From positions 1 to 64,000 of the IMG/VR virus record IMGVR_UViG_3300036770_005754: a DNA stretch of 64,000 nt. One strand, 5' to 3'. The position numbers were made by a program, and so were the translations under genes. Of this stretch, positions 1-64,000 are shown piece by piece (position 1 is the first letter of the stretch; every line of letters begins with the position of its first letter). Under the pieces are notes generated by a model. That model did not search any database, was not told the DNA's origin, and worked only from the letters and a program-made list of their open reading frames with translations. This stretch comes from a virus.

Positions 1-1
1 T

Positions 2-379
2 GATCTCATCGACAGGATGTCACAAATGGGTGAGGGAGGATATATTGAGATAAGGAGTGGTATAAGGCCAGCAACACCAGAGGCTACTACATCAGGGACT
101 AATTTGCTAGCCACACTAAAATTTTCGCTATCGTCATTTGGAAATTTTCAAAACGGCATTGCATTATCTAACGCCATACCCGAAGCTAACGTCATCTACA
201 CAGGGACCGCAACTTGGTTCAGGGTCTATGAAAAGCAGGGCGTAGTCGTCATGGATGGAGATGTTAGACAAACCGGTGGTGGCGGAGATATAGAATTCGA
301 TAACGTTGATTTTTTAGCCGGGGGCGTAATTTCAATCGCCCAATTATCGTTAAATCTTTTCAATAACGAATGCCCTTAA
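2..379 (+). CDS. Phage virion-associated protein, C-terminal part (left edge)
   Basis: The reading frame is open to the left edge (D-L-I-D-R precedes the first Met at 17), so the gene very probably begins outside the window. The visible part has the pattern of a small family found among phage structural genes: an IRSGIRPATPEA segment, a LLATLKFS segment, then GTATWFRVYEKQG and VVMDGDV near the middle. I know this layout from phage tail/virion gene clusters, but its exact structural role is not established to my knowledge. No membrane segment is seen. It ends just before a strong hairpin and converges on the secreted-protein genes of the minus strand. Confidence 0.6.
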   Translation, partial: DLIDRMSQMGEGGYIEIRSGIRPATPEATTSGTNLLATLKFSLSSFGNFQNGIALSNAIPEANVIYTGTATWFRVYEKQGVVVMDGDVRQTGGGGDIEFDNVDFLAGGVISIAQLSLNLFNNECP

Positions 380-436
380 TATTTCCTAGGAGGAAATGGA
401 AACATTAGAACTTCCTGAACACAGGATGTATACGAA

Positions 437-462
437 GATGGGGGTGCCGAAACACCCCCATC
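437..462. terminator. Strong hairpin between convergent genes, probable bidirectional terminator
   Basis: A perfect 10-bp inverted repeat (437-446 with 453-462, core GGGGGTG/CACCCCC) encloses a 6-nt loop. It lies between the end of the virion gene at 379 and the end of the minus-strand gene at 482. There is no long T tract on either side, so intrinsic termination is inferred from position and stem strength. It could instead protect RNA 3' ends. Confidence 0.55.
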
Positions 463-481
463 AATTAGCCATCGATAATGA

Positions 482-832
482 TTATCGAATGAAGAGTGTA
501 GAACGTCCAATATTCAGGGCTGCTGCGCCAGAGGATCTAACATTGATCTGACGCACTCTTCCGAGAGCGCCGCGTCTAATGTTGATCTGCTGGTTCCCAA
601 CAAATGGACTAGCAACGAATGAAGGTTGGAAAAAAGCTTGTGGAGTATTCACGAAAGCAACATTGCCTCCGCTGAAGAAAGCTGTGGACTGTGGCACTAC
701 AACGGCCTGTGGAGCAAATCCACCGAACCCGCCAACAACCACAGCAGCACGAGATCCGCACTGTGCTTGAGCGTTACCAGCAATCGCGACGAGTGCGATT
801 ACAACCACAATTGAAGCCAAAAAGTTCTTCAT
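482..832 (-). CDS. Small secreted protein of unknown function
   Basis: 116 residues from the Met preceded by a good AGGAGGT ribosome-binding site; an upstream in-frame Met at 868 lacks one. Residues 1-23 form a clear signal peptide (K-N-F, a hydrophobic core rich in V/A/I, then AGNAQAQ), predicting export by Sec. The mature part is rich in Gly, Val, Phe, Ala and Gln with FFSGG and FVNTPQAFF stretches and a basic C-terminal half (RRGALGRVRQ). I recognise no enzyme family. It is the last gene of a minus-strand group (4006 to 482) that includes two proteins with haem-attachment motifs, so it may be co-expressed with them. Confidence 0.7.
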   Translation of the reverse strand: MKNFLASIVVVIALVAIAGNAQAQCGSRAAVVVGGFGGFAPQAVVVPQSTAFFSGGNVAFVNTPQAFFQPSFVASPFVGNQQINIRRGALGRVRQINVRSSGAAALNIGRSTLFIR

Positions 833-854
833 TTCAACACCTCCTAAAAAGTTA

Positions 855-1706
855 TCACTCTGTGACACCCATTGCGTCAGTTAGTGATTTTATCTCCTGA
901 TCACTGAGTTTGTTACCAGCGGTTCCATCCTGGTTTCTCGGCATTCTTTTCGACAGATCATTCGTATTAACCCTATTGATGATTGATCTCTGCTGTTGTG
1001 CTGTGATAGGTTGTTCTAAATTAAGACCTCCCTGTGCGTTTTGATTGCTGTGGCAGGCGACGCATTTGCTACTCAACAAGTCAGAAACATTACTAGCAGC
1101 AGTTTGAGCACCTGAAAGTTCGAATTGTTGTTTTTCATCATTTATCTGCTGGATATTAAATTGACCATCACTCGATTGCACTATCCTAAAAGCAAAAGAT
1201 CTCTGCTGCACCTGTTGCGGCTGAGGACCAGCGGCGGCCTCAAGTGCTAACCTCGCAGATTGACCCTGTGCCAAAATCCTAGCCACTTCTGCTCTATTTT
1301 GTCCCTCAGCTTGTACAAGGGTCGCGAAGTCAGAAGAAGCCTGACCAGCCAACTGCTGGGCCTGATCTGTCAACCTTGCGGCTTGATTGTATAAGAGCCC
1401 CATGTCAACATTACCGTAGGCCTCAGCAACAGATGAATAGCCATAGACTGTGGTCCCCTGTGCTTGAATCGGCTGGTTGTAAGTGACTGGGACAGGTATG
1501 CCTATCAAGTTATTAACAACCGTTGTCTGGGTCTCAGTCTTAACAACCGGCTGAACTACTTGTTGAACTTGTTCATTAACAAATACCCTCTGATAGGTAT
1601 ATCCGCCATTACACTGCACTCTCCTCAGGACCCAACCGGCTTCAACAACCGGAAGCAGGACAATCGTTGATGCCAAAAACACAGCAACTGCAGAACTAAA
1701 TTTCAT
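855..1706 (-). CDS. Secreted protein with C-terminal mono-haem cytochrome c-like domain
   Basis: 283 residues with AGGAG six bases before the ATG. Residues 1-23 are a signal peptide (hydrophobic core ending VVEA-G). The middle is Gln/Ala/Val-rich, with coiled-coil-like AQ-rich segments at about 105-165. The last 70 residues hold a c-type haem site, CVACH at 215-219, followed by GGLNLEQP and RMPRN with Met255 as a plausible distal ligand, then LSDQEI near the end. This order (CxxCH, GGL, MP, LS..E) matches small class I/planctomycete-type cytochrome c domains. Export fits haem attachment outside the cytoplasm, which would use the host maturation system. A cytochrome-like gene in a phage is very unusual. 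Redox activity is inferred; the motif is seen. Confidence 0.75.
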   Translation of the reverse strand: MKFSSAVAVFLASTIVLLPVVEAGWVLRRVQCNGGYTYQRVFVNEQVQQVVQPVVKTETQTTVVNNLIGIPVPVTYNQPIQAQGTTVYGYSSVAEAYGNVDMGLLYNQAARLTDQAQQLAGQASSDFATLVQAEGQNRAEVARILAQGQSARLALEAAAGPQPQQVQQRSFAFRIVQSSDGQFNIQQINDEKQQFELSGAQTAASNVSDLLSSKCVACHSNQNAQGGLNLEQPITAQQQRSIINRVNTNDLSKRMPRNQDGTAGNKLSDQEIKSLTDAMGVTE

Positions 1707-1769
1707 ACCTGACTCCTGATCTGTAGGAAGAAGGACATCTTCAATCCCAATGATATATTTGACAACATA

Positions 1770-3467
1770 TCATTGACTATTTTTACGTGTTTGCAAAGCT
1801 CTGAGAGCAGCATCTGCGTACACTTGTTCCCACTGTAAACGGTTCACTTTTAAACCCGCTTTTAGAGCACCTATGATCGGATCTTCTGGACTAATACCAA
1901 CAACGTCTTGTGGTAGAGGCGGCAATAATTTGTTCAGATAATAAACGGCCTCTGTTGGAGGTACCAAGTATCCTAGTTCGTAACAAGCTTCAAAAGCACC
2001 GACTTCTCTGTAAACATAATCCCCATAGATGTCTGAAACTCTTGATGAAACTTGAGGTATCGTTAGGCCGCCAGTCACCCTGAAGACCGCATCGCTATAG
2101 TCGTCACGGCCTCTTCTGATTGGTTTCTCGAGGTCTCCCGCATATAAGCCAGCCAATCTATCTAATTGGTCTGGTATCTGATCCGTGCTTGATACGTCTC
2201 CAAAGACATCGAGGAATCCTGACAACATGGTTTGCACTTCATTCTTAAAAGGTTGCAAGCCATCATACGGACCATGGCACCTGATGCAGCTTATAGCGGA
2301 CTGAACCCTACCGGTATGTGGCGGCGGAACAGAGTGGTCTCTCACGATATTTGGAGGTGCTTCGTCTTGTAAAGCACCGTTACCGTCGAACAATGCGAAA
2401 ATATGCAAACCATTGGGTTTAGCAGCTATCGCCTCACGTGCTTGATCTTTAAGATTCAATAGATTTCTTATAGGATCACTACGTGGGTCAACATCGTTAT
2501 CAGATATGTCGTGGGTAATAGTTATCAGCCCAGCACCACTACCTGGTCTTACACCAGAACCATAGAACACATCCACTCTTCTTGGTTTACCAGTAACATT
2601 AGATCTGAACATCGCTGCACGCTGATCCGATCTAAGATCTTCTACCAATTGTTGACTCGCACCAAGAGACTTCAAGAAGGCGTCTTGCGCAGTACCCTCA
2701 GCAGGGTCCCTCTCAATACCAGCAAACCTGTAATATAACCCACCGTCTATAGAGGATAAGGCCTTGACTAAAAAGAAGTCATACCTTGTTACAGCAGCAT
2801 TAGATTGTGCGAGTCCCTGTAATAACACGCCCTGTTCTAGACCAACATGAACACCATATGTGGCGACTCTTTGTATATCGACTTTTATCTCCCTCCTATT
2901 CCAAACATTATTTTCGAGTACAAAAAATTCATTGCCAGGTGCCTTGAAAAACAACTGTTCCTGAAATTTGAAACGCAATGACCCTGGCGGATCATCTAAG
3001 CGAGATTCCACCTGAACAGCACCGATAGGCAATGTGTCAGCAGTTGTCTTAGTGATATGGAAATATGGTTCAAAAGCAAGTTCTTCCCAAAGAGCATGTA
3101 AGTTTGCATATTGCTCTGGTCGTGGCGCTAGCTGCCTGAGATCCCATCTGACGAGTTTCCCATCTGCTACTATCGTTGGTGCTACAAGAACAGTCGCCCT
3201 AGACGCAGACAAGTTCATTACATAATTCATGGCTGATATCTTCTGAGGATCTCCATCTGGGATCCAGATATACCTCTGAAACGGCTGATCTGATATTGGT
3301 AATTGTGATATATCAGCAACAGCGTAAGCTACCGCGTCCGCCGGGGACGGCCCATACTGCATAGTGGTAACTTCTGATATGTCCCTCTGCCACGCTTTTG
3401 AAGTCGGACCGACTAGAGAGAAGTCTTGCATCTGCAATGTTAATAGAAAGCATAAAATTTTGAACAT
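1770..3467 (-). CDS. Large exported protein with a single CxxCH haem motif
   Basis: 565 residues. The start has a GAGGTGG sequence just upstream and a short hydrophobic N terminus (MFKILCFLLTLQM), compatible with a signal peptide though shorter than usual. Most of the protein has no family I can name; it has a mixed alpha/beta composition and many Arg/Asp. Near residue 392 lies SAISCIRCHGPYDGL, a c-type haem attachment site (CIRCH) followed by Gly-Pro, as in cytochrome-containing proteins of environmental bacteria. No second CxxCH is visible. It lies 63 bp upstream of the other cytochrome-like gene on the same strand and is probably transcribed with it, suggesting partners in one envelope function. 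Confidence 0.7.
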   Translation of the reverse strand: MFKILCFLLTLQMQDFSLVGPTSKAWQRDISEVTTMQYGPSPADAVAYAVADISQLPISDQPFQRYIWIPDGDPQKISAMNYVMNLSASRATVLVAPTIVADGKLVRWDLRQLAPRPEQYANLHALWEELAFEPYFHITKTTADTLPIGAVQVESRLDDPPGSLRFKFQEQLFFKAPGNEFFVLENNVWNRREIKVDIQRVATYGVHVGLEQGVLLQGLAQSNAAVTRYDFFLVKALSSIDGGLYYRFAGIERDPAEGTAQDAFLKSLGASQQLVEDLRSDQRAAMFRSNVTGKPRRVDVFYGSGVRPGSGAGLITITHDISDNDVDPRSDPIRNLLNLKDQAREAIAAKPNGLHIFALFDGNGALQDEAPPNIVRDHSVPPPHTGRVQSAISCIRCHGPYDGLQPFKNEVQTMLSGFLDVFGDVSSTDQIPDQLDRLAGLYAGDLEKPIRRGRDDYSDAVFRVTGGLTIPQVSSRVSDIYGDYVYREVGAFEACYELGYLVPPTEAVYYLNKLLPPLPQDVVGISPEDPIIGALKAGLKVNRLQWEQVYADAALRALQTRKNSQ

Positions 3468-3484
3468 CTACCACCTCTATCAGA

Positions 3485-4006
3485 CTAATTCCAAACATCA
3501 ACCCACTGCAAGACATTTTCGGCATACGTCCCTGTAAGATCATTCATCGGTGAACCATCATTGTTCAAATCGCCCCACACCACATCTCCACCAACAGACA
3601 CACCAGTCCAATGCGGACCATCGACCGATAGCATATGTATTTGGTCGGACACAGAATAATCAAGGTGATGTTTGAAAGCATCTGATGGACCACCACCACA
3701 TGGGTAATTCATCTGGATATAGTCGATTATCTGAGACGTCCCTTCGGCAACTATCGTATAACCATCCTGAAATTGCTTAATAACTTGCCGAATAGTCGTT
3801 ATCACGCCTTTTCGATATAATACCCCATTTTTGATGAATCCGTCTGGTCTCTCTCCCCACACATACGGCTGTTTTATAACTGATGTTATATCTATAATAT
3901 CACCAACCGTCTCCCACACGACTTCATACTTCTGCTCCCACGTATCCTGATAAAATATGGTGCCAAAAGGCTGCATGCATACACCCTTCAATAATTTTGA
4001 AGCCAT
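3485..4006 (-). CDS. Hypothetical protein at the head of the cytochrome-like gene group
   Basis: 173 residues from the first ATG, where AGGAG touches the start codon directly. A second ATG at 3976 (MQPFGTIFYQ) has AAGGG at better spacing and may be the true start, giving 163 residues. The protein is rich in aromatic residues and Gly, with LDYSVSDQIHMLSVDGPHW and VVWGDLNNDGSP near the C terminus; the latter resembles short calcium-loop-like D-N-D-G segments, but this is weak. No signal peptide or membrane segment is visible. It is first in the minus-strand group, 17 bp ahead of the CIRCH protein. Confidence 0.65.
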   Translation of the reverse strand: MASKLLKGVCMQPFGTIFYQDTWEQKYEVVWETVGDIIDITSVIKQPYVWGERPDGFIKNGVLYRKGVITTIRQVIKQFQDGYTIVAEGTSQIIDYIQMNYPCGGGPSDAFKHHLDYSVSDQIHMLSVDGPHWTGVSVGGDVVWGDLNNDGSPMNDLTGTYAENVLQWVDVWN

Positions 4007-4130
4007 CTCCTACTATATATCAATATCTACACAGATCACTCATATACTCGGTGGTACCTATCCATTTTATGTTTGAATAAATATGAATGAAAAATATACT
4101 AGAGAATATTAACCAATATATTTAGACAGA

Positions 4131-7100
4131 ATGAAAATGGCTACAATAACAAGCATACATGACCCAAGCTTTGCTTTGTTCCCAGTCAACAACGATAGAA
4201 CAGGATGGCGACCATTTGGCCTCCCGGTGATATTGGTAGTGCCACATAGAAATGACAGAACAGGCCAATCATTAACAAATAGCCAGATATTCAATGTTAG
4301 AGTATATGTTGAAAACGTGCCTAAAGAAGCCAGAGTAGCTGGACACACTAACATTGGGATAAGATCGCCTGACAGAGAATTATATGCAGTCGACTTAAAC
4401 TCTCTTGATCTGATTAATAAAGCCATAGATCCACTACAGTATAGAATAACCAGAAATGGAATAGAGATAGAAGCAAACAAAGCAAAAACAGGAGATTTAA
4501 TAGACTACGTAACATTCACCGGTGTCAAGGACACAATGAAATATATTGAAGGTGCAAATTATTATGACTTATCAGAAGTGAAAATAGATTTCGAACATCT
4601 ACCATCCGACCAATATAACTTAGTATACCAGGCCGAATACTTCAGAAGAGTGGTGTCGAACGACGGAAGAGATGAATTTCTATGCATAGACTTGTCGCAG
4701 ACAGCCCTAGCAATATTAAAATTTAACGTAAAACACCCTGGAGAAGTGATTGAAGAATTCGAAAGATTAACACCAGCGCCATATCTGACAAACGCCAATA
4801 GATCACAAGACACAACATTAGAATTATATAGGCCATTTACTGATATTCTACAGGATATAATGGATGAGCAGAAACTATTAGCATCTATAAACTGGGTCTA
4901 TGATGTACCAGCGGAAGCAATCCCATACTTATCACAATTGCTAGGCTGGGATATACCGTACTTCCCTGAATCTCTAGACAACCTTAGAAGAGCTGTTCTG
5001 AGAAGAACAGTAGAATTACAGAACTTATCGGGATCGAGATTAGCAATACAGAACATATTCAGACTATTCGGTTTCGAAATATTGATAAGCAACCTATGGT
5101 GGTCAAGCGACGGTTATAGGCTAATAAGACCAGGAGAGCGATTACCATTCAAGTATATGTCCGAAGAAATCACGATACTGCAAAAAAGCCAAATAGATAT
5201 AATACTATCAGACTACGACTCGAACAAATTTGAAGAGTTACACATACCACTATCTTTCAAACCACAAGAAAGAGTCGGAGAGGAAAACTATATAGCACTG
5301 CGTAACGGCGGCGACATAACTATAGATTGTTACCTTGTAGTTAAAGGAAGCGACGCATATAACACACTGACCAACATATCTGAAGAAATACAAAAAGACC
5401 CGGTAAATTATGGAGATGACTCAGGAGGTCACAGAACTGATAAAAACGGTTTCCTTATACCAGTCGACATATCCGAAAAAATGTCTGGAAAGGAAATATC
5501 CGGATATAGCCAGATTCTAATAAGAGGCAAGTTAGGCCGAGCCGCAGATGAAGTCTTAGTAGGCCCAGAAATACCGCTAAAGAAAGCCGGAGTAGCATTT
5601 GATAGAGATAACAATCGCATCAAATTAACACTGAATGGTATACTAAACGACAACTTCTCAAGAACAGATAAAGTCGTATTTGCATTCGCTACGTACAAGA
5701 AAGAAGAAATACAAGTTCCAGATAAAATCGCTAATTTACAGAGCAATCGATTCGACATACAAGTACTAACAGAAACATTGGCAGAATTCGCGGACCCAGT
5801 GTTCCTAGATTTCGCTGTGGAATTTCTGTTTCGATTAAAGGCCTTCCATTCTTTACTAAATAAAATAATCTTCAGAATAGAGCTAAATGAGACATACGAA
5901 GTAACCGACTGGTGTGTCGGTGGAGACGTAGTACAAAGATACGACACTGACGCTGGGACATTACAAGTACCACCGGCGATAATACCTGATGTACCAACAG
6001 ACGTCAACGACTGCGGCAGACTGAACGACAACAATCTCGGATATAAAGATTCAGATATAATCTTAAGACTCAGAAAGCTAGCCAATCTCCCAGAAGAGCA
6101 TGCTGCATGGAAACTATTGGACGACAGAGTAATATTAGAAACAATGACCAGACTGTCTCTAATGGACCAAGCAGATGGTCGAGAGTCTTGTAAGTATACA
6201 CACAAAGGACAAGACAGGATAATCGGCCAGAGGATAGATAAAAGAACCACAGAAATAGGGCCATCGCCTAATGCGAACGGATCAGCGTCAGGCTTCTACT
6301 CAAGCATACAAGAATCGCCGATCGAAGAGGCGGACAATGGTCGCTTCGATACAGGGAGCAAAGCAAGTTCCAACAATGATAGTTCAGGATATGGGTCGTT
6401 CACGAAAGAATATACAGAAGTAAGAATTCCACATTGTGAATTAGACAACATCACCGATTATTGTTACAAAGGCAGAGTCGACGAAGAATTATTATATAGG
6501 CCAACAATTGTAGGAGACGAGAATTTTATATTTAGACAATGCAACATAAGCCTCGGTACCGGAGCGTACTATTTATACCCAGTATATAGCACAATGGTAG
6601 TCAAAGGAGTGAAAAATCCATGCTTGAATAGCTTAGCATCGCATAGCATATTTTCTGGTGGATCGCCGACCGGTAATAGAAAATATTATGTGGAAAGTGC
6701 CAACGGACGCTATTTAGAGGCTGATTACAACAAGCGATTACAAAGGAATTCACATCTATCGAGGTTGTTGAGGGATTATAATCAACCTAGTGATTACACC
6801 TTACATTTTACCAATAGGATTGGTAGACAAAACAATGATGCTAGGCAAAATCTTGCCATCCAGCGGCCGAGTTTGAACATAGACAAACCGACATTACATC
6901 TACCGGGTTGTAGATTCCCAAGAATGAATGCACTGAAAGATGACTTCTACCACCCAGAATGGACTGCTAGACCGTGGGATGACGATTTTAGCACACATTG
7001 TGGACCGAAATATGTCTGCGGTAATAAGGAACCAGACTTTCTCAATTGTGCTAAAATAATTGTCGGTGGCAACGAATTTTTGTTGTTCGACAATAAGCCA

Positions 7101-7739
7101 TTTCAAGCACTTGGTAATAATCTAGCACCAGATATTAGCTCACTTGGTGAACATTCTCTTGGGACAGATGCGACATTTAGTACCAGTGAAGTGATTCACA
7201 AGGTGTATATGAAAGATGCTAACTCAAATGAAGCTATAACTTTTGAGGGTGTCGGCGATTATGATACATCTGTGACAAATGATACGATCCTGATAGATAG
7301 ACCGATATTTCAAAGTCATAGTAAGTGTAACACTGGAGAATTCATAGATTTTGCCGAAGGGTATGCTTGTGAATCAGGGACATATGCTTATGAAGGTGAA
7401 GATGTAGGTAGGGGCGGGTTGTTTGATGAAATATTTCAAGCGTTGGGTATGCCATACGATAGCAGTACAGATCCCAACATATTACTTTTCTTGCTAGGTG
7501 ATGGTATATTGTCGGAAAGTGGCTTAAGACTAGATTGTGGATGTGCTATAGTTAATTGTGATGGTACAGATAGTTCTGAAACCATTTGTGCATTGAGTCA
7601 TTTTATAGACCAAGATGGCGAGTTAGATTGGAATCCCGATCACATTGATATATTATCACGCATGAAGCTTGAGGAAACACATGGGATTCGTTCGATGTGT
7701 CTAGACGGTTCTATCGGTTCGTTATTGGAATTAGTATGA
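4131..7739 (+). CDS. Baseplate/tail protein with tail-protein-I-like domain
   Basis: 1202 residues, a virion component. Residues about 230-320 resemble phage tail protein I and the related TIGR02242-type domain: PYLSQLLGWDIPYFPES, then LRRAVLRRTVELQNLSGS and an RLFGFEI segment. This family contributes to the baseplate of contractile tails, which supports a myovirus. The C-terminal third is unusually rich in Cys (CGPKYVCG, LDCGCAIVNCDG), which could form disulfides or metal sites. Codon usage changes along the gene: the first 2.5 kb is A-rich with few T, while roughly the last 1 kb is rich in G/T-ending codons like the glycan genes that follow, suggesting a mosaic origin. It is preceded by a 124-bp divergent promoter region. 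Confidence 0.75.
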   Translation: MKMATITSIHDPSFALFPVNNDRTGWRPFGLPVILVVPHRNDRTGQSLTNSQIFNVRVYVENVPKEARVAGHTNIGIRSPDRELYAVDLNSLDLINKAIDPLQYRITRNGIEIEANKAKTGDLIDYVTFTGVKDTMKYIEGANYYDLSEVKIDFEHLPSDQYNLVYQAEYFRRVVSNDGRDEFLCIDLSQTALAILKFNVKHPGEVIEEFERLTPAPYLTNANRSQDTTLELYRPFTDILQDIMDEQKLLASINWVYDVPAEAIPYLSQLLGWDIPYFPESLDNLRRAVLRRTVELQNLSGSRLAIQNIFRLFGFEILISNLWWSSDGYRLIRPGERLPFKYMSEEITILQKSQIDIILSDYDSNKFEELHIPLSFKPQERVGEENYIALRNGGDITIDCYLVVKGSDAYNTLTNISEEIQKDPVNYGDDSGGHRTDKNGFLIPVDISEKMSGKEISGYSQILIRGKLGRAADEVLVGPEIPLKKAGVAFDRDNNRIKLTLNGILNDNFSRTDKVVFAFATYKKEEIQVPDKIANLQSNRFDIQVLTETLAEFADPVFLDFAVEFLFRLKAFHSLLNKIIFRIELNETYEVTDWCVGGDVVQRYDTDAGTLQVPPAIIPDVPTDVNDCGRLNDNNLGYKDSDIILRLRKLANLPEEHAAWKLLDDRVILETMTRLSLMDQADGRESCKYTHKGQDRIIGQRIDKRTTEIGPSPNANGSASGFYSSIQESPIEEADNGRFDTGSKASSNNDSSGYGSFTKEYTEVRIPHCELDNITDYCYKGRVDEELLYRPTIVGDENFIFRQCNISLGTGAYYLYPVYSTMVVKGVKNPCLNSLASHSIFSGGSPTGNRKYYVESANGRYLEADYNKRLQRNSHLSRLLRDYNQPSDYTLHFTNRIGRQNNDARQNLAIQRPSLNIDKPTLHLPGCRFPRMNALKDDFYHPEWTARPWDDDFSTHCGPKYVCGNKEPDFLNCAKIIVGGNEFLLFDNKPFQALGNNLAPDISSLGEHSLGTDATFSTSEVIHKVYMKDANSNEAITFEGVGDYDTSVTNDTILIDRPIFQSHSKCNTGEFIDFAEGYACESGTYAYEGEDVGRGGLFDEIFQALGMPYDSSTDPNILLFLLGDGILSESGLRLDCGCAIVNCDGTDSSETICALSHFIDQDGELDWNPDHIDILSRMKLEETHGIRSMCLDGSIGSLLELV

Positions 7740-7774
7740 TTGATACTATGTGATTCTTAGTAGTATATTGCAAG

Positions 7775-8036
7775 CTATTCAACGGACATATCTGTTGATT
7801 TGAAACGCCGCCATGTATGCATTAGGCTTTCTGTGTATGCCTCACCGAGCACAGACTGTTCAAGCCATTCGATGATACGTTCACATATGTCATAGTAATG
7901 TTGCGATGGTATTGGACAATTGAGAGTCACATTATTTCCGTATTGGTCTGTGAGGAGTATATTTTTACCGACTATTCTGCCTCTGATGACGCTGCTTGCT
8001 TCCTCTCGTACGCGCTACTCGTTTTATAGAGGTCAT
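7775..8036 (-). pseudogene. Small gene with a single +1 frameshift (about 87 residues if repaired)
   Basis: This fills the 377-bp gap between the baseplate gene and the glycan cassette. The minus-strand ATG at 8036 has AAGGT upstream and starts MTSIKRV. That frame soon ends, but skipping one base near 8015 continues into a long protein-like frame (RVREEASSVIRGRIVGKN, then LLTDQYGNNVTLNCP and WLEQSVLGEAYTESLMHTW) ending with TAG at 7775. The downstream frame has no ATG of its own before MHTW and a stop directly above the junction. The simplest reading is a one-base insertion in a real small gene. A sequencing error or a programmed +1 shift is possible. No function recognised. Confidence 0.6.
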
Positions 8037-8116
8037 TTTAGTACCTTAGTTAAAAGCCCGGCGATCTTTGATATTTTTGACGTCGCGATCGATATATAAT
8101 ATTTTGTGGGGGATAT

Positions 8117-9793
8117 ATGATTGATTATTCTTTAGCCGTAGTAACTGCATGCACTCCTGATTTCTTGACCGATTTCAATCTTTTTAGTGCATCCCTGCGG
8201 AGGTTTAGTAGTGTCAAATTAATTTTAATCTTGCTAGACTTCGACAATACTCCAAAATTGCCAAACAATATATCTGCTGTTCACATGTCCAAAGAAGAGC
8301 AGAAAACTGCCACAGACATGTTTGGTGATAGGTGGGTACAATGGTATAAACCACACCTGATTCAAATGGCCATCGATCACTTCGGAATAAATGTAGTACT
8401 ATGGTTAGATTGCGATATCATAATTGTTGATGATCCACATGAGATGTTTGACAAAGCTGTTGAAGATTTCTTTGTGGTTGGTGACTATTTTGCGCCTGCC
8501 TCATGTCTAAATGATAATTCGCTGTACGAAGAATTCACTCCGCATCGCGAATTTTCTGCGGAAGAGAACGAATTAGCATTGAACTCCGGCGTGGTGGGCA
8601 TGATGCTCCCACGTGATCAATTTATACTCGACATGTGGAAAAACAAAGTTGAGGTTGTGTCAGAAAGGCCTAACTTAGCCGATAAAGTCAAACTATACGA
8701 TCAGGGTGCATTATTATGGGCAATGCGTGATTTGGATATTCTTGATAAAATTGTCCAAGAACCAAGATTCAACCATAATCCGAAACGTAATGCTTATGAC
8801 GTTGACAAACAATTTGAATGGCCATATGGACCAACACATATGGGTGGCGACATTATAGATCAAGTAGCTTACGACAATCGTGGTGTTGTTGTCGCACACT
8901 TCGCTGGTCTACCTAAACTATCAGACCTAATCAAAATAGACAGTCAACCAGCCAAGCAATTCAGGTATAATAAGCACGGTAAAGATGAGCCAGCACACAT
9001 ATTTGGCGTAGGATTAGAAAGAGCCGGAACGCATACCCTAGCAGAAATGCTCAGAGGGTCATGTAAATATAGCTCTTGGATCAGGCATGAATACAATCCT
9101 GGGATCTCTAGAGCCGCATTGGCTAAGTGGCGTGGTGAACCTTCTGACGGATCTATAGAAGAGCGTTGTGGTGTCTATAACAGGATTGATGTCCAATTCA
9201 TCTCTGAGATCAATCACAGGCTTGGGTTCTTTATCCCAGAGATCAAGAATATGGTTAGAAATTCTAAATTTATATTGCAACTCAGGAATCCATTTGAATT
9301 AGTTAAATCTAGGTTGCGTAATTTTTCATACTTGGATAGTCGAATTAGTAAGTTTCCGATATGTTATCAGTTCGACTCTTATAGTTTGCATAGAGAATTT
9401 CATAATGGCTCTTATGAACAAAATATTTTTAGGATACACCCTGATCATGAGATGTCTGTGATAGAGATGCATGTATGGGAGATTTCCACTACATTAAGAT
9501 TTATCCTGAAAGATCTGAAGGAATTATGCGACTCTGAATATACTATAATATGGCTGGAAGACATATCCAGATCCATCAATAATGTGCGAAGTCTGGTTCC
9601 TAAACATTATTTCGATTGGATAAAAATGCGAGAGATATCGGAAACAAAATATGGTATGAGCAGAAAGCCTACTGGCAGAACAGCCGAGTGGATCAATATG
9701 GAAGTCGAATCACACGCAGAATTTATTTCGGATAGTTTTTTTAATGTTCTTAAAGAGTTCAACATTGATGTGTATGGCAGGGAATTTATATGA
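8117..9793 (+). CDS. Fused glycosyltransferase and sulfotransferase-like protein
   Basis: 558 residues, GGGGG ribosome-binding site five bases before ATG. The N-terminal half (about 1-275) is a GT-A type glycosyltransferase: LWLDCDIIIVDD at 95-108 carries the DxD motif (DCD) that binds metal and the nucleotide-sugar phosphates, followed by ALNSGVVGMMLP typical of transferases that act on surface glycans. The second half starts a P-loop like that of PAPS-dependent sulfotransferases (FGVGLERAGTHTLAEML at about 295-311) and has LQLRNPFELVKSR near 387-399, matching the 3'-phosphate-binding R-N-P segment. Such a fusion would add a sugar and sulfate it. The downstream gene overlaps by ATGA, so the two are translationally coupled. 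The cytoplasm is the likely site. Confidence 0.75.
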   Translation: MIDYSLAVVTACTPDFLTDFNLFSASLRRFSSVKLILILLDFDNTPKLPNNISAVHMSKEEQKTATDMFGDRWVQWYKPHLIQMAIDHFGINVVLWLDCDIIIVDDPHEMFDKAVEDFFVVGDYFAPASCLNDNSLYEEFTPHREFSAEENELALNSGVVGMMLPRDQFILDMWKNKVEVVSERPNLADKVKLYDQGALLWAMRDLDILDKIVQEPRFNHNPKRNAYDVDKQFEWPYGPTHMGGDIIDQVAYDNRGVVVAHFAGLPKLSDLIKIDSQPAKQFRYNKHGKDEPAHIFGVGLERAGTHTLAEMLRGSCKYSSWIRHEYNPGISRAALAKWRGEPSDGSIEERCGVYNRIDVQFISEINHRLGFFIPEIKNMVRNSKFILQLRNPFELVKSRLRNFSYLDSRISKFPICYQFDSYSLHREFHNGSYEQNIFRIHPDHEMSVIEMHVWEISTTLRFILKDLKELCDSEYTIIWLEDISRSINNVRSLVPKHYFDWIKMREISETKYGMSRKPTGRTAEWINMEVESHAEFISDSFFNVLKEFNIDVYGREFI

Positions 9794-10476
9794 TGTTGCA
9801 AAATAAGCCCCTATTGGTTATGTCTGTTTTCGGTGGTTCTGATTCACAGAAGTGGTTTAATATACAAAGGGAGGCTTTGGACGATACTACAGAAAATTTT
9901 GAGCACGCGATATATCTTAATAACATCCAAGAAGAATTTCAGCATTGTACGATCGTCGGGTCCACTGCCTCATCAAAAGATGGTAAGACACAACATTTTG
10001 AAGGATTGTTGAAATTATTAGAATACGCTAGATCTGGTGATTATCGTGCTTGGTTGGTACTGGATTGTGATTGCTTTCCAATAACGAGAGATTGGGAATC
10101 TAAACTTAGTGGTAGGAATGCTAGCATCATTAGAGTTGAAAACTTGGACGTTTTCCCGCACCCATCGGCCGTTTATTGTGTCGACCGAGAGTTAGATTTT
10201 AAGATTAGTAAACATAGAAATTTGGCTGGCGATGAATTTGATGAATTAGCGGCTGTTGGTTCATTCTTCCCATTAATGCGAACGAACCGTGTGAATCTGC
10301 ATCCTTTGAGATATGGTATATATTATGATTTATTTTATCACCACTGTGCTGGAACGAGAATTTTTGAGACTAGAAGCGACAATTATTATTCTGGTCTGAG
10401 GTACGCAAGTGAACATGATTCAGAATTGTTCAAAGGTCGATTGAATTTCATCAGCAAGTTACTTTGCTACGACTGA
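9790..10476 (+). CDS. Glycosyltransferase-like protein
   Basis: 228 residues, starting inside the stop of the preceding gene (ATGATG). WLVLDCDCFPITRDW at about 88-102 provides a D-x-D (DCD) preceded by hydrophobic residues, the usual layout of the GT-A metal site, and AAVGSFFPLMR later matches the region following the acceptor site in related proteins. It is shorter than most full-length transferases. The frame continues for 28 sense codons past the TGA (to about 10560), which might be the remains of a longer C terminus. Its position in the cassette supports a role in building a phage-directed glycan; substrate unknown. Confidence 0.6.
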   Translation: MMLQNKPLLVMSVFGGSDSQKWFNIQREALDDTTENFEHAIYLNNIQEEFQHCTIVGSTASSKDGKTQHFEGLLKLLEYARSGDYRAWLVLDCDCFPITRDWESKLSGRNASIIRVENLDVFPHPSAVYCVDRELDFKISKHRNLAGDEFDELAAVGSFFPLMRTNRVNLHPLRYGIYYDLFYHHCAGTRIFETRSDNYYSGLRYASEHDSELFKGRLNFISKLLCYD

Positions 10477-10607
10477 CATACTAACAGATTGAACTATCGT
10501 GGTATGTATTATAAATCGAGATTTGTCGATGTGAATGTCAATGAATTGACTTTGGATTTTTCAACAGTATGAAAATAACGAACATTGAAAATAACGATTG
10601 AGATACT

Positions 10608-11270
10608 ATGCTTTGTTTAAATAAATGTATAATAGTTTTGGGTATACCACGCAGTGGTACTAGTTTAGTTGCTGGGATACTACATAGATTAAATGTTAAT
10701 ATGGGAAACCAACTTTTAAATGCTGGACCATCGAATCCAAAAGGATTTTATGAAGATTTAGAATTCTTAAAGTTGCATCAATTGATGATAGGTAATGTCT
10801 GGCATGATCCAGATATGTCTAATATAGATAGATATTTATCTGAATATGAATTATTGATAAGAAAGAAAGAGAATCAGTCATTATGGGGGATTAAAGATCC
10901 TAGATTATGTTTCTTACTGAAATATCTGCTTAATATTATCAAATGTGACACTAAATTGATTTTAACGGAAAGGCCTTTACACGAATCTGCTAATAGCATG
11001 TTGGCTGATAGATTTATATCAAATCGGCATCATTCTTTTGTAAACAAATTCGAATATGCTATGAAAGTGTGTAATAGATATGAGGCTTCCAAGTATGATT
11101 TGGTCCAAAAATCAAGACTACCATTTATCACAGTTAAATTTCACGATCTATTTGACGATACATCACGTGAGATAAATAAAATTTGTGAATTTGTTGGATT
11201 AGATTGTGATGCACATGATCAAATTGATTTCGTTGACAGCAGCTTGAGACATTTTCATGATAAGACATAA
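10608..11270 (+). CDS. Sulfotransferase family protein
   Basis: 220 residues. The N terminus has the 5'-phosphosulfate-binding P-loop of PAPS-dependent sulfotransferases, IVLGIPRSGTSLVAGIL at about 9-25, followed by NPKGFYED (50s) and WGIKDPRLCFLL at about 92-103, a signature of this family. The 3'-phosphate segment is probably LILTERPLHESANSM. It would transfer sulfate from PAPS to a hydroxyl of a sugar or other acceptor; PAPS must come from the host because no sulfurylase or APS kinase is in the window. The ribosome-binding site is weak. It overlaps the next gene by 14 bases. Confidence 0.8.
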   Translation: MLCLNKCIIVLGIPRSGTSLVAGILHRLNVNMGNQLLNAGPSNPKGFYEDLEFLKLHQLMIGNVWHDPDMSNIDRYLSEYELLIRKKENQSLWGIKDPRLCFLLKYLLNIIKCDTKLILTERPLHESANSMLADRFISNRHHSFVNKFEYAMKVCNRYEASKYDLVQKSRLPFITVKFHDLFDDTSREINKICEFVGLDCDAHDQIDFVDSSLRHFHDKT

Positions 11271-12036
11271 AGCGATTGTTGGGCTGATGCTGATTAAGGA
11301 TGAACAAGATGTTCTTGAGGAAACTTTGTCTAATCATTTGAAATTTTGTGATATGATATTTGTTCTCGATGGGACGATAGGTACCGATAGAGATATATCA
11401 TATTCAATATGTAGAGACAAAGTTTATGGATATTGGACCGATGAAGAAGTTGGCCGCACCATACGCGATGGTTCTAGACAATTTCTTTTGGATAAAGCTC
11501 GTGATGTGGTTGGTTCTAACAATTGGTATGTTGTTTTGCATGGTGACGAGATATGGGGTTCCGATCCGCGTCCTTTAATGATGGATGAACACGAAATAGC
11601 TTATGCGGTTAAGTTTTATCATTTTTTCCCGCACATTTCACAGAGGTCTTGTTGGGAATTTGGTAAGAAGTCAATAGAAAAATGTTGTGAATGGTATATG
11701 GTGCCGCCGACACCAGAGGTGCGTATTTTCTTTGATGCTGGATTAAATTATGATTATAGCAAACACTCTAGGACTGTGCCAATTGGATTGCGGGTCGAGC
11801 AATCAGACTTGATCGTAAAATCGTATAATTATAGAAGCCCAGAGCAAGCACATCGTAGAGCGGTCGATAGGAAAATTACAGGTTGGCAAACCAACCATTA
11901 TGCACATCTACTAGATAGTGCTGATGGTTTTTTTGTTTCATCATTAGCCGAAAATAATATGAAGTGGAATGGTTGGTTGAGTCCGGGTGAAGGTGATACT
12001 ACTAACACAAAGATTAATCCGTTACCTATAATATGA
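11257..12036 (+). CDS. Family-2-like glycosyltransferase
   Basis: 259 residues. It starts with IVGLMLIKDEQDVLEETLSNH, the pattern of the Glyco_tranf_2_4 group (hydrophobic strand, KDE, then a helix), and has VLHGDEIWGSDPR at about 92-104, where H-G-D-E replaces the usual D-x-D. That variant is common in this subgroup. LDGTIGTDRD follows the second strand as in many relatives. It overlaps its neighbours on both sides (14 and 4 bases), so it is part of one operon with the sulfotransferase and the dehydrogenase. The sugar transferred is unknown. Confidence 0.7.
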   Translation: MIRHKAIVGLMLIKDEQDVLEETLSNHLKFCDMIFVLDGTIGTDRDISYSICRDKVYGYWTDEEVGRTIRDGSRQFLLDKARDVVGSNNWYVVLHGDEIWGSDPRPLMMDEHEIAYAVKFYHFFPHISQRSCWEFGKKSIEKCCEWYMVPPTPEVRIFFDAGLNYDYSKHSRTVPIGLRVEQSDLIVKSYNYRSPEQAHRRAVDRKITGWQTNHYAHLLDSADGFFVSSLAENNMKWNGWLSPGEGDTTNTKINPLPII

Positions 12037-12689
12037 CTATGCCAAAAATAATATTGGTCACTGGTGGCACGATGGGCATTGGTGCAGCACTCGTCGATGA
12101 ACTACGTAAAGATAATCATACAGTTATCACCTGTGCTCGTACGCCAACCAATGATAGCATTAGATGTGATGTTTCTGACGCGAACGATGTTAAAGAAATG
12201 TTCCGTGAGATATATGCGAAATATGGCAGACTAGATGTTCTCATAAACAATGCTGCAATATATAGTCGTGGACCGGTGGCGACTATGGACCCGGTAGAAT
12301 GGCGTAATATTATTGACATTAATTTAAATGGTGTCTTCAATTGTTGTCATTATGCCATACCAATTATGATTAAAAACAATTATGGTAGGATCGTTAATTT
12401 AGTTTCATATACTATGTATTATTTGCCACCTGAAAGGTCGGCCTATTCAGCATCAAAAATCGCCGTGGCTGCATTAACTACTACATTATCTAAAGAAATC
12501 CTAGGCTATAATATTAAGGTCAATTGCATCTGCCCTGGTTCATGCAGGACACGAATGGATTTAGACAATAAATCAATTAGAGAACCACAGATGGCTGTGA
12601 ATGATATAATAGATCTAACACGATTGCCTGATGATGGTCCGTCTGGCTTGACATTTAAGGATGGGAAGGTATGGCAGATATTCTCATAA
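12033..12689 (+). CDS. Short-chain dehydrogenase/reductase
   Basis: 218 residues, a Rossmann-fold NAD(P)-dependent oxidoreductase. TGGTMGIG at 10-17 is the cofactor loop, CDVSD the adenine-binding Asp segment, NNAA at about 71-74 the structural motif, and SAYSASK carries the catalytic Tyr and Lys with an upstream Ser (NLVSY). PGSCRTRM matches the P-G motif after the catalytic strand. All catalytic residues are present, so activity is expected. In this cassette it probably modifies a nucleotide sugar or an attached sugar. It is slightly short at the C terminus and overlaps the next gene by 19 bases. Confidence 0.85.
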   Translation: MTMPKIILVTGGTMGIGAALVDELRKDNHTVITCARTPTNDSIRCDVSDANDVKEMFREIYAKYGRLDVLINNAAIYSRGPVATMDPVEWRNIIDINLNGVFNCCHYAIPIMIKNNYGRIVNLVSYTMYYLPPERSAYSASKIAVAALTTTLSKEILGYNIKVNCICPGSCRTRMDLDNKSIREPQMAVNDIIDLTRLPDDGPSGLTFKDGKVWQIFS

Positions 12690-13651
12690 TCGGCGCTGGT
12701 TGGTATGGTTGTCATTTAGCAAAAACTCTTTCTGAGGATCTTGATGTCATAATTTGTGATAACAATGGTGTATTTAGTGGTGCGTCCGGAAAAAATCAGA
12801 ATAGATTACACTTGGGTTTCCACTATCCAAGGTCTCATGTGACACGCCGACAGTCTAAAGACGGATTCTACAGATTCATAGATAGGTATAGTTCATTGTC
12901 GGAAGAAATAGATTGTTGGTATTCAATAAAGACTGATGATTCGTTGATTGATTTTGACACATATAAATCCATAATGTCATCATCTGGACTGGATTTCACC
13001 GAAGAATATCTGAATATAAAATTATCAGGAATATCTGGCAGTTTGAAATGTCACGAACACCTTATTAAGACTGATAAAGCTAGAAAATATTTCGAATCAG
13101 AACTTAGTCGACTTCTGATTATATCTGACAATACTAGTATAACAGACGCAAAAATGATGATTGATTGCACTGGTGGAAGGCTGTCAAATAATCATAAATA
13201 TATCTATGAATTATGCGTAATGCTAAGATATACTGGGCCTTCAGACCATCCGTCAATCACGATAATGGATGGGCCATTTTTTACGATACACCCAACAGAG
13301 TATGATTCAATATTTACTGTATACTCAGTTATGTATACACCAGTCTCATCACACAAATCTTATGACCTGGCGTACGGATCAATGATTACATTAAATAAAA
13401 GCGATGTTGATGCAATAAAGAACAGAATAGAAAATCAGATTGTAGAGACATATCCCGGTTTTAAGGATTCGTTTGTTTTTGAGGATGCATATACGGTTAT
13501 ACGCAATAAATCATTAAACAAAAGTGATCGGAGATGTTGTGAAGTAACTATGTGTGGTAATTCGATAATCGTGATGCCGGGAAAGATAGATAACATATTT
13601 TACGCAGAGGATCAAATTAGAAATTTTTTGAAGTTTCGCCACATTCTGTGA
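12671..13651 (+). CDS. FAD-dependent oxidoreductase (DAO-like)
   Basis: 326 residues. The N-terminal IIGAGWYGCHLAKTL has the GxGxxG dinucleotide-binding loop at 8-13, and SGASGKNQNRLHLGFHYPRS at about 37-56 is a strongly conserved stretch of FAD oxidoreductases seen in surface-polysaccharide clusters. MMIDCTGG near 155 is the second FAD contact common to the DAO fold. The substrate is unknown; an oxidation of a sugar or amino sugar within the glycan pathway is plausible. Its 3' end overlaps the convergent glycosyltransferase gene by 40 bases. Confidence 0.75.
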   Translation: MADILIIGAGWYGCHLAKTLSEDLDVIICDNNGVFSGASGKNQNRLHLGFHYPRSHVTRRQSKDGFYRFIDRYSSLSEEIDCWYSIKTDDSLIDFDTYKSIMSSSGLDFTEEYLNIKLSGISGSLKCHEHLIKTDKARKYFESELSRLLIISDNTSITDAKMMIDCTGGRLSNNHKYIYELCVMLRYTGPSDHPSITIMDGPFFTIHPTEYDSIFTVYSVMYTPVSSHKSYDLAYGSMITLNKSDVDAIKNRIENQIVETYPGFKDSFVFEDAYTVIRNKSLNKSDRRCCEVTMCGNSIIVMPGKIDNIFYAEDQIRNFLKFRHIL

Positions 13652-14358
13652 TCGTCTCTATTTATTCCCACAAAATGTATCCCATCAACGTTTGATATAT
13701 CGTCTATTGGCTCATCTTTTGCATGGAATATTGGTATATCGCGTAATTTAAAGATTTTTAAAACACTATTGTCGTTCAATATATTGCCTATAAGCCCTTG
13801 AATGTCCTCATGAATCCAAATTCCATTAGTTATTGGGCATAATACACCGTCCTTGAAGTTAACATTCTGTACATATTTCTCGAACAATTCGTTGATATTG
13901 ATAGACGGTGGTACACCGATGACTCCAGAATTAACCATACTTGGATATTTATTTTTGAAATCCACAAATCTACCATATACTCTGGGAAAATTATTTGACT
14001 CAGCCATAATCGATATATCGTTCGAATCTAAAAATTTCTCTATCAATTTACTACGCCTCAATAATATCAAATCGTTATCCAATGTCAATTCATGAGAATA
14101 CGGCCTGATTGCTGGTGGTGTTAATTTCCATATCGGCCCCACGGGTGCAGGACAATTGTATCGTGTTAATTCATTTGGGTTTTGTCTATATATTTCGACA
14201 TCATCTATTTCAATATTAAGTGATTGATCATTAATACATATCATCATATCGAATGTCTTGCCATACAATTCACGAATTTTATTAATAGATGCAATCAGAA
14301 CTTCTATGCTCGATGGCGTCGTTTTACCGCCGATATGCCACTTAACTAAAGGTTTCAT
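13612..14358 (-). CDS. Glycosyltransferase-like protein with LDNDLILL motif
   Basis: 248 residues. HELTLDNDLILLRRSKLIEK at about 90-109 gives a D-x-D (DND) after a hydrophobic strand, and YPSMVNSGVIGVPP later matches the N-S-G-V pattern after the metal site of GT-A transferases. The protein begins MKPLVKWHIGGKTT, without a signal or membrane segment. It starts within the stop of the GT32 gene upstream (4-base overlap), so the two are coupled. The acceptor is unknown. Confidence 0.65.
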   Translation of the reverse strand: MKPLVKWHIGGKTTPSSIEVLIASINKIRELYGKTFDMMICINDQSLNIEIDDVEIYRQNPNELTRYNCPAPVGPIWKLTPPAIRPYSHELTLDNDLILLRRSKLIEKFLDSNDISIMAESNNFPRVYGRFVDFKNKYPSMVNSGVIGVPPSININELFEKYVQNVNFKDGVLCPITNGIWIHEDIQGLIGNILNDNSVLKIFKLRDIPIFHAKDEPIDDISNVDGIHFVGINRDDHRMWRNFKKFLI

Positions 14359-15089
14359 AAATACTTCTTCACTAATTGGTCGTAAATACTTCCATCATTC
14401 CCAACCATACCCATCGTTGATCTGTTCCATAAGTGGATGGCATATGCCCATTCTGGGATCTTTACATCTGTTCTTAAGTATTGTAATTCTATACCAGATT
14501 GGCCTGGCGGAAAAGGAGCAAAAATATTTTCATTCGTTTTATAGTTTAGTAAATTGTTTTTTATTATATGCTCGGTGAAGAGCATCGGCCCCCAAGTTCC
14601 CCATCCAGGATCTACACCGTGTTGGGCATCATCAGAAATTGCATCAAGTATCGAATTCGTGAGAATACTATTTTTTGGTGCTTTGAAAACTCCATTTATT
14701 ATGCGTAACCCAAGTTTTTTCTGCATATGTGGTTTGTCGAAATATGACCCGCAAAAAACATACGGTTCAACAAATCTAAAAGGTTTCAAACAAATCGTAT
14801 CTGCATCACACCACCATCCGCCATATTTGTTTATTAAAACGTATCTGAAATAGCAGGCAAACGTTGGTAATTTATGTTTCCGTTGGTCTGAATCATCGTT
14901 GAACCATAAGTTGTATACCTCCTCTGAGATTATATCACGAGCGTCACATATTTCTATATCACGGCCAATATTTAAATTATCATATGTCCATAACCTATAT
15001 CTATGTCCATTATTCAAGAATGATGCTATAGATAGATGACATGATTGATTTAAATCACCAGACCACCAACAATTTATGACGTCATCCAT
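14355..15089 (-). CDS. GT32-type glycosyltransferase (DXD sugar-binding family)
   Basis: 244 residues. FRYVLINKYGGWWCDADTI at about 82-100 is the hallmark of the Gly_transf_sug family: a helix, then G-G-x-x-x-D-x-D, followed by KPF. WGTWGPMLFTEHI and AIHLWNRSTM near the C terminus match the G-P and H-x-W motifs of the same family. It transfers a hexose from a nucleotide sugar, usually to a lipid-linked or protein-linked glycan. Length is normal for the family. Expressed with the following transferase through a 4-base overlap. Confidence 0.85.
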   Translation of the reverse strand: MDDVINCWWSGDLNQSCHLSIASFLNNGHRYRLWTYDNLNIGRDIEICDARDIISEEVYNLWFNDDSDQRKHKLPTFACYFRYVLINKYGGWWCDADTICLKPFRFVEPYVFCGSYFDKPHMQKKLGLRIINGVFKAPKNSILTNSILDAISDDAQHGVDPGWGTWGPMLFTEHIIKNNLLNYKTNENIFAPFPPGQSGIELQYLRTDVKIPEWAYAIHLWNRSTMGMVGNDGSIYDQLVKKYL

Positions 15090-15095
15090 TTGTGT

Positions 15096-15236
15096 TCAGT
15101 CTGTGTAACACAGGCAATTTTTCACCACCGATTGACCACTTTTTCCATCTTGTGCCATCAGATGTTGTTGGCTTATTAACAAGTTACGCATATATTTACC
15201 ACCGCCGCCATCTATAGACCAAGCACAATATACCAT
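15096..15236 (-). CDS. Small ORF of 46 residues, possibly a gene remnant
   Basis: This ORF occupies part of a 298-bp gap. It begins MVYCAWSIDGGGGKYMRN and ends CLCYTD, stopping 6 bases before the GT32 start. A hairpin (6-bp stem, 15239-15255) lies just upstream and there is no good ribosome-binding site. The composition is protein-like, but no family is recognised. It may be a real small gene or, with the ORF at 15278-15391 in another frame, the remains of one broken gene. Confidence 0.3.
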   Translation of the reverse strand: MVYCAWSIDGGGGKYMRNLLISQQHLMAQDGKSGQSVVKNCLCYTD

Positions 15237-15277
15237 CGGGTGAATTTGTTTCACCGAGAATCACATTACACAATTAT

Positions 15278-15391
15278 TTATATATATGGTTTAAGACACT
15301 CTATTGCCCAACGATTGACTTCCCGCACGAAAACATTACTCGAAGATAATATAGGTGGTAAGGTGCGAGTACCTATTCCTACGAATATCAT
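15278..15391 (-). CDS. Small ORF of 37 residues coupled to the methyltransferase stop
   Basis: The ATG overlaps the TGA of the upstream methyltransferase gene (ATGA), the usual arrangement for coupled genes here. The peptide begins MIFVGIGTRTLPPILSS and contains VFVREVNRWAIECL. It is too short for a known domain. The overlap supports translation, but it may be the 5' part of a decayed longer gene whose 3' remains are the ORF at 15096-15236. The 41 bp between the two hold only the hairpin noted there. Confidence 0.35.
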   Translation of the reverse strand: MIFVGIGTRTLPPILSSSNVFVREVNRWAIECLKPYI

Positions 15392-16251
15392 TTCGACTTT
15401 AATACATAATCTATGAAAGTCATTGGCAATACCTTCGACTGCCAATCTGCATTTCCGTTCAATCTCTTCTCAAAAGCTGCAATTAGTGGTTCAGATGTGA
15501 AAATTGGGTCGATTGGTATTTCAGACTTATCTATATTAACTAGTGTAAATCCAGCTTTATCAAAAATTCTATCATATTCAATTAATGGCCTAGTAATCTT
15601 CCTGACTTTGACAGTAGCAAGCCTATTATACTCTTCATCAGACAATAGAATGTGGGCGAACGCCTTATTGACAGTTTCATACAAATGCCCACCATGTTTA
15701 GAAGTCCAAGGATGGCATCTAACCTTAATAACAGTATCGGACGTAGAACACTTTTTTACCACAGACATGGCTTCAACAGCCTCTTCATGCGTCATGATAT
15801 GATCAATCACATCATATACTCCGATGAAATCATATGGACCATTTAAAATTATATCATCTATGTCTGTAGAGAAATCGACAGTACCAATTTCATGGCTCAA
15901 GTTCTGCGGTGATATTAGCTCGTCGGACCACTGTTTTTTGACATCATAACCATAAGCCAATAACCCTAGTTTGCAAGCTTCAATAGCTACACTACCGTTC
16001 CCACACCCAAAATCTAAGAATTTTTTACCACGCATAGATGGTAGACCATATGAGTGGACTATCGATTTTGCTCTAATAGCGACCTGCTGATCATTTTTGA
16101 CCACCATTGATTGTGGCACTTCATTTGGCCATTGGTCTGACAGTATTAATCCATCGAAATTGTCTTTCAATTCCCCAGATATAGAATATTTTGGTTTCTT
16201 AAAATGTGCAGAAACCGACTTCAATTTATCGATATCAAAAGATTCGAACAT
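15388..16251 (-). CDS. Class I SAM-dependent methyltransferase
   Basis: 287 residues. KKFLDFGCGNGSVAIEACK at about 75-93 is motif I of class I methyltransferases, followed by YGYDVKK (motif II acidic position) and FIGVYDVIDHIMTHEEAVE (post-motif region with D-V-I-D-H). It resembles small-molecule/sugar methyltransferases of glycan clusters rather than DNA methylases, since no N/DPPY-type motif is present. Four bases separate it from the upstream methyltransferase gene, indicating one operon. Confidence 0.8.
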   Translation of the reverse strand: MFESFDIDKLKSVSAHFKKPKYSISGELKDNFDGLILSDQWPNEVPQSMVVKNDQQVAIRAKSIVHSYGLPSMRGKKFLDFGCGNGSVAIEACKLGLLAYGYDVKKQWSDELISPQNLSHEIGTVDFSTDIDDIILNGPYDFIGVYDVIDHIMTHEEAVEAMSVVKKCSTSDTVIKVRCHPWTSKHGGHLYETVNKAFAHILLSDEEYNRLATVKVRKITRPLIEYDRIFDKAGFTLVNIDKSEIPIDPIFTSEPLIAAFEKRLNGNADWQSKVLPMTFIDYVLKSK

Positions 16252-16255
16252 CTTC

Positions 16256-17038
16256 TTACCTCCACTGACCTTTTATGGCTACGACCACATCATGCCCGGT
16301 TATTGCTACTGGCGAACCACACCATTCGCCATATCGGATCGGTTCTTTCACCATCAACCTACATTTCATCAATTGTCTACGTAGCCCTGATTCAGGTATC
16401 GCCACATTGAACAATCGTCTACCTTCATATTCGTGCCATGAATCTGGTGTTCGTAAATCGAATTTAAAAGGATGATTTTTCTTATGTTCGATGGCAGCCA
16501 TAGATGTTTGATTCAACATCAGAAAAGTCGCAAAGAAGATACCATTCGGCTTCAACACTCTAGTCATTTCAGCGATATAACGGAAAGTCCACGGTGTTTC
16601 GAAATGGTTAAATAAAGCAATCGAGATCACTAAATCGAAACTTTGATCAGGATACGGGAATGTGAACTCTCTTGGATTTATCACTCCATTCGGATTGTAT
16701 TCTTCATGCCTCACATCGCACATTTTAAAATTGAACTTCTTGTCTCTATATGTTTCTTTACAATAATTCACGAAATAATCGTTTACATCGAAGCCATCGT
16801 ATGATCCACCATCTAGAAATCGACTGAATTGCTTAGCCATCCTGCCAGTACCACAGCCGACATCTAAAATTTTACGCTTCTTATTCAGTCTAGCATGTTC
16901 TATCAACAACTTAAGAAAAGAGTGACCAATAGTATCAAAATATTGGCTATGCGGGTTGATCCCACCCAGAGGAGCTTTTATCTCTGGGTCAATACGTATA
17001 TCGCCCAACAAACGATCGTTTTTCGGTTTATCTGTCAT
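16256..17038 (-). CDS. Class I SAM-dependent methyltransferase (Methyltransf_11/25-like)
   Basis: 260 residues. RKILDVGCGTGRMAKQFSRF at about 54-73 is motif I, YDGFDVN the acidic cofactor contact, SFDLVISIALFNHF motif IV, and VLKPNGIFFATF motif V, the order of the Methyltransf_11/25 families. These methylate small molecules or sugars. It starts 4 bases into the stop of the upstream small gene (ATGA type). With the neighbouring methyltransferase it probably adds O-methyl groups to the cassette's glycan, although protein or lipid acceptors cannot be excluded. Confidence 0.85.
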   Translation of the reverse strand: MTDKPKNDRLLGDIRIDPEIKAPLGGINPHSQYFDTIGHSFLKLLIEHARLNKKRKILDVGCGTGRMAKQFSRFLDGGSYDGFDVNDYFVNYCKETYRDKKFNFKMCDVRHEEYNPNGVINPREFTFPYPDQSFDLVISIALFNHFETPWTFRYIAEMTRVLKPNGIFFATFLMLNQTSMAAIEHKKNHPFKFDLRTPDSWHEYEGRRLFNVAIPESGLRRQLMKCRLMVKEPIRYGEWCGSPVAITGHDVVVAIKGQWR

Positions 17039-17376
17039 CTAGGTTGTATGTTTCTCTTTCTAATATCCACCCAAGTGCCATTTCTCATTTCCTTAATGGC
17101 GACTGATGCGGAATGAGCATCACATTCCATCCCGAATTTATTCTCGATATCCGCAAACTGACCCTCCATTATTTTCTGGCCAGATACCCATAATGAGCAC
17201 ACTCTTTCATCATCTTGTCTAATTTCAGCATCGAATCTGGCGGTCTTGATGGCTTTGGCCATCATTTTGCCAAACTGTGTGTCATTGGTAGCCAAGTTGT
17301 TAATAGCCTTTATGAATTGATCTCTATTAGCGGCGTTATCAAACGACAGTGTAACACTTTTCATATTATTCTCCAT
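17035..17376 (-). CDS. Hypothetical protein, 113 residues
   Basis: The start MENNMKSVTLSFDN may lie at the first or second Met. It is predicted soluble and mixed alpha/beta, with SVTLSFDNAANRDQF resembling the beginning of a small RNA- or peptide-binding fold, and ends basic (DIRKRNIQPR). No family is recognised. It is the first gene of the minus-strand run that continues with two methyltransferases and overlaps the first of them by 4 bases. It faces the PhoH gene across an 86-bp divergent region. Confidence 0.6.
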   Translation of the reverse strand: MENNMKSVTLSFDNAANRDQFIKAINNLATNDTQFGKMMAKAIKTARFDAEIRQDDERVCSLWVSGQKIMEGQFADIENKFGMECDAHSASVAIKEMRNGTWVDIRKRNIQPR

Positions 17377-17462
17377 TTGATTGTCAATCCCTGGAAATTA
17401 TATACATCGAACTAATTAGAAATGAACAAAGATATTTTAACACATCCACAAGAGGGCCTAAA

Positions 17463-18164
17463 ATGCCAAGAAGAAAACCAAAACGTCGTAATTCAAGCAA
17501 TCCGATCAAAAGACAGCCGAAGCCACAAAGGAGCCACGACAGACCACAAATAAAAATCAGGGGTATGACAAAAAACCAAGACGATTACATCAAAGGAATT
17601 AAAGATAATGATATAATATTCTGCACAGGTCCGGCCGGATCAGGAAAAAGTTATATTGCAGCCGGACTAGCAACAGAATACTTGCTAGGCGGGAAATGCG
17701 AACAAGTAATAATAAGTAGACCGTTAGTTTGCACAGGCAAAGAGATAGGATCATTACCGGGTGAATTAACCGACAAGATCAACCCATACTTAGGTCCTAT
17801 ACAAGATAGTCTCAAAAAATTATTAGGTCAATACTATGGCTTATATATCAATGACAAGAAAATTAGATATGAGCCACTTGAATTGATGAGAGGTTATACA
17901 TTCGATAACTCTATAATGATACTCGATGAAGCTCAAAATTGCACCGCTGAACAGATAAAAATGTTCATAACTAGAATAGGAAAAGAGTCGAAAGTAATCA
18001 TCAACGGAGACATAAAACAGACAGATATATCAAAAAGAAGCGGGCTAGAGTTCATAATCGAAAGGGCCAGTAAAGTTTTAGGTGTTTCAGTAGCAAGATT
18101 AACATATGACGACATTCTAAGGAATGACATAATATATAGATTCTTGAGAGCCGTTGAAGAGTAG
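17463..18164 (+). CDS. phoH: PhoH-like P-loop ATPase
   Basis: 233 residues, AGAGGG ribosome-binding site six bases before ATG. After a basic N-terminal tail (MPRRKPKRRN...), the PhoH domain is complete: CTGPAGSGKSYIAAGLA with Walker A at 56-63, ISRPLVCTGKEIGSLPG typical of the family, SIMILDEAQNCT with Walker B at about 150-158, and NGDIKQTD. PhoH-like proteins are frequent in phages; biochemical work on relatives indicates ATPase/RNA-helicase activity, but the role in infection is uncertain. It converges on the next minus-strand gene with 6 bp between stops. Confidence 0.9.
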   Translation: MPRRKPKRRNSSNPIKRQPKPQRSHDRPQIKIRGMTKNQDDYIKGIKDNDIIFCTGPAGSGKSYIAAGLATEYLLGGKCEQVIISRPLVCTGKEIGSLPGELTDKINPYLGPIQDSLKKLLGQYYGLYINDKKIRYEPLELMRGYTFDNSIMILDEAQNCTAEQIKMFITRIGKESKVIINGDIKQTDISKRSGLEFIIERASKVLGVSVARLTYDDILRNDIIYRFLRAVEE

Positions 18165-18170
18165 TGTATC

Positions 18171-19190
18171 TTAATCCCAAAAGCCCTCTGGAGTTTGGGT
18201 TTCATTAGATTCTGCGACTGAAACGAGCCATTGTATTAAATATCTCGCCAGCTGGTAATAATTTTGTATTGGTATATCGACAGTCTTTACGGACCTGAAT
18301 TTGTCTGTAAAAGTTATCCTATCCAACCCATGCTTTCTGGTTCTCACACCAATTATATAAGAATTAGTATTAGCCACCTTTATGGCGTTCGCGTCACGCC
18401 CTAATCTGTCTGCCAATTTGTGCTTAGAACCACCAGCATAAAACCAAGTCGAGTCCGGACCATAGCCGAATTCTCCAGAATCTTGTAATAACACGCCACT
18501 ACACTCGATCCGAATAGTGTCTCCTTCAACACTAACAATCGTATTTGGGTATTCAGACGCTGCACGACGAATAGCTGTTGACAGTAATTTCAACGGGCTT
18601 ATATCGCCGCGTTCCCCTCCGACCATACCGACCGCTTCTCTGACCTTACTCGAAGCAAATCTGGCCAGTTGTATTGGGCTAGCATTATCCCTATAATTTA
18701 GAGCGTGAGATAACCAATTACTTTGATCTAGATAGTCTATTATCTCCCCACCATGATGCAGCATATTCATTAGACGATCTACGGCAATTATTTTCTCACG
18801 ATGGGTTGTGGCATTAACAGCGTCTAATAATTCAGCGTATATGTGCTGCCAAACCCTGTCGACTGCTTTGTATGATCTTGTGTCTATGACATTTTTCAGG
18901 AATTCTGCTATGTCTTTCTTCGATACAGCAACTTCATCCTGACTCAGACCTTTGTAGTACCAACGGTCGCTCAACAATGCGCGTGTAGTAGACCCTAGGC
19001 GGCTGATACATATATTTGTCAATTGTTTTATCAAGTCATTTAAAATAAAATCGACATAGAATTTGGCGAAACGTTGTATATCTTGATCATCTCTATTAGT
19101 TGGTTCGGTGCTCGCATATAACAATAGATACATATCAAAGAAGTCTGAACGGCTAAAACCTTCTTCAATTAAGATATTAGATATTTTCAT
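18171..19190 (-). CDS. Hypothetical protein, 339 residues
   Basis: A soluble, mainly helical protein, starting MKISNILIEEGFSRSDF. The N-terminal 200 residues are rich in helices (IQRFAKFYVDFILND, VDRLMNMLHHGGEIIDYL). The last third looks more beta-rich (VSVEGDTIRIECSG, DRITFTDKFRSVKTVDI). No catalytic motif or membrane segment is seen. It stands alone on the minus strand among plus-strand early-type genes. The short 5' leader is shared with the divergent gene at 19233. Confidence 0.6.
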   Translation of the reverse strand: MKISNILIEEGFSRSDFFDMYLLLYASTEPTNRDDQDIQRFAKFYVDFILNDLIKQLTNICISRLGSTTRALLSDRWYYKGLSQDEVAVSKKDIAEFLKNVIDTRSYKAVDRVWQHIYAELLDAVNATTHREKIIAVDRLMNMLHHGGEIIDYLDQSNWLSHALNYRDNASPIQLARFASSKVREAVGMVGGERGDISPLKLLSTAIRRAASEYPNTIVSVEGDTIRIECSGVLLQDSGEFGYGPDSTWFYAGGSKHKLADRLGRDANAIKVANTNSYIIGVRTRKHGLDRITFTDKFRSVKTVDIPIQNYYQLARYLIQWLVSVAESNETQTPEGFWD

Positions 19191-19232
19191 ATTGACTCCA
19201 ATATGTTAATTTTGAACAATGAGGACATTAAA

Positions 19233-19529
19233 ATGCGTCTAATAGTGTTCGAAATGCCGACCAAACACGATGAAAGATGCAAATGGCTGGATGGCATACT
19301 GATGAGCGACGAGTTAAGCCAACTAGTAGTTGAACTTAATACAATATACCAAAACGAAATTACAGCAGTAACAGCTGAAGAATTATTAGGAGAAGAATTA
19401 AATCAATTTCTCAGCCACGGTTTTATAGCAATATCGAACATAAATATATCAACGATATTACAAAACCCAAAGATGTTACATGAATTGAAAACGCTTCGAC
19501 GAGCATCTCATAGCTTAAGTAGTAAATAG
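19233..19529 (+). CDS. Hypothetical protein, 98 residues
   Basis: The start MRLIVFEMPTKHDER is chosen because GAGG lies eight bases upstream; an ATG at 19203 would add ten residues without such a site. The protein is acidic and helical, with NTIYQNEITAVTAEELLGEE in the middle. No family recognised. It begins a plus-strand run of small genes leading to thymidylate kinase and dUTPase. Confidence 0.6.
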   Translation: MRLIVFEMPTKHDERCKWLDGILMSDELSQLVVELNTIYQNEITAVTAEELLGEELNQFLSHGFIAISNINISTILQNPKMLHELKTLRRASHSLSSK

Positions 19530-19548
19530 TATATCGAAAGGATTTAAA

Positions 19549-19947
19549 ATGAAACAACAGCACATATCGAAACAAAAATCACACACACAACCTATAGTTC
19601 AAGACCAGCGACGGCCAAAAAATGTGGAAACCATAGATCTGTCAAAAGCAAATTCACCGGTCAGGACAGTAAACTTCGTCGAAGTAGGCGACATGGTCGG
19701 TAAGCAGCTACAACTAATATTGCAAAGATTAAACGCAACACATGATACAGCCAAGGGTGGTATACACTACTTCTTACCGATTCGTCATGGAAAAGTAGGT
19801 TCAGACATAGTTTTTGAAGAAGAATTCGAAAAGATCGGCAATGAAATATTCGAAGTAATAGACGAAAATGGCCATAAACTAGAAAATTGCAGAATCAAAC
19901 TCAAAAATGGCGCTAAAGAAGTCACGATAATCAGACAAAAGATTTGA
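19549..19947 (+). CDS. Hypothetical protein, 132 residues
   Basis: AAAGGA precedes the ATG. The N-terminal 45 residues are Gln/Lys-rich and probably disordered. The rest contains VEVGDMVGKQLQLILQRL and a C-terminal beta-like segment (FEVIDENGHKLENC, KNGAKEVTII). No domain I can name. It lies in a tight run of plus-strand genes, 7 bp before the next one. Confidence 0.6.
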   Translation: MKQQHISKQKSHTQPIVQDQRRPKNVETIDLSKANSPVRTVNFVEVGDMVGKQLQLILQRLNATHDTAKGGIHYFLPIRHGKVGSDIVFEEEFEKIGNEIFEVIDENGHKLENCRIKLKNGAKEVTIIRQKI

Positions 19948-19954
19948 GGATAAA

Positions 19955-20257
19955 ATGGCACTAGAACCAAAGAAGATAAATGTTGAAAGAACTCTAGAAC
20001 TACTACAAACGCAGGGTAATAAAGATTCTTGTAATAGCTGGCGAACGCTGTGTAACAAATTATACTCGATATTACTATCTGGTAATGCTCTTGGCAGCAA
20101 TGACACAATGAGACTATGCCACTTGCTGAATAATATGAATTACGAAGAACGCAGAGAACACATATTATCGAATTGGGGTCCGCAATATGCAAGCAAGTGC
20201 GAAATACTACTGAAGCAATTGGAATCTTTAGAATCTAAAATGAACCGGGAGAAGTAA
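19955..20257 (+). CDS. Hypothetical protein, 100 residues
   Basis: Start preceded by GAGGATAAA. The protein is helical: INVERTLELLQTQ, WRTLCNKLYSILLSG and ILLKQLESLESKM. No metal or catalytic motif is visible. Its stop codon directly abuts the ATG of the next gene, so both are probably made together. Confidence 0.6.
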   Translation: MALEPKKINVERTLELLQTQGNKDSCNSWRTLCNKLYSILLSGNALGSNDTMRLCHLLNNMNYEERREHILSNWGPQYASKCEILLKQLESLESKMNREK

Positions 20258-20665
20258 ATGGGTGAAGTACACAAGGTGGGTGATAATATATCCGGTCAGC
20301 ATCCATCAGTATTTGAATTGGTATTAAATGACCATATAAGATACGTAGATCCAAAAGACTATGGGCTAGACCAACAATATTCTTTAGACCCATCCTCGTA
20401 TTTCATAACTAGTGGTGATGCAGTTGAAAAAGCCAAAATTCTCGAAAGAGATATCTGGTTGCTTGTAAACAAGCTGCGTAAAGAACTACAACAAGGTGAT
20501 GAAAATTTCAGTGCGTATACCGCTGAAATATTAATAACAGCGAAACAAGCAACGAATCTTCATCAAGCTTTGAAGGTAGCCAAAGGTACTAATTGTTTTT
20601 TAGAAACGGAATGGGAAAACCACCGTTTGCTTTGTATTCCTAAGAACCCACGAGCGAGAGAATGA
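20258..20665 (+). CDS. Hypothetical protein, 135 residues
   Basis: GGGAGAAG lies upstream of the ATG within the end of the preceding gene. The protein has an acidic N-terminal half (VFELVLNDHIRYVDPKDYG) and a helical middle (AKILERDIWLLVNKLRKEL). It overlaps the thymidylate kinase start by 4 bases, suggesting coupled expression. Function unknown. Confidence 0.6.
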   Translation: MGEVHKVGDNISGQHPSVFELVLNDHIRYVDPKDYGLDQQYSLDPSSYFITSGDAVEKAKILERDIWLLVNKLRKELQQGDENFSAYTAEILITAKQATNLHQALKVAKGTNCFLETEWENHRLLCIPKNPRARE

Positions 20666-21363
20666 CACGACAATACGACGGAAAATACATTGTATTCGAA
20701 GGCGGAGATTATGCCGGTAAATCAACAACACTATCAATGGTTGCTTTGAAACTCCAAGAGATTTGTGATAGGAAAGTCCATATTACACGACATCCTGGAA
20801 GCACTGAGCTTGGTGGTGGATTGCGTGAGCTGATTAAAAATAAGAATCTTGTCGTGGACCCAATAGCAAGACAATGTGTATACGCAGCTGACGCCATAAA
20901 TTTTGTCAACACAATGCTGATACCGGCCCTGGAGAACGGCGATATAGTCTTAGCAGATAGAAGTTCATTTATTAGCGGATTGATATACTCCAGCGCCGAC
21001 GAGATAAGTAAAGAAACTTATAATAAAATCTGGACAATCGTGAACCCTCCGAAGATAGATAGATTATATATTTTACAATGTGATGATAGTACATTACTAA
21101 ATAGAATGGCATTAAGATCCAATGAAGATCATTATGATAATAAGCCGTTTGAATTCATGAAAGCCGTACACGACCAATACTCCAATTTAGTCATGCAATG
21201 TAGAAAACATGTCGAAAACGCTGGTGGCTGCTTTGACAAGATCGAGAGGATATTTTCTTTAGTCGATGTAAATGATGTCATCGGTGTCGATAGTTCCCGA
21301 AACATGGGCTCGATAGTGGAATCGATAATTGGAGATATTCGATTAATGATTCACCCTTCTTAG
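20662..21363 (+). CDS. tmk: Thymidylate kinase-like protein 1
   Basis: 233 residues. It would phosphorylate dTMP to dTDP with ATP. FEGGDYAGKSTT at 12-23 is the P-loop in the thymidylate-kinase context (usual FEGxDGxGKTT, here Y-A-G-K-S), ITRHPGSTELG at about 41-51 stands for the TREPGGT substrate motif with H for E, and VLADRSSFISG at about 94-104 contains the D-R-S/Y segment. The LID region (ALRSNED) keeps an Arg. The substitution in the substrate loop leaves specificity open, and another deoxynucleotide monophosphate is possible. A second, differently patterned kinase is encoded at 45325-46047. Confidence 0.75.
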   Translation: MTRQYDGKYIVFEGGDYAGKSTTLSMVALKLQEICDRKVHITRHPGSTELGGGLRELIKNKNLVVDPIARQCVYAADAINFVNTMLIPALENGDIVLADRSSFISGLIYSSADEISKETYNKIWTIVNPPKIDRLYILQCDDSTLLNRMALRSNEDHYDNKPFEFMKAVHDQYSNLVMQCRKHVENAGGCFDKIERIFSLVDVNDVIGVDSSRNMGSIVESIIGDIRLMIHPS

Positions 21364-21375
21364 TCGTAAACAACG

Positions 21376-21642
21376 TTATCGACAGCCCACAAAAAATATC
21401 GATTTAATTTTTAATAGAATCAGATGTATTAAAGAACAAGACTCTTTCTTGCGATCCTTTGGCGTGCCTTTGAGTTTCATTAATCTCTTCTCTAGCATAG
21501 ACTCTCTATCGCTAAGCCTCCTGCCCTCGACAATTTGCAATCCTCGCTGTCTGAGGTTCAGCGCCAATGACATGAAATCATCGGCCTCCTCATTACCAGT
21601 ATGAATTTTAAACTTTTCGTCGTAAGCTTTGTAAGACCACAT
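21376..21642 (-). CDS. Small hypothetical protein divergent from dUTPase
   Basis: 88 residues from ATG at 21642 (MWSYKAYDEKFKIHTG), with a weak GGAAG upstream; the frame is open to 21696. It has a helical acidic/basic middle (EEADDFMSLALNLRQRG, then GRRLSDRESMLEKRLMKL) and a hydrophobic C terminus (LIHLILLKIKSIFF) that could be a membrane anchor. Its start faces the dUTPase start with only 12 bases between them, so the 5' regions overlap. Real gene more likely than not; function unknown. Confidence 0.45.
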   Translation of the reverse strand: MWSYKAYDEKFKIHTGNEEADDFMSLALNLRQRGLQIVEGRRLSDRESMLEKRLMKLKGTPKDRKKESCSLIHLILLKIKSIFFVGCR

Positions 21643-21654
21643 GGAGAACTTCCA

Positions 21655-22128
21655 ATGATTTCTGAAACAAGTGACAATCCGTTTATTTACGAACACGTAG
21701 GTATCAGGTTAGAATTCAAAAGAATTTCTGAGAAAGGCAAGATACCATTCAGAAAAAGGCCGACAGATGCCGGGTATGACCTCTATTCTATTGAAACAGT
21801 AGACCTCCGACCAAACTCTGCTACGTTAATCAGGACAGGTATCGCAATAGCGTGCCCGCCAGGGTACTACTATACGATCGAGGGAAGATCTAGTTTATGG
21901 ACTAAAGGAGTGTTTCCTAATCGAGGTATAATAGACTCCACGTTTACGGATGAGGTAATCGTATCGATGGTCAATGTGTCAGATAAAATATTCACAGTAC
22001 AAGATGGAGATAGAATCGCTCAAATTATACTTAGTAAACAATATGACGCAAACTTCGTGTTGGTCGAAAAATTCTCTGACGCCTATAACCAGCGTGGTAC
22101 AGCAGGATTCGGTAGTAGCGGTAGATGA
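21655..22128 (+). CDS. dut: dUTP diphosphatase (trimeric type)
   Basis: 157 residues from the ATG with GGAG eight bases upstream; an in-frame ATG at 21601 has no such site. It hydrolyses dUTP to dUMP and pyrophosphate, keeping uracil out of phage DNA and supplying dUMP. All five motifs are present in order: RPTDAGYDLYS (1), EGRSSLW (2), GIIDSTFTDEV (3), GDRIAQII (4) and RGTAGFGSSG (5). In motif 3 the catalytic Asp is kept but the usual Tyr that selects deoxyribose is Phe and G-E is D-E, so kinetics may differ. It follows thymidylate kinase 1, giving a compact dTTP supply module. Confidence 0.9.
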   Translation: MISETSDNPFIYEHVGIRLEFKRISEKGKIPFRKRPTDAGYDLYSIETVDLRPNSATLIRTGIAIACPPGYYYTIEGRSSLWTKGVFPNRGIIDSTFTDEVIVSMVNVSDKIFTVQDGDRIAQIILSKQYDANFVLVEKFSDAYNQRGTAGFGSSGR

Positions 22129-22181
22129 TTAGTGTGACCAAGGACTGGTGATTACTGCTAAATACCGATGAAAGGAAACAG

Positions 22182-22475
22182 ATGTATTACGTCGTAACTT
22201 TTGCGAAAGTAATGATAGGCAAAAGCGGCATAGAAATACATGGTACATATTTCGGCGGCGTCTCTGAGGAAGAAGATGAGGCTAGCAAAATAGCTCACGA
22301 ATGCGTTGGACGTGTAAAAAACGGCACTACTTTAGTGAAAATCATACACACAGATGACAAGATCATATTCAATGCTATGAGCGATGCGATCAAAAAATTT
22401 GAAATAATAGTTTCACAAATGCAAGAGGCTGACAAAATAATCAATAGGACCCAAAGTAAAAATGATATGGTATAG
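22182..22475 (+). CDS. Hypothetical protein, 97 residues
   Basis: AAAGGA lies six bases before ATG. The protein starts with a beta-like segment (YYVVTFAKVMIGKSGIEI) and ends in a helix (AMSDAIKKFEIIVSQMQEADKI). No family recognised. Overlaps the next gene by 14 bases. Confidence 0.6.
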   Translation: MYYVVTFAKVMIGKSGIEIHGTYFGGVSEEEDEASKIAHECVGRVKNGTTLVKIIHTDDKIIFNAMSDAIKKFEIIVSQMQEADKIINRTQSKNDMV

Positions 22476-22806
22476 CCAACAGTTACGATGTAAAGGGCAA
22501 CCAACAAATGTTGAAATAACTTTAAAAGGAGAATACTTCAGAAACGGAAACAAAAATACAGTAATAATTAAAGCTGAATCCAGATTAGTTGATGAAAGTC
22601 GTCCTGAACAAGACGACATAAACTACGTGACAGAATTATATAATAACGGATCAGTCTCCATGAGGGTGGAAATACCGACACCGGAAGACGTTTTACAGAA
22701 ACATTCTAACAGAATAACGAAGATTAGAGCTAATTTAGAAAACAAGGAGTATGATCTAATATTTCCAACAAGGAAATACCGTCAGGCAAATATCAAAACG
22801 AATTGA
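22462..22806 (+). CDS. Hypothetical protein, 114 residues
   Basis: Begins MIWYSQQLRCKGQPTN inside the end of the preceding gene. Beta-rich in the first half (VEITLKGEYFRNG, NTVIIKAESRL) and basic at the C terminus (FPTRKYRQANIKTN). No domain seen. The last gene before the paralogous repeat family; a 70-bp non-coding spacer follows. Confidence 0.55.
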   Translation: MIWYSQQLRCKGQPTNVEITLKGEYFRNGNKNTVIIKAESRLVDESRPEQDDINYVTELYNNGSVSMRVEIPTPEDVLQKHSNRITKIRANLENKEYDLIFPTRKYRQANIKTN

Positions 22807-22876
22807 ACATTACCTGAATTACAGACAAATATACTAGATGGTGATGTGCTAATTAGCACAAGGAATACTTTAACAT

Positions 22877-24343
22877 ATGGAACTCTACCAAACACTAACT
22901 AGAACCATCACCGAAGAAATCGACTATACTAATACACCCCCAGAAATAGTGGATAGGTTGAGACCACTCAAATCACACGAACAAGAATGGGGAATCAGAG
23001 AATACCACAACGGAGAAAACATCGACAATATCCTAGACTCAATAGAAATCTACAACAACAACATAAGAGATAACAGATACAACAGCATACTAGTCAGACA
23101 CAACCGTAACTACAAGAACATATTCAACTACACCTCCAGAATCATCCACAGCGCCCTCACAGAATTTGAAGAACTGAGGGCCCCAAAACCCAGCAACCGC
23201 AAACTCCAAGAATCCCACAGAAACTGGAGCATTGAAGAACCGCCATACTCGGAAATACTAGTTGATAACAACAGATTAAGAATAGTAAAAGTACAAAGGG
23301 CCGATGATACTGGGAAAGCGGCTAAAATAGCCAGCGATATGAGTCACAAATCAGAATGGTGTACGGTTAATGTTGGAAAAGCTGATGACTACCTTAGTAG
23401 GGGTAACCTGTACTTCATTCTACTTGATGGTGAGAAGTATTTATATCATGCCGAAGCCCAACAGTTAATGGATTTTGGGAATAGGCCTTTTAGGATTTCT
23501 GAGGAGGTTTATTATTTACTGTCAGATTATATTCCTGATATTGGTTTATTCATGGAGGATGAGCATAGCGAGATTTATAAGAATGCCGCTATAAAGTATC
23601 CTCTGGTTGCTTGTATGTATGCTCGTGACGTTCTAAGAGGCAGGTGGCCAGAAGCAGAATCAATTATAATGAAGGACCCTTTGGTTGCTTACAATTATGC
23701 TGTTGATACCATTAAAAGTAGATGGTTTGAGGCAGAACCGGCTATAATGAAGTATCCTAAGGCTGCTTGCGTGTATGCTTATAGCGTTCTAAGAGGCAGG
23801 TGGATAGAAGCAGAGCCGATTATAATCCAAGACCCTTGGTCCGCTGCCCATTATACTCATCACGTTCTCAAACGTAGGTGGCCTGGAGCAGAACCGATAA
23901 TAATGAAAGATCCGGATTCTGCTTGTGATTATGCTATTTATGTTCTTAAACGTAGATGGCCAGAAGCAGAACCAAACATAATGAAGAACGCTGGGGCCGC
24001 TACCAATTATGCTATTAATATTCTTGAACGCAGGTGGCTGGAAGTAGAACCAATTATAATGAAGGACCCTTGGTCCGCAAACCACTACGCTAGATATGTT
24101 CTAGAACGAAGGTGGCCTGAGGCAGAACCAATTATAATGAATGATCATTGGGCTGCCTTCTATTATGCTCGGGATGTCCTTAAACGTGAATGGCCAGAAG
24201 CAGAACCAAACATAATGAAAAACCCTGGAGGGGCCCATAGTTATGCTAAATATATTCTTAAACGCAGGTGGCCAGAAGCAGAACCAAACATAATGAAAGA
24301 CCCTAACGCCGCGAAGCATTACAAAGAAGACTTCGATATATGA
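22877..24343 (+). CDS. WCT-domain/RWPEAEP-repeat protein A
   Basis: 488 residues, the largest of four paralogs in the window. Residues 1-240 form a shared N-terminal domain (HEQEWGIREYHNGEN, NPKNI-type NYKNIFNYTSRIIHSAL, then KSEWCTVNVGKADDYLS and LYFILLDGEKYL). The W-C-T followed by a Y-L and an LYFI-L strand resembles a domain I know from large phage genomes, without known function. From residue 242 it has nine 26-residue repeats of the form P-x-x-A-x-x-YA-x-x-VL-x-RRWPEAEP-x-IMKD and a tenth partial, probably a helical solenoid. The first 450 bases are A/C-rich and the rest G/T-rich, a sharp internal change. It overlaps the next paralog by ATGA. Confidence 0.75.
   Translation: MELYQTLTRTITEEIDYTNTPPEIVDRLRPLKSHEQEWGIREYHNGENIDNILDSIEIYNNNIRDNRYNSILVRHNRNYKNIFNYTSRIIHSALTEFEELRAPKPSNRKLQESHRNWSIEEPPYSEILVDNNRLRIVKVQRADDTGKAAKIASDMSHKSEWCTVNVGKADDYLSRGNLYFILLDGEKYLYHAEAQQLMDFGNRPFRISEEVYYLLSDYIPDIGLFMEDEHSEIYKNAAIKYPLVACMYARDVLRGRWPEAESIIMKDPLVAYNYAVDTIKSRWFEAEPAIMKYPKAACVYAYSVLRGRWIEAEPIIIQDPWSAAHYTHHVLKRRWPGAEPIIMKDPDSACDYAIYVLKRRWPEAEPNIMKNAGAATNYAINILERRWLEVEPIIMKDPWSANHYARYVLERRWPEAEPIIMNDHWAAFYYARDVLKREWPEAEPNIMKNPGGAHSYAKYILKRRWPEAEPNIMKDPNAAKHYKEDFDI
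23600..24301 (+). repeat. Nine tandem 78-bp coding repeats (26 residues each)
   Basis: Nine in-frame units of 78 bp inside paralog A, followed by a 13-residue partial unit. The most constant core is RWPEAEP-x-IMK. Units have diverged in DNA sequence, so this array is not very recent as a whole, but neighbouring units are close enough for slippage or unequal recombination. Confidence 0.85.
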
Positions 24344-25482
24344 AACTGTGCCAAATACTAACCAGAACCCTCACCGAAGAAATAGACTACACCAACATAC
24401 CCCCAGAAATAGCAGACAGACTAAAACCACTCAAACCACACGAACAAGAATGGGGAATCAGAGAATACCACAACGGAGAAACCATAAACAACATCCTAGA
24501 TTCCATAGAAATCTACAACAATAACATAAAAGACAACAGATACAGCAGCATACTAGCCAGACACAACCCCAACTACAAGAACATATTCAACTACACCTCC
24601 AGGATAATCCACAGCGCCCTCACAGAATTTGAAGAACTAAGGGCACCAAAACCCAGCAACCGCAAACTCCAAGAATCCCGCAAGAACTGGAGTATTGAAG
24701 AACCACCATACTCAGAAATCCTAGTCAACAATAATAGGTTAAGAGTAATAAAAGTCAAGAGAGTCGATGATACTGGGAAAGCTGCTAAAATAGCTAATGA
24801 CATGAGCCACAAGTCAGAATGGTGCACAGTCAATGTCGAAAAAGCAGATCATTACCTTGGCAGGGATGATTTGTACTTCATTCTGCTTGATGGTGAGAAG
24901 TACTTGTGCCATATCAAGTCTAAACAACTGATGGATTTTTGGAATAGGCCTTTTAGGATTTCCGAGGAGCTTTACCATTTACTATCAGATTATGTCCCTG
25001 ATATTGGTTTATTCATCAAGGACAAACATAGTGAGATTTACAAGAATATTGTTATAAAGCACCCTAAGGCTGCTTACGATTATGCTTCACGTGTTCTTGG
25101 ACGTAGATGGCCCGAGGCAGAACCAACCATAATCAAGGACCCTTTTATCGCTTATAGTTATGCTCGATATGTTCTAGATCGTCGATGGCCAGAAGCAGAA
25201 CCAATCATAATGAGGGACGCTAAGGCCGCTGCCTATTATGCTCATCATGTTCTAGATCGTCGCTCCGTTGCCAGGTCGAGAATCCGCAGCCGGTGGCTCG
25301 AGGCAGAACCAATCATAATGAATGACCCTTGGGCTGCCGCCTATTATGCTATTTATGTTCTAGAACGTAGGTGGCCAGAAGTAGAACCGATGATAATGAA
25401 AGACCATAATGCTGCGAAACAGTACAAGGAGTTCTTCGGCATGCCTGGATGCTGTGAGTCATGCGAACAGTGGCTTTACTAA
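24340..25482 (+). CDS. WCT-domain/RWPEAEP-repeat protein B
   Basis: 380 residues, a paralog of A with very high similarity in the N-terminal 240 residues (IDYTNIPPEIADRLKPL, KSEWCTVNVEKADHYL, LYFILLDGEKYL). It has only four 26-residue repeats (from 25063) plus a C-terminal tail with several Cys (GCCESCEQ). The third repeat carries a 10-residue GC-rich insert (25264-25293, SVARSRIRSR), absent from all other units. It starts in the stop of gene A (ATGA), so A and B are translated together. Function unknown. Confidence 0.7.
   Translation: MKLCQILTRTLTEEIDYTNIPPEIADRLKPLKPHEQEWGIREYHNGETINNILDSIEIYNNNIKDNRYSSILARHNPNYKNIFNYTSRIIHSALTEFEELRAPKPSNRKLQESRKNWSIEEPPYSEILVNNNRLRVIKVKRVDDTGKAAKIANDMSHKSEWCTVNVEKADHYLGRDDLYFILLDGEKYLCHIKSKQLMDFWNRPFRISEELYHLLSDYVPDIGLFIKDKHSEIYKNIVIKHPKAAYDYASRVLGRRWPEAEPTIIKDPFIAYSYARYVLDRRWPEAEPIIMRDAKAAAYYAHHVLDRRSVARSRIRSRWLEAEPIIMNDPWAAAYYAIYVLERRWPEVEPMIMKDHNAAKQYKEFFGMPGCCESCEQWLY
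25063..25404 (+). repeat. Four 78-bp coding repeats, one with a 30-bp insertion
   Basis: Units at 25063, 25141, 25219 (108 bp because of the insertion at 25264-25293) and 25327. The insertion is in frame and contains more G and C than its surroundings, unlike any repeat unit. Confidence 0.8.
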
Positions 25483-25530
25483 CGTATAAGACGATAGTGC
25501 AAATCAACAAAAGAAGCGATTCTGTCGACA

Positions 25531-27288
25531 TTAGCCTTGCCAACTATCACCATTATAAAACATAAGCCTAGTACCATTATACCAAAAATCACCAAATTTA
25601 GGATCTCTACCTAATAGAATTCTCAACCTTGGTAATACGTCGTTGTTGTAAGTAGTAGGGTTGTCACCTAGAGTGTCTGCGGAAACGGTCATTTTGACAC
25701 AACGGTGAGCCAGAGCGCCTGTATAACCATATTTATCTATAGAAGAATTTGGCACAATCCCGACCACTGACTCTAAGTCAATTTGATTACCTAATCCTTG
25801 GTCCTGCTCTGTGATATACCTATTAGAATCGCTAGGGTAGATAGGCACACTCAATCTTGCCGTACTACCGACCATAGCTCTTGATTCGCCGATTGTAGGA
25901 ATATATTTCGGGACTCTACTGATGCCAAAGGAACTTATTCTAGTCGAAGATTTGGAAAATTCGGTGTCGATAGGTGATCCAACAATCGAATCAAAAGAAT
26001 CAAAGAATTGATCTATATCGTTTGTAAATTTGTCCCATAAGCTTGATAAAACAACATGACCGCGTCCGAAATGCTGGTTGAAACTAGATGATGAGCCGCC
26101 GGTAATCAACTTTAGGTTGTTAGAAGGTACTATCTCAATTATCTCGCCGTCAGTAAAACTTCTGGTTAGATCTAAAGTCGCAAATTCAATTATTGCAGTG
26201 CTTGGAGAACCACCAACTTCTGAATCTGTTACATTGTATGTGGCGAAAAACATCCTCAATTCGTTGGTACCAGTTCCGATTCTCTCTATTCTGGAAACCC
26301 ATACAGGGAAAAAGGTGCCGCTCGAATCGCCGGTAGGATTGTCTCCAGCAGGAGCAACTATGTCGAATTCTCTAAACAAACCAGCGGGAATAACTATATT
26401 ATCAATTGAAGTCCTTGATGCTTTCGCATCAAAAGGATAATTGAACGATACTAGCCAAGATTGGTTGTCACTATCTAATTGTGGTATAGCATTCCATGCA
26501 CTATCTGTTAATAGACCAGTACCATGTGATAAAGATGATTCTGAAAAATCGTCTGTTACATTAGTACCACCAGGTACTGTGTCGATTATCTCGTAAATCG
26601 CAGGAAAATCATATAAACCATCAGAATTGCTGTCAGTCACATTCCCAGGAGGTGCTAGCAAATTCAGGAAATCTCTGACAATCTCGTCGTTCGTATCAAG
26701 TGTCCTAAAAGTGATGAATCCGGTAACAGTTTCAGACTCAGTTGGACTTATGACTATAGTCTCTTCGATAGCATCAACTACCTGCAATCTCAAATACTGA
26801 TAAGTCAATGCACTATCGATTTTGTAATCTGCGTAGAATATCGCCACTTCTACTGAAGAATTCTCAACGTTCCCGGTGAATATGAGTCTAAGGTCGCCTG
26901 TATACCCATTAGTCACATTATTCTCGCCCGACATCCTTTTTATCTTTGCCAATCTGAGATTCTCCCATTTCTTCGGTAGCGAAGCATGGAAATCCCATAT
27001 GAACTTTGGAGGTATTTCTTCATATCCTGCATTCGAAGCGACGATCGGAGATACTAAAAATGGGAATAGGTTCTCCTTGCCGATCGCTAGTTGAAGGACA
27101 TCAACTGCTTTTGCAAGGACAAGCTGTCTGACGGCTAAGTCAGCTATCGGCCTATTCAAAACTTCATAGAATGCTGGGTCGACAGCAGTCAACCATCTAA
27201 TATTCAGAGTTGGGTCTCCACCCGTGAGACTACTGAATAGCGTTCCTGGTGATTTTGTCGGGACTTTGGCTGGTGTGATAGTAGGAAT
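25531..27288 (-). CDS. Predicted virion protein starting at an ATT codon
   Basis: 585 residues if translation begins at the ATT at 27288, which has AAGGAG eight bases upstream. The same frame has no ATG near its start, only a TTG at 27192 without a ribosome-binding site. The N terminus would be MPTITPAKVPTKSPGTLF followed by AVDPAFYEVLNRPIADLAV. The protein is large, acidic, beta-rich and Ser/Thr/Asn-rich, with a C-terminal FGDFWYNGTRLMFYNGDSW segment resembling the W-Y-N-G modules of phage fibre proteins. Neighbouring minus-strand genes (to 32619) look like virion genes. Exact role unknown. Confidence 0.65.
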   Translation of the reverse strand: MPTITPAKVPTKSPGTLFSSLTGGDPTLNIRWLTAVDPAFYEVLNRPIADLAVRQLVLAKAVDVLQLAIGKENLFPFLVSPIVASNAGYEEIPPKFIWDFHASLPKKWENLRLAKIKRMSGENNVTNGYTGDLRLIFTGNVENSSVEVAIFYADYKIDSALTYQYLRLQVVDAIEETIVISPTESETVTGFITFRTLDTNDEIVRDFLNLLAPPGNVTDSNSDGLYDFPAIYEIIDTVPGGTNVTDDFSESSLSHGTGLLTDSAWNAIPQLDSDNQSWLVSFNYPFDAKASRTSIDNIVIPAGLFREFDIVAPAGDNPTGDSSGTFFPVWVSRIERIGTGTNELRMFFATYNVTDSEVGGSPSTAIIEFATLDLTRSFTDGEIIEIVPSNNLKLITGGSSSSFNQHFGRGHVVLSSLWDKFTNDIDQFFDSFDSIVGSPIDTEFSKSSTRISSFGISRVPKYIPTIGESRAMVGSTARLSVPIYPSDSNRYITEQDQGLGNQIDLESVVGIVPNSSIDKYGYTGALAHRCVKMTVSADTLGDNPTTYNNDVLPRLRILLGRDPKFGDFWYNGTRLMFYNGDSWQG

Positions 27289-27302
27289 GGCTGATGCTCC
27301 TT
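27286..27302 (-). promoter_or_regulatory. Strong ribosome-binding site in front of an ATT start codon
   Basis: AAGGAG at 27302-27297 is followed by 8 bases and then ATT. No ATG, GTG or TTG lies at a suitable distance, while the frame from ATT is open and conserved in character. ATT initiation is rare and is known to make bacterial infC depend on IF3 levels. Confidence 0.55.
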
Positions 27303-27332
27303 GTATATCTAATTAAGATAATTTTGATCTGC

Positions 27333-28247
27333 TTAAATTAGAGTAAAATCAGAAACTCCATTGCCGTCTATCCGAATCTGACTCAAGTCCTCAATGCCTG
27401 TGATCGTAATAGTGTGTTTGCCACCAGGATTTGATGGGTTCGGGTTCGATGGATTTGGATTGTTTGGTTTAGAAGCTGGACTGCCGTACAGTCTTTGAAT
27501 TCTAGGTATGTCGTCATTCTGTTGCGGTTTAGTAATACCGGCTGAATAATATGGAGCCATCAGTGCTCTCTGTGCAGAAGAATGATCTAGGCCAAGGAAG
27601 TGGCCGAATTCATGACAGGCTACATTCAGTAAGAGTATACCGCGATCTTTGGGACTCGTGACCCAGGTCTCTCCTAAATCGAATCGCATTAATAACTGGC
27701 CATTATAGTTGTTGTTCGGCGGTAAGTACGCCCAAGCCAATGTCCCGCCAGGGCCATCGAAATTACTTTGCCTACCAGAACCTGTCGAGATTATCATATT
27801 GGCTGAGTTTTTTGAAGCAACCCTAGTAATTTTAAGGTCGCAATTATCTTCCCATTGCTGATAAGCTAAGTCAAGAATATCATCTTGATCTTTTTTAGGT
27901 AATCCTGGAATATATTGTTCTACGAAATACGTCAATTGTTTCAGACCCCATCTCGAGCCCTGTGAAGCTGATGATCTCACATAGTCTGGACACCCACACC
28001 TCGGCCACCTCATGGCTCTCACAGTCTGCTCATCCAGCTTTCCAGTCTGTGGTAAACTAAACATCTCTTGAAATTTCAGAATTGATTGTGATATATCAGC
28101 ATGTAACATGCTCTTCTTCTTATCGCTGATATAATAATAATCCAGATACTGGATCGCAAAATTGCTGTCAGAATCGCTGATATTGTTGTCGCCTGCAACT
28201 TGCTTGACAAGAGTATTGGTTACTCTCGCAATCAACTGGTCACTCAT
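27333..28247 (-). CDS. Matrixin (matrix metalloprotease-like) with cysteine switch
   Basis: 304 residues, GGAG six bases before ATG. The order matches a secreted vertebrate-type matrix metalloprotease proform: a peptidoglycan-binding-like helical domain (about 30-76, ILKFQEMFSLPQTGKLDEQT), then PRCGCPD at 82-88, the cysteine-switch motif in which Cys84 keeps the zinc site shut, then the catalytic domain with HEFGHFLGLDH at 212-222 (three His ligands and Glu213) and a Met-turn around Met230 (ALMAPYY). A Pro/Asn/Ser linker (NPNPSNPNPSNPGG) and a short C-terminal domain follow. No signal peptide is visible, so release by lysis or virion incorporation is likely. It probably cleaves host extracellular or envelope protein. 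Overlaps the upstream secreted gene by 8 bases. Confidence 0.9.
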   Translation of the reverse strand: MSDQLIARVTNTLVKQVAGDNNISDSDSNFAIQYLDYYYISDKKKSMLHADISQSILKFQEMFSLPQTGKLDEQTVRAMRWPRCGCPDYVRSSASQGSRWGLKQLTYFVEQYIPGLPKKDQDDILDLAYQQWEDNCDLKITRVASKNSANMIISTGSGRQSNFDGPGGTLAWAYLPPNNNYNGQLLMRFDLGETWVTSPKDRGILLLNVACHEFGHFLGLDHSSAQRALMAPYYSAGITKPQQNDDIPRIQRLYGSPASKPNNPNPSNPNPSNPGGKHTITITGIEDLSQIRIDGNGVSDFTLI

Positions 28248-28626
28248 TGCTGTCTCCGATATTTGTTAGCACTACAGAACCGTTTTGATCTATCCTGAAT
28301 GACCAATCTACCACACCAAGATAAGTTTTCGTGACTGTGGCTGTGGCTGCGGCTGTTTTGGACTTCTGAGTATTCATAGGTATATACCCACCAGTATTAT
28401 CGGCGAACCTGAATTGTCGCCATCTTACTGGTGGTAGACTGTTATCCCTGACGCCGCGTAATGGTAGATCAAGGGGGTCGACACCATGATCCGAGCCAGA
28501 GCCATGATTAATCGCCTGCAATGACACTATCCTGTTTACGACCATCGGTGTGTTGAGGTGACTTTTCACATAGTCACCAGAGATAGCCGTATTGATTGTC
28601 ATCATCAATATCAAGAAATATTTCAT
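28240..28626 (-). CDS. Small secreted protein upstream of the matrixin
   Basis: 128 residues. Residues 1-17 form a signal peptide (MKYFLILMMTINTAISG-DY). The mature part has a Pro/Arg-rich centre (LPLRGVRDNSLPPVRWRQF) and a C-terminal beta-like segment (LGVVDWSFRIDQNGSVVL). The matrixin's own C terminus also ends in an R-I-D-G-N-G-V segment, so the two may share a small C-terminal module. It begins one base after the previous stop and overlaps the matrixin start, suggesting one co-translated unit. Confidence 0.65.
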   Translation of the reverse strand: MKYFLILMMTINTAISGDYVKSHLNTPMVVNRIVSLQAINHGSGSDHGVDPLDLPLRGVRDNSLPPVRWRQFRFADNTGGYIPMNTQKSKTAAATATVTKTYLGVVDWSFRIDQNGSVVLTNIGDSNE

Positions 28627-28627
28627 A

Positions 28628-28957
28628 TCATTTTGCCCAGTGGTTGGTTATTTTAGATTTGCGAATCACGACGTTGTTCGAGATGAATGGACTAGGTTGA
28701 TTAATTGCCGCATATTCTGAAAATGGACTCTTGTAGCTATCGCCAATTTGCGGCAGTGGGCCCATATTTTGATTGAAATTGAATGGTCTAGTCTTTAATG
28801 GTGCGACAGCCATAGGTGGCCTATCTATTTTAAGAGGCTTCAAATTCACCGGCATTATTAGATTATTGATAACATTCGTATTGTTGACGACTTTAACCTC
28901 ATGGTCTCCAGCTACCGCTGCTGCAGCCATGATCATAAATATTAATATAGTTTTCAT
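28628..28957 (-). CDS. Small secreted protein of unknown function
   Basis: 109 residues from the Met with GAGG nine bases upstream (an ATG at 28972 lacks it). The signal peptide is clear: MKTILIFMIMAAAAVAG. The mature protein is Asn/Pro-rich with VVNNTNVINNLIMPVN and no Cys. It precedes the other small secreted gene and the matrixin, forming a three-gene export or lysis-released group inside a virion region. No family recognised. Confidence 0.65.
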   Translation of the reverse strand: MKTILIFMIMAAAAVAGDHEVKVVNNTNVINNLIMPVNLKPLKIDRPPMAVAPLKTRPFNFNQNMGPLPQIGDSYKSPFSEYAAINQPSPFISNNVVIRKSKITNHWAK

Positions 28958-28968
28958 TTTAAACATCC

Positions 28969-30036
28969 TCAATTAAAGATTATCCGCCACCTGACGACGA
29001 TTTCGAAGTCCTCTGATTTTTTGACAGGCGTTTTTAGAATCCTATGTGAAAAAATCTTAAAACCGTCTCTAAGAATGCCGATTGGACCAACCAACGGAAT
29101 ATTATCACCATCAACTGGGACTCTGTCGACGACAATATCATGCCCGCCTGGTGCTTTGTTTATCACTAGATAATATGGGTTTAATTGGTTCAATGTATCA
29201 TCATCAGAGATCGTCACGTCTCTTGCAACAATCTTTATTTGGTCGCCTTCTTTGATCAAGTCTGGGTTCATGACTGACGGGTCTAAGGAAACTGTGGTTG
29301 CACCACTGGCGGATGCTGGTAAAGACACGCCATTCTCACCAGTCATAAATATTTCACGGGGTGGGCACTCACAACTGCCGACATTTCCGATCTCAGCCGC
29401 ACCAACCAGTGCTACCTCCGTTATTGTAAAGAAGTCTCCTGACGTTATGCCGAAACCATTGTATTCACTTTTGAGTAATGTCGTCTCGAAGACTACTATG
29501 TTGTTGACAGCTCTGATATCATCCTGCAATAGGGGCGTACCAGAAGGCTGGTAACTGCTCTCAAAGAATATTCTCTCTATTCTTTTGAGAGGTCTAGTTG
29601 GCTCTGAGATAGGTATCGGATTTATGAGATCTCCACCATATTCGGCACCCACACCTAATGTAACAGGAATTGAACCACCACTTATGGAGTCGACTATATA
29701 AAATCTTTCGTCAGTCGAGTCTAACGGATTACCATCTTCTCCGAACGAAGCACCAAACACGATGTATTTGGCAGCGAACTCGTCTATATCAATATCGTGC
29801 GTTACCCAATCGCCTGCACCACCATTGGCATTTATGTCCCAAACTTTGTGGTATGGTAGCCTATGTGAGATCATTTCTTTGGCGAAAATTTTGATAATAT
29901 TAGGTTGATATATTGTGTTTATTATTCTGCCATGTTTGTCTTTTATTATGAATTCAATTTCACCTTTATAGGTACGTATCTTGTGCCCATTTGCATCTGA
30001 GCCAAGCCCATATTGATCTTGCAATTTTGCTTTCAT
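28969..30036 (-). CDS. Predicted virion (tail or baseplate) protein
   Basis: 355 residues. It begins with a short helix and beta-rich segments (GEIEFIIKDKHGRIINTI) and contains a long loop-rich middle with WDINANGGAGDW, CECPPREIFMTG and VSLDPS; it ends with a beta strand pair (EDFEIVVRWRIIFN). This composition and the V-V-R-W-R-I ending resemble large structural proteins encoded beside phage tail genes, but I cannot name a family. It overlaps the secreted-protein start at its end. Confidence 0.6.
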   Translation of the reverse strand: MKAKLQDQYGLGSDANGHKIRTYKGEIEFIIKDKHGRIINTIYQPNIIKIFAKEMISHRLPYHKVWDINANGGAGDWVTHDIDIDEFAAKYIVFGASFGEDGNPLDSTDERFYIVDSISGGSIPVTLGVGAEYGGDLINPIPISEPTRPLKRIERIFFESSYQPSGTPLLQDDIRAVNNIVVFETTLLKSEYNGFGITSGDFFTITEVALVGAAEIGNVGSCECPPREIFMTGENGVSLPASASGATTVSLDPSVMNPDLIKEGDQIKIVARDVTISDDDTLNQLNPYYLVINKAPGGHDIVVDRVPVDGDNIPLVGPIGILRDGFKIFSHRILKTPVKKSEDFEIVVRWRIIFN

Positions 30037-30043
30037 TGTTTTC

Positions 30044-30670
30044 TCATAATACTAAAGACGGGGTGTGATATGAATTATCTGGGATTCTTCGCAATACTAC
30101 TGTGAATTCATCTCCATTGTCAAGAAGAATCCCACTTAATAGAATCGTTGAATTCCCTATTATCGTGTAGCTTCTGGGGTCTACCAGCAAACCATTAACA
30201 TGTAAGAAGCATCTTGTCTCATCGTTAACAAATTGCCTCAAAGCTTCTGGTATTGGTATGCTATTTATACCATTGTTAGCACAACTTCCGCTGAACACAA
30301 CATCCTGAGTGAATGATTCGATCGTCGCCTTTACAGAATTATACCATTCTGATAGTGTTATGTGTAGACCATTCGTGTCAGGTTCTCCCAATGGTATTAC
30401 TTCAGAATAATTCAACCATTGATTGTCTTTACGGATTTTTAGAGTTTGTGAATTTAGATCGAACCATGGTGTACCGTCTCTGTATTCTGTTGGTTCGTCA
30501 TATGATGATTGTTGTGATAATAACGCGATCACAACCATTCTCATGTGATCATATCTTGCCTGAGATTGTGGCATTGGATAATTATCATGATCCTGGCTTG
30601 CCAAACCTACTTCTGTCTGAAAGTTAATCAGAGCAGAAGAGAATCTCATCCTATTGTCCGGTATCGTCAT
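30044..30670 (-). CDS. Predicted virion/fibre-type protein
   Basis: 208 residues with GGAGGGG ahead of ATG. DGTPWFDLNSQTLKIRKDNQWL in the N-terminal half follows the pattern of short fibre and baseplate wedge proteins that describe a feature and then a W-L strand; the C-terminal part (LHVNGLLVDPRSYTIIGN, DEFTVVLRRIP) resembles a T4 gp-type beta domain. Lies 7 bp from the next gene. Specific role unknown. Confidence 0.6.
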   Translation of the reverse strand: MTIPDNRMRFSSALINFQTEVGLASQDHDNYPMPQSQARYDHMRMVVIALLSQQSSYDEPTEYRDGTPWFDLNSQTLKIRKDNQWLNYSEVIPLGEPDTNGLHITLSEWYNSVKATIESFTQDVVFSGSCANNGINSIPIPEALRQFVNDETRCFLHVNGLLVDPRSYTIIGNSTILLSGILLDNGDEFTVVLRRIPDNSYHTPSLVL

Positions 30671-30695
30671 ATAGCCCCTCCATATTTATATACTA

Positions 30696-31727
30696 TTATC
30701 GTCTAGCGATCGGAGCTGTGCGTGGTGCTGGTGCAGTCTTTGGTATCGCTGCTTCTTCAGCTGCCTCCTCTTCAGTGCTATCGACACCCATCTGTGCTGC
30801 TATCTCGCTTTCTTCGTCCTTCGGCTGGACAGCTCTAGCAATATCGCCTATGGCCTTTCTGCGATCTTGTATTTCTTGTTCTTTCTGTTCAAATGCTCCT
30901 GGTGCGTCTCCGGATGCAAAGTCCACCATATGCTTTAATTGCTCTTCGAAATCTCCGGGATTTACCAAAGTGTCATAATTAATACGTGCGATCGGCTGGT
31001 CTGCTCCAGTCACAGCGTTTTTGATAGTTAAAATTATCGATTGTCCATCGTCTGATTTTTTCCAGGATATGCCCTGTTGCGTCAGTCTATCTTGTAATGG
31101 ACCCATGCCCATTTTCTCACCAAGAACTCTCAACGCTCTAGCAAAAGTTCTGAAAAGATCATCTGGCTGATCACCAGTCGGTGTGGCCAATCCTTCTAAA
31201 GCTTCGTTCAAGTAATTTTGGAAAACACGCCTTTCTGGTGATTCGTATCTTAGTTCCGTTCCGCGATTAGCACCTTTGGCAGCCCCTTTTGGATAATCAT
31301 GGTTCTTCCTCTTTCTTCTGACCATTTTAGATGCTGATTCTAAAAAATCAATAATTCTAATAGGCTCTGAGACCTGTTTTGGTTTAGCCACAGCTTTGAA
31401 AGCTTCATCTAGCTTATTAATAAAAGTCATTTCCAATTCTCCACCGGCTTCTGATGTCATTTCGATCATTTTTGATTCTGAGACTGCTTCTAAAGAAAAC
31501 GTCAGAATCGTACCACCGCGAACTCTTTTGATGTCGACGTGGATTTTGTTCTCCACTACTTCTTCTTCAATGAATGACAGTAGTGCATTTGCGGCTTCCG
31601 GACTTTTCTTGAATAACATTATTCCCTGAATATCTGCTTCGTCACATACGATGTCATAGGGTATGCCATTTACAGCAGACCACTGTGATATCATCTTACA
31701 AATCATGCTCAGGCGTGGGTCTACCAT
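30696..31727 (-). CDS. Hypothetical protein with acidic/Ala-rich C-terminal tail
   Basis: 343 residues. Residues 1-130 alternate helices and strands (VNGIPYDIVCDEADIQG, LTFSLEAVSESKMIEM); the middle is basic (RRKRKNHDYPKGAAKG); 165-290 is helical (FRTFARALRVLGEKMG); the last 50 residues are low-complexity (TEEEAAEEAAIPKTAPAPRT). No catalytic motif. It shares a 7-base overlap with the upstream gene, so it belongs to the same minus-strand unit as the virion genes. Confidence 0.6.
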   Translation of the reverse strand: MVDPRLSMICKMISQWSAVNGIPYDIVCDEADIQGIMLFKKSPEAANALLSFIEEEVVENKIHVDIKRVRGGTILTFSLEAVSESKMIEMTSEAGGELEMTFINKLDEAFKAVAKPKQVSEPIRIIDFLESASKMVRRKRKNHDYPKGAAKGANRGTELRYESPERRVFQNYLNEALEGLATPTGDQPDDLFRTFARALRVLGEKMGMGPLQDRLTQQGISWKKSDDGQSIILTIKNAVTGADQPIARINYDTLVNPGDFEEQLKHMVDFASGDAPGAFEQKEQEIQDRRKAIGDIARAVQPKDEESEIAAQMGVDSTEEEAAEEAAIPKTAPAPRTAPIARR

Positions 31728-32242
31728 TCTGGTTTTTCACAAAATTCGACTAATTCACATAAAGTGACGCTCTTGCCATCTATCAACGTAATACCGGTCC
31801 CTATGATATCTTCATTTAATGATTTATAAAACATTCTGAAATAGTCTATTACAGCCGAAGATAGATCACCAATATCCGGCACTAAGATCGTGTGTCGACG
31901 ATATGTTCTCTTGAACCTACCAGAAAATTTATCATCGTTTGAGTCTACAGACCACAGTCCCCTTGATACATCAGGGTTCAAAATTAGCGTTTTAGTTTTG
32001 TACCCAATTTTACAACCATCGGCAGTCACCGATATATTCAAACTAGGATTCTCTCTTCTCACTATTGTCGCTAAATTAGTGTTTATTCTTCTAGATGTTA
32101 ATGCCAATTTCCTCTTCAAATCAGATAAATGCTGCTTGACACGATCAATTTGACCTACTAGATCAGTAGCTACATCCAGCAAATCACCGCACTGAGTTGC
32201 TTGCTCTTCAAGTATCAGAGACAATCGATTTGAAAAACTCAT
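31721..32242 (-). CDS. Hypothetical protein, 173 residues
   Basis: N-terminal coiled-coil-like helices (NRLSLILEEQATQCG, VKQHLSDLKRKLALTSRR) followed by a beta-rich domain (SLNISVTADGCKIGYK) and a C-terminal helix (IDYFRMFYKSLNED). Soluble; no family recognised. The start overlaps the end of the upstream gene by one base (TGATG). Confidence 0.6.
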   Translation of the reverse strand: MSFSNRLSLILEEQATQCGDLLDVATDLVGQIDRVKQHLSDLKRKLALTSRRINTNLATIVRRENPSLNISVTADGCKIGYKTKTLILNPDVSRGLWSVDSNDDKFSGRFKRTYRRHTILVPDIGDLSSAVIDYFRMFYKSLNEDIIGTGITLIDGKSVTLCELVEFCEKPEW

Positions 32243-32619
32243 CAGAATAACCTGTTGGATGGAAAATCGACTTCATCTGGAGTACTACCAGCAATAATAG
32301 CAATCTGATTATCGTCAGAGTTCGGATCGATGTCTAGCATATCATAAACATTGCTGAGATTATCTAGCAACTCACGTGCACGGTCAGCAGAGCCGACCTG
32401 TGCAATTAATTCTTTCGCCAGAATATAGTCTTCAGACGTGAATTTCTCATCTTCCCCGGCATCTTCGCCACATTCGGCAGATGACATTCCTCCCATACTG
32501 ACGTTTATTGGTCCGAATCCAGCATTAGACATTGCACTTTGAATGCCTGTCCCAGACATAGGCTGCATGCCGCTTTCCATTATCGAAACTATCGTACGTA
32601 TCGGATCGTTCTTTCGCAT
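32242..32619 (-). CDS. Hypothetical Met/Gly-rich protein, 125 residues
   Basis: The N-terminal half is rich in Met, Gly and Ser (SGMQPMSGTGIQSAMSNA) and probably disordered; the rest is acidic and helical (FTSEDYILAKELIAQVG, ADRARELLDNLSNVY). The first gene of the minus-strand unit that runs down to 25531. Facing it is the secreted protein gene at 32772, with a 150-bp divergent region between. Confidence 0.6.
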   Translation of the reverse strand: MRKNDPIRTIVSIMESGMQPMSGTGIQSAMSNAGFGPINVSMGGMSSAECGEDAGEDEKFTSEDYILAKELIAQVGSADRARELLDNLSNVYDMLDIDPNSDDNQIAIIAGSTPDEVDFPSNRLF

Positions 32620-32771
32620 GGCTACTTCTTTCTAAAAAAATTCTTAATTATTTTTTCCTATTTGGCCAATCGTTTAAGTCTCTCTAAGGCTGATTCAAAG
32701 TGCATTATGTTACATAGCTCTCACCTGATAAATACTTATCTAAGAATCTTCACACTAATCAGGAGGTTATA

Positions 32772-34028
32772 ATGAGACATTTGATGATAATAGCACTACT
32801 AGTGACGTCCATCAGCAATGCCGAAGCATGTCCGTTCAGAAGATCACGATGTAGAACTCTCAATAGGAGTCAGTGTCAAATAGTATACAGGAGCCGATGC
32901 CAGGTTGGGTTCATAATCAGAGAATCCTCAGAACCACAAGTTCAACAGCAGATCGATGTGTCGCGAGTAAATGAACCGCGGATTGAGATATTGCAGGAAG
33001 ATGCAGTACAAGCAGAACTAGAAGAAATCACTAGTGAATCAGGCCCACCCGCACCATCCTTGGAATTGGTAAAGTCAAGCGAAGATGAAGAAGCATACCC
33101 GAAATCCACTTTCAAATTAACAGACACTCTCGATTTCAATCTTTGCACAAAAAAGATAGATTTATCGAAGCTAGAAGCAGTTAAAGCTTTCCAAGAAGAA
33201 ACGCCAGCAGTTAGCTTATCTGGCTTGGGGCAAGTAAAGGCGTCCAATACTGAATTATCTGTAGCCGCAGCGCCTAAAACAGTGAAGCAAGAAAATGACT
33301 TCGCACTAACAGACGAATCTCCAGCAGACGAATACCCATCCCCAGCTTCTAATATATTCGGTGCTGAAATAGAATATAACGTAGGTGACCTGATAGAATT
33401 ATCTGTAGAACCAGCAGATAAGCCAAATGGTTTAATCTCTGTTGACTATACTTGGACTGTATTGCCGAATGTGGCGTCGAGAGTATGGCCAGATAAAACA
33501 AAAATTTTGTTTGGCACGGGCTCTAAAAGCCTAACATACGTCGTAATCCTAAACACATCATATGTCTTCGGAGAAAGAGATCCGCAAGGTAATATTGAGA
33601 GTGTAGTACAAAAAACGTCCGTTACTATGGCGAATGTGAGAGTAGGCGGCGGCACCTCTGAGACATCACCAAACAATCTATCAGGTCTCTCTAGATTGGC
33701 ATATGAATGGACATATGAAGTCACGAAAACTGAGAACTATGACAAATCACGATTAATGGCAGATGCAGGTAAGCTATCAGAGTCATTTAAGACCATAGCC
33801 AATGAAATTCAGAGCGGAGCATTAACCGACGTTGGATCAATAATAAGAAGAACGAAAGAGAATAACGACGCCACAATAGAGAATAGAAATGAATGGCTAC
33901 CATGGTTTACTAGGATGTCTGAACACCTGCAAGTATCATACAACAATGGAACTATCAGGGACATAGATGATTTCAACAAGGCATGGCTTGAAATATCAAA
34001 AGGTCTAGAAACGGCAGCAAAAGGATGA
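32772..34028 (+). CDS. Secreted protein of unknown function, 418 residues
   Basis: AGGAGG lies at good spacing before the ATG. Residues 1-19 form a signal peptide (MRHLMIIALLVTSISNAEA-C), and the mature protein starts with a Cys/Arg-rich stretch (CPFRRSRCRTLNRSQC) that could form disulfides. An acidic low-complexity middle follows, then a beta-sandwich-like segment (GDLIELSVEPADKPNGLISV, DYTWTVLP) similar in style to Ig-like/PKD-like domains, and a helical end. Such extracytoplasmic proteins are frequent in planctomycetes. It is followed by a tiny membrane peptide and a glycosyltransferase. Confidence 0.65.
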   Translation: MRHLMIIALLVTSISNAEACPFRRSRCRTLNRSQCQIVYRSRCQVGFIIRESSEPQVQQQIDVSRVNEPRIEILQEDAVQAELEEITSESGPPAPSLELVKSSEDEEAYPKSTFKLTDTLDFNLCTKKIDLSKLEAVKAFQEETPAVSLSGLGQVKASNTELSVAAAPKTVKQENDFALTDESPADEYPSPASNIFGAEIEYNVGDLIELSVEPADKPNGLISVDYTWTVLPNVASRVWPDKTKILFGTGSKSLTYVVILNTSYVFGERDPQGNIESVVQKTSVTMANVRVGGGTSETSPNNLSGLSRLAYEWTYEVTKTENYDKSRLMADAGKLSESFKTIANEIQSGALTDVGSIIRRTKENNDATIENRNEWLPWFTRMSEHLQVSYNNGTIRDIDDFNKAWLEISKGLETAAKG

Positions 34029-34117
34029 TGATATCATTGGTCATAGCGATATCGGTAGTACCGATAATATTGTGGTACATCCTTGAAGAACGCTCAGACA
34101 CTAAAAGATGGAAGTAA
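34025..34117 (+). CDS. Tiny single-span membrane peptide, 30 residues
   Basis: The start ATG overlaps the stop of the secreted-protein gene (ATGA), and the ORF ends one base before the ATG of the following glycosyltransferase. The peptide is one hydrophobic span (MMISLVIAISVVPIILWYIL) followed by a charged tail (EERSDTKRWK). Its tight fit between two genes argues that it is translated. It could anchor or regulate a partner, or be a small phage membrane protein; no homology is claimed. Confidence 0.5.
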   Translation: MMISLVIAISVVPIILWYILEERSDTKRWK

Positions 34118-34118
34118 A

Positions 34119-34802
34119 ATGGAAGACGAATATCCATTGGTATCTGCGATAATGCTTGCCGGAAAATCGAACATAACAGACATATTATGCGCTATACAAT
34201 GTTTCAACAAACAATCCTACCCGTATAAAGAACTAATTATAATTAATAATGCTAAGACCCAATTTGAAGCTAGCTCTCTAGAATTGGATGCCAACGAAAA
34301 TGTATTCATAATCGACACACCAACAGAACTAACGGCTGGGATGGCTAGGAATTATGGTATAAAGGCAGCGAGCGGTAGAATATTGGCGCAGTTCGATTCT
34401 GATTATTGGCATTCACCAGATAGACTCAGCACACAAATTTCAGCAATGGTCAATAATGAATCGCATATATGTATGCTAAGCGATGCATTGTCATTCAGTT
34501 ACCTATCTGGTATCGCAACCATCATTAGTAATGAGAAATCCGCGATACTCGGCACCATGGTATACATAAGACCACAAAATATAGACTACCCACCATATAA
34601 TAAATACGAAGAATTCGGAATACTCAGCAAAATGATAGAATCGGGCATGAAGCCTATTTCCATAAACAATCCAGATCTATGTTGTAAGTTGATTACGTCT
34701 GACGCACATGAGGACATGATCAACAATGGGTTGAATGATGATCAATTAAGTCTAGTGAAGTCGATTGTCGAAGAGCGATCGATGATATCCGCCAATATGT
34801 GA
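34119..34802 (+). CDS. Family-2-like glycosyltransferase
   Basis: 227 residues from the ATG at 34119, one base after the membrane peptide's stop and with GGAAG upstream; an in-frame TTG at 34083 is less likely. YPLVSAIMLAGKSNITDI, the Asn-rich N-N-A segment and LTAGMARNYGIKAASG are the early strands and the G-x-x-x-A-R-N-x-G loop of GT2 enzymes; LAQFDSDYWHSPDRL carries the D-x-D (DSD). The GT2 enzymes transfer sugars from UDP/GDP/dTDP donors. It lies far from the main cassette and next to the sigma-like gene. Acceptor unknown. Confidence 0.75.
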   Translation: MEDEYPLVSAIMLAGKSNITDILCAIQCFNKQSYPYKELIIINNAKTQFEASSLELDANENVFIIDTPTELTAGMARNYGIKAASGRILAQFDSDYWHSPDRLSTQISAMVNNESHICMLSDALSFSYLSGIATIISNEKSAILGTMVYIRPQNIDYPPYNKYEEFGILSKMIESGMKPISINNPDLCCKLITSDAHEDMINNGLNDDQLSLVKSIVEERSMISANM

Positions 34803-34841
34803 TATTAGGCGGCAGCTCAAAAATATTCGTAGGAGGTATAT

Positions 34842-37031
34842 ATGCGCAGTGTCATTTCGAAGCTCAATAGAAGACTACGACCAATATTTGAATCATCCGC
34901 AGAACCAGTAGAGCATATATGGTGGAAGAGCCCTGACTCACCAGATTATAACAGGCAATTGGCAGAAGATGCTTTATATCATACAATAGGCCCCCTTACA
35001 AATAACCCCAGATGGGCATCAGAATGGACCAGCAAGAGTGAGCCTGTGCCAGGATTCGTTGGTGGTGGCCCAGCACCAAGATGGGACGAACATGAAATAA
35101 CAATGGCTATGGCTGGTGATCAGTCTTACCAAAGAGGGCCAATGAGCCCAAAAGGTTCTCCAATATATAGATTAGCTATGAAAACAGCTAGAAAATTTGG
35201 TAGAGAAAATGACCAAGATTTAATAGCTGACTTCTATGCTAATGGTCTCCTGAGACTCGCCACCTTAATGAAGCCAGGATATGACCAATCGAGAAGTACA
35301 TTTATACAATATGCACTCCCATATATCAGAAGTGCGATGGATACAGGCACTGGTAAGACTCTTGCAACACAAGCAGCAGCTGGTTTCAGAAGCGAAGGTG
35401 GGATAGTGGGCTTCAAAGGTCTTCTCGACTATAATATCACACAAGGAGACCCTGAAAGAATCCGTAAAATCGCAACGCAAATAAAAGGGAAATACAGAGA
35501 GCAGAGGAGTCATGACAAAGACAAAGGCAACCCATTAGGACCATATTCAAAGGCTTTTTGGGAACTAGCTAACGCATATGCAGACGCACTTGAATCCGAT
35601 AATGAAGACCGCATCGAGGCAATACGTCATCAAATAGGCCAAAAGATAGAGGAAATAGAATCAGAGTCGACTGTCCTTGGTGCACGACTTGGCATAGGCC
35701 AAGCTATGACGGATCCGACTAGAAAAACGCCAATGAAGATTGTGAGCGTAGATGCTCCTATGGGTGACGACGAAGGTTCGTCCACAATCGCTGGATCACT
35801 AGAATCCAAAAAAGAAGATGAAGCGGAATGGATAACACCGCAAGTAATCAATAAAGTGCTTATGATGGCATTGGACGAAGAATGGATGAAATACACTGCT
35901 ATCAAAATGAAGTCCGACAAAAAACTTGCAGCATTCGCAGTAGAGAAATTGGGGCTAACAGAAGTAATTAACGAACCACTGACAGCCAATGAGTTTAGGT
36001 TCGTCATCAGAACCCTGGGCACGATCGCGTCAGAGTATCCCGGAAAAGGCGTGGTCAGAAAGAATATCAATATGCCCAGGAACTCCAAAGGGTGGTGGAA
36101 GCCTGGTGAAGATCCTGAAATAGAACCATTTTCATACGTGAAAAAAGGTACCAATGAGAGAATACAAAAAATGTGGAAATCAAGATGGGCCACAGGACGT
36201 AAAGATCCAGGGCAAGATCCGAATGAGCCATATAAGAAAATGAATAACACGGAAATAATGAGAGAGATGTTCGCAGAAAATGACGAGTTCAGAAGACTAG
36301 CAATACGAACTGCTACGCCAGTGAAAAAAGATCAGATCGCCGAAAAGTATGCTGAATACTTCGGCAGACTATTAGACACGAGAAACCCTGAGGAACTGGC
36401 TAAAATTCGTTCTGAATATATGGCGGTATACCCTGAAAACGATCGATATTATCACTACATCAATACTAACATACCAAGATACATAGCGGCCCTAAAGAAA
36501 AGGGACAATAAAACAATAGAGAGATATAATAAAGAATTCAGGACTAAATTTGATATGAACTCTGGAGAAGTCACTAGAGTGACGGGTTTCAGTCCCGTAA
36601 CAATCGGCGAGCAGTTAAACAGAGCTTTAAATAAATTAAAAATAATAGTATTCTCAGAACGCAGAGATCTTGAAGACCCACAAGTAATCAAACCATCAAA
36701 ATTGAAAGCCAGCGAACCAGAAGGTCCAGCGCTAGCTGAAGAATTACACAGATCACATCCAATTGACAGAGAATTAATCATAGAAGCTTGTGAATGGATG
36801 TGCTCAAAAATCGAATCAGTATTAAATGAGAAATCACCGCCGGGGTGGAAGAAGACAGTCGAACATATGAAAGAAAAGGGGATGACTGAAAAAGAAGCGT
36901 TCTCAAGAGCTTGGGCCACACATAAGAAGGGTGGGTCGAGGCCCGACAGAAGAAAGAAAAATAAATACTATGTTGAAAGTTCAATGAAGCCAATTGATTC
37001 AATATCGGATGACATATATGAAATTGAATGA
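34842..37031 (+). CDS. Sigma-70-like transcription factor with long insertions (predicted)
   Basis: 729 residues, AGGAGG six bases before ATG. Residues about 124-166 look like sigma region 2: NDQDLIADFYANGLLRLA, then FIQYALPYIRSAMD, matching the helix that holds core polymerase and the -10 element. VSVDAPMGDDEGSSTIAGSL near 305-324 resembles the linker sequence common after region 3. At about 570-600, SGEVTRVTGFSPVTIG followed by QLNRALNKLK looks like a region 4 HTH. The rest, including a basic C-terminal PGWKKTVEHMKEKGM/RAWATHKKG motif, has no named family but the latter occurs in phage proteins. If correct, it could redirect host polymerase to late genes. This is pattern-based. Confidence 0.5.
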   Translation: MRSVISKLNRRLRPIFESSAEPVEHIWWKSPDSPDYNRQLAEDALYHTIGPLTNNPRWASEWTSKSEPVPGFVGGGPAPRWDEHEITMAMAGDQSYQRGPMSPKGSPIYRLAMKTARKFGRENDQDLIADFYANGLLRLATLMKPGYDQSRSTFIQYALPYIRSAMDTGTGKTLATQAAAGFRSEGGIVGFKGLLDYNITQGDPERIRKIATQIKGKYREQRSHDKDKGNPLGPYSKAFWELANAYADALESDNEDRIEAIRHQIGQKIEEIESESTVLGARLGIGQAMTDPTRKTPMKIVSVDAPMGDDEGSSTIAGSLESKKEDEAEWITPQVINKVLMMALDEEWMKYTAIKMKSDKKLAAFAVEKLGLTEVINEPLTANEFRFVIRTLGTIASEYPGKGVVRKNINMPRNSKGWWKPGEDPEIEPFSYVKKGTNERIQKMWKSRWATGRKDPGQDPNEPYKKMNNTEIMREMFAENDEFRRLAIRTATPVKKDQIAEKYAEYFGRLLDTRNPEELAKIRSEYMAVYPENDRYYHYINTNIPRYIAALKKRDNKTIERYNKEFRTKFDMNSGEVTRVTGFSPVTIGEQLNRALNKLKIIVFSERRDLEDPQVIKPSKLKASEPEGPALAEELHRSHPIDRELIIEACEWMCSKIESVLNEKSPPGWKKTVEHMKEKGMTEKEAFSRAWATHKKGGSRPDRRKKNKYYVESSMKPIDSISDDIYEIE

Positions 37032-38253
37032 TGCAGTTACAGCATCTGTGATGGAGTCAAACCTCTTCACGATAAATGAAGAAGACGAAGGACCACGATG
37101 GCAATTTAATTACAACGGTAAAAAAGTAACGGACTTCAACCCAGACATACTACTACTGGGGGCTTATAAACATCCGACTACAGGTAACAATCTCATAGGC
37201 GGTATAAATCTGAACTACATATCGCCTAAACAAAGAGACCAAATAGCTTACGCACTACCGCAAATAATAAATGCTGAGAACCTACTAGAAAGGTACTGGA
37301 TCGGAAGAAGTCTACTCCCAGAAATATTTAAAAATTATTACAGAACATATAATCCAAAATATATCAGAGGAGTTAAAAAGGACGTCATGTATCCGAAGTA
37401 CGGATACCTAAAATCTGCACAAAACTGGGCAAAAAAGAAGATAGGCAGTATATTTAAATCCAAAGAACAAAGGTCGAAAGAACTAGAACCGAAGTATCGT
37501 GAAGACCTGGCTGCCATGTCAGATAAACTGGATCAAGTGGTATCACAATTATCACAAGATCAAGAGACGAACACGCCAGAAGTGCAAGCAGCAATGAGAG
37601 CTGCAAAAGATTTCCAACGCCAAAAATCAGTGCGAGAAATAGGACGCCAAGAAATAGAACCACTGAGAACAGCACGACGAGATCTAGAAGCAGCACAACA
37701 AGAGCCAGGAATGCAACCTCCAGAGGAATATGAAAACTCTGAAGTAGGAGCCGGAATGCTTCCGAAAAAGCTGGAGAGCCGTCCTAGAAGACGACCGGCA
37801 ATCAGGCCGCTTAAAAGACAAAAAGAACCAACGGAACCAACGGGAGGGCTCCCAGCGGTGTCTCCACCAAGAATGGAAAAGCCTGGCGATACAGAACAGC
37901 CGACCCTTCGACCATCGCCAAGTGAACCAAGAAATAGAAGACCAATAGGCAGATCCACACCAGAAGACGCAATAAACAGACCGAGAAGGCCAATAGGCAG
38001 GCCATCGCCAGAAGACACGACCGAAAGACCAAAAAGGCCAATTGGTAGACCATCGCCAGAAGACACAATCGAAAAACCAAAAAGACCAATTGGTAGGTCA
38101 TCGCCAGACACAATAAAAAAAAGACCGACAAAACGTCAAACACCACCAGCAGTGGATAACGAGATAGACCCAGACATAGATCTTCAAGAGTCTATTATAT
38201 ATTACTCTCCCGTCGCAGGTCATTACATAATAGAGCATTTCGAATTATCATGA
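37018..38253 (+). CDS. Phage protein of the 'GINLNY' type with Pro/Arg repeat tail
   Basis: 411 residues from the ATG at 37018 overlapping the previous gene; upstream TTG/ATG codons in frame are possible. Residues 20-130 (WQFNYNGKKVTDFNPD, GAYKHPTTGNNLIGGINLNYI, SPKQRDQIAYAL, then RYWIGRSLLPEIFKNYYRTYN) follow a layout I associate with a protein of T4-related phages, name not recalled with confidence. The second half is low-complexity: coiled-coil-like Gln/Glu stretches and four 16-residue repeats of R/K-R-P-I-G-R-x-x-P-E-D (37936-38127). A structural or assembly role is likely. Confidence 0.55.
   Translation: MKLNDAVTASVMESNLFTINEEDEGPRWQFNYNGKKVTDFNPDILLLGAYKHPTTGNNLIGGINLNYISPKQRDQIAYALPQIINAENLLERYWIGRSLLPEIFKNYYRTYNPKYIRGVKKDVMYPKYGYLKSAQNWAKKKIGSIFKSKEQRSKELEPKYREDLAAMSDKLDQVVSQLSQDQETNTPEVQAAMRAAKDFQRQKSVREIGRQEIEPLRTARRDLEAAQQEPGMQPPEEYENSEVGAGMLPKKLESRPRRRPAIRPLKRQKEPTEPTGGLPAVSPPRMEKPGDTEQPTLRPSPSEPRNRRPIGRSTPEDAINRPRRPIGRPSPEDTTERPKRPIGRPSPEDTIEKPKRPIGRSSPDTIKKRPTKRQTPPAVDNEIDPDIDLQESIIYYSPVAGHYIIEHFELS
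37936..38127 (+). repeat. Four 48-bp coding repeats (RRPIGRPSPED)
   Basis: Four in-frame 16-residue units, each beginning R/K-R-P-I-G-R and containing S/T-P-E-D (the last has P-D). This suggests a flexible basic tail. The DNA is repetitive enough for slippage. Confidence 0.8.
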
Positions 38254-38592
38254 ATCAACACTACCAATAAATATCTTTAAAGTAAAATGCTTAGGCTTAC
38301 TGTATGAAACTTTTATAGGTATGTGCGACATACCATACTCATCAGTTGTTCCGGTATAAATAATATCACGCTCATGAAGCTCCCAGCGAAATCTATTAGC
38401 AGCGTCGCCACGATACTTTACAGCCATAACGGTCTCAATACCTAGCGTACCACCGACAGGTGTCGGCTGCTTCATCCCATTATATGGTTTAGTCCTAACT
38501 ACACGTTCGATGTTCACATAAACTTCATTTTTAGCTTCATCAATTAAATCATAACCAAGATTTTGGAATCTAAATTCAACGAATTCTGTCAT
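38248..38592 (-). CDS. Hypothetical virion-associated protein, 114 residues
   Basis: Beta-rich: EVYVNIERVVRTKPYN, GIETVMAVKYRGDAANRFRW and a C-terminal HFTLKIFIGSV. It converges on the preceding plus-strand gene with a 6-base overlap and shares a 4-base overlap with the large virion gene upstream, so it was probably a virion or tail-associated component. No family recognised. Confidence 0.6.
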   Translation of the reverse strand: MTEFVEFRFQNLGYDLIDEAKNEVYVNIERVVRTKPYNGMKQPTPVGGTLGIETVMAVKYRGDAANRFRWELHERDIIYTGTTDEYGMSHIPIKVSYSKPKHFTLKIFIGSVDS

Positions 38593-41057
38593 GTAATCTC
38601 CAGTTGACCATAAGTGAACTCGCTGAACACAGTGGCCTGAGTGCGTATGTCGACTCTCCTAATCTTCGCACCAGGCCACATCCTCAAACCATTCTTACCA
38701 AATTGTCTATTGGGGTTGAGAGTAATCGGGAAGTATGGTGTATCAATCGACACTGAAGTTGGCAGCGCCGCACTCAAAGTGGGACTCGGCGGTATAAGCA
38801 AACGATTCCACCAGATCCATAATTGATCATCCTTCACCAATACTTCCAATCTGTTCCAATATTCTTCTTGTAGTCCGCCAATTTGTGCTCCACCATCGTA
38901 TACCACAAAGCCACTAGGAGATGATTGTGGTTGCGTACCGACTCCAGTGAAAGTACCTGACTGAGAATAAATTGCACTCACAGCATATCCGGGTGTTAGC
39001 CCCCTTACAAAATCATCTGAATCATCATCAAATATATCATCCTCATATGGTAAGCTCATGTCCAAAATACCCACCTTGAATTGCAATTGTGTTAAACCTG
39101 TTGCTTCGTCGAATGTAAATTCAACGCGAACGACCGTTGAATTATATTCTTGGTGAAGGAGTTCTAAAATATCGTCGACGGAACCAGGATATTCATCATT
39201 GTTTAGAGAATCACCAGCTAGGATGATATTATCACAATTAGCAGGATAACCACTGGTTAGTTCAGTACCTGAACTCGATGGGAACATGAATTTTCGATAA
39301 TAGTTGTAAATCTTGTTATGGTTCTCACCGGGCGATATTACTCTCACCGACCCGAATGGCGGCAAATCATTGAAATGTACACCACAAACTCTAATATAAT
39401 TTAGGCCATTCACTTGGCCAGTGCCTATAACACGCATGTATTTGTTCTCATTCTCGTCGATCTGGGCCCTTACAACTAAATCGATTGGAGAGAACGAAGA
39501 GTTATCTGGCCTACCTATATCCACTCTTGTTAAGGTATTGCAAAAGTTCTTTCTATGCCATAACCATACCGGTCTTTCACTGAAATCAGCAATCGCATCT
39601 TGAGATGATTGGACGACCAAGCCAGGTAGCGTATTATCAATAAAAGCACGATGCTGCTGACTAATATCAGCGTCTCCTGTCCCTGCTGTCGAAGCTATAT
39701 CATACCACATCAATGGGTCATCATACCCAGTTAGGCCCCACACACTGCGTTCAAAATCTCTGATCGCGGTCACTTGTGTCGAAGAATACTTATCTTCACT
39801 ACCGGGTCCAGCTAAAATTTCTTCTCTAGCTATAGCGGAATCACCAAACTGAGTAAACCCGGACCATGTCCAAATATTATTAGGATTTAACGATGGTTTC
39901 TTGTTGAAGTAATGTCTAGATATTGGTTCTCCAGCTATTTCTCCTATCTTAAAGGACCATAGGTCCACCAGAGTACCAACAGGTAACAAATCTATCGTAG
40001 AATCGAGTACGATAGACTGAGAGTTAGACCCGGACTGTGGGTTTTCAGGATTGACGTATTGCCAGATATTCCTGGCCGTGAACGTGTCGCCGACAGCCCT
40101 GGCCCCATCTACATCCCACTCTCTCAAAACATATTGATTGGTGCTGAGAATAGCATCTGTATAACTGGTTATTACAGCCATCTTCTTGGTTATTAGATGC
40201 CCCTTATACAGCAGAGAGCCAAGTAGGCCTGGTTCGGAGCTTGGGTCTAGATCGAATCGTATCTGTGAGCCATCGTTGTCCTTCCCCATGAACCAGACCA
40301 TCTCAGGAACACCGGCGGCCCCCGGGGTCATTGCCCAACCTATTTCTGTAACCATAGAATTGAGCGGATCTCTCTTCAATATCATCTCATGTTCAGCGAC
40401 TCCTGGGACTATAGTATCATCGAACCTTTTGAATATGAATGCAGGGTAATTCCCTTTATTATTCAGTGTCGATGAAGGATTGCTTGGGTTTACAATCGTC
40501 GATTCTGGGAACAAATAAACCTTCATTTCACCATATGAGTTGACGCCCGGTAGTTTCCCAGCACATGTCGGTGGCCTAACGGATGATATGTCAGTTTCAT
40601 CTTGGACCCAAAATATTTGTTGGCACGTTTCGCAGGCACAATTAAGAGGTATTGGACTATCGACTGTAAATCTAACTACATTGCCTATTCGTTCGATGCT
40701 TATAAATTCTGTGCCGGCCGCAAGTATAATATCTCCTTGCATCCAGCCACCATCGTCTGGAAATCCTGCACCTTGGAATCCTAATACACCAAGTCTAGTT
40801 TGCAATAATGCATCAAGTTTGCATTTGTCGTCGGCGGCCATCAATCCTGGCGTATCACATGTCGCTATCGGAACTGGGTCCTCCGCGATATGTGTGACAC
40901 CATGGAATGTTGGAAACAACACCTGAGATTCTTTCATGTACAATGCTCTCTGTTGAGCATCATACTGATAGCCAGTGGTTATTCCATTTGGTCCCGATAC
41001 TTGAACGTACTGCCTGTCAACTAATGTCGAGGCCGATGGAACTTTTGATATGGCCAT
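38589..41057 (-). CDS. Large virion protein with 'GLMxxxDKxKLD' fibre motif
   Basis: 822 residues, AGGAG before ATG. CDTPGLMAADDKCKLDALL at about 66-84 is the linker motif common in phage tail-fibre and baseplate-associated proteins (usual form G-L-M-S-A-A-D-K-x-K-L-D). The rest is beta-rich and aromatic with Cys-containing segments (LNCACETCQQIFW) and a C-terminal lectin/LamG-like stretch (EYWNRLEVLVKDDQLWIWWN). It probably forms part of the adsorption apparatus. It starts the minus-strand unit with the small gene at 38248. Confidence 0.65.
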   Translation of the reverse strand: MAISKVPSASTLVDRQYVQVSGPNGITTGYQYDAQQRALYMKESQVLFPTFHGVTHIAEDPVPIATCDTPGLMAADDKCKLDALLQTRLGVLGFQGAGFPDDGGWMQGDIILAAGTEFISIERIGNVVRFTVDSPIPLNCACETCQQIFWVQDETDISSVRPPTCAGKLPGVNSYGEMKVYLFPESTIVNPSNPSSTLNNKGNYPAFIFKRFDDTIVPGVAEHEMILKRDPLNSMVTEIGWAMTPGAAGVPEMVWFMGKDNDGSQIRFDLDPSSEPGLLGSLLYKGHLITKKMAVITSYTDAILSTNQYVLREWDVDGARAVGDTFTARNIWQYVNPENPQSGSNSQSIVLDSTIDLLPVGTLVDLWSFKIGEIAGEPISRHYFNKKPSLNPNNIWTWSGFTQFGDSAIAREEILAGPGSEDKYSSTQVTAIRDFERSVWGLTGYDDPLMWYDIASTAGTGDADISQQHRAFIDNTLPGLVVQSSQDAIADFSERPVWLWHRKNFCNTLTRVDIGRPDNSSFSPIDLVVRAQIDENENKYMRVIGTGQVNGLNYIRVCGVHFNDLPPFGSVRVISPGENHNKIYNYYRKFMFPSSSGTELTSGYPANCDNIILAGDSLNNDEYPGSVDDILELLHQEYNSTVVRVEFTFDEATGLTQLQFKVGILDMSLPYEDDIFDDDSDDFVRGLTPGYAVSAIYSQSGTFTGVGTQPQSSPSGFVVYDGGAQIGGLQEEYWNRLEVLVKDDQLWIWWNRLLIPPSPTLSAALPTSVSIDTPYFPITLNPNRQFGKNGLRMWPGAKIRRVDIRTQATVFSEFTYGQLEIT

Positions 41058-41127
41058 ATACTACTCCTGATTTTATCTTCATATATTGAGGCAGTCGGTT
41101 CTGAGCAATTAACGCTGTATATTTTAT

Positions 41128-42294
41128 TCAGAGTTCTTCTGGCAACTTGAAGTACGCTCTATACAGCTTTGCGGTCCAAGGGTCCTTCATTATTGTTGGT
41201 TCTGCTTCTTGCCATCTACGTCCAAGAACATATCGAGCATAACTATAAGCGATAATAGGTTGATTCATTATTACCGGCTCCGCTTCTGGCCATCTGCGTT
41301 TAAGGGCTTTTTCAGCGTAATTGGCAGCAGATCGAGGGTCTTGGATTATGGTTGGCTCTGCTTCTGGCCATTCACGTTTAAGAATATAACAGGCATAGGC
41401 AGAAGCAGCCGTGGGGTTCTTTACTATGATCGGTTCTGCTTCTGGCCATCTGCGTTTAAGAACACTAATGGTGTATAAGAACACAGCCTCTGGATCCTTC
41501 AGTATAATTGGTTCTACCTCAGGCCACTCACGTTTAAGAACATGCCGAGCATAATCACAAGCAGCCTGGGGATGCTTGATCATAGCATTCTTATAAATCT
41601 CGCTGTGCTTATCCTTCATGAATAAACCAACATCAGGCACATAATCTGATAGTAAATAGTAAACCCCCTCCGAAATCCTAAAAGGCCTATTCCTAAAATC
41701 CATCAGCTGATTAGATTGTATGTGACACAAGTACTTCTTACCATCAAGCAGAATGAAGTACAGATCATCCTTGCCAAGGTAATCATCTGCTATTTCGACA
41801 TTGACTGTGCACCATTCGGTTTTGTTGCTTATGTCACTGGCTATTTTAGCAGCTTTGCCAGTATCGTCGACTCTCTGTACTTTTATTATTCTTAGTCTAT
41901 TATTATTGACTAGGATTTCTGAGTATGGTGGTTCTTCAATACTCCAGTTCCTGCGGGATTCTTGGAGTTTTCTATTGCTGGGTTTTGGTGCCCTTAGTTC
42001 TTCAAATTCTGTGAGGGCGCTGTGTATTATTCTGGAGGTGTAGTTGAATATGTTTTTATAGTTGGGGTTGTGTCTGGCTAGGATTTTACTGTATCTGTTG
42101 TCTCTTATATTATTATTGTATATGGCGATTGAGTCTAGGATGTTGTTGATGTTTTCTCCGTTGTGATATTCTTTGATTCCCCATTCTTGTTCGTGTGGTT
42201 TGAGTGGTTTTAGTCTTTCCGCTATTTCTGGGGGTATGTTAGTGTAGTCTATTCCTTCGGTGAGGGTTCTGGTTAGTATTTGGCAGAGTTTCAT
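41128..42294 (-). CDS. WCT-domain/RWPEAEP-repeat protein C
   Basis: 388 residues, a paralog of the pair at 22.9-25.5 kb but on the opposite strand. The N-terminal 240 residues contain HEQEWGIKEYHNGEN, NYKNIFNYTSRIIHSAL, KTEWCTVNVEIADDYL and LYFILLDGKKYL. Five 26-residue repeats follow (41182-41571) and the protein ends FKLPEEL. As in A, the first third of the coding strand is A/C-rich, the rest G/T-rich. It begins in the stop of gene D (ATGA). Function unknown. Confidence 0.7.
   Translation of the reverse strand: MKLCQILTRTLTEGIDYTNIPPEIAERLKPLKPHEQEWGIKEYHNGENINNILDSIAIYNNNIRDNRYSKILARHNPNYKNIFNYTSRIIHSALTEFEELRAPKPSNRKLQESRRNWSIEEPPYSEILVNNNRLRIIKVQRVDDTGKAAKIASDISNKTEWCTVNVEIADDYLGKDDLYFILLDGKKYLCHIQSNQLMDFRNRPFRISEGVYYLLSDYVPDVGLFMKDKHSEIYKNAMIKHPQAACDYARHVLKREWPEVEPIILKDPEAVFLYTISVLKRRWPEAEPIIVKNPTAASAYACYILKREWPEAEPTIIQDPRSAANYAEKALKRRWPEAEPVIMNQPIIAYSYARYVLGRRWQEAEPTIMKDPWTAKLYRAYFKLPEEL
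41182..41571 (-). repeat. Five tandem 78-bp coding repeats in paralog C
   Basis: Five in-frame 26-residue units (core RW/EWPEAEP) with a final 17-residue partial unit and tail. Units are diverged from each other. Confidence 0.8.
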
Positions 42295-43439
42295 ATGTTG
42301 AAGTGTTCCTTATACTCGTATGCGGCATTAGGGTCTTTCATTATGTTTGGTTCTACTTCTGGCCATCTATGTCCAAGAACATGAATAGCATAATAGGCGG
42401 CAGCCCAAGGGTTTTTTATTATGTTTGGCTCTGCTTCTGGCCATCTACGTTTAAGAACATGAATAGCGTATTGCGTAGCAGTCCAGGGGTCCTTCATTAT
42501 GGTTGGTTCTGCTTCTGGCCATGTATTTTTAATAACCTGCCAAGCGTACCAATTAGCAATAGCACTCTTCATTATGATCGACTCTGCTTCTGGCCACCTA
42601 CGTTTAAGAACATGCTTAGCGTACTCAGAAGCAGCATAAGGGTCCTTCATTATGATCGGCTCTGCTTCTGGCCACCTACGTTTAAGAACATGCTTAGCGT
42701 ACTCAGAAGCAGCATAAGGGTCCTTCATTATAGTATTCTTATAAATCTCGCTGTCGATCCACACGAATAAACCAACATCAGGCACATAATCTGACAACAA
42801 ATAATAAACCTCCTCAGAAATCATAAAAGACTCATTCCAGAAATCCATTAGTTGTTTAGATTGTATGTGACACAAGTACTTCTCACCATCAAGCAGAATG
42901 AAGTACAGATCATCCTTGCCAAGGTAATCATCTGCTTTCTCGACATTGACTGTGCACCATTCGGTTTTGTGACTCATATCGCTAGCTATTTTAGCCGCTT
43001 TACCAGTATCGTCGACTCTCTGTACTTTTATTATTCTTAGTCTATTATTATTGACTAGGATTTCTGAGTATGGTGGTTCTTCAATACTCCAGTTCCTGCG
43101 GGATTCTTGGAGTTTGCGATTGCTGGGTTTTGGTACCCTTAGTTCTTCAAATTCTGTGAGGGCACTGTGTATTATTCTGGAGGTGTAGTTGAATATGTTT
43201 TTATAGTTGGGGTTGTGTCTGGCTAGTATGCTGCTGTATCTGTTGTCTTTTATGTTGTCATTGTATATGGCGATTGAGTCTAGGATGTTGTTGATTGTTT
43301 CTCCGTTGTGGTATTCTTTGATTCCCCATTCTTGTTCGTGTGGTTTGAGTGGTTTTAGTCTTTCCGCTATTTCTGGGGGTATGTTGGTGTAGTCGATTCC
43401 CTCGGTGAGGGTTCTGGTTAGTATTTGGCAGAGTTTCAT
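42291..43439 (-). CDS. WCT-domain/RWPEAEP-repeat protein D
   Basis: 382 residues, the fourth paralog. The N-terminal domain is nearly the same as in C (KTEWCTVNVEKADDYL, LYFILLDGEKYL). It has five repeat units (42333-42719): the first two, each starting PYAASEYAKHVLKRRW, derive from a very recent 78-bp duplication with over 70 identical bases; the third unit is one residue short. It is coupled to C by a 4-base overlap and is preceded closely by the HTH/methylase-like gene. Function unknown. Confidence 0.7.
   Translation of the reverse strand: MKLCQILTRTLTEGIDYTNIPPEIAERLKPLKPHEQEWGIKEYHNGETINNILDSIAIYNDNIKDNRYSSILARHNPNYKNIFNYTSRIIHSALTEFEELRVPKPSNRKLQESRRNWSIEEPPYSEILVNNNRLRIIKVQRVDDTGKAAKIASDMSHKTEWCTVNVEKADDYLGKDDLYFILLDGEKYLCHIQSKQLMDFWNESFMISEEVYYLLSDYVPDVGLFVWIDSEIYKNTIMKDPYAASEYAKHVLKRRWPEAEPIIMKDPYAASEYAKHVLKRRWPEAESIIMKSAIANWYAWQVIKNTWPEAEPTIMKDPWTATQYAIHVLKRRWPEAEPNIIKNPWAAAYYAIHVLGHRWPEVEPNIMKDPNAAYEYKEHFNI
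42333..42719 (-). repeat. Five coding repeats including a recent 78-bp tandem duplication
   Basis: Units of 78 bp (one of 75). Copies beginning at 42583 and 42661 on the plus strand are identical over at least 71 bases, showing a recent duplication; the remaining units are diverged. Confidence 0.85.
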
Positions 43440-43448
43440 GTTTACAGA

Positions 43449-45122
43449 TCACCATATGAATATGTAATTCGGTTCTCTTAACCATGTTGTTTTAATTTTG
43501 ATTATTGAAGTAGGTTTGAGCTTTGAATATAATTCGTCCTTGAATTCTCGTGGTACGAAGATCATCATCCTTTTGGCATAGCCCATATAATTGTTTATCA
43601 ATCTAATGTCTGGTATATTCCAGTCGTTGTCATATACTATAACATCTACAGTTTCTTTATTCCACTTATGGTATTTCAGTCCAGTTAAGTCTGCCAAGCC
43701 TTTGTCAATAGCTTTTTTGAATCTTTCGTCTGGTATTACATAGTATTCCAGGCCAGCTATTGCTGAGGCTATGGCTTTGTTACCGAAGTCAGGACTTATA
43801 TCTAATATTTTACCTCTGATATTTAGTTTGTTGAATATGCAGCAATATGCTCCCGGGTCAGTGAACCTGAATCTAGGGTAATTTCTTCTGAAGGTTTTAC
43901 TGTATCCTGCTGAGAATAATCTCAGAAAGTTATGGAAGTCGAATGGTGTGTCTTTTCGTGAGGCTAATATGTTTAGAACCTTCATTACAGTTCTTGGGCT
44001 TTTGAAAGCTGGGCTATAGTCACTTACGTCGAAAAAATGCTCACACAATTTCCTACCTAATGTTGGTGCTCCGTAAATTGTGAATATGTTGTTTTTTACA
44101 TATTTGTTATGATCACAATTTTTGAGCTTTTCCCATTCTTCTTGTAGGACATATTCTGGATGTTCTGGCCATATCCATTCTCTTCTGGTTATCTGTCGAC
44201 AGAATTCGTGGACGGCCAATCTTCGTTCCATTAAACTTGATTTTTGGAACTTTGCTCTGTCTATCATGATATGTGCGGTCTTTATTATCCCGTCTTCGTC
44301 ATATAGTTCTTCGAAATCTGTTTCATATTGTGGTATTACTTTTGGTATTCTGCTCAGCCTAGCATCGCGTTTAGTTATGGCGTAACTGAATATCGGGACT
44401 TTATCGATTTTGAATGGGTAATATGTTTCCCAGAAGAAGTTCATAAATCTGACATGTATCCTATCTTGGTATAGATACACTCTCCTGACTACACTCTGCT
44501 TCTCTAGATCTTGTATCAGTTTCCTAGTCCACAATTGCACATGTTTGTGTTTCCAATGTTCTTCTACTGTTCTCACAGCTATATTGAAACGGTTCAACCA
44601 ATTTGAAAATGCCTGCTGGCATATCCCCGCGGCTTTTGCGCACTTTTCTTGACTCCAGTTCAACTCGACATAATGTCTATAACACCATGCTTTTGTACAG
44701 CATTTATTTTTGGATTTTATTGAGTATTTTGATTTTATCCCATATTTTTTAAATTTTCTATATATTATAATTCGTGAAACACCGCAGGCTTGTGCTATTT
44801 GTGACACTGAATGTGAAGATACTCTCCTGAGCCAGTCTTGGTCATTTCTCCAGTTTTCAGGAACGGATATGGTGTTTGTGGCTCTTTTAGCTTTACTTTT
44901 CGGGAGGACTGGAGGTAAGCTAGCTTTAATCCCAGCGAATCTTCGCAATCTCCTGATATAATTTAACGACCTGTTCGCCACTTGACAATGATCATTCGCT
45001 GTCAGATGTGGTTTGCTCTCGAACCATTTTCTGACTGCTTCAGGATCTTTTTTATTGAGCCTTGCGAATTCTATACGTAATTCCTGTATGTCTTCTTCGT
45101 ATGTTGTTTTGATGTTTCTCAT
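43449..45122 (-). CDS. HTH protein with degenerate adenine-methylase-like C-terminal domain
   Basis: 557 residues. Two helix-turn-helix segments are visible: SVSQIAQACGVSRIIIYRKF at about 105-124 and NWSQEKCAKAAGICQQAFSN at about 155-174, with a Cys-containing link between (NKCCTKAWCYRHYVELN). The C-terminal part has ILDISPDFGNKAIASAIAG at about 438-456, which has the shape of a methylase motif I (D-x-x-x-x-x-G) followed by LEYYVIPDERF, but there is no clear catalytic N/DPPY. It may be an inactive methylase fold used for DNA recognition. Its end is 9 bp from the repeat protein gene D. No function assigned. Confidence 0.5.
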   Translation of the reverse strand: MRNIKTTYEEDIQELRIEFARLNKKDPEAVRKWFESKPHLTANDHCQVANRSLNYIRRLRRFAGIKASLPPVLPKSKAKRATNTISVPENWRNDQDWLRRVSSHSVSQIAQACGVSRIIIYRKFKKYGIKSKYSIKSKNKCCTKAWCYRHYVELNWSQEKCAKAAGICQQAFSNWLNRFNIAVRTVEEHWKHKHVQLWTRKLIQDLEKQSVVRRVYLYQDRIHVRFMNFFWETYYPFKIDKVPIFSYAITKRDARLSRIPKVIPQYETDFEELYDEDGIIKTAHIMIDRAKFQKSSLMERRLAVHEFCRQITRREWIWPEHPEYVLQEEWEKLKNCDHNKYVKNNIFTIYGAPTLGRKLCEHFFDVSDYSPAFKSPRTVMKVLNILASRKDTPFDFHNFLRLFSAGYSKTFRRNYPRFRFTDPGAYCCIFNKLNIRGKILDISPDFGNKAIASAIAGLEYYVIPDERFKKAIDKGLADLTGLKYHKWNKETVDVIVYDNDWNIPDIRLINNYMGYAKRMMIFVPREFKDELYSKLKPTSIIKIKTTWLREPNYIFIW

Positions 45123-45183
45123 AACGTCGCCTGATGCAGACTGATACTATCGGCCAAATATATGTTATATTAGAGGGCAACAG

Positions 45184-45333
45184 ATGAAATTAAAATTGAT
45201 TTCAGAAATACAAATAAAGTCATCAGATACCAGTCTAGAGAGAAGCAATATTACTGGTAGTCTGAAGGTGAATTCTGTAAATGATCTATATCATAAAAAG
45301 AATAAAAAGAAACGAAAACAACGGCTAAAATAG
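45184..45333 (+). CDS. Small basic protein, 49 residues
   Basis: GAGGG lies seven bases before the ATG. The protein starts MKLKLISEIQIKSSD and ends with a very basic tail (HKKNKKKRKQRLK), suggesting nucleic-acid binding. It lies alone on the plus strand between minus-strand genes and overlaps the end of the thymidylate kinase gene by 9 bases. The ribosome-binding site and composition support a real gene. Confidence 0.55.
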   Translation: MKLKLISEIQIKSSDTSLERSNITGSLKVNSVNDLYHKKNKKKRKQRLK

Positions 45334-46047
45334 CACACCTTGCCTAGTGATCTTCACCACATGATTGAAAATATCTGAAGCTATGCTATCTATAGACCTA
45401 CAACATCCAGATTCGTCTGAACCTTTCACAATTCTCCAATTAGATCTATTCTCAATTATACGCAGATAGCAGTCTCTAATCCCAGACAAATAATCATGAT
45501 TCGCTTCGTGGATATCTTCCGATGCACTAGTGTAATCCCTACCTTTCTTTTTCAGCACTAAATCTTTACTAATATGTATCGGCATGTCGATTAATATATT
45601 CAATTTGGGCTTTGGTAGCCGTAGCTTCTCAAATTCGAATTCTTCTACATATTCAATCCAATCACACTCTTCTTTTTTAGTCCCGCCATTACGTAGTCGC
45701 CTACAGTTGTCGTCTGATAATTTATTCATTTGATACGCTACGCTAGAATATGTATATCTATCTAAGACTAGTACATCATTTTCATTTAGAACTTCTATTA
45801 AATAGTTTTTAGATTCTAAGCGATCGCCCGCATATAATGAGGCAACTATTTCTGGATGTAGATTGTCATATTTTCCATTCAAATATTTTGCCAATAGACT
45901 TCCGAAAGCAGTTTCAGAATATCGTGGAAAGCTTAGATAATCAGATTTTAAACCGGCATTTCTTAAGGATTTTACGAGTGCCAAAGTTTGGGTATTTTTA
46001 CCTGATCCATCTATACCTTCAATAGCTACTAGTATGTTTTTCATCAT
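45325..46047 (-). CDS. tmk: Thymidylate kinase-like protein 2
   Basis: 240 residues; the second Met (46044) has better spacing to the GAGG upstream. IEGIDGSGKNTQ at 9-20 is the P-loop in the thymidylate-kinase form; FPRYSETAFG follows as in the SFPRY/FPRR-type dTMP-binding loop; LDRYTYSSVAYQ near 95-106 is the D-R-Y/x-x-S-S motif; DIHEANHDYL matches the conserved segment of viral and mollicute-type thymidylate kinases. All key residues are present, so this one is likelier than the kinase at 20662 to act on dTMP. A phage with both suggests division of labour, for example one for an altered nucleotide. Confidence 0.85.
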   Translation of the reverse strand: MMKNILVAIEGIDGSGKNTQTLALVKSLRNAGLKSDYLSFPRYSETAFGSLLAKYLNGKYDNLHPEIVASLYAGDRLESKNYLIEVLNENDVLVLDRYTYSSVAYQMNKLSDDNCRRLRNGGTKKEECDWIEYVEEFEFEKLRLPKPKLNILIDMPIHISKDLVLKKKGRDYTSASEDIHEANHDYLSGIRDCYLRIIENRSNWRIVKGSDESGCCRSIDSIASDIFNHVVKITRQGVLF

Positions 46048-46079
46048 CGCCTCTCGTTTGGATGCCGGAGAATAGTCGA

Positions 46080-47027
46080 TTACAGCCGCTTCAAGTATTT
46101 TCTTGTGTTTTCCTCAGCCATCTTTTTTAAAATACTATGTTGATATTCAGCAACACCGTATCTTGAGGCCGATAGAAATTCGTCGTCCAATGTCGTATTG
46201 CACTGGATGGGATCGTCTGTACCAAGAGTCAATCTTAGGCCATTGTTTAGCATCTTGGTCACTGGATGCTCATCTCTGCCTACTACACCTGTAAAAAAAT
46301 TGCTAGTTATCCCCAGATCGAATGTTATGTCGTTATCTATGGCTGCAGATATGATATCTGGTTCTTCGCATATCTTTATACCATGTGCTATGTTTGTTAC
46401 TTTCATCACCGTTATCGCCTCATATGCGTTCATTGCAGTCTGTGATTCTGCGACATGTGCTCTGGTCATTTTACCTGCATTGTTCCACTCTGCGAATATT
46501 GGTCGATAGAATTCTGCGTCGAAATATGCTTCATCGCCAACTAAATCTATTCCAAATAATATTTCAGCGATTTCTGGATCTTCTATTAGTTTTGAATATT
46601 GCTTCTGACCGGCTCTCATACTCTCGTATTTCAATGATAATATTAATCCGACTTTACCAGGTATATGTTGTTGAAATGAATGATATATGAATTTGACCGC
46701 ATCCTTCTTCGACCACTTCATCTGGTGCATGTACTTGTTGATTGAAAAATCTAGCCATACGAAATCTAAGCTATCTCGATTAATCTCTTTTGCTATTGAT
46801 TCTATTGAACTATCTATTAACTCTTCGTCCCATATTATTTCGTCTAATATTTTGAATTTGTCTAAGAACCTATAGAAATTACGTGGTTCATCATGGCCAT
46901 AGACCATAGTCTTTTTGACATCATCATATGTCTCTGCGAGATAATACCAACCACGGCGTTGTATTGTCTCCCATACCCATGCCGGTGGTATGCTTCCGCC
47001 TAAGTGTCGGTGTGTATCAATTCTCAT
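46080..47027 (-). CDS. Adenosine deaminase family protein
   Basis: 315 residues. It has the metal-site pattern of the adenosine/AMP deaminase family: DTHRHLGGS at 4-12 (two His), GIDLVGDE, RAHVAES around 190 (catalytic-type Glu region), NIAHGIKI near 215 and LTLGTDDP near 268 (Asp pair). These supply the zinc ligands and acid/base residues. It probably converts a (deoxy)adenosine nucleoside or nucleotide to the inosine form; the exact substrate cannot be read. It lies among a thymidylate kinase and a Nudix hydrolase, so a role in nucleotide pool control is likely. Normal length for the family. Confidence 0.85.
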   Translation of the reverse strand: MRIDTHRHLGGSIPPAWVWETIQRRGWYYLAETYDDVKKTMVYGHDEPRNFYRFLDKFKILDEIIWDEELIDSSIESIAKEINRDSLDFVWLDFSINKYMHQMKWSKKDAVKFIYHSFQQHIPGKVGLILSLKYESMRAGQKQYSKLIEDPEIAEILFGIDLVGDEAYFDAEFYRPIFAEWNNAGKMTRAHVAESQTAMNAYEAITVMKVTNIAHGIKICEEPDIISAAIDNDITFDLGITSNFFTGVVGRDEHPVTKMLNNGLRLTLGTDDPIQCNTTLDDEFLSASRYGVAEYQHSILKKMAEENTRKYLKRL

Positions 47028-47316
47028 TTTTATTCTTATAATCCAAAAACCAATTGGATATTCTTTTGGCCCATGATTGTAAATCGTCTTCGTGTATCAA
47101 GAATTCTGTTGGTATATTGTTCGCTATTAAGTCATTTTTTATCATAAGATCGCAACACTCTACCACTACCTTTTGACCATTGTTTATAGATGACATCTGA
47201 TACATGTTGATGATTCGCACGCTTACGAATGGGTCCGGAGGTGTGGAATCTAAGAATTCTAATAATATCCAAAATGGCAAATAATATGTAGAACCGATTG
47301 ATACTTTACTGGCCAT
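47017..47316 (-). CDS. Hypothetical protein, 99 residues
   Basis: Starts MASKVSIGSTYYLPFW and includes hydrophobic WILLEFLDSTPPDPF and helical SWAKRISNWFLDYKNKN. The order of strands (VSVRIINMYQM) suggests a small alpha/beta protein. It overlaps the deaminase start by 11 bases and follows the Nudix gene by 17 bp on the same strand, so it belongs to their operon. No family recognised. Confidence 0.6.
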   Translation of the reverse strand: MASKVSIGSTYYLPFWILLEFLDSTPPDPFVSVRIINMYQMSSINNGQKVVVECCDLMIKNDLIANNIPTEFLIHEDDLQSWAKRISNWFLDYKNKNEN

Positions 47317-47333
47317 TCTTTAGATCCCTGATA

Positions 47334-47780
47334 TTATCTAACTGATTCGATCAATTTTTTCACATTTTTGAATAGTGGCTTCAGATGGCGTATTTCAGCC
47401 ATAGTAAAGAATCCTAGAGCGGAGAATTCAGAATTAGGTTTAAATTTCTGATCTCCGCTCGTTGCTCTACAATGCACGAATGCAACACCGGGCCTGTCGC
47501 TCATACTGAATGCTTTGCCGACGGCTTTACATCTAATACCAGTTTCCTCAAAACACTCTCTCTCAGCTGCTTTTTCTGGCGTTTCACCTTTTTTAATACC
47601 TCCGCCTGGATGTACCCATTTACTATCTCTATCGTCGCCAGTATTTCTGGCCATCCCTAATAACCACCTATCTCTATATTCAACTATAGCAACTGCTGAT
47701 TTATATTCTTTCTCAGTATCCTCATATAGAATGTGTTCTAGGATATCTGAGAATTTAAATAATCTTGGTTTGATAATCAT
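47334..47780 (-). CDS. Nudix hydrolase
   Basis: 148 residues from the ATG at 47780 (MIIKPRLFKFSDI); the frame continues upstream but only as a mirror of the divergent gene. The Nudix box is complete: GGGIKKGETPEKAA followed by ERECFEETG (Gx5Ex7REUxEExGU, about residues 56-79). It hydrolyses a nucleoside diphosphate linked to another group. SDRPGVAFVHC after the box is the beta segment of the fold. Substrates may be oxidised or modified dNTPs, sugar nucleotides or capped RNA; not decided by sequence. Divergent from the HTH gene with 43 bp between starts. Confidence 0.9.
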   Translation of the reverse strand: MIIKPRLFKFSDILEHILYEDTEKEYKSAVAIVEYRDRWLLGMARNTGDDRDSKWVHPGGGIKKGETPEKAAERECFEETGIRCKAVGKAFSMSDRPGVAFVHCRATSGDQKFKPNSEFSALGFFTMAEIRHLKPLFKNVKKLIESVR

Positions 47781-47823
47781 AATTAATGTTTGACGAGCAA
47801 AGATACTTGAAATCGGCCGAACA

Positions 47824-48633
47824 ATGGAGAGACCAATGCGAAGAAGATCGATCAGTATTCGTGAGAAACTCGACAGATCATTAAGAGAAGACACAGTTGT
47901 CGGCGAGATCGACACAATGATGAAAGTCCTCAATTCTAGAGGACGATTCGATGATAGATCTGAACTCGCCAGATATCTATCGGAAGGTGCATTGCTTAAT
48001 ATCAATACAATAGCGTCAAAAGCACTTTCAATACCGTGCGGTGAGTATATTGTGTGGGTCACAGATGTCGGGCACACTATGTTGGTTCCAACGAAAACGC
48101 AATCTTCTGAGGTTCATGAATCTGCTGACGACAGATATGAAATAATGACTCCGAAGCTGCTTCAGAATTGGAACAAAATAGAAAGAGTCATCGGTGAGGC
48201 GAAGGACGATGATGATGACGACGGAGCGATAAAATTAAGGGTTGACCCCGCAGATATCGACAGGCCAACAATTCTGAGAGCTATGGAAGATAGAGGATTT
48301 ACAGTAACATCACTGGCTAATGCAGCAGGTGTGGAACCACCAGCCATATCAAGATTACTGAGAATACCAAAAGATAGACAAGGCGACCCAGGCGGACGTA
48401 ATCCTAGCATGGGTCTAGCAGCCACGATCAGTAAATTACTGCGTGTTGATCCAACGGCATTATTCCCAGACATATTCGGACCGTCTGGTATGCAAGATCT
48501 TGGAGCAAGGAAAACCCCTGGAAATCGTGGTAGCGGTACCTCTTCAGGATCTACTAAAAAAGGTAAAGCAACCAAAAAATGGACACAAGGTTCGAAAAAT
48601 AAAAAGAGTAAAAAATCTAAGAAAAGCAACTAA
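47824..48633 (+). CDS. DNA-binding HTH (XRE-like) protein with Lys-rich tail
   Basis: 269 residues. A helix-turn-helix of the XRE type is visible at about 160-179 (TVTSLANAAGVEPPAISRLL), continuing into LAATISKLLRVDPTALFP, the closing helix of the fold. Before it lie helical N-terminal sequences and an acidic DDDDDD run; after it a Gly/Lys-rich tail (KKGKATKKWTQGSKNKKSKK) that would bind DNA nonspecifically. It may act as a transcription regulator or nucleoid-type protein. It starts a plus-strand group with two further genes. Confidence 0.7.
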   Translation: MERPMRRRSISIREKLDRSLREDTVVGEIDTMMKVLNSRGRFDDRSELARYLSEGALLNINTIASKALSIPCGEYIVWVTDVGHTMLVPTKTQSSEVHESADDRYEIMTPKLLQNWNKIERVIGEAKDDDDDDGAIKLRVDPADIDRPTILRAMEDRGFTVTSLANAAGVEPPAISRLLRIPKDRQGDPGGRNPSMGLAATISKLLRVDPTALFPDIFGPSGMQDLGARKTPGNRGSGTSSGSTKKGKATKKWTQGSKNKKSKKSKKSN

Positions 48634-48654
48634 CAGATTATTGCAGGAGTCGAT

Positions 48655-49515
48655 ATGGTACAGAAATCATTATTCGAGAATATATTAAAAAAAGAACTAA
48701 ATACAATAAATGAATTGTTCCATAGGCCTGCATATGATTATAAAGTGCGTATAACATACATTCACCCTAGGACTAAGATACCGCATGTCGTCAGCGAGTT
48801 AGTGAAATCAGTAGATTCTGCTAACGAAGCATTCGCAGTGGTTCATACTAAATTCTGCGAGGATAGAGGTATTGACCCAGGCAGTACATTCGCTCTATCA
48901 TTAATGTCTGATTTTACATTGACACGATCAGATGGAAAAAAATTCACAAAGGATAATAAAGACTTCGATATTAGAACAGGATGGGCTCAAGAATGGCATC
49001 CGACATCAGCAGTCGACCCATTAAAACACATACCAGATGAAGAACTGATAAACACACCAGAGAGAGAGTGGATCACTAAGATTCCGTACGCAAGATTGCA
49101 AAGAATCATACAGAAATTCCAAAATCTTGGTAAAAGTGCTAATTGGAATTCGATGTATAGAAGAGGATACGCAAAAGGAGAAATAATAGTAAAGGCGACA
49201 ATGATCGGGACATATATTTGCCAAGGCTTGGTTGCAGGCTTGGAACGAAACATATTTGACAGAATCACTACAGATGCCGATGAGTTAGAATACTTAATGT
49301 CGGTAATGAACAGCATCGGAATCGATTTCGGACAAAGCGACAAGGCAGCACTGATAGAATCTATGATTGATTCAGTATTTACCAACGATAAATGTGAATG
49401 GACTGACGATATACCTGGTGCATTCAGTAATATATGTAATAAAATAGGTATTTCAATATCTGAAGAAGAAATAGAAGAGATATACAGAAAGATACGAGAA
49501 GATACGATAGGCTGA
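48655..49515 (+). CDS. Hypothetical protein, 286 residues
   Basis: AGGAG lies before the ATG. The N-terminal part contains a basic alpha/beta segment (YDYKVRITYIHPRTKI) and the middle is helical (PYARLQRIIQKFQNLG, IIVKATMIGTYICQG); the C terminus is acidic with many Ile/Glu (SISEEEIEEIYRKIRED). No catalytic motif. It sits 3 bp upstream of the Toprim gene and may assist it. Confidence 0.6.
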   Translation: MVQKSLFENILKKELNTINELFHRPAYDYKVRITYIHPRTKIPHVVSELVKSVDSANEAFAVVHTKFCEDRGIDPGSTFALSLMSDFTLTRSDGKKFTKDNKDFDIRTGWAQEWHPTSAVDPLKHIPDEELINTPEREWITKIPYARLQRIIQKFQNLGKSANWNSMYRRGYAKGEIIVKATMIGTYICQGLVAGLERNIFDRITTDADELEYLMSVMNSIGIDFGQSDKAALIESMIDSVFTNDKCEWTDDIPGAFSNICNKIGISISEEEIEEIYRKIREDTIG

Positions 49516-49518
49516 ATC

Positions 49519-50376
49519 ATGCGTGTCTGTGAATTAGTTGATGATACACCATACGACTTTGATATTAAAGTAGTCCTCAAAACATTTGGACTAATGTCAA
49601 AAGTGAACCTGAATATAAAGGAAGAAGCAATACGTACTGAACACAAGGTGCTAGTGAGGAATAAACAAACGCAACCATTATTGAGGAAGCTAGATTCAGC
49701 GCTAATACCGTGTACGCATAGAGAATGGTTGAATAAAAGAGGCATAGAAGTAGAACGAGCCTATTCATTAGACTATGAAATTTTGAATTTGCAAGATATG
49801 CTGGACCTCTATATAATACCAGGAGATCACATAGTCGATAGATTCGGAATTAAGCCAATTGAAGGCCCAGTCTTTGATGACAGAAGAAATGGCAAATTAT
49901 TCGGAGTTTGCATCAGGAACATAGCGACCGATTTAAACTATGCTTCGGCAGAAAAATTCACTATTTCAAATTTCGGGTGGTATCTTAATGGATATGATCT
50001 AAGTGGTCCTAACGACGAAGTTTACATTGTTGAAGGAGTGTTCGATGCGATAGCTATGAGAAAAAGTGGATTCAATGCTATAGCGATAGCCAGTGCATGT
50101 CCGACTCCGTTCCAATTGGCATGTATAATGTACAAATTTAACAATATCAAATTATGCTTGGATAATGACCTATTCGGTGCAATCGGTGCTTTCATGACTC
50201 ATGAAGCAACTGGTTTTCCGATATATCAAACAGAGCTAAAAGACCCGGGCTCTTACCATGATAGTAATGTAAAACTAGTCGAAATTCAGGCGGACGAATT
50301 GAAATATAGGCTTGATCATGAAATTGCTGAGTATAATATGTCAGATAGGAAGCCAAGGCCTATGTCTTACAATTAA
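49519..50376 (+). CDS. Toprim-domain protein, possibly a primase fragment
   Basis: 285 residues. VYIVEGVFDAIAMRKSGF at about 168-185 is the Toprim Glu strand and G-x-x-D helix, and IKLCLDNDLFGAIGA at about 209-223 holds the D-x-D pair; these bind the metal ions in primases and topoisomerases. The N-terminal half has HREWLNKRGIEVERAYSLDY and no zinc-finger Cys cluster, so the usual DnaG zinc domain seems absent or degenerate. It probably functions in priming at phage replication forks. The end overlaps the convergent coiled-coil gene by 4 bases. Confidence 0.7.
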   Translation: MRVCELVDDTPYDFDIKVVLKTFGLMSKVNLNIKEEAIRTEHKVLVRNKQTQPLLRKLDSALIPCTHREWLNKRGIEVERAYSLDYEILNLQDMLDLYIIPGDHIVDRFGIKPIEGPVFDDRRNGKLFGVCIRNIATDLNYASAEKFTISNFGWYLNGYDLSGPNDEVYIVEGVFDAIAMRKSGFNAIAIASACPTPFQLACIMYKFNNIKLCLDNDLFGAIGAFMTHEATGFPIYQTELKDPGSYHDSNVKLVEIQADELKYRLDHEIAEYNMSDRKPRPMSYN

Positions 50377-50714
50377 AATTCTTTCTCCAATCCTTGTAGC
50401 ATCGTTTCTATATCTTCCATATCGTCACCTAACTCATCGAATGTAGTGTTGGTCTGTAATGCCGCAGACATGCCCTTTTGTACATTTGTGTTAACGTCAC
50501 TCATAGTCGATTGTAGTTTACGCAATTGTGGTTCTACTCTTTTTCGTCTCTCCTCTTCTTGTTTTTTCAACATCTCCTTCTGTTTTCTCATCTGATCTTG
50601 CATTTGACGATTACTATCGACGGTATTCATACTTTCTATCTCTTCAAAGAGCGTATTTAGTGCATCTCTGAACATACTGTCCAGTGTACGGTATAGCTTA
50701 TTATTCTTTCGCAT
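50373..50714 (-). CDS. Coiled-coil protein, 113 residues
   Basis: The start at 50714 is chosen because AAGGA lies eight bases upstream; an upstream Met at 50765 would place the start inside the terminator hairpin. The centre is a highly charged helix (MQDQMRKQKEMLKKQEEERR) typical of a coiled coil, followed by acidic ELGDDMEDIETML. Not a known family. It follows the large acidic protein after a strong terminator, so it probably has its own promoter or is expressed by readthrough. Confidence 0.6.
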   Translation of the reverse strand: MRKNNKLYRTLDSMFRDALNTLFEEIESMNTVDSNRQMQDQMRKQKEMLKKQEEERRKRVEPQLRKLQSTMSDVNTNVQKGMSAALQTNTTFDELGDDMEDIETMLQGLEKEF

Positions 50715-50731
50715 TATGGATATCCTTATAT

Positions 50732-50761
50732 AAAAATGGGCAGGTGATTGTTCACCTGCCC
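50732..50761 (-). terminator. Rho-independent terminator of the large acidic gene
   Basis: Read on the minus strand, a perfect 10-bp stem (GGGCAGGTGA/TCACCTGCCC, 50738-50761) with a 4-nt loop is followed by ATTTTTATAT. It starts eight bases after the stop of the 926-residue gene. This is the clearest intrinsic terminator in the window. Confidence 0.9.
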
Positions 50762-50768
50762 ACATTGA

Positions 50769-53549
50769 TCATCTGCTGCGGAAATCTCTGGTTCTTACAG
50801 CATGTCCCCAATTGTGACCAACAAGCTGGCAGGTTTTACCTTCTGAAACAAGTGAATTCGCGAATCTTTCAGCATTTCTCTTGAATCTGAAGACCGCCAT
50901 ACCCTCATTTGTCAACAAACCACGCGGCTTTATTGTGATTAGAGGCACTTCTTGCTTCAAGACCACCACACCATCTGCGTTTTTGAAGGAGGTTTCAAGT
51001 TCGACATTTTCAGGCTCGTGGAATTGTAATAGCTCTTCAGCATCAGCTAGAGCCTCAGACAGTCTTTTGCGAGTCATAGTCCTGTTGATAGTGCCACCTT
51101 CGTTAACAAGCAACGAGAATGAAACACCATACCTACCACGCAGGTTTGCAGTGCCTTCTTTTAAAGCCTCTTTGACATATCTTGAAAGTCTGATTACGTT
51201 CTCTTTAACCGATTGTGCTACGCTTCCATTACCGTCCATACCCTTGTGAGTACCCTTCATTATCGGCGTACCGTCAAGAGTGTTCTTTTGTTTTTTACCA
51301 AAAGGATCTCCATGGTCTTCCATGTCATCTAGGTTAGGCTGCGAACCAAAGCCAGACATCTGTTTTCTTTTGCTTTTACTGATGGGTGTTCCGCTTGCGA
51401 CTCCCATCGCTTTTGAACTGCTCTCCAAAACGGCTGCAAATGTCGGAAAACGTCTCGCCAAGCTCTCTAGCGTGGTTCTCACTTTGCGCGGAGCTACGTT
51501 GGGGTCGATGTGTCTAGCATATGATAACCATGATCTTTTAAGAGCATTTCCTACAGAACGAAAGTCCAATCGACCATCGTTGCTGCTCTCTAAAATCTGC
51601 CTAGCAGAATTCATGAAGCGACTAATACTCTCGTTGAGTTCACCTGACATGCCTGAGGAACCAGACATGCCTCCTTCATATCCCATGTCATCCATGTCAT
51701 CCATGCCATCCATGTCATCCATGTCACCCATGTCATCCATGTCACCCAATTCATTTACCTCATCGAATTCTTCAGCAAGATCGTCATCTAAACCAGCACT
51801 TGTCCCATATACTGCGTTTTCATCGTCATAGTCATCATAGTCATAGTCGTCATCATAATAATCATTCGGATCGTCTAAGGCACCGTGGTCTCGTGGGTCC
51901 TGTTCCATTGGGCCATCAAATGTCATGTCATCATAGTCGCGGGTCTCTGAGTTGTCAGAAACCATCTTATCATTCATGGCATTGTGGTTATTATAGCCCA
52001 TATCTGGGTCATCAAGCATTGAACTAAAATCTGCCTCATCTTCCGGCGATCTTATCTCTGCTTCACTGATCATGCGTCCTAGTCCCCTACGAGACTCAGT
52101 CATCTCGCAACCAGGGTCACTATCTTCATCGCACTCTTCATCTTCAGAGTCGCCGCCAGAAAATGGCGGAGCAGCATTTGGAAATGGTTTTTTACCTTCA
52201 GCTAGCGGTGTGGGAGCCCAATATGGGCCATTGGCGTCTTCACCTTGATAGAAGATGAACTCTCTATTATCACGCATCAGCTTGAGCAAAGAATTCTCAT
52301 CTAACCTGATATCACTTCCGTGAGCATTACAAAGATTTTGAAAGTCTTCCAAGCAGACATATTCATAATCTCTGGCGTAACTATCAAACAGATTTTGAAG
52401 CCGCAGTTCTCCGCCTTCCATTATAGAGCCAATGAATTGTGGGTCCCAGCTTTCGGAAGGCTGACCTAGCTGTGATCCTTTTACGCCAGCGATCGGCCCA
52501 CTTTTGGGCATTCTCTGTTTTCTGCCACTGTTGTTGACGCCAGTAGGAGCATGACCGCTGAGAGTGCCACCATCGCTCCAACGCGAGCCTCCGAACGGTT
52601 CCGCTACCCCATTACCATCATTGGAGGGGGCGTCTGGCCAATCATGTCCCAATTCTGATTGATAACCATCTGTTGGTTTACCAACACTGGATTTATGGCC
52701 GCCCTGTGGCTTATGTTCAACACCATCATCATCAACATCACACATTGCGGCTGTGTCTTTGTGCTTTCTTGGCCATTCTTTGCCAATATTCTTCATGGTA
52801 GTCCCATTGTCACTGCCGATTTTGTGTTTCTTTGGAGCCCTAGCAGCAACACCACTACCAGTTGGACTGGGCATTTTGTAATCACCGGGAGAGTATTCAC
52901 CAGCATTGAATGATGGTTCCCACTCATTTAACAGTCTATTAACACTTTCAGCGAGAACATCATTCTTACGGCTCATATTACTCTCCGTTTGGTTTTCGTC
53001 GGACTCTTGGTCGTCTTCGTCGTCGTCGACTATATGATAACCACCAGCCGGTGAAACAGCTATCGCACCAGTCCCGGTGAATGATTCAGAATGCGTTGCA
53101 CCATAGTCTAAACCATCACCGTTATTATCTTCGATATATTTGTTTCGAGAACGTTCTCCTCTATACGTCTTGGTACCAATATTTGATTTAGACCTAGATC
53201 CCTCTAAATCATCAGAACCAGATGGCATAGAAGCAGCAATGTTCGTTATAGTATCGCCAGCGTTCCTCGTCTTATCACCAGAATTATGTACAAGCTGCGG
53301 TGTAAAATTATTGTGTCGTCTGTCATACAGAGTTTGCTCTGGTGACCCAGCACCACCACCGGTTGCTGGGACACCAAACTCAATACCTTCAACCATACTT
53401 AAGACGTCATCTGACAATTCGTTCAAAGTTTCTTCATCGTCATCGACAACAAACTCCTCATGACCACTAGGGTTAATCCTGGTATAAGCAGTATGTCTTT
53501 CGATGCCATCTTTTGGCTGTATCACAGTCATCTTCGGTGCTTTTTTCAT
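50769..53549 (-). CDS. Large acidic, mostly disordered protein (virion or assembly role predicted)
   Basis: 926 residues. The N-terminal 300 residues are low-complexity with many Asp, Gly, Ser and Asn, including acidic runs (VVDDDEETLNELSDD) and DDDEDDQESDENQTES. A Lys/Arg-rich area with short basic motifs follows. Between about 590 and 640 lie repeats of M-D-D/G-D-M (DMDDMGDMDDMDGMDDM). The C-terminal 250 residues look folded (YGVSFSLLVNEGG, VVVLKQEVPLITIKPRG). Such proteins can be prohead scaffold-like or internal head proteins; this is only inference. It ends at a strong terminator and has the 167-residue gene upstream, 4-base overlap. Confidence 0.6.
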   Translation of the reverse strand: MKKAPKMTVIQPKDGIERHTAYTRINPSGHEEFVVDDDEETLNELSDDVLSMVEGIEFGVPATGGGAGSPEQTLYDRRHNNFTPQLVHNSGDKTRNAGDTITNIAASMPSGSDDLEGSRSKSNIGTKTYRGERSRNKYIEDNNGDGLDYGATHSESFTGTGAIAVSPAGGYHIVDDDEDDQESDENQTESNMSRKNDVLAESVNRLLNEWEPSFNAGEYSPGDYKMPSPTGSGVAARAPKKHKIGSDNGTTMKNIGKEWPRKHKDTAAMCDVDDDGVEHKPQGGHKSSVGKPTDGYQSELGHDWPDAPSNDGNGVAEPFGGSRWSDGGTLSGHAPTGVNNSGRKQRMPKSGPIAGVKGSQLGQPSESWDPQFIGSIMEGGELRLQNLFDSYARDYEYVCLEDFQNLCNAHGSDIRLDENSLLKLMRDNREFIFYQGEDANGPYWAPTPLAEGKKPFPNAAPPFSGGDSEDEECDEDSDPGCEMTESRRGLGRMISEAEIRSPEDEADFSSMLDDPDMGYNNHNAMNDKMVSDNSETRDYDDMTFDGPMEQDPRDHGALDDPNDYYDDDYDYDDYDDENAVYGTSAGLDDDLAEEFDEVNELGDMDDMGDMDDMDGMDDMDDMGYEGGMSGSSGMSGELNESISRFMNSARQILESSNDGRLDFRSVGNALKRSWLSYARHIDPNVAPRKVRTTLESLARRFPTFAAVLESSSKAMGVASGTPISKSKRKQMSGFGSQPNLDDMEDHGDPFGKKQKNTLDGTPIMKGTHKGMDGNGSVAQSVKENVIRLSRYVKEALKEGTANLRGRYGVSFSLLVNEGGTINRTMTRKRLSEALADAEELLQFHEPENVELETSFKNADGVVVLKQEVPLITIKPRGLLTNEGMAVFRFKRNAERFANSLVSEGKTCQLVGHNWGHAVRTRDFRSR

Positions 53550-54049
53550 GATTTACGCCTGTAATTTGCAATCTGCCAATTGTCAATTGGAATACTACCA
53601 GAAATCCGACTATCTGACTTGTTCAAGTATTCAATGTATAATTTGTCTCCGACTATTATATAATCACCACTCAGCTTGTCTAGCAAAAACTCTTTAGCCT
53701 TTTTAAGCAATGATCTGCTATCACCACTAAAAATGACTCTATGTGGATATGTCAAAATATTAGGATTATAACCCACAAACACATCACCACCATTCGATTC
53801 GACAATATCACCACCATCTATCATATGTCCATAATTCTTAGATATGAATGCTATCAAAGAATTGTTACCACCAGTGTTCTGAATATCGGTCAACAGCCTT
53901 AACATAATATCACGATTATGTGAGCATCCCTTCGACTGTTGCAAATTAGACATGAACGTACGATATAATTCTATATCGTGATGATATAACCATGATTGAA
54001 ATGATGGTGAAGTGGCTAAGCCACAAAATTGGTCAGTCTTTATCTTCAC
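53546..54049 (-). CDS. Hypothetical protein, 167 residues
   Basis: Mixed alpha/beta with no signal peptide. It begins MKIKTDQFCGLATSPSF; the middle carries GGDVFVGYNPNILTYPHRV, and the C-terminal half DYIIVGDKLYIEYLNK. Short Cys content (2) and no catalytic motif. It lies between a large fibre gene and the acidic gene, both on the minus strand, and is likely a virion or assembly component. Confidence 0.55.
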   Translation of the reverse strand: MKIKTDQFCGLATSPSFQSWLYHHDIELYRTFMSNLQQSKGCSHNRDIMLRLLTDIQNTGGNNSLIAFISKNYGHMIDGGDIVESNGGDVFVGYNPNILTYPHRVIFSGDSRSLLKKAKEFLLDKLSGDYIIVGDKLYIEYLNKSDSRISGSIPIDNWQIANYRRKS

Positions 54050-54056
54050 CTGAGCC

Positions 54057-56714
54057 TCAAGAAGCTGGGAACAGAACTAGTGAGAATTGACTTTCACTCG
54101 TTTTCTTTGACACTATATTATTAATCGACTCGTCGTAAACGAACCTTATATTACCATCATTCGGTGGTAATACAAAAGATTTACCATCAAAAGTCGGCCA
54201 AGCAAACGCCGGGTATTTCCCGAGTAATTCAAAAGCTTCTTCAGCACATTTGATACTTGATGCTCCTTTGGAAGCACTGCTTCCGACTATGATATAATCT
54301 TGCCCACCTATGTTCATGACAACACCACGACGATTATCACTATCCCACAAATCCTTGTATAAATTCAAATGCTCATTCGACAGAAAACATGAGAACGAAT
54401 CAGCACTATTATAGATTTCTAAAGTTTCTCTAGCGAATCCTTGTGTGTGTTCAATATAAACAGTAGATGATCCTGAAGCATTTTGACTCGGTATTATTGG
54501 ATAATAGAGATATACCATACCTCCATCGTGGTTGAAAGCTATCGTTAAGCCTTGATACGAATTCCTTGCGTCTTCTAAAGTACCGAATCTTCCTTTGTCT
54601 AAAAATTGTATAACCCTCTTGTCTCCATTTTCAGCATACTGGATCTTTATCGGGAGCCCGAACTTATCAGCTATTTTTACATCAGTAGCTGTTATTGTGG
54701 CAGTATACCTTCCTTTAGGCAACTCGACAGTCGATGCCGTTTTTGCGCTGGAAGTATTCAGCAACGGGTCTACTACAACGACCCAGCCTTTTCGTGTCCC
54801 CTCATCATCAATAGCATTGGTTTTAGTCACCTGGCCCTGAATCGGATCTACATATGTTATCTTGATCGAACCAGACAACCATAAACCCATACTCGTCCTT
54901 AAAGTACCATTCACCCATGTTGGAAACTTATCTCTGGCTGGTCCACTAACAGCTAATCCATCTTCACACCAGTCTTTTATTAGCTGTGGGGCATTATTGA
55001 CGTCGCCTTTAAATCTAGGTAAAGGTTTTCTATCGCACCAATCCGAAAATGGCCAAACAACTCTGTTAGACGGTCCGAACGCATCATTGATACTACCACT
55101 TTTAAAATCGCCTTCCCAGGGTCTTAATGTCAAATTCGATAATTTTTGTAGTACACTGATTGGTTCGCCGCTACAACCCAATAACTGAATATCGTTGTCT
55201 GTTAAATCCCTAGAATAAATCACATACGGCCCAATAACATCTATATATGGAACGCCATTAAATCCTCTCTCTGAATAAACTTGCAACCGTGTGTTAGGAC
55301 CTATGGCTACCGATGCGATACCTGTATTAATTGAATTAAGCGAAGGTGAAGATGAACCTTTATAAATATTATACACATTAGGAAGATATGTCTTAATATC
55401 TTCCTCACTACTCAACAAAACAGGCCTGCGGATTATATCACTCGTCTTACCACGACTATTTGCACCAGTACCGAATGTCGAAGTAGAACCGCACGGGAAG
55501 TTATCTATAATGTTGTCAAAAGTGTCTGAAATAATCAAAGCATCGAAATGTACGAAAGCATCGCCATCATCATTGCTAACAGCACACAGATCCTTCCCAT
55601 CGGGCAGGCGTGGTAATAAGCTCGTAGAACTTATCTCCACAGCAACATCACTATCACGGCTGTGTAGGTTGATCCTAGCACCCTTAGAGCCCACGACGGC
55701 CGCGGCTACAGATTCCATGTGCCAACGCTGATCAATACTCTTAGTAGCAGACATACAATATTCTAAAGCGCAGCACAGGGCCGCTTTCTGCTCATCGAAA
55801 AGGTCAGACATTGTTTGTATCCAAAATCTGACTATATCCTCATACCCCTTCTTCAGCCTATGCACCTCTGACAAGAACTTAGAACGAACTATATCAATTA
55901 GCGGTTCTATATCAATGTAATAAACCGGCTGAGGATTACCGGCCACATTTGTGACGGCCAAAACCCAGAAACTATTAGAATCTCTGACATTGAAACTAGA
56001 TGTAGACAACGCTTGACTACCAACGACTTGTCTATCGAATTCCAAGATAAAACTCTTATCAGTATTATCAATTAGCCTAGCAGTGACCAAAGCCCTCTTC
56101 AATCCTGGTCTTGCTTCAGCATTTATAGGTTCTGGATCGATTATTAAATCGCATGGTGGCGCAAGACCTTGAGTGCCCTTGTTTCCAGCCGGACCTGATA
56201 AAATGTTGTTGATACCATCATCACCGGTGTCTCCTTTATCGCCCGTATCACCAACCAACCCCTGGAGGTTCAATTTGCCTCTGGATATTAGCTCTCTGAC
56301 AAGTTCTGGTATATCTAAAGTGAAATCAAAACCATACGTATGTTGGTGTATATGGAATGGGTGGCTTGTGCTTACTATATCACCAAATTCGTTTATGTTT
56401 CTTATATCAACATTACCATCAACGCCTACGAACCTATCACCTGAGTATAATTGGACTGTACCATATTGAAATGGCGTCGGGCAATCAGTACCAGTTATCG
56501 TCGATTGCGGCGGAGGCAATAGCAATCTATTCAATTTTCTTAGATCTTCTGAGGACATAGCCCCCTTTTTAATCGGGGTCGCAAGCTCTATTATAAAATT
56601 GTCCGATCTAACCTCTAGCCACCCATTGACGCCAGCGTCATATTGATATAAGAGCCCACTTTTCACCTCGTAAATGTCACCGTGCCTTGGGTTGTTCGGA
56701 AACTTAGTATTCAC
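54057..56714 (-). CDS. Collagen-like tail-fibre protein 1
   Basis: About 885 residues. Two starts are possible: GTG at 56714, giving a GTGA overlap with the upstream gene, or TTG at 56729; GTG is preferred. The N-terminal part has GDIYEVKSGLLYQYD and a K-G-A-M-S-S-E-D fibre linker; near 160-190 a short Gly-x-y collagen run occurs (GLVGDTGDKGDTGDDGI, GPAGNKGTQG). A helical segment (FLSEVHRLKKGYEDIVRFW) with Cys follows, then long beta-rich domains to the C terminus. This is the layout of a long fibre involved in host adsorption. It parallels the neighbouring fibre gene, suggesting a tandem duplication. Confidence 0.7.
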   Translation of the reverse strand: MNTKFPNNPRHGDIYEVKSGLLYQYDAGVNGWLEVRSDNFIIELATPIKKGAMSSEDLRKLNRLLLPPPQSTITGTDCPTPFQYGTVQLYSGDRFVGVDGNVDIRNINEFGDIVSTSHPFHIHQHTYGFDFTLDIPELVRELISRGKLNLQGLVGDTGDKGDTGDDGINNILSGPAGNKGTQGLAPPCDLIIDPEPINAEARPGLKRALVTARLIDNTDKSFILEFDRQVVGSQALSTSSFNVRDSNSFWVLAVTNVAGNPQPVYYIDIEPLIDIVRSKFLSEVHRLKKGYEDIVRFWIQTMSDLFDEQKAALCCALEYCMSATKSIDQRWHMESVAAAVVGSKGARINLHSRDSDVAVEISSTSLLPRLPDGKDLCAVSNDDGDAFVHFDALIISDTFDNIIDNFPCGSTSTFGTGANSRGKTSDIIRRPVLLSSEEDIKTYLPNVYNIYKGSSSPSLNSINTGIASVAIGPNTRLQVYSERGFNGVPYIDVIGPYVIYSRDLTDNDIQLLGCSGEPISVLQKLSNLTLRPWEGDFKSGSINDAFGPSNRVVWPFSDWCDRKPLPRFKGDVNNAPQLIKDWCEDGLAVSGPARDKFPTWVNGTLRTSMGLWLSGSIKITYVDPIQGQVTKTNAIDDEGTRKGWVVVVDPLLNTSSAKTASTVELPKGRYTATITATDVKIADKFGLPIKIQYAENGDKRVIQFLDKGRFGTLEDARNSYQGLTIAFNHDGGMVYLYYPIIPSQNASGSSTVYIEHTQGFARETLEIYNSADSFSCFLSNEHLNLYKDLWDSDNRRGVVMNIGGQDYIIVGSSASKGASSIKCAEEAFELLGKYPAFAWPTFDGKSFVLPPNDGNIRFVYDESINNIVSKKTSESQFSLVLFPAS

Positions 56715-58141
56715 AATTTTATATTCCAATTCCTGACACCAACGCCTATCGTACCAACCTTTGTGGCACCAGACGCTAGCTTGATAACATCGGACTTAAG
56801 AGCAGCAGAAGCACTAGGACTAGGAGGCGGCGGTGGAACGGGTGGCGGCACTGGCGGTGGCACTGGTGGCGGCACCGGCGGCGGGACAGGTGGTGGTACC
56901 GGCGGCGGGACTGGCGGCGGTACTGGAGGTGGGACTGGCGGCGGCGGAGGCGGTGGAGGCGGCGGAGGCGGCGGGGGCGGTTCTTCACAACCAGTAAGAG
57001 TAATACAATAATCGATGGCTGGGAGATTAAATTCACACATCGCCAGCTGATTAGCTAGATCTGATAATATTCCCCTAGCTTTGTCATCAAGAGAAGTAAT
57101 ATATTCTTTTACCTCACGACCCCACTTATTATCTAATTTAACCAACCTCTTCTTATACTCAGAGACGATCTCACCAACGAAACCAGATAGAGATAAAGTC
57201 CCATTAAAGTTTACAGGATTTCGAATATCATTTCTTGAACCTTTCGGCAATCTTAACAACTGCAAATCCAGCGGTGTATTATCTTCTGGCGGTTTAGCGA
57301 GCGACCAATTATCCAACCTTGTTAAATCACATTTATCTGGGTCTCTGTCTGGTCCATATACGACTGTTCTAGTTAAGGGGGTCGCGAGCACTTTGTCAGC
57401 TGGTCTATCGTCTTCAACATTGATTTTGGCCTTCGTTACAACGAGTTTACATCCATGACCATCATCGTCGACTAGCCTTAAATCTACTATAGCTGTATCG
57501 GTTATTCCGTCGATATCATTGTATCTTATGCTATCAATAGTACACAGCTCATCAATATCTCTGCCTGGTCTACCTTGATTGCCCTGCGGGCCACTACTAA
57601 ATCCTGGCTCTCCTTGGTCTCCTTTATCGCCTTTGTCGCCTTTTTTACCCTTAGGACCACGCCTATCGATCATTAAAGTATCTAAGAATCTATCGCTCAA
57701 TCTGAAAACCAGACCCGGATAATTTTCAGCCGTAGAACCAGAGCATTCTAAAGACGTCACAGGTGTCGGACAGTTCAGCTTCACTTGATTAGAATCAACA
57801 CATACTATGTCTAAGCTATCGCTTTTTAGTTTAATATCACCAGTTATAACACCATCTGGATTTGTAGGGCTTTTTAATAATAATTTAGCATCTGTGATTA
57901 TACCGAAGCCACCACCGACTGCTGGCACACTATCGATCAATCCCTTGTGTTGCGGAGATAATAAGCCCACAGACTCTAAAGAAGCTAATGGTATATCATC
58001 AGTTATCCCTCGACGTTCCCATACCCCCTCCTTACCATTGTATATCCACTGGACCATCTGACCATCGATGAATCGCTGGCCGTCCGTGGGGACAATTGGC
58101 AAAAAAGTCGACCGACCACTTGGAAGAATAGTTGATGACAT
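56711..58141 (-). CDS. Collagen-like tail-fibre protein 2 with polyproline tail
   Basis: 476 residues from the ATG at 58141 (MSSTILPSGRSTFLPI); the frame extends further only opposite the protease gene. It has LASLESVGLLSPQHKGLID, another version of the fibre linker, then a collagen-like run around 180-220 (GPKGKKGDKGDKGDQGEPG, GPQGNQGRPGRD). Helical and Cys-containing parts mirror those of fibre protein 1. Near the C terminus lies a tract of 15 Pro followed by eight V-P-P-P units (about 56827-56982), probably a stiff spacer, then a short tail. A role in the adsorption apparatus is likely. Confidence 0.7.
   Translation of the reverse strand: MSSTILPSGRSTFLPIVPTDGQRFIDGQMVQWIYNGKEGVWERRGITDDIPLASLESVGLLSPQHKGLIDSVPAVGGGFGIITDAKLLLKSPTNPDGVITGDIKLKSDSLDIVCVDSNQVKLNCPTPVTSLECSGSTAENYPGLVFRLSDRFLDTLMIDRRGPKGKKGDKGDKGDQGEPGFSSGPQGNQGRPGRDIDELCTIDSIRYNDIDGITDTAIVDLRLVDDDGHGCKLVVTKAKINVEDDRPADKVLATPLTRTVVYGPDRDPDKCDLTRLDNWSLAKPPEDNTPLDLQLLRLPKGSRNDIRNPVNFNGTLSLSGFVGEIVSEYKKRLVKLDNKWGREVKEYITSLDDKARGILSDLANQLAMCEFNLPAIDYCITLTGCEEPPPPPPPPPPPPPPPVPPPVPPPVPPPVPPPVPPPVPPPVPPPVPPPVPPPPPSPSASAALKSDVIKLASGATKVGTIGVGVRNWNIKL
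56827..56982 (-). repeat. GC-rich polyproline and VPPP coding repeat
   Basis: A run of Pro codons followed by eight 12-bp V-P-P-P units. The plus strand here is almost only G, C and T in GGY triplets, far more GC-rich than the rest of the window, and liable to slippage and to sequencing error. Confidence 0.85.
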
Positions 58142-58237
58142 AACTGTATATATCGCCCCGCAATAATGACATAATAAATTTGGTTGAGATGATACTCGAC
58201 TGATTCCTATCAAAACTACGTAAAATAGGAGACGACA

Positions 58238-59725
58238 ATGACAGAGAATATGATCATACAAGAAAACAACAACGAATTTTTGTTGAGTAGACAGGGTGTC
58301 ATAGGAACAGCCATAGGAGAAAAATGGCTGAATGGAAAACCAACTGGTGAAGAAGCAGTGCTTGTATTCGTAGAGAAGAAACATAAAGCAGAATCCATAA
58401 TTAACAAAAGCACATTAAAACAATTCACTGAAGAAGACCTAGTTCCGCCTGAAATAGATGGTGTTAAGACTGATGTAATAGAAGTAGGTAAAATAGTTAA
58501 ACACAATTACAGAGGAAAAGTCAGACCGATAAGGCCTGGGTTCAGTGTCGGACATGAAGAAACTACGGCAGGCACAATAGGTGGTATATTCACAGACTCC
58601 GACGGCGATCTAGTGATCCTGAGTAATAACCATGTGTTGGCTAATGAAAATAATGCGAAAATAGGTGATCTAATATACCAGCCAGGACCAGCAGATAATA
58701 AACAAAATATGAAAGACATCGGATGGCAAGAGCCAATAGTGGGACTACCATACATAGCGACATTAAAAAGATTCGCTGAAATTCAAAAAGCAAATAACAC
58801 GCATGACTCAGCAATAGCCAAAATACATCCAAGAGTGATACAAAGCGGCTTGATTAATCAACTATACCCACAGATAAATAGTAAACTAACAGGCTTCAAC
58901 AACGCCACAGTTGGAATGCAAGTTCAAAAGTGCGGTAGAACAACTGGATACACCACAGGTAGAGTATTAGGCGTTAATGCTAGCTTCGGTGTCCAATACG
59001 ACCTGGGCGAAGCCAAGTTCAATAAGTGCATAGTAATGTCTGGAATGAGCAAAGGCGGAGACTCTGGAAGTTTAATATTAGACATGGACGAAAGAGCCGT
59101 CGGCCTCTTATTCGCGGGCTCAAACAAGATAACACTAGCAAACCCAATTGAAATAGTCAGAGATTATTATGGTCTACAACTACCAGAGGACGAGCGAGTT
59201 CAGTTGGATGACGACAGATGGATAACCAAAAAGTCAGAATCAAGTGAAATATCAGTATCCAACGTCCTAAAGATAAAAGCACCAGCTAATCATTATGCAT
59301 GTATAGAGAGAAAAATCCAGTCATTTAAATCAATAGAATTTGCAATTAACACGGGAACAGACAAAGGTGCAACGTGGGGAACAGGCGTATCGATACACTG
59401 GCCAAATGGTTATATAAAAATAAATCTCAGATATTCAATGACATTTGGCGGATATGTCAATGGTAGTTCCAACCTTAGTGTTGGTAAAACGCGTGATAAC
59501 TACTGGTATAAGATCAGAATAAGATTAACTGACAAATCATATATAGGTGAGATTAACGAAGATGGAAAATGGTACACGATAGTAGAAGCGTCTAGGAAAG
59601 TGTTCACAGAAATGCCACAATTAATAAGACTTGGTAAAACAGATCTGAACGGAGGACTATCGAACCATAATACAAGCGGCAATGTCGGAAATTCCGAAAT
59701 AAAGGACCTAAACTTCACAGGTTGA
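58238..59725 (+). CDS. Trypsin-like serine protease with C-terminal beta domain
   Basis: 495 residues, AGGAG six bases before ATG. Residues 95-330 form a chymotrypsin/trypsin-like domain: LVILSNNHVLANEN with the catalytic His near 132, THDSAIAKI with Asp near 189 and KGGDSGSLIL with Ser near 276 (GDSGS). The fold resembles Nal1/HtrA-like bacterial trypsin-like proteases without a signal peptide. The C-terminal 150 residues (NVLKIKAPANHYACIERK, WPNGYIKINLRYSMTFGGY) look like a LamG/concanavalin-type sandwich. It may mature virion proteins, or act in a system with the adjacent MoxR/VWA genes. Divergent from fibre protein 2. Confidence 0.8.
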   Translation: MTENMIIQENNNEFLLSRQGVIGTAIGEKWLNGKPTGEEAVLVFVEKKHKAESIINKSTLKQFTEEDLVPPEIDGVKTDVIEVGKIVKHNYRGKVRPIRPGFSVGHEETTAGTIGGIFTDSDGDLVILSNNHVLANENNAKIGDLIYQPGPADNKQNMKDIGWQEPIVGLPYIATLKRFAEIQKANNTHDSAIAKIHPRVIQSGLINQLYPQINSKLTGFNNATVGMQVQKCGRTTGYTTGRVLGVNASFGVQYDLGEAKFNKCIVMSGMSKGGDSGSLILDMDERAVGLLFAGSNKITLANPIEIVRDYYGLQLPEDERVQLDDDRWITKKSESSEISVSNVLKIKAPANHYACIERKIQSFKSIEFAINTGTDKGATWGTGVSIHWPNGYIKINLRYSMTFGGYVNGSSNLSVGKTRDNYWYKIRIRLTDKSYIGEINEDGKWYTIVEASRKVFTEMPQLIRLGKTDLNGGLSNHNTSGNVGNSEIKDLNFTG

Positions 59726-59738
59726 GCTGATTCGTCTT

Positions 59739-59945
59739 TTATTCGTCTCTACCTCTCTTCGTAACCCTCAATTCTGACTCTACTAACTTACTAAGATTCC
59801 TGAGTTGATGGCCTAAAGCAAGCAAGGCAGTATTCTTAGTACTAGAATCCAAAACCAGCATCCCTAAACTAACTGCTAGATCATAATCAATAGACAGAGT
59901 GATCCTGGGATCGATCTCGAAAGCAGCGTTGACTTTATCTGACAT
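59739..59945 (-). CDS. Small hypothetical protein, 68 residues
   Basis: AAAGG lies upstream of the ATG. The protein is helical and acidic/basic (DYDLAVSLGMLVLDSSTK, LLALGHQLRNLSKLVESEL) and ends KRGRDE. It lies between the convergent protease gene and the VWA gene, on the VWA strand. No family recognised. Confidence 0.55.
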   Translation of the reverse strand: MSDKVNAAFEIDPRITLSIDYDLAVSLGMLVLDSSTKNTALLALGHQLRNLSKLVESELRVTKRGRDE

Positions 59946-59992
59946 ATACGGCCTTTCAGTAAAATCATTTACTATTAAATTTTACGTAAGAC

Positions 59993-61117
59993 TCACATCC
60001 TAACAACATATCCCCAGTCAGGACCTGGCTGATCTGTTGTTATGACGCATATGTATGGGAAATTTTTGTCTGAAGTATAATTACAATATCCATCTGTTAG
60101 CATGATCTGGACATCCTTAACATGCCCATTATCACAAAGCCATTCGATAGGCTTAGCCATATCAGTACCGCCTCTACCATTGATACTAAATTTACGCCAG
60201 TCTCCCCTTCTATACTTTGAATAACCAGCGAATTGACGGTCCCATTGTAGAATCCAGACTCTATATCCGGAACATATAGATTCGATCTCTGTGAAGAATT
60301 GTTCTAGATCATCGTTAGAAATAGAACCAGAAGTGTCTATTATGACATTTACGTCCGATGATGCATGGCGACTTTTCCCTTTAGTGCCGAATTCCTGTCT
60401 CCTCCTGTTAGCTCTACTATAGGTTCTTCTACTACTACCGGCATGCCTACCGACATATCTCTTCAATAAATCACGCCAACGTATCAAAGGTTTAGACAAT
60501 CCTGCTATCAATTCTGATAGGTGGCCAGGGATATACCCGTTACATTTTGAAGAAGCATCTTCGACAAGATTTTTGACGATTTGCCTGACTTCGTCAATTG
60601 AAACATCAGTCTGTGACCAAGTACTATGGTTGTCTATGGCTTTACCGTCAGTAGTAGCACCATTGACCAACTTGTCATAGTAGTCTTCTACAGTGCAGTC
60701 AGTATCCCAACCTTTTGGAATCCAAACTGGATTCAATGGAAAAATCGGTCTGTTATTGCTAATATAGCCGATCCTTGGATTATTCTCAGGACCATTAACG
60801 CACATATCTGCCGCTAAATTCCAGGCTTCCGGATCTCTATTCGAGACACGCACACAATGACACCTGACAATGTGTTCAATCTCATGTTGCACTACCGTAT
60901 ACAGCTCTTCAATGGCAATTGATTCTACAAAAGGCTCATAATATAAACATTGTACCTCACCACCGTCAACAATCCTGACGCCCATGGTCCTTTCATCTTC
61001 TGGTATCCAAGACATGGTACTTTTTATCCATACCATGTTCATAGCGATGTGGCCATACCACGGCTCGCGGGTCATGAGTCTGCAGCGAGCTTTCATTAAT
61101 TTGTCCGAAGACGACAA
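59993..61117 (-). CDS. VWA metallopeptidase-like protein (DUF2201-type)
   Basis: 374 residues from a TTG at 61117, which has GGGGAG upstream and starts one base after the MoxR stop; ATGs at 61180 and 61138 lack ribosome-binding sites. VVQHEIEHIVRCHCVRV, with HEIEH at about 77-81, is a zinc-metallopeptidase-like helix in the N-terminal (DUF2201_N-like) domain, and VIIDTSGSISNDDLEQF in the last third is the MIDAS start of a VWA-like domain (PF09967 type); ITTDQPGPDWGYVVRM closes it. Such proteins are encoded with MoxR ATPases and work as a pair, remodelling targets. Confidence 0.8.
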   Translation of the reverse strand: MSSSDKLMKARCRLMTREPWYGHIAMNMVWIKSTMSWIPEDERTMGVRIVDGGEVQCLYYEPFVESIAIEELYTVVQHEIEHIVRCHCVRVSNRDPEAWNLAADMCVNGPENNPRIGYISNNRPIFPLNPVWIPKGWDTDCTVEDYYDKLVNGATTDGKAIDNHSTWSQTDVSIDEVRQIVKNLVEDASSKCNGYIPGHLSELIAGLSKPLIRWRDLLKRYVGRHAGSSRRTYSRANRRRQEFGTKGKSRHASSDVNVIIDTSGSISNDDLEQFFTEIESICSGYRVWILQWDRQFAGYSKYRRGDWRKFSINGRGGTDMAKPIEWLCDNGHVKDVQIMLTDGYCNYTSDKNFPYICVITTDQPGPDWGYVVRM

Positions 61118-61118
61118 T

Positions 61119-62360
61119 TCACTCTCCCCATGATACATTTGACATAATTTTTTGTAATTCCGGTGTTTTTGATAAAACATCTATGAAAGTGTTTTTGTTA
61201 GTGCTCTTATTGATTTTAGATAACATATTTGCTAACGATGGGTTGGATATCGCAGCAGCACGAATTTTTGAACCTTTATCGCGTTTGTCAGCACCAACTA
61301 GAGCCCTACAGAATGCTACTGCTACGTCCTTGTCTTGGGCATGTGAAGCTACAAATTTTGAAAAGTCAACGCACACGTTGATTATATCTTCTCTGTCGAT
61401 ATTATTTCTACAGATCGAGACGAGGCCCCACATTAGTCCAGTCAGCTGATTCCTGCTCAATTTTTTAAGTTCGTTCTCGTATTTCCCAACCCCATGTGCC
61501 ACTATGCTGTTCGGTTTTATCGGGCATGAATGCTTACTGTAAGATAATGCTAAGTCTCTGCCGATAAGCCCAGCATAACATTCAACTCTCGCTGCTTCTG
61601 AATATTCGCCTTTAGCAAACTCGGCATTAATCCTAGCGATCATATCCCATGATCTTCTAGATGGTGAAATGTTGAAGCCTAGCTCACCTTCCAGCTTACC
61701 GTCCAGATGGTCTACGTTGTGTGATGTAAATTCAATGATGTCTGATATCAAGTCGCCATGAGTATCAGACATGTATTCGACCCATTCTCCAAATGTTTCC
61801 TCACCACTAGATAGTATCATATGACAGAATCTGTCAAGAAACGCTTGGTCTGTAAAACCAGTGACCATATAGCCTTCCATGAAATTACCAGCCGCGACTA
61901 TGAACCAGCCTGGTGGTAATGTATATTGACCTACTGACCTATCTAATACCAATTGAAAGACAGATTGCTGAACATCGTCCTGCGATCTGTTTATCTCATC
62001 TAGGAACAAGATACCTGTTTTATATCTGCATTGCAAAGATCTAAATTTATCATTATATAATCTGGTATCATCGATTTTCGACAACTCTGAATTTATTGAT
62101 TCAATGCTCATATTCCCGATTGGCATGTCGGCAGGCGGTAGGTAATGTGTTCTACCATCATCACCAGCTTTTGGTAGACCTCTTATGTCAGACGCTTCTA
62201 ATTGAGAGCATCTTAAATCTATAAAACCCATCCCATTGTCTGATGCAAGCTGTTTAACAAGGCTGGATTTTCCGAGTCCTCTATGCCCCCATATGAACGG
62301 AGTTATTCCAGCACGTCCACACAGCATGACAGCTTCTTTTATTACACTTATCTTAGCCAT
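61119..62360 (-). CDS. MoxR-family AAA+ ATPase
   Basis: 413 residues. IWGHRGLGKSSLVKQLA at 23-39 is Walker A (GHRGLGKSS), ILFLDEINRSQDDVQQ near 118-133 Walker B with the LDEINR signature of MoxR ATPases, and GWFIVAAGN sensor 1; NISPSRRSWDMIARI holds the sensor-2-like arginines. MoxR proteins act as chaperone-like ATPases with VWA partners, as here with the gene just downstream (stop one base before its TTG). The target of this pair is unknown. The order matches MoxR/VWA modules found in several large phages and bacterial systems. Confidence 0.9.
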   Translation of the reverse strand: MAKISVIKEAVMLCGRAGITPFIWGHRGLGKSSLVKQLASDNGMGFIDLRCSQLEASDIRGLPKAGDDGRTHYLPPADMPIGNMSIESINSELSKIDDTRLYNDKFRSLQCRYKTGILFLDEINRSQDDVQQSVFQLVLDRSVGQYTLPPGWFIVAAGNFMEGYMVTGFTDQAFLDRFCHMILSSGEETFGEWVEYMSDTHGDLISDIIEFTSHNVDHLDGKLEGELGFNISPSRRSWDMIARINAEFAKGEYSEAARVECYAGLIGRDLALSYSKHSCPIKPNSIVAHGVGKYENELKKLSRNQLTGLMWGLVSICRNNIDREDIINVCVDFSKFVASHAQDKDVAVAFCRALVGADKRDKGSKIRAAAISNPSLANMLSKINKSTNKNTFIDVLSKTPELQKIMSNVSWGE

Positions 62361-62801
62361 TTAAATCTCTTGATTTTTAAGTTTATACAAAACCCTAACG
62401 ACGCTATCTGTCGCAGTATCTGAATCGATGTTTCTGTTTTCTGGTGTCGAAGAACTCTCTCCAGTTGCTCCATTTATGTTAAAAGAATCTCTAGAATATT
62501 TTCTAAGCATGGTGTATAATTTATCTGAAGCAGGAGCGGACCTAGGGCCTTTGATCTCATTTATTAGACGATTGGCGTCCAAATTATATTCTCCAAATAA
62601 CGAATCACGCCATATGAATGTCCTGGTTCCCCATCTGTAATATACTCCTATCGGTTCTGACTTCGGATCTTCCAAATTTCTGTTAGACAATTCTACTATA
62701 TAGAGATTACTCTTGAAATTTTTCGGCAACGATATGTTATTTATAACTAGAAATTTGGTGACTACGAAAAATTTACAATCAATATCCATGGTCGTGCTCA
62801 T
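62361..62801 (-). CDS. Hypothetical protein, 146 residues
   Basis: Starts MSTTMDIDCKFFVVTKF. The middle has a beta-rich stretch (YIVELSNRNLEDPKSEP, GVYYRWGTRTFIWRD), and the C-terminal 60 residues are Ser/Asn/Asp-rich. It ends exactly before the ATG of the MoxR gene and so is part of that operon; it could be its partner or substrate adaptor. No family recognised. Confidence 0.6.
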   Translation of the reverse strand: MSTTMDIDCKFFVVTKFLVINNISLPKNFKSNLYIVELSNRNLEDPKSEPIGVYYRWGTRTFIWRDSLFGEYNLDANRLINEIKGPRSAPASDKLYTMLRKYSRDSFNINGATGESSSTPENRNIDSDTATDSVVRVLYKLKNQEI

Positions 62802-62857
62802 ATTGGTATAAACAGCACTTTATATATTTGTTTAATCTTTGATTTCATGTGAAACAG

Positions 62858-63619
62858 TTATCGGTTAACCAGTGCATGCGGCTCGAACATATATGAAAAC
62901 CAATGCCTATTTGCTGGCTGCGCTTCTGGAGTATGTTTTGGTTCATGTTGACAATTTGTCGCATAATCGGCCGACCAACGACTCAAGTAGTCCCTTCCTG
63001 AGACAATGACATAATTATAACAATCTGGGCACCAGCGTTCTATCGCTCGAAGTTCACCAAGATTCGCAATATTGCGTTCTACTTGGTCAACGTCTCCCGG
63101 TTCCACAATCACTCCAGCTTGATCGCCTTTGGCTACTGATGCATAACCACCAGTTTCGTAATCTTGGGACAATTTGATACCCAATCCGATTAAATGTTTA
63201 TACCAAGCTTTGCGTATGTCCATGCCTTTGTAGTACTTAAACACACTTTCTGGTTCATAGCCAAATGCTAGTCCTCGTATCAAATGCGCTTCAGCATCCG
63301 TAGTATCAACTACCAAATCAAGTATATCACGATTTTTCGGCAATGCAACCATCCATTGCTTTCCATAATCTACTACATCTAAATCATCGAAATCTGCTGA
63401 TACACAATCGGATTTCCAGGGATTTCCAACTAACCGTTTATTGTTTAATAATTCATGTCGAATAATACTACCAGTATGTAGTTCACCTGGGTCAGTAAAA
63501 TCATTACGGCTAAATGACCATCGGATCAATTTAGAAACAGGACCACTGTCGCCTAATATTCCAGATAAGATTAAAGCAAGATCTGTGCTTTCGACTATGC
63601 TTCTTAGTTTCATACACAT
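62858..63619 (-). CDS. Hypothetical protein, 253 residues
   Basis: Starts MCMKLRSIVESTDLALIL; the second Met is an alternative. KQWMVALPKNRDILDLVVD and RAWYKH-type segments suggest an alpha/beta fold; near the C terminus RWCPDCYNYVIVSGRD has C-P-D-C, a possible metal or redox pair, with another Cys later (NCQHEPKH), possibly part of a zinc site with His. No family is recognised. It belongs to the minus-strand run from the RarA-like gene to the MoxR/VWA genes. Confidence 0.6.
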   Translation of the reverse strand: MCMKLRSIVESTDLALILSGILGDSGPVSKLIRWSFSRNDFTDPGELHTGSIIRHELLNNKRLVGNPWKSDCVSADFDDLDVVDYGKQWMVALPKNRDILDLVVDTTDAEAHLIRGLAFGYEPESVFKYYKGMDIRKAWYKHLIGLGIKLSQDYETGGYASVAKGDQAGVIVEPGDVDQVERNIANLGELRAIERWCPDCYNYVIVSGRDYLSRWSADYATNCQHEPKHTPEAQPANRHWFSYMFEPHALVNR

Positions 63620-63661
63620 ATCCTAACAATCGTTGTCTAACATCATTTTATGTTTGTTTAA

Positions 63662-64000
63662 TCATCTAGGCTCTACATATTGTTTGTTTATAGCTGCGAA
63701 ATAACCGCTCGTACCAGCACGCAATGAAGGCGGAACATGAATAGTTAAACCGTTCCTGACGTCGTCAATAGCAGCCATTATAGCGTTGTATGCTGTTTTG
63801 TCGCGTTTGCTACTAGCCATCTCACAAGTCGCTAAGGCCATTGGTATGACGCATTCAGGTAATCCAGTCCTTTCTGTTGTGTAAGAAGCCGCCATCGCGA
63901 TCGGACCCGCCAGAGGGTTGCTCGCACAATCTTCGAATGCAGTTATCAACATTCTTCTACATATATAGGCAGGATCTTCACCAGATTCGATCCACTTAGC
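63662..64000 (-). CDS. RarA/MgsA-like AAA+ C-terminal domain, partial at right edge
   Basis: The frame is open to the right edge (16 residues before the first Met at 63952: AKWIESGEDPAYICRRM), so the gene is incomplete and the ATPase part lies outside. GEDPAYICRRMLITAFEDC corresponds to the GEDPxxIARRLxxxAxED signature that follows the AAA+ domain of RarA (MgsA/WRNIP1) and the rest to its helical tetramer-forming C terminus (ALATCEMASSKRDKTAYNAI, then AAIDDVRNG). RarA acts at stalled replication forks. A phage-encoded version supports replication or recombination in a large phage. Confidence 0.75.
   Translation of the reverse strand, partial: AKWIESGEDPAYICRRMLITAFEDCASNPLAGPIAMAASYTTERTGLPECVIPMALATCEMASSKRDKTAYNAIMAAIDDVRNGLTIHVPPSLRAGTSGYFAAINKQYVEPR

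Follow-up and report, generated by a model that had tools for sequence, protein, structure and literature searches.

A predicted latent matrixin with a double-cysteine switch encoded by a contractile-tailed phage

Latency imposed by a cysteine switch is a textbook feature of animal matrix metalloproteases (MMPs), in which proteolysis of the linker is a route of activation. The vertebrate proMMPs (MMP-1, -3, -7, -9 and -10; M10A) present, in this order, a prodomain, the motif PRCGxPD, the zinc site HExxHxxGxxH and a Met-turn. Bacterial proMMPs likewise join a prodomain and a switch to a matrixin, and their occurrence in Nannocystis, Streptomyces, Herbidospora and Frankia extends the layout beyond animals and plants; in the nine bacterial switches examined, position x is taken by V, I, F or N and never by C. 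Karilysin, a bacterial MMP, has its latency based on an aspartate switch (PMC6949598). Matrixins are also borne by insect viruses (granulovirus, ascovirus, nudivirus, iridovirus), and matrixin zinc sites are found embedded in structural proteins of phages, the tape measure proteins. No paper describing a phage matrixin with a cysteine switch was found in a literature search of incomplete coverage.

The gene described here lies in the window, that is, the whole analysed stretch of 64,000 nucleotides (positions 1 to 64,000 of IMG/VR record IMGVR_UViG_3300036770_005754), which belongs to a record of 176,558 bases. The record encodes a tail sheath (6e-82), a portal (2e-66), a major head protein (1e-81), a baseplate wedge, a ribonucleotide reductase and a DnaB helicase. 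The tail sheath, portal, head and baseplate wedge genes identify it as a contractile-tailed phage, so that the phage origin put forward in the original prediction stands, and these tailed-phage hallmarks ruled out a eukaryotic virus as the source. As the capsid protein is nearest (40%) to that of a 595-kb uncultured phage, and contigs of up to 408 kb share the flanking genes of the protease, the 176-kb record probably represents part of a large (huge-phage) genome.

Domain order and predicted structure

The gene starts with the ATG at 28247 and stops at 27333-27335 on the minus strand, a strand that the original prediction had not given; the plus-strand frame across 27333-28247 is full of stops, leaving an open frame on the minus strand only. 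Most relatives also have a good Shine-Dalgarno sequence ahead of the start, and the gene shares 8 bp with the preceding one, which encodes a 128-aa protein. The features of gene and protein are the following.

28253 to 28257, minus strand: Shine-Dalgarno GGAGA, 5 nt upstream of the matrixin ATG, from the sequence
27333 to 28247, minus strand: predicted latent matrixin (proMMP-like) gene, 304 aa, from ORF call, Pfam and fold match
28011 to 28139, minus strand: Pfam-matched part (PF01471) of the PGB-like prodomain, residues 37-79, helical in the AlphaFold model
27984 to 28004, minus strand: putative double-cysteine switch PRCGCPD, residues 82-88, with Cys84 at the zinc-binding position and Cys86 as the extra cysteine
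27483 to 27953, minus strand: matrixin catalytic domain (PF00413), residues 99-255
27582 to 27614, minus strand: zinc site HEFGHFLGLDH, residues 212-222, with His and Glu invariant across the family alignment
27546 to 27566, minus strand: Met-turn ALMAPYY (Met230), with the Met column kept across the family alignment
27420 to 27482, minus strand: Pro/Asn/Ser-rich linker, residues 256-276, pLDDT <50 over 265-278
27336 to 27419, minus strand: C-terminal beta-type tail of 28 residues, conserved in the two nearest phages

Pfam assigned Peptidase_M10 (PF00413) to residues 99-255 (E=7e-33; full profile, 1-159 of 159; score 114 bits, cut-off 24) and PG_binding_1 (PF01471) to residues 37-79 (E=5.5e-6). 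The extended zinc motif HExxHxxGxxH is present as HEFGHFLGLDHS at residues 212-223, and a phmmer search of the PDB aligned residues 27-269 collinearly with human proMMP-1 (1su3; E=5e-37). The zinc motif, the Met-turn, the profile score and the predicted fold all identify the 304-aa protein as a matrixin, and, judged from the sequence, the succession of PGB-like prodomain, PRCGCPD, Peptidase_M10, zinc site and Met-turn is far beyond chance. The proMMP layout claimed in the original prediction is thus borne out by Pfam, phmmer and the fold matches; its numbering of Cys84 agrees with the position of PRCGCPD at residues 82-88, and no signal peptide was found, as it had stated.

The AlphaFold model, zinc-free and built from 24 sequences, has a pLDDT of 85 and a pTM of 0.76. 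The comparison with proMMP structures that had been proposed put zymogens first: the 20 best PDB fold matches are all proMMPs (MMP-10, -3, -9, -1 and -7), and the Foldseek match to 9csx has E=8e-20 and a TM score of 0.84 by target length. Sequence and model together point to a zymogen architecture with Cys84 in the latent position of the proMMPs. The linker behind the switch appears flexible, with pLDDT <50 over residues 88-95 of the model, and its length varies from 9 to 31 residues across the 24-row family alignment.

The vertebrate proMMPs, which are the best fold matches, are 36-37% identical to the protein over ~235 aligned positions. The phage protein differs from them in having neither signal peptide nor hemopexin domain, in carrying Cys at position x, in sitting in another clade and in missing the structural-zinc ligands (LAWA...MRFD in the place of LAHA...HFD of human MMP-1). 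Since these ligands and the signal peptide are absent and the clade is another, the protein is not assigned to the MMPs of the vertebrate type. Identity to the bacterial proMMPs is ~30-35%, with the best relatives at ~35%; those of Nannocystis, Streptomyces and Frankia keep structural-zinc histidines of the LAHA/H[FY]D type, unlike the phage clade. Karilysin (fold match 2xs3) has the matrixin catalytic domain in common with the phage protein and differs in its kind of switch. The insect-virus MMPs are the nearest BFVD fold matches; they come from viruses that infect animals, are ~20-26% identical and were left out of the tree.

Viral relatives and gene neighbourhood

No relative of the 304-aa protein was found by a single-protein scan of viral contigs or by tblastn against 50,697 phage genomes (INPHARED, GenBank phages), and PHROGs has no family for it. 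The relatives in IMG/VR were found by a DNA pattern of the zinc motif followed by an alignment search, which gave 51 loci. Those with the switch lie on ~20 other viral contigs of up to 408 kb, and the switch without a signal peptide occurs in ~24 distinct viral proteins; mean column identity of the 24-row family alignment is 36%. The earlier statement that bacterial and viral proMMPs are few is corrected for the bacteria, in which switch-bearing proteins occur (Nannocystis, Streptomyces and Frankia). In two contigs (L290 and L291, contigs of L144 and L145) the profile search runs the protease frame through two TGA codons, possibly recoding or an alignment run-on.

In the catalytic-domain tree 44 viral rows fall on one side of a branch and the bacterial and human rows on the other (92/98), with two very-long-branch viral rows (L014, L171) placed elsewhere or at the edge of the group and two human MMPs only taken into the trees. 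With further bacterial rows added, one of them on a very long branch, the same branch had values of 57/76. The viral group takes in both the switch-bearing matrixins without signal and those bearing signals. On these trees the 304-aa protein is assigned to a phage-specific matrixin clade, apart from the bacterial and human proteins. Phylogeny had been named as a check against unrelated metzincins without a switch, and it did not refute the prediction, the closest relatives found being carriers of the switch.

Cys84 is present in all 24 aligned family members and Cys86 in 17 of the 24; five phage members keep Cys84 and replace Cys86 by F, H, R, V or L. Of 28 distinct viral switches, 20 carry a second cysteine (RC[GSA]C), against none of nine bacterial ones. 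Histidine at either of the two scored structural-zinc positions was found in none of 44 viral-clade sequences, and both positions are His in 13 bacterial sequences. The apparent phage-specific clade, the usual CxC double cysteine and the predicted loss of the structural zinc site had all escaped the original prediction.

The viral matrixins are of two types, those without signal, mostly with PGB prodomain and switch, and those exported by Tat or Sec without PGB domain. The exported ones (L041, L015, L162, L087 and others) belong to the same viral catalytic-domain group and have likewise lost the structural-zinc histidines, but carry a signal sequence and no CxC switch. CxC was found in 20/27 signal-less viral rows and in 0/16 exported ones, counts that are not corrected for relatedness, the exported forms being mostly of one clade; a plug that guards the cytoplasm would be expected to give this distribution. 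Tat-like (twin-arginine) signals were seen on L041, L015, L049, L162, L054, L087 and others, and four of the viral matrixins with a Tat signal keep a switch-like C-G motif directly after it.

The genes around the protease are the following.

25531 to 27192, minus strand: 553-aa lineage-conserved protein, one flank of the insertion
28240 to 28626, minus strand: 128-aa protein with signal peptide, overlapping the start of the protease; L130 and L131 encode partly similar proteins in the corresponding position
28628 to 28972, minus strand: 114-aa protein with signal peptide
28969 to 30036, minus strand: 355-aa lineage-conserved protein, the other flank, found at 14 viral loci
32772 to 34028, plus strand: secreted-type protein; in L148 a relative carries a fused matrixin domain

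The protease and the small signal-peptide genes lie between the 355-aa and 553-aa genes in the record and in its two closest relatives, L130 and L131; in L265 and L279 the 355-aa and 553-aa genes are adjacent or nearly so. The protease gene is present in three phages of the lineage, and its profile had no match in 13 related records, several of which are fragments. Hence, with the flanks (nearly) adjacent in L265 and L279 and those 13 records without a match, the matrixin gene is accessory in this phage lineage. The original prediction had placed it next to virion and secreted genes; the secreted-type neighbours are there, and the flanks are lineage-conserved proteins, none a proven virion protein. 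The model of the 355-aa protein is of low confidence and its fold matches are uninformative.

Other observations were made at these loci. L148 encodes, at 8270-9613 (plus strand), a single protein with a signal peptide, an Ig-like region and a switch-less matrixin, adjoined by a second, signal-less matrixin with the switch KRCGVAD. An opposite-strand gene stands beside the protease in L130 (9659-9955, minus strand) and L131 (9676-10014, minus strand) and is missing at the site in the window; the L130 product matches a CxxCxxCC metal-chelating family (PF03692). The window also holds tandem genes for secreted c-type-cytochrome-like proteins (855-1706 and 1770-3467, both minus strand; motifs CVACH and SCIRCH), the first barely at the Pfam cut-off for PSCyt1 (planctomycete cytochrome c); CxxCH is invariant in 7/7 relatives of the SCIRCH-type gene, and related pairs adjoin the protease gene in L133, L141, L142 and L143. 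In a host search, relatives of these partner genes were found in 6/246 Planctomycetota-sample genomes and 7/189 Myxococcota-sample genomes. Repeat proteins that are paralogues of one another, with repeats of the RWPEAEPIIMKDP type and a common N-terminus, are encoded at 22877-25482 (plus strand), at 41128-43439 (minus strand) and at ~103-107 kb of the record. A phage-borne adenosine deaminase gene is present at 46080-47027 (minus strand; PF00962, E=9e-31), and in L130 too.

Proposed latency, activation and targets

The reading that is tentatively favoured, with doubt still slightly outweighing confidence, is that of a latent matrixin made in the cytoplasm, released from the cell or carried in the virion, activated outside by oxidation, by cleavage of the linker or by both, and cutting surface proteins. 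With Cys84 in the zymogen arrangement of the proMMPs, the PGB-like prodomain would present it to the catalytic zinc and the enzyme should be made inactive. Synthesis would take place in the host cytoplasm, given the missing signal peptide, and the reducing conditions there may hold the plug closed, sparing phage and host proteins. The enzyme would leave this compartment when the cell lyses, or else from the virion in the following round of infection. A potential of -167 mV, close to the value for protein disulfide isomerase, is reported for the disulfide of a CGC triad (PMC4316792). Formation of such a bond between Cys84 and Cys86 (Cys-Gly-Cys) could pull Cys84 from the zinc and so activate the enzyme. 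A CGC disulfide of this potential would be reduced in the bacterial cytoplasm; thus, at -167 mV, the plug is expected to stay reduced inside the cell and could oxidise outside. A cut in the flexible linker behind the switch may serve as an alternative or additional opening. The active enzyme might then cleave a protein at the surface (S-layer, pili, receptor or matrix) of the host or of neighbouring cells, which would aid entry or spread; protein surface layers or matrix are a natural guess for the substrates. The stricter form, in which the Cys-Gly-Cys plug of the phage-specific clade is a redox-gated safety catch that the disulfide opens at lysis or within the virion and that needs no protease for activation, is possible but unlikely, and the phage members without Cys86 indicate that release by a disulfide is not the sole activation route.

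The alternative of a virion-borne entry protease, anchored to tail or baseplate and cutting a protein layer at adsorption or injection as tail-borne peptidoglycan hydrolases do, is plausible, although doubtful. In a second lineage (L132, L134-L138, L140) the matrixin gene comes immediately after Baseplate_J (PF04865, E=2e-11; phrog_6, E=6e-21), and zinc sites of matrixins lie inside the tape measure proteins of Arthrobacter phage Shambre1 (gp17; L336:226-3858) and of L095 (4020-8636), the latter together with M23 and SLT cell-wall enzyme domains, so that a matrixin can form part of a tail protein. The Pro-rich linker and the C-terminal tail would suit such an anchor. However, the identified tail and head genes of the record are tens of kilobases from the protease gene, the flanking genes have no assigned function, and the tail peptide, searched against the fetched viral proteins, matched only the three nearest proteases, which does not support a shared virion-docking tag.

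Activation by proteolysis only, through a cut of the linker by host or prey proteases or by autolysis and with a second cysteine devoid of redox role, is somewhat unlikely. The long and variable linker and the family members without Cys86 agree with it, and the mammalian zymogens with PRCGXPD provide the model (PMC6949598), but it leaves unexplained why Cys at x is common in phages and absent from the bacterial switches seen. An intracellular enzyme, processing phage structural proteins or degrading a host defence protein during infection, would fit the missing signal peptide and is nevertheless improbable: the 13 related records (several being fragments) without a match make an assembly role unlikely, and in a reducing cytoplasm the switch would keep the zinc blocked, which speaks against activity at that site. 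A peptidoglycan-targeted lysin is very improbable despite the PF01471 match, as the protein matches proMMP zymogens over its whole length, and a cell-wall anchor role of the PGB domain was rejected, this fold being the usual proMMP prodomain.

Cysteine-switch latency thus recurs in what appears to be a phage-only branch, many of the phages having large genomes and some carrying the gene beside baseplate genes, with the switch recurrently altered by a second cysteine and the structural zinc lost. If the redox reading is true, it would provide a simple self-activating latency device for enzymes made in the cytoplasm and acting outside, and protein layers would be indicated as targets in phage entry or spread.
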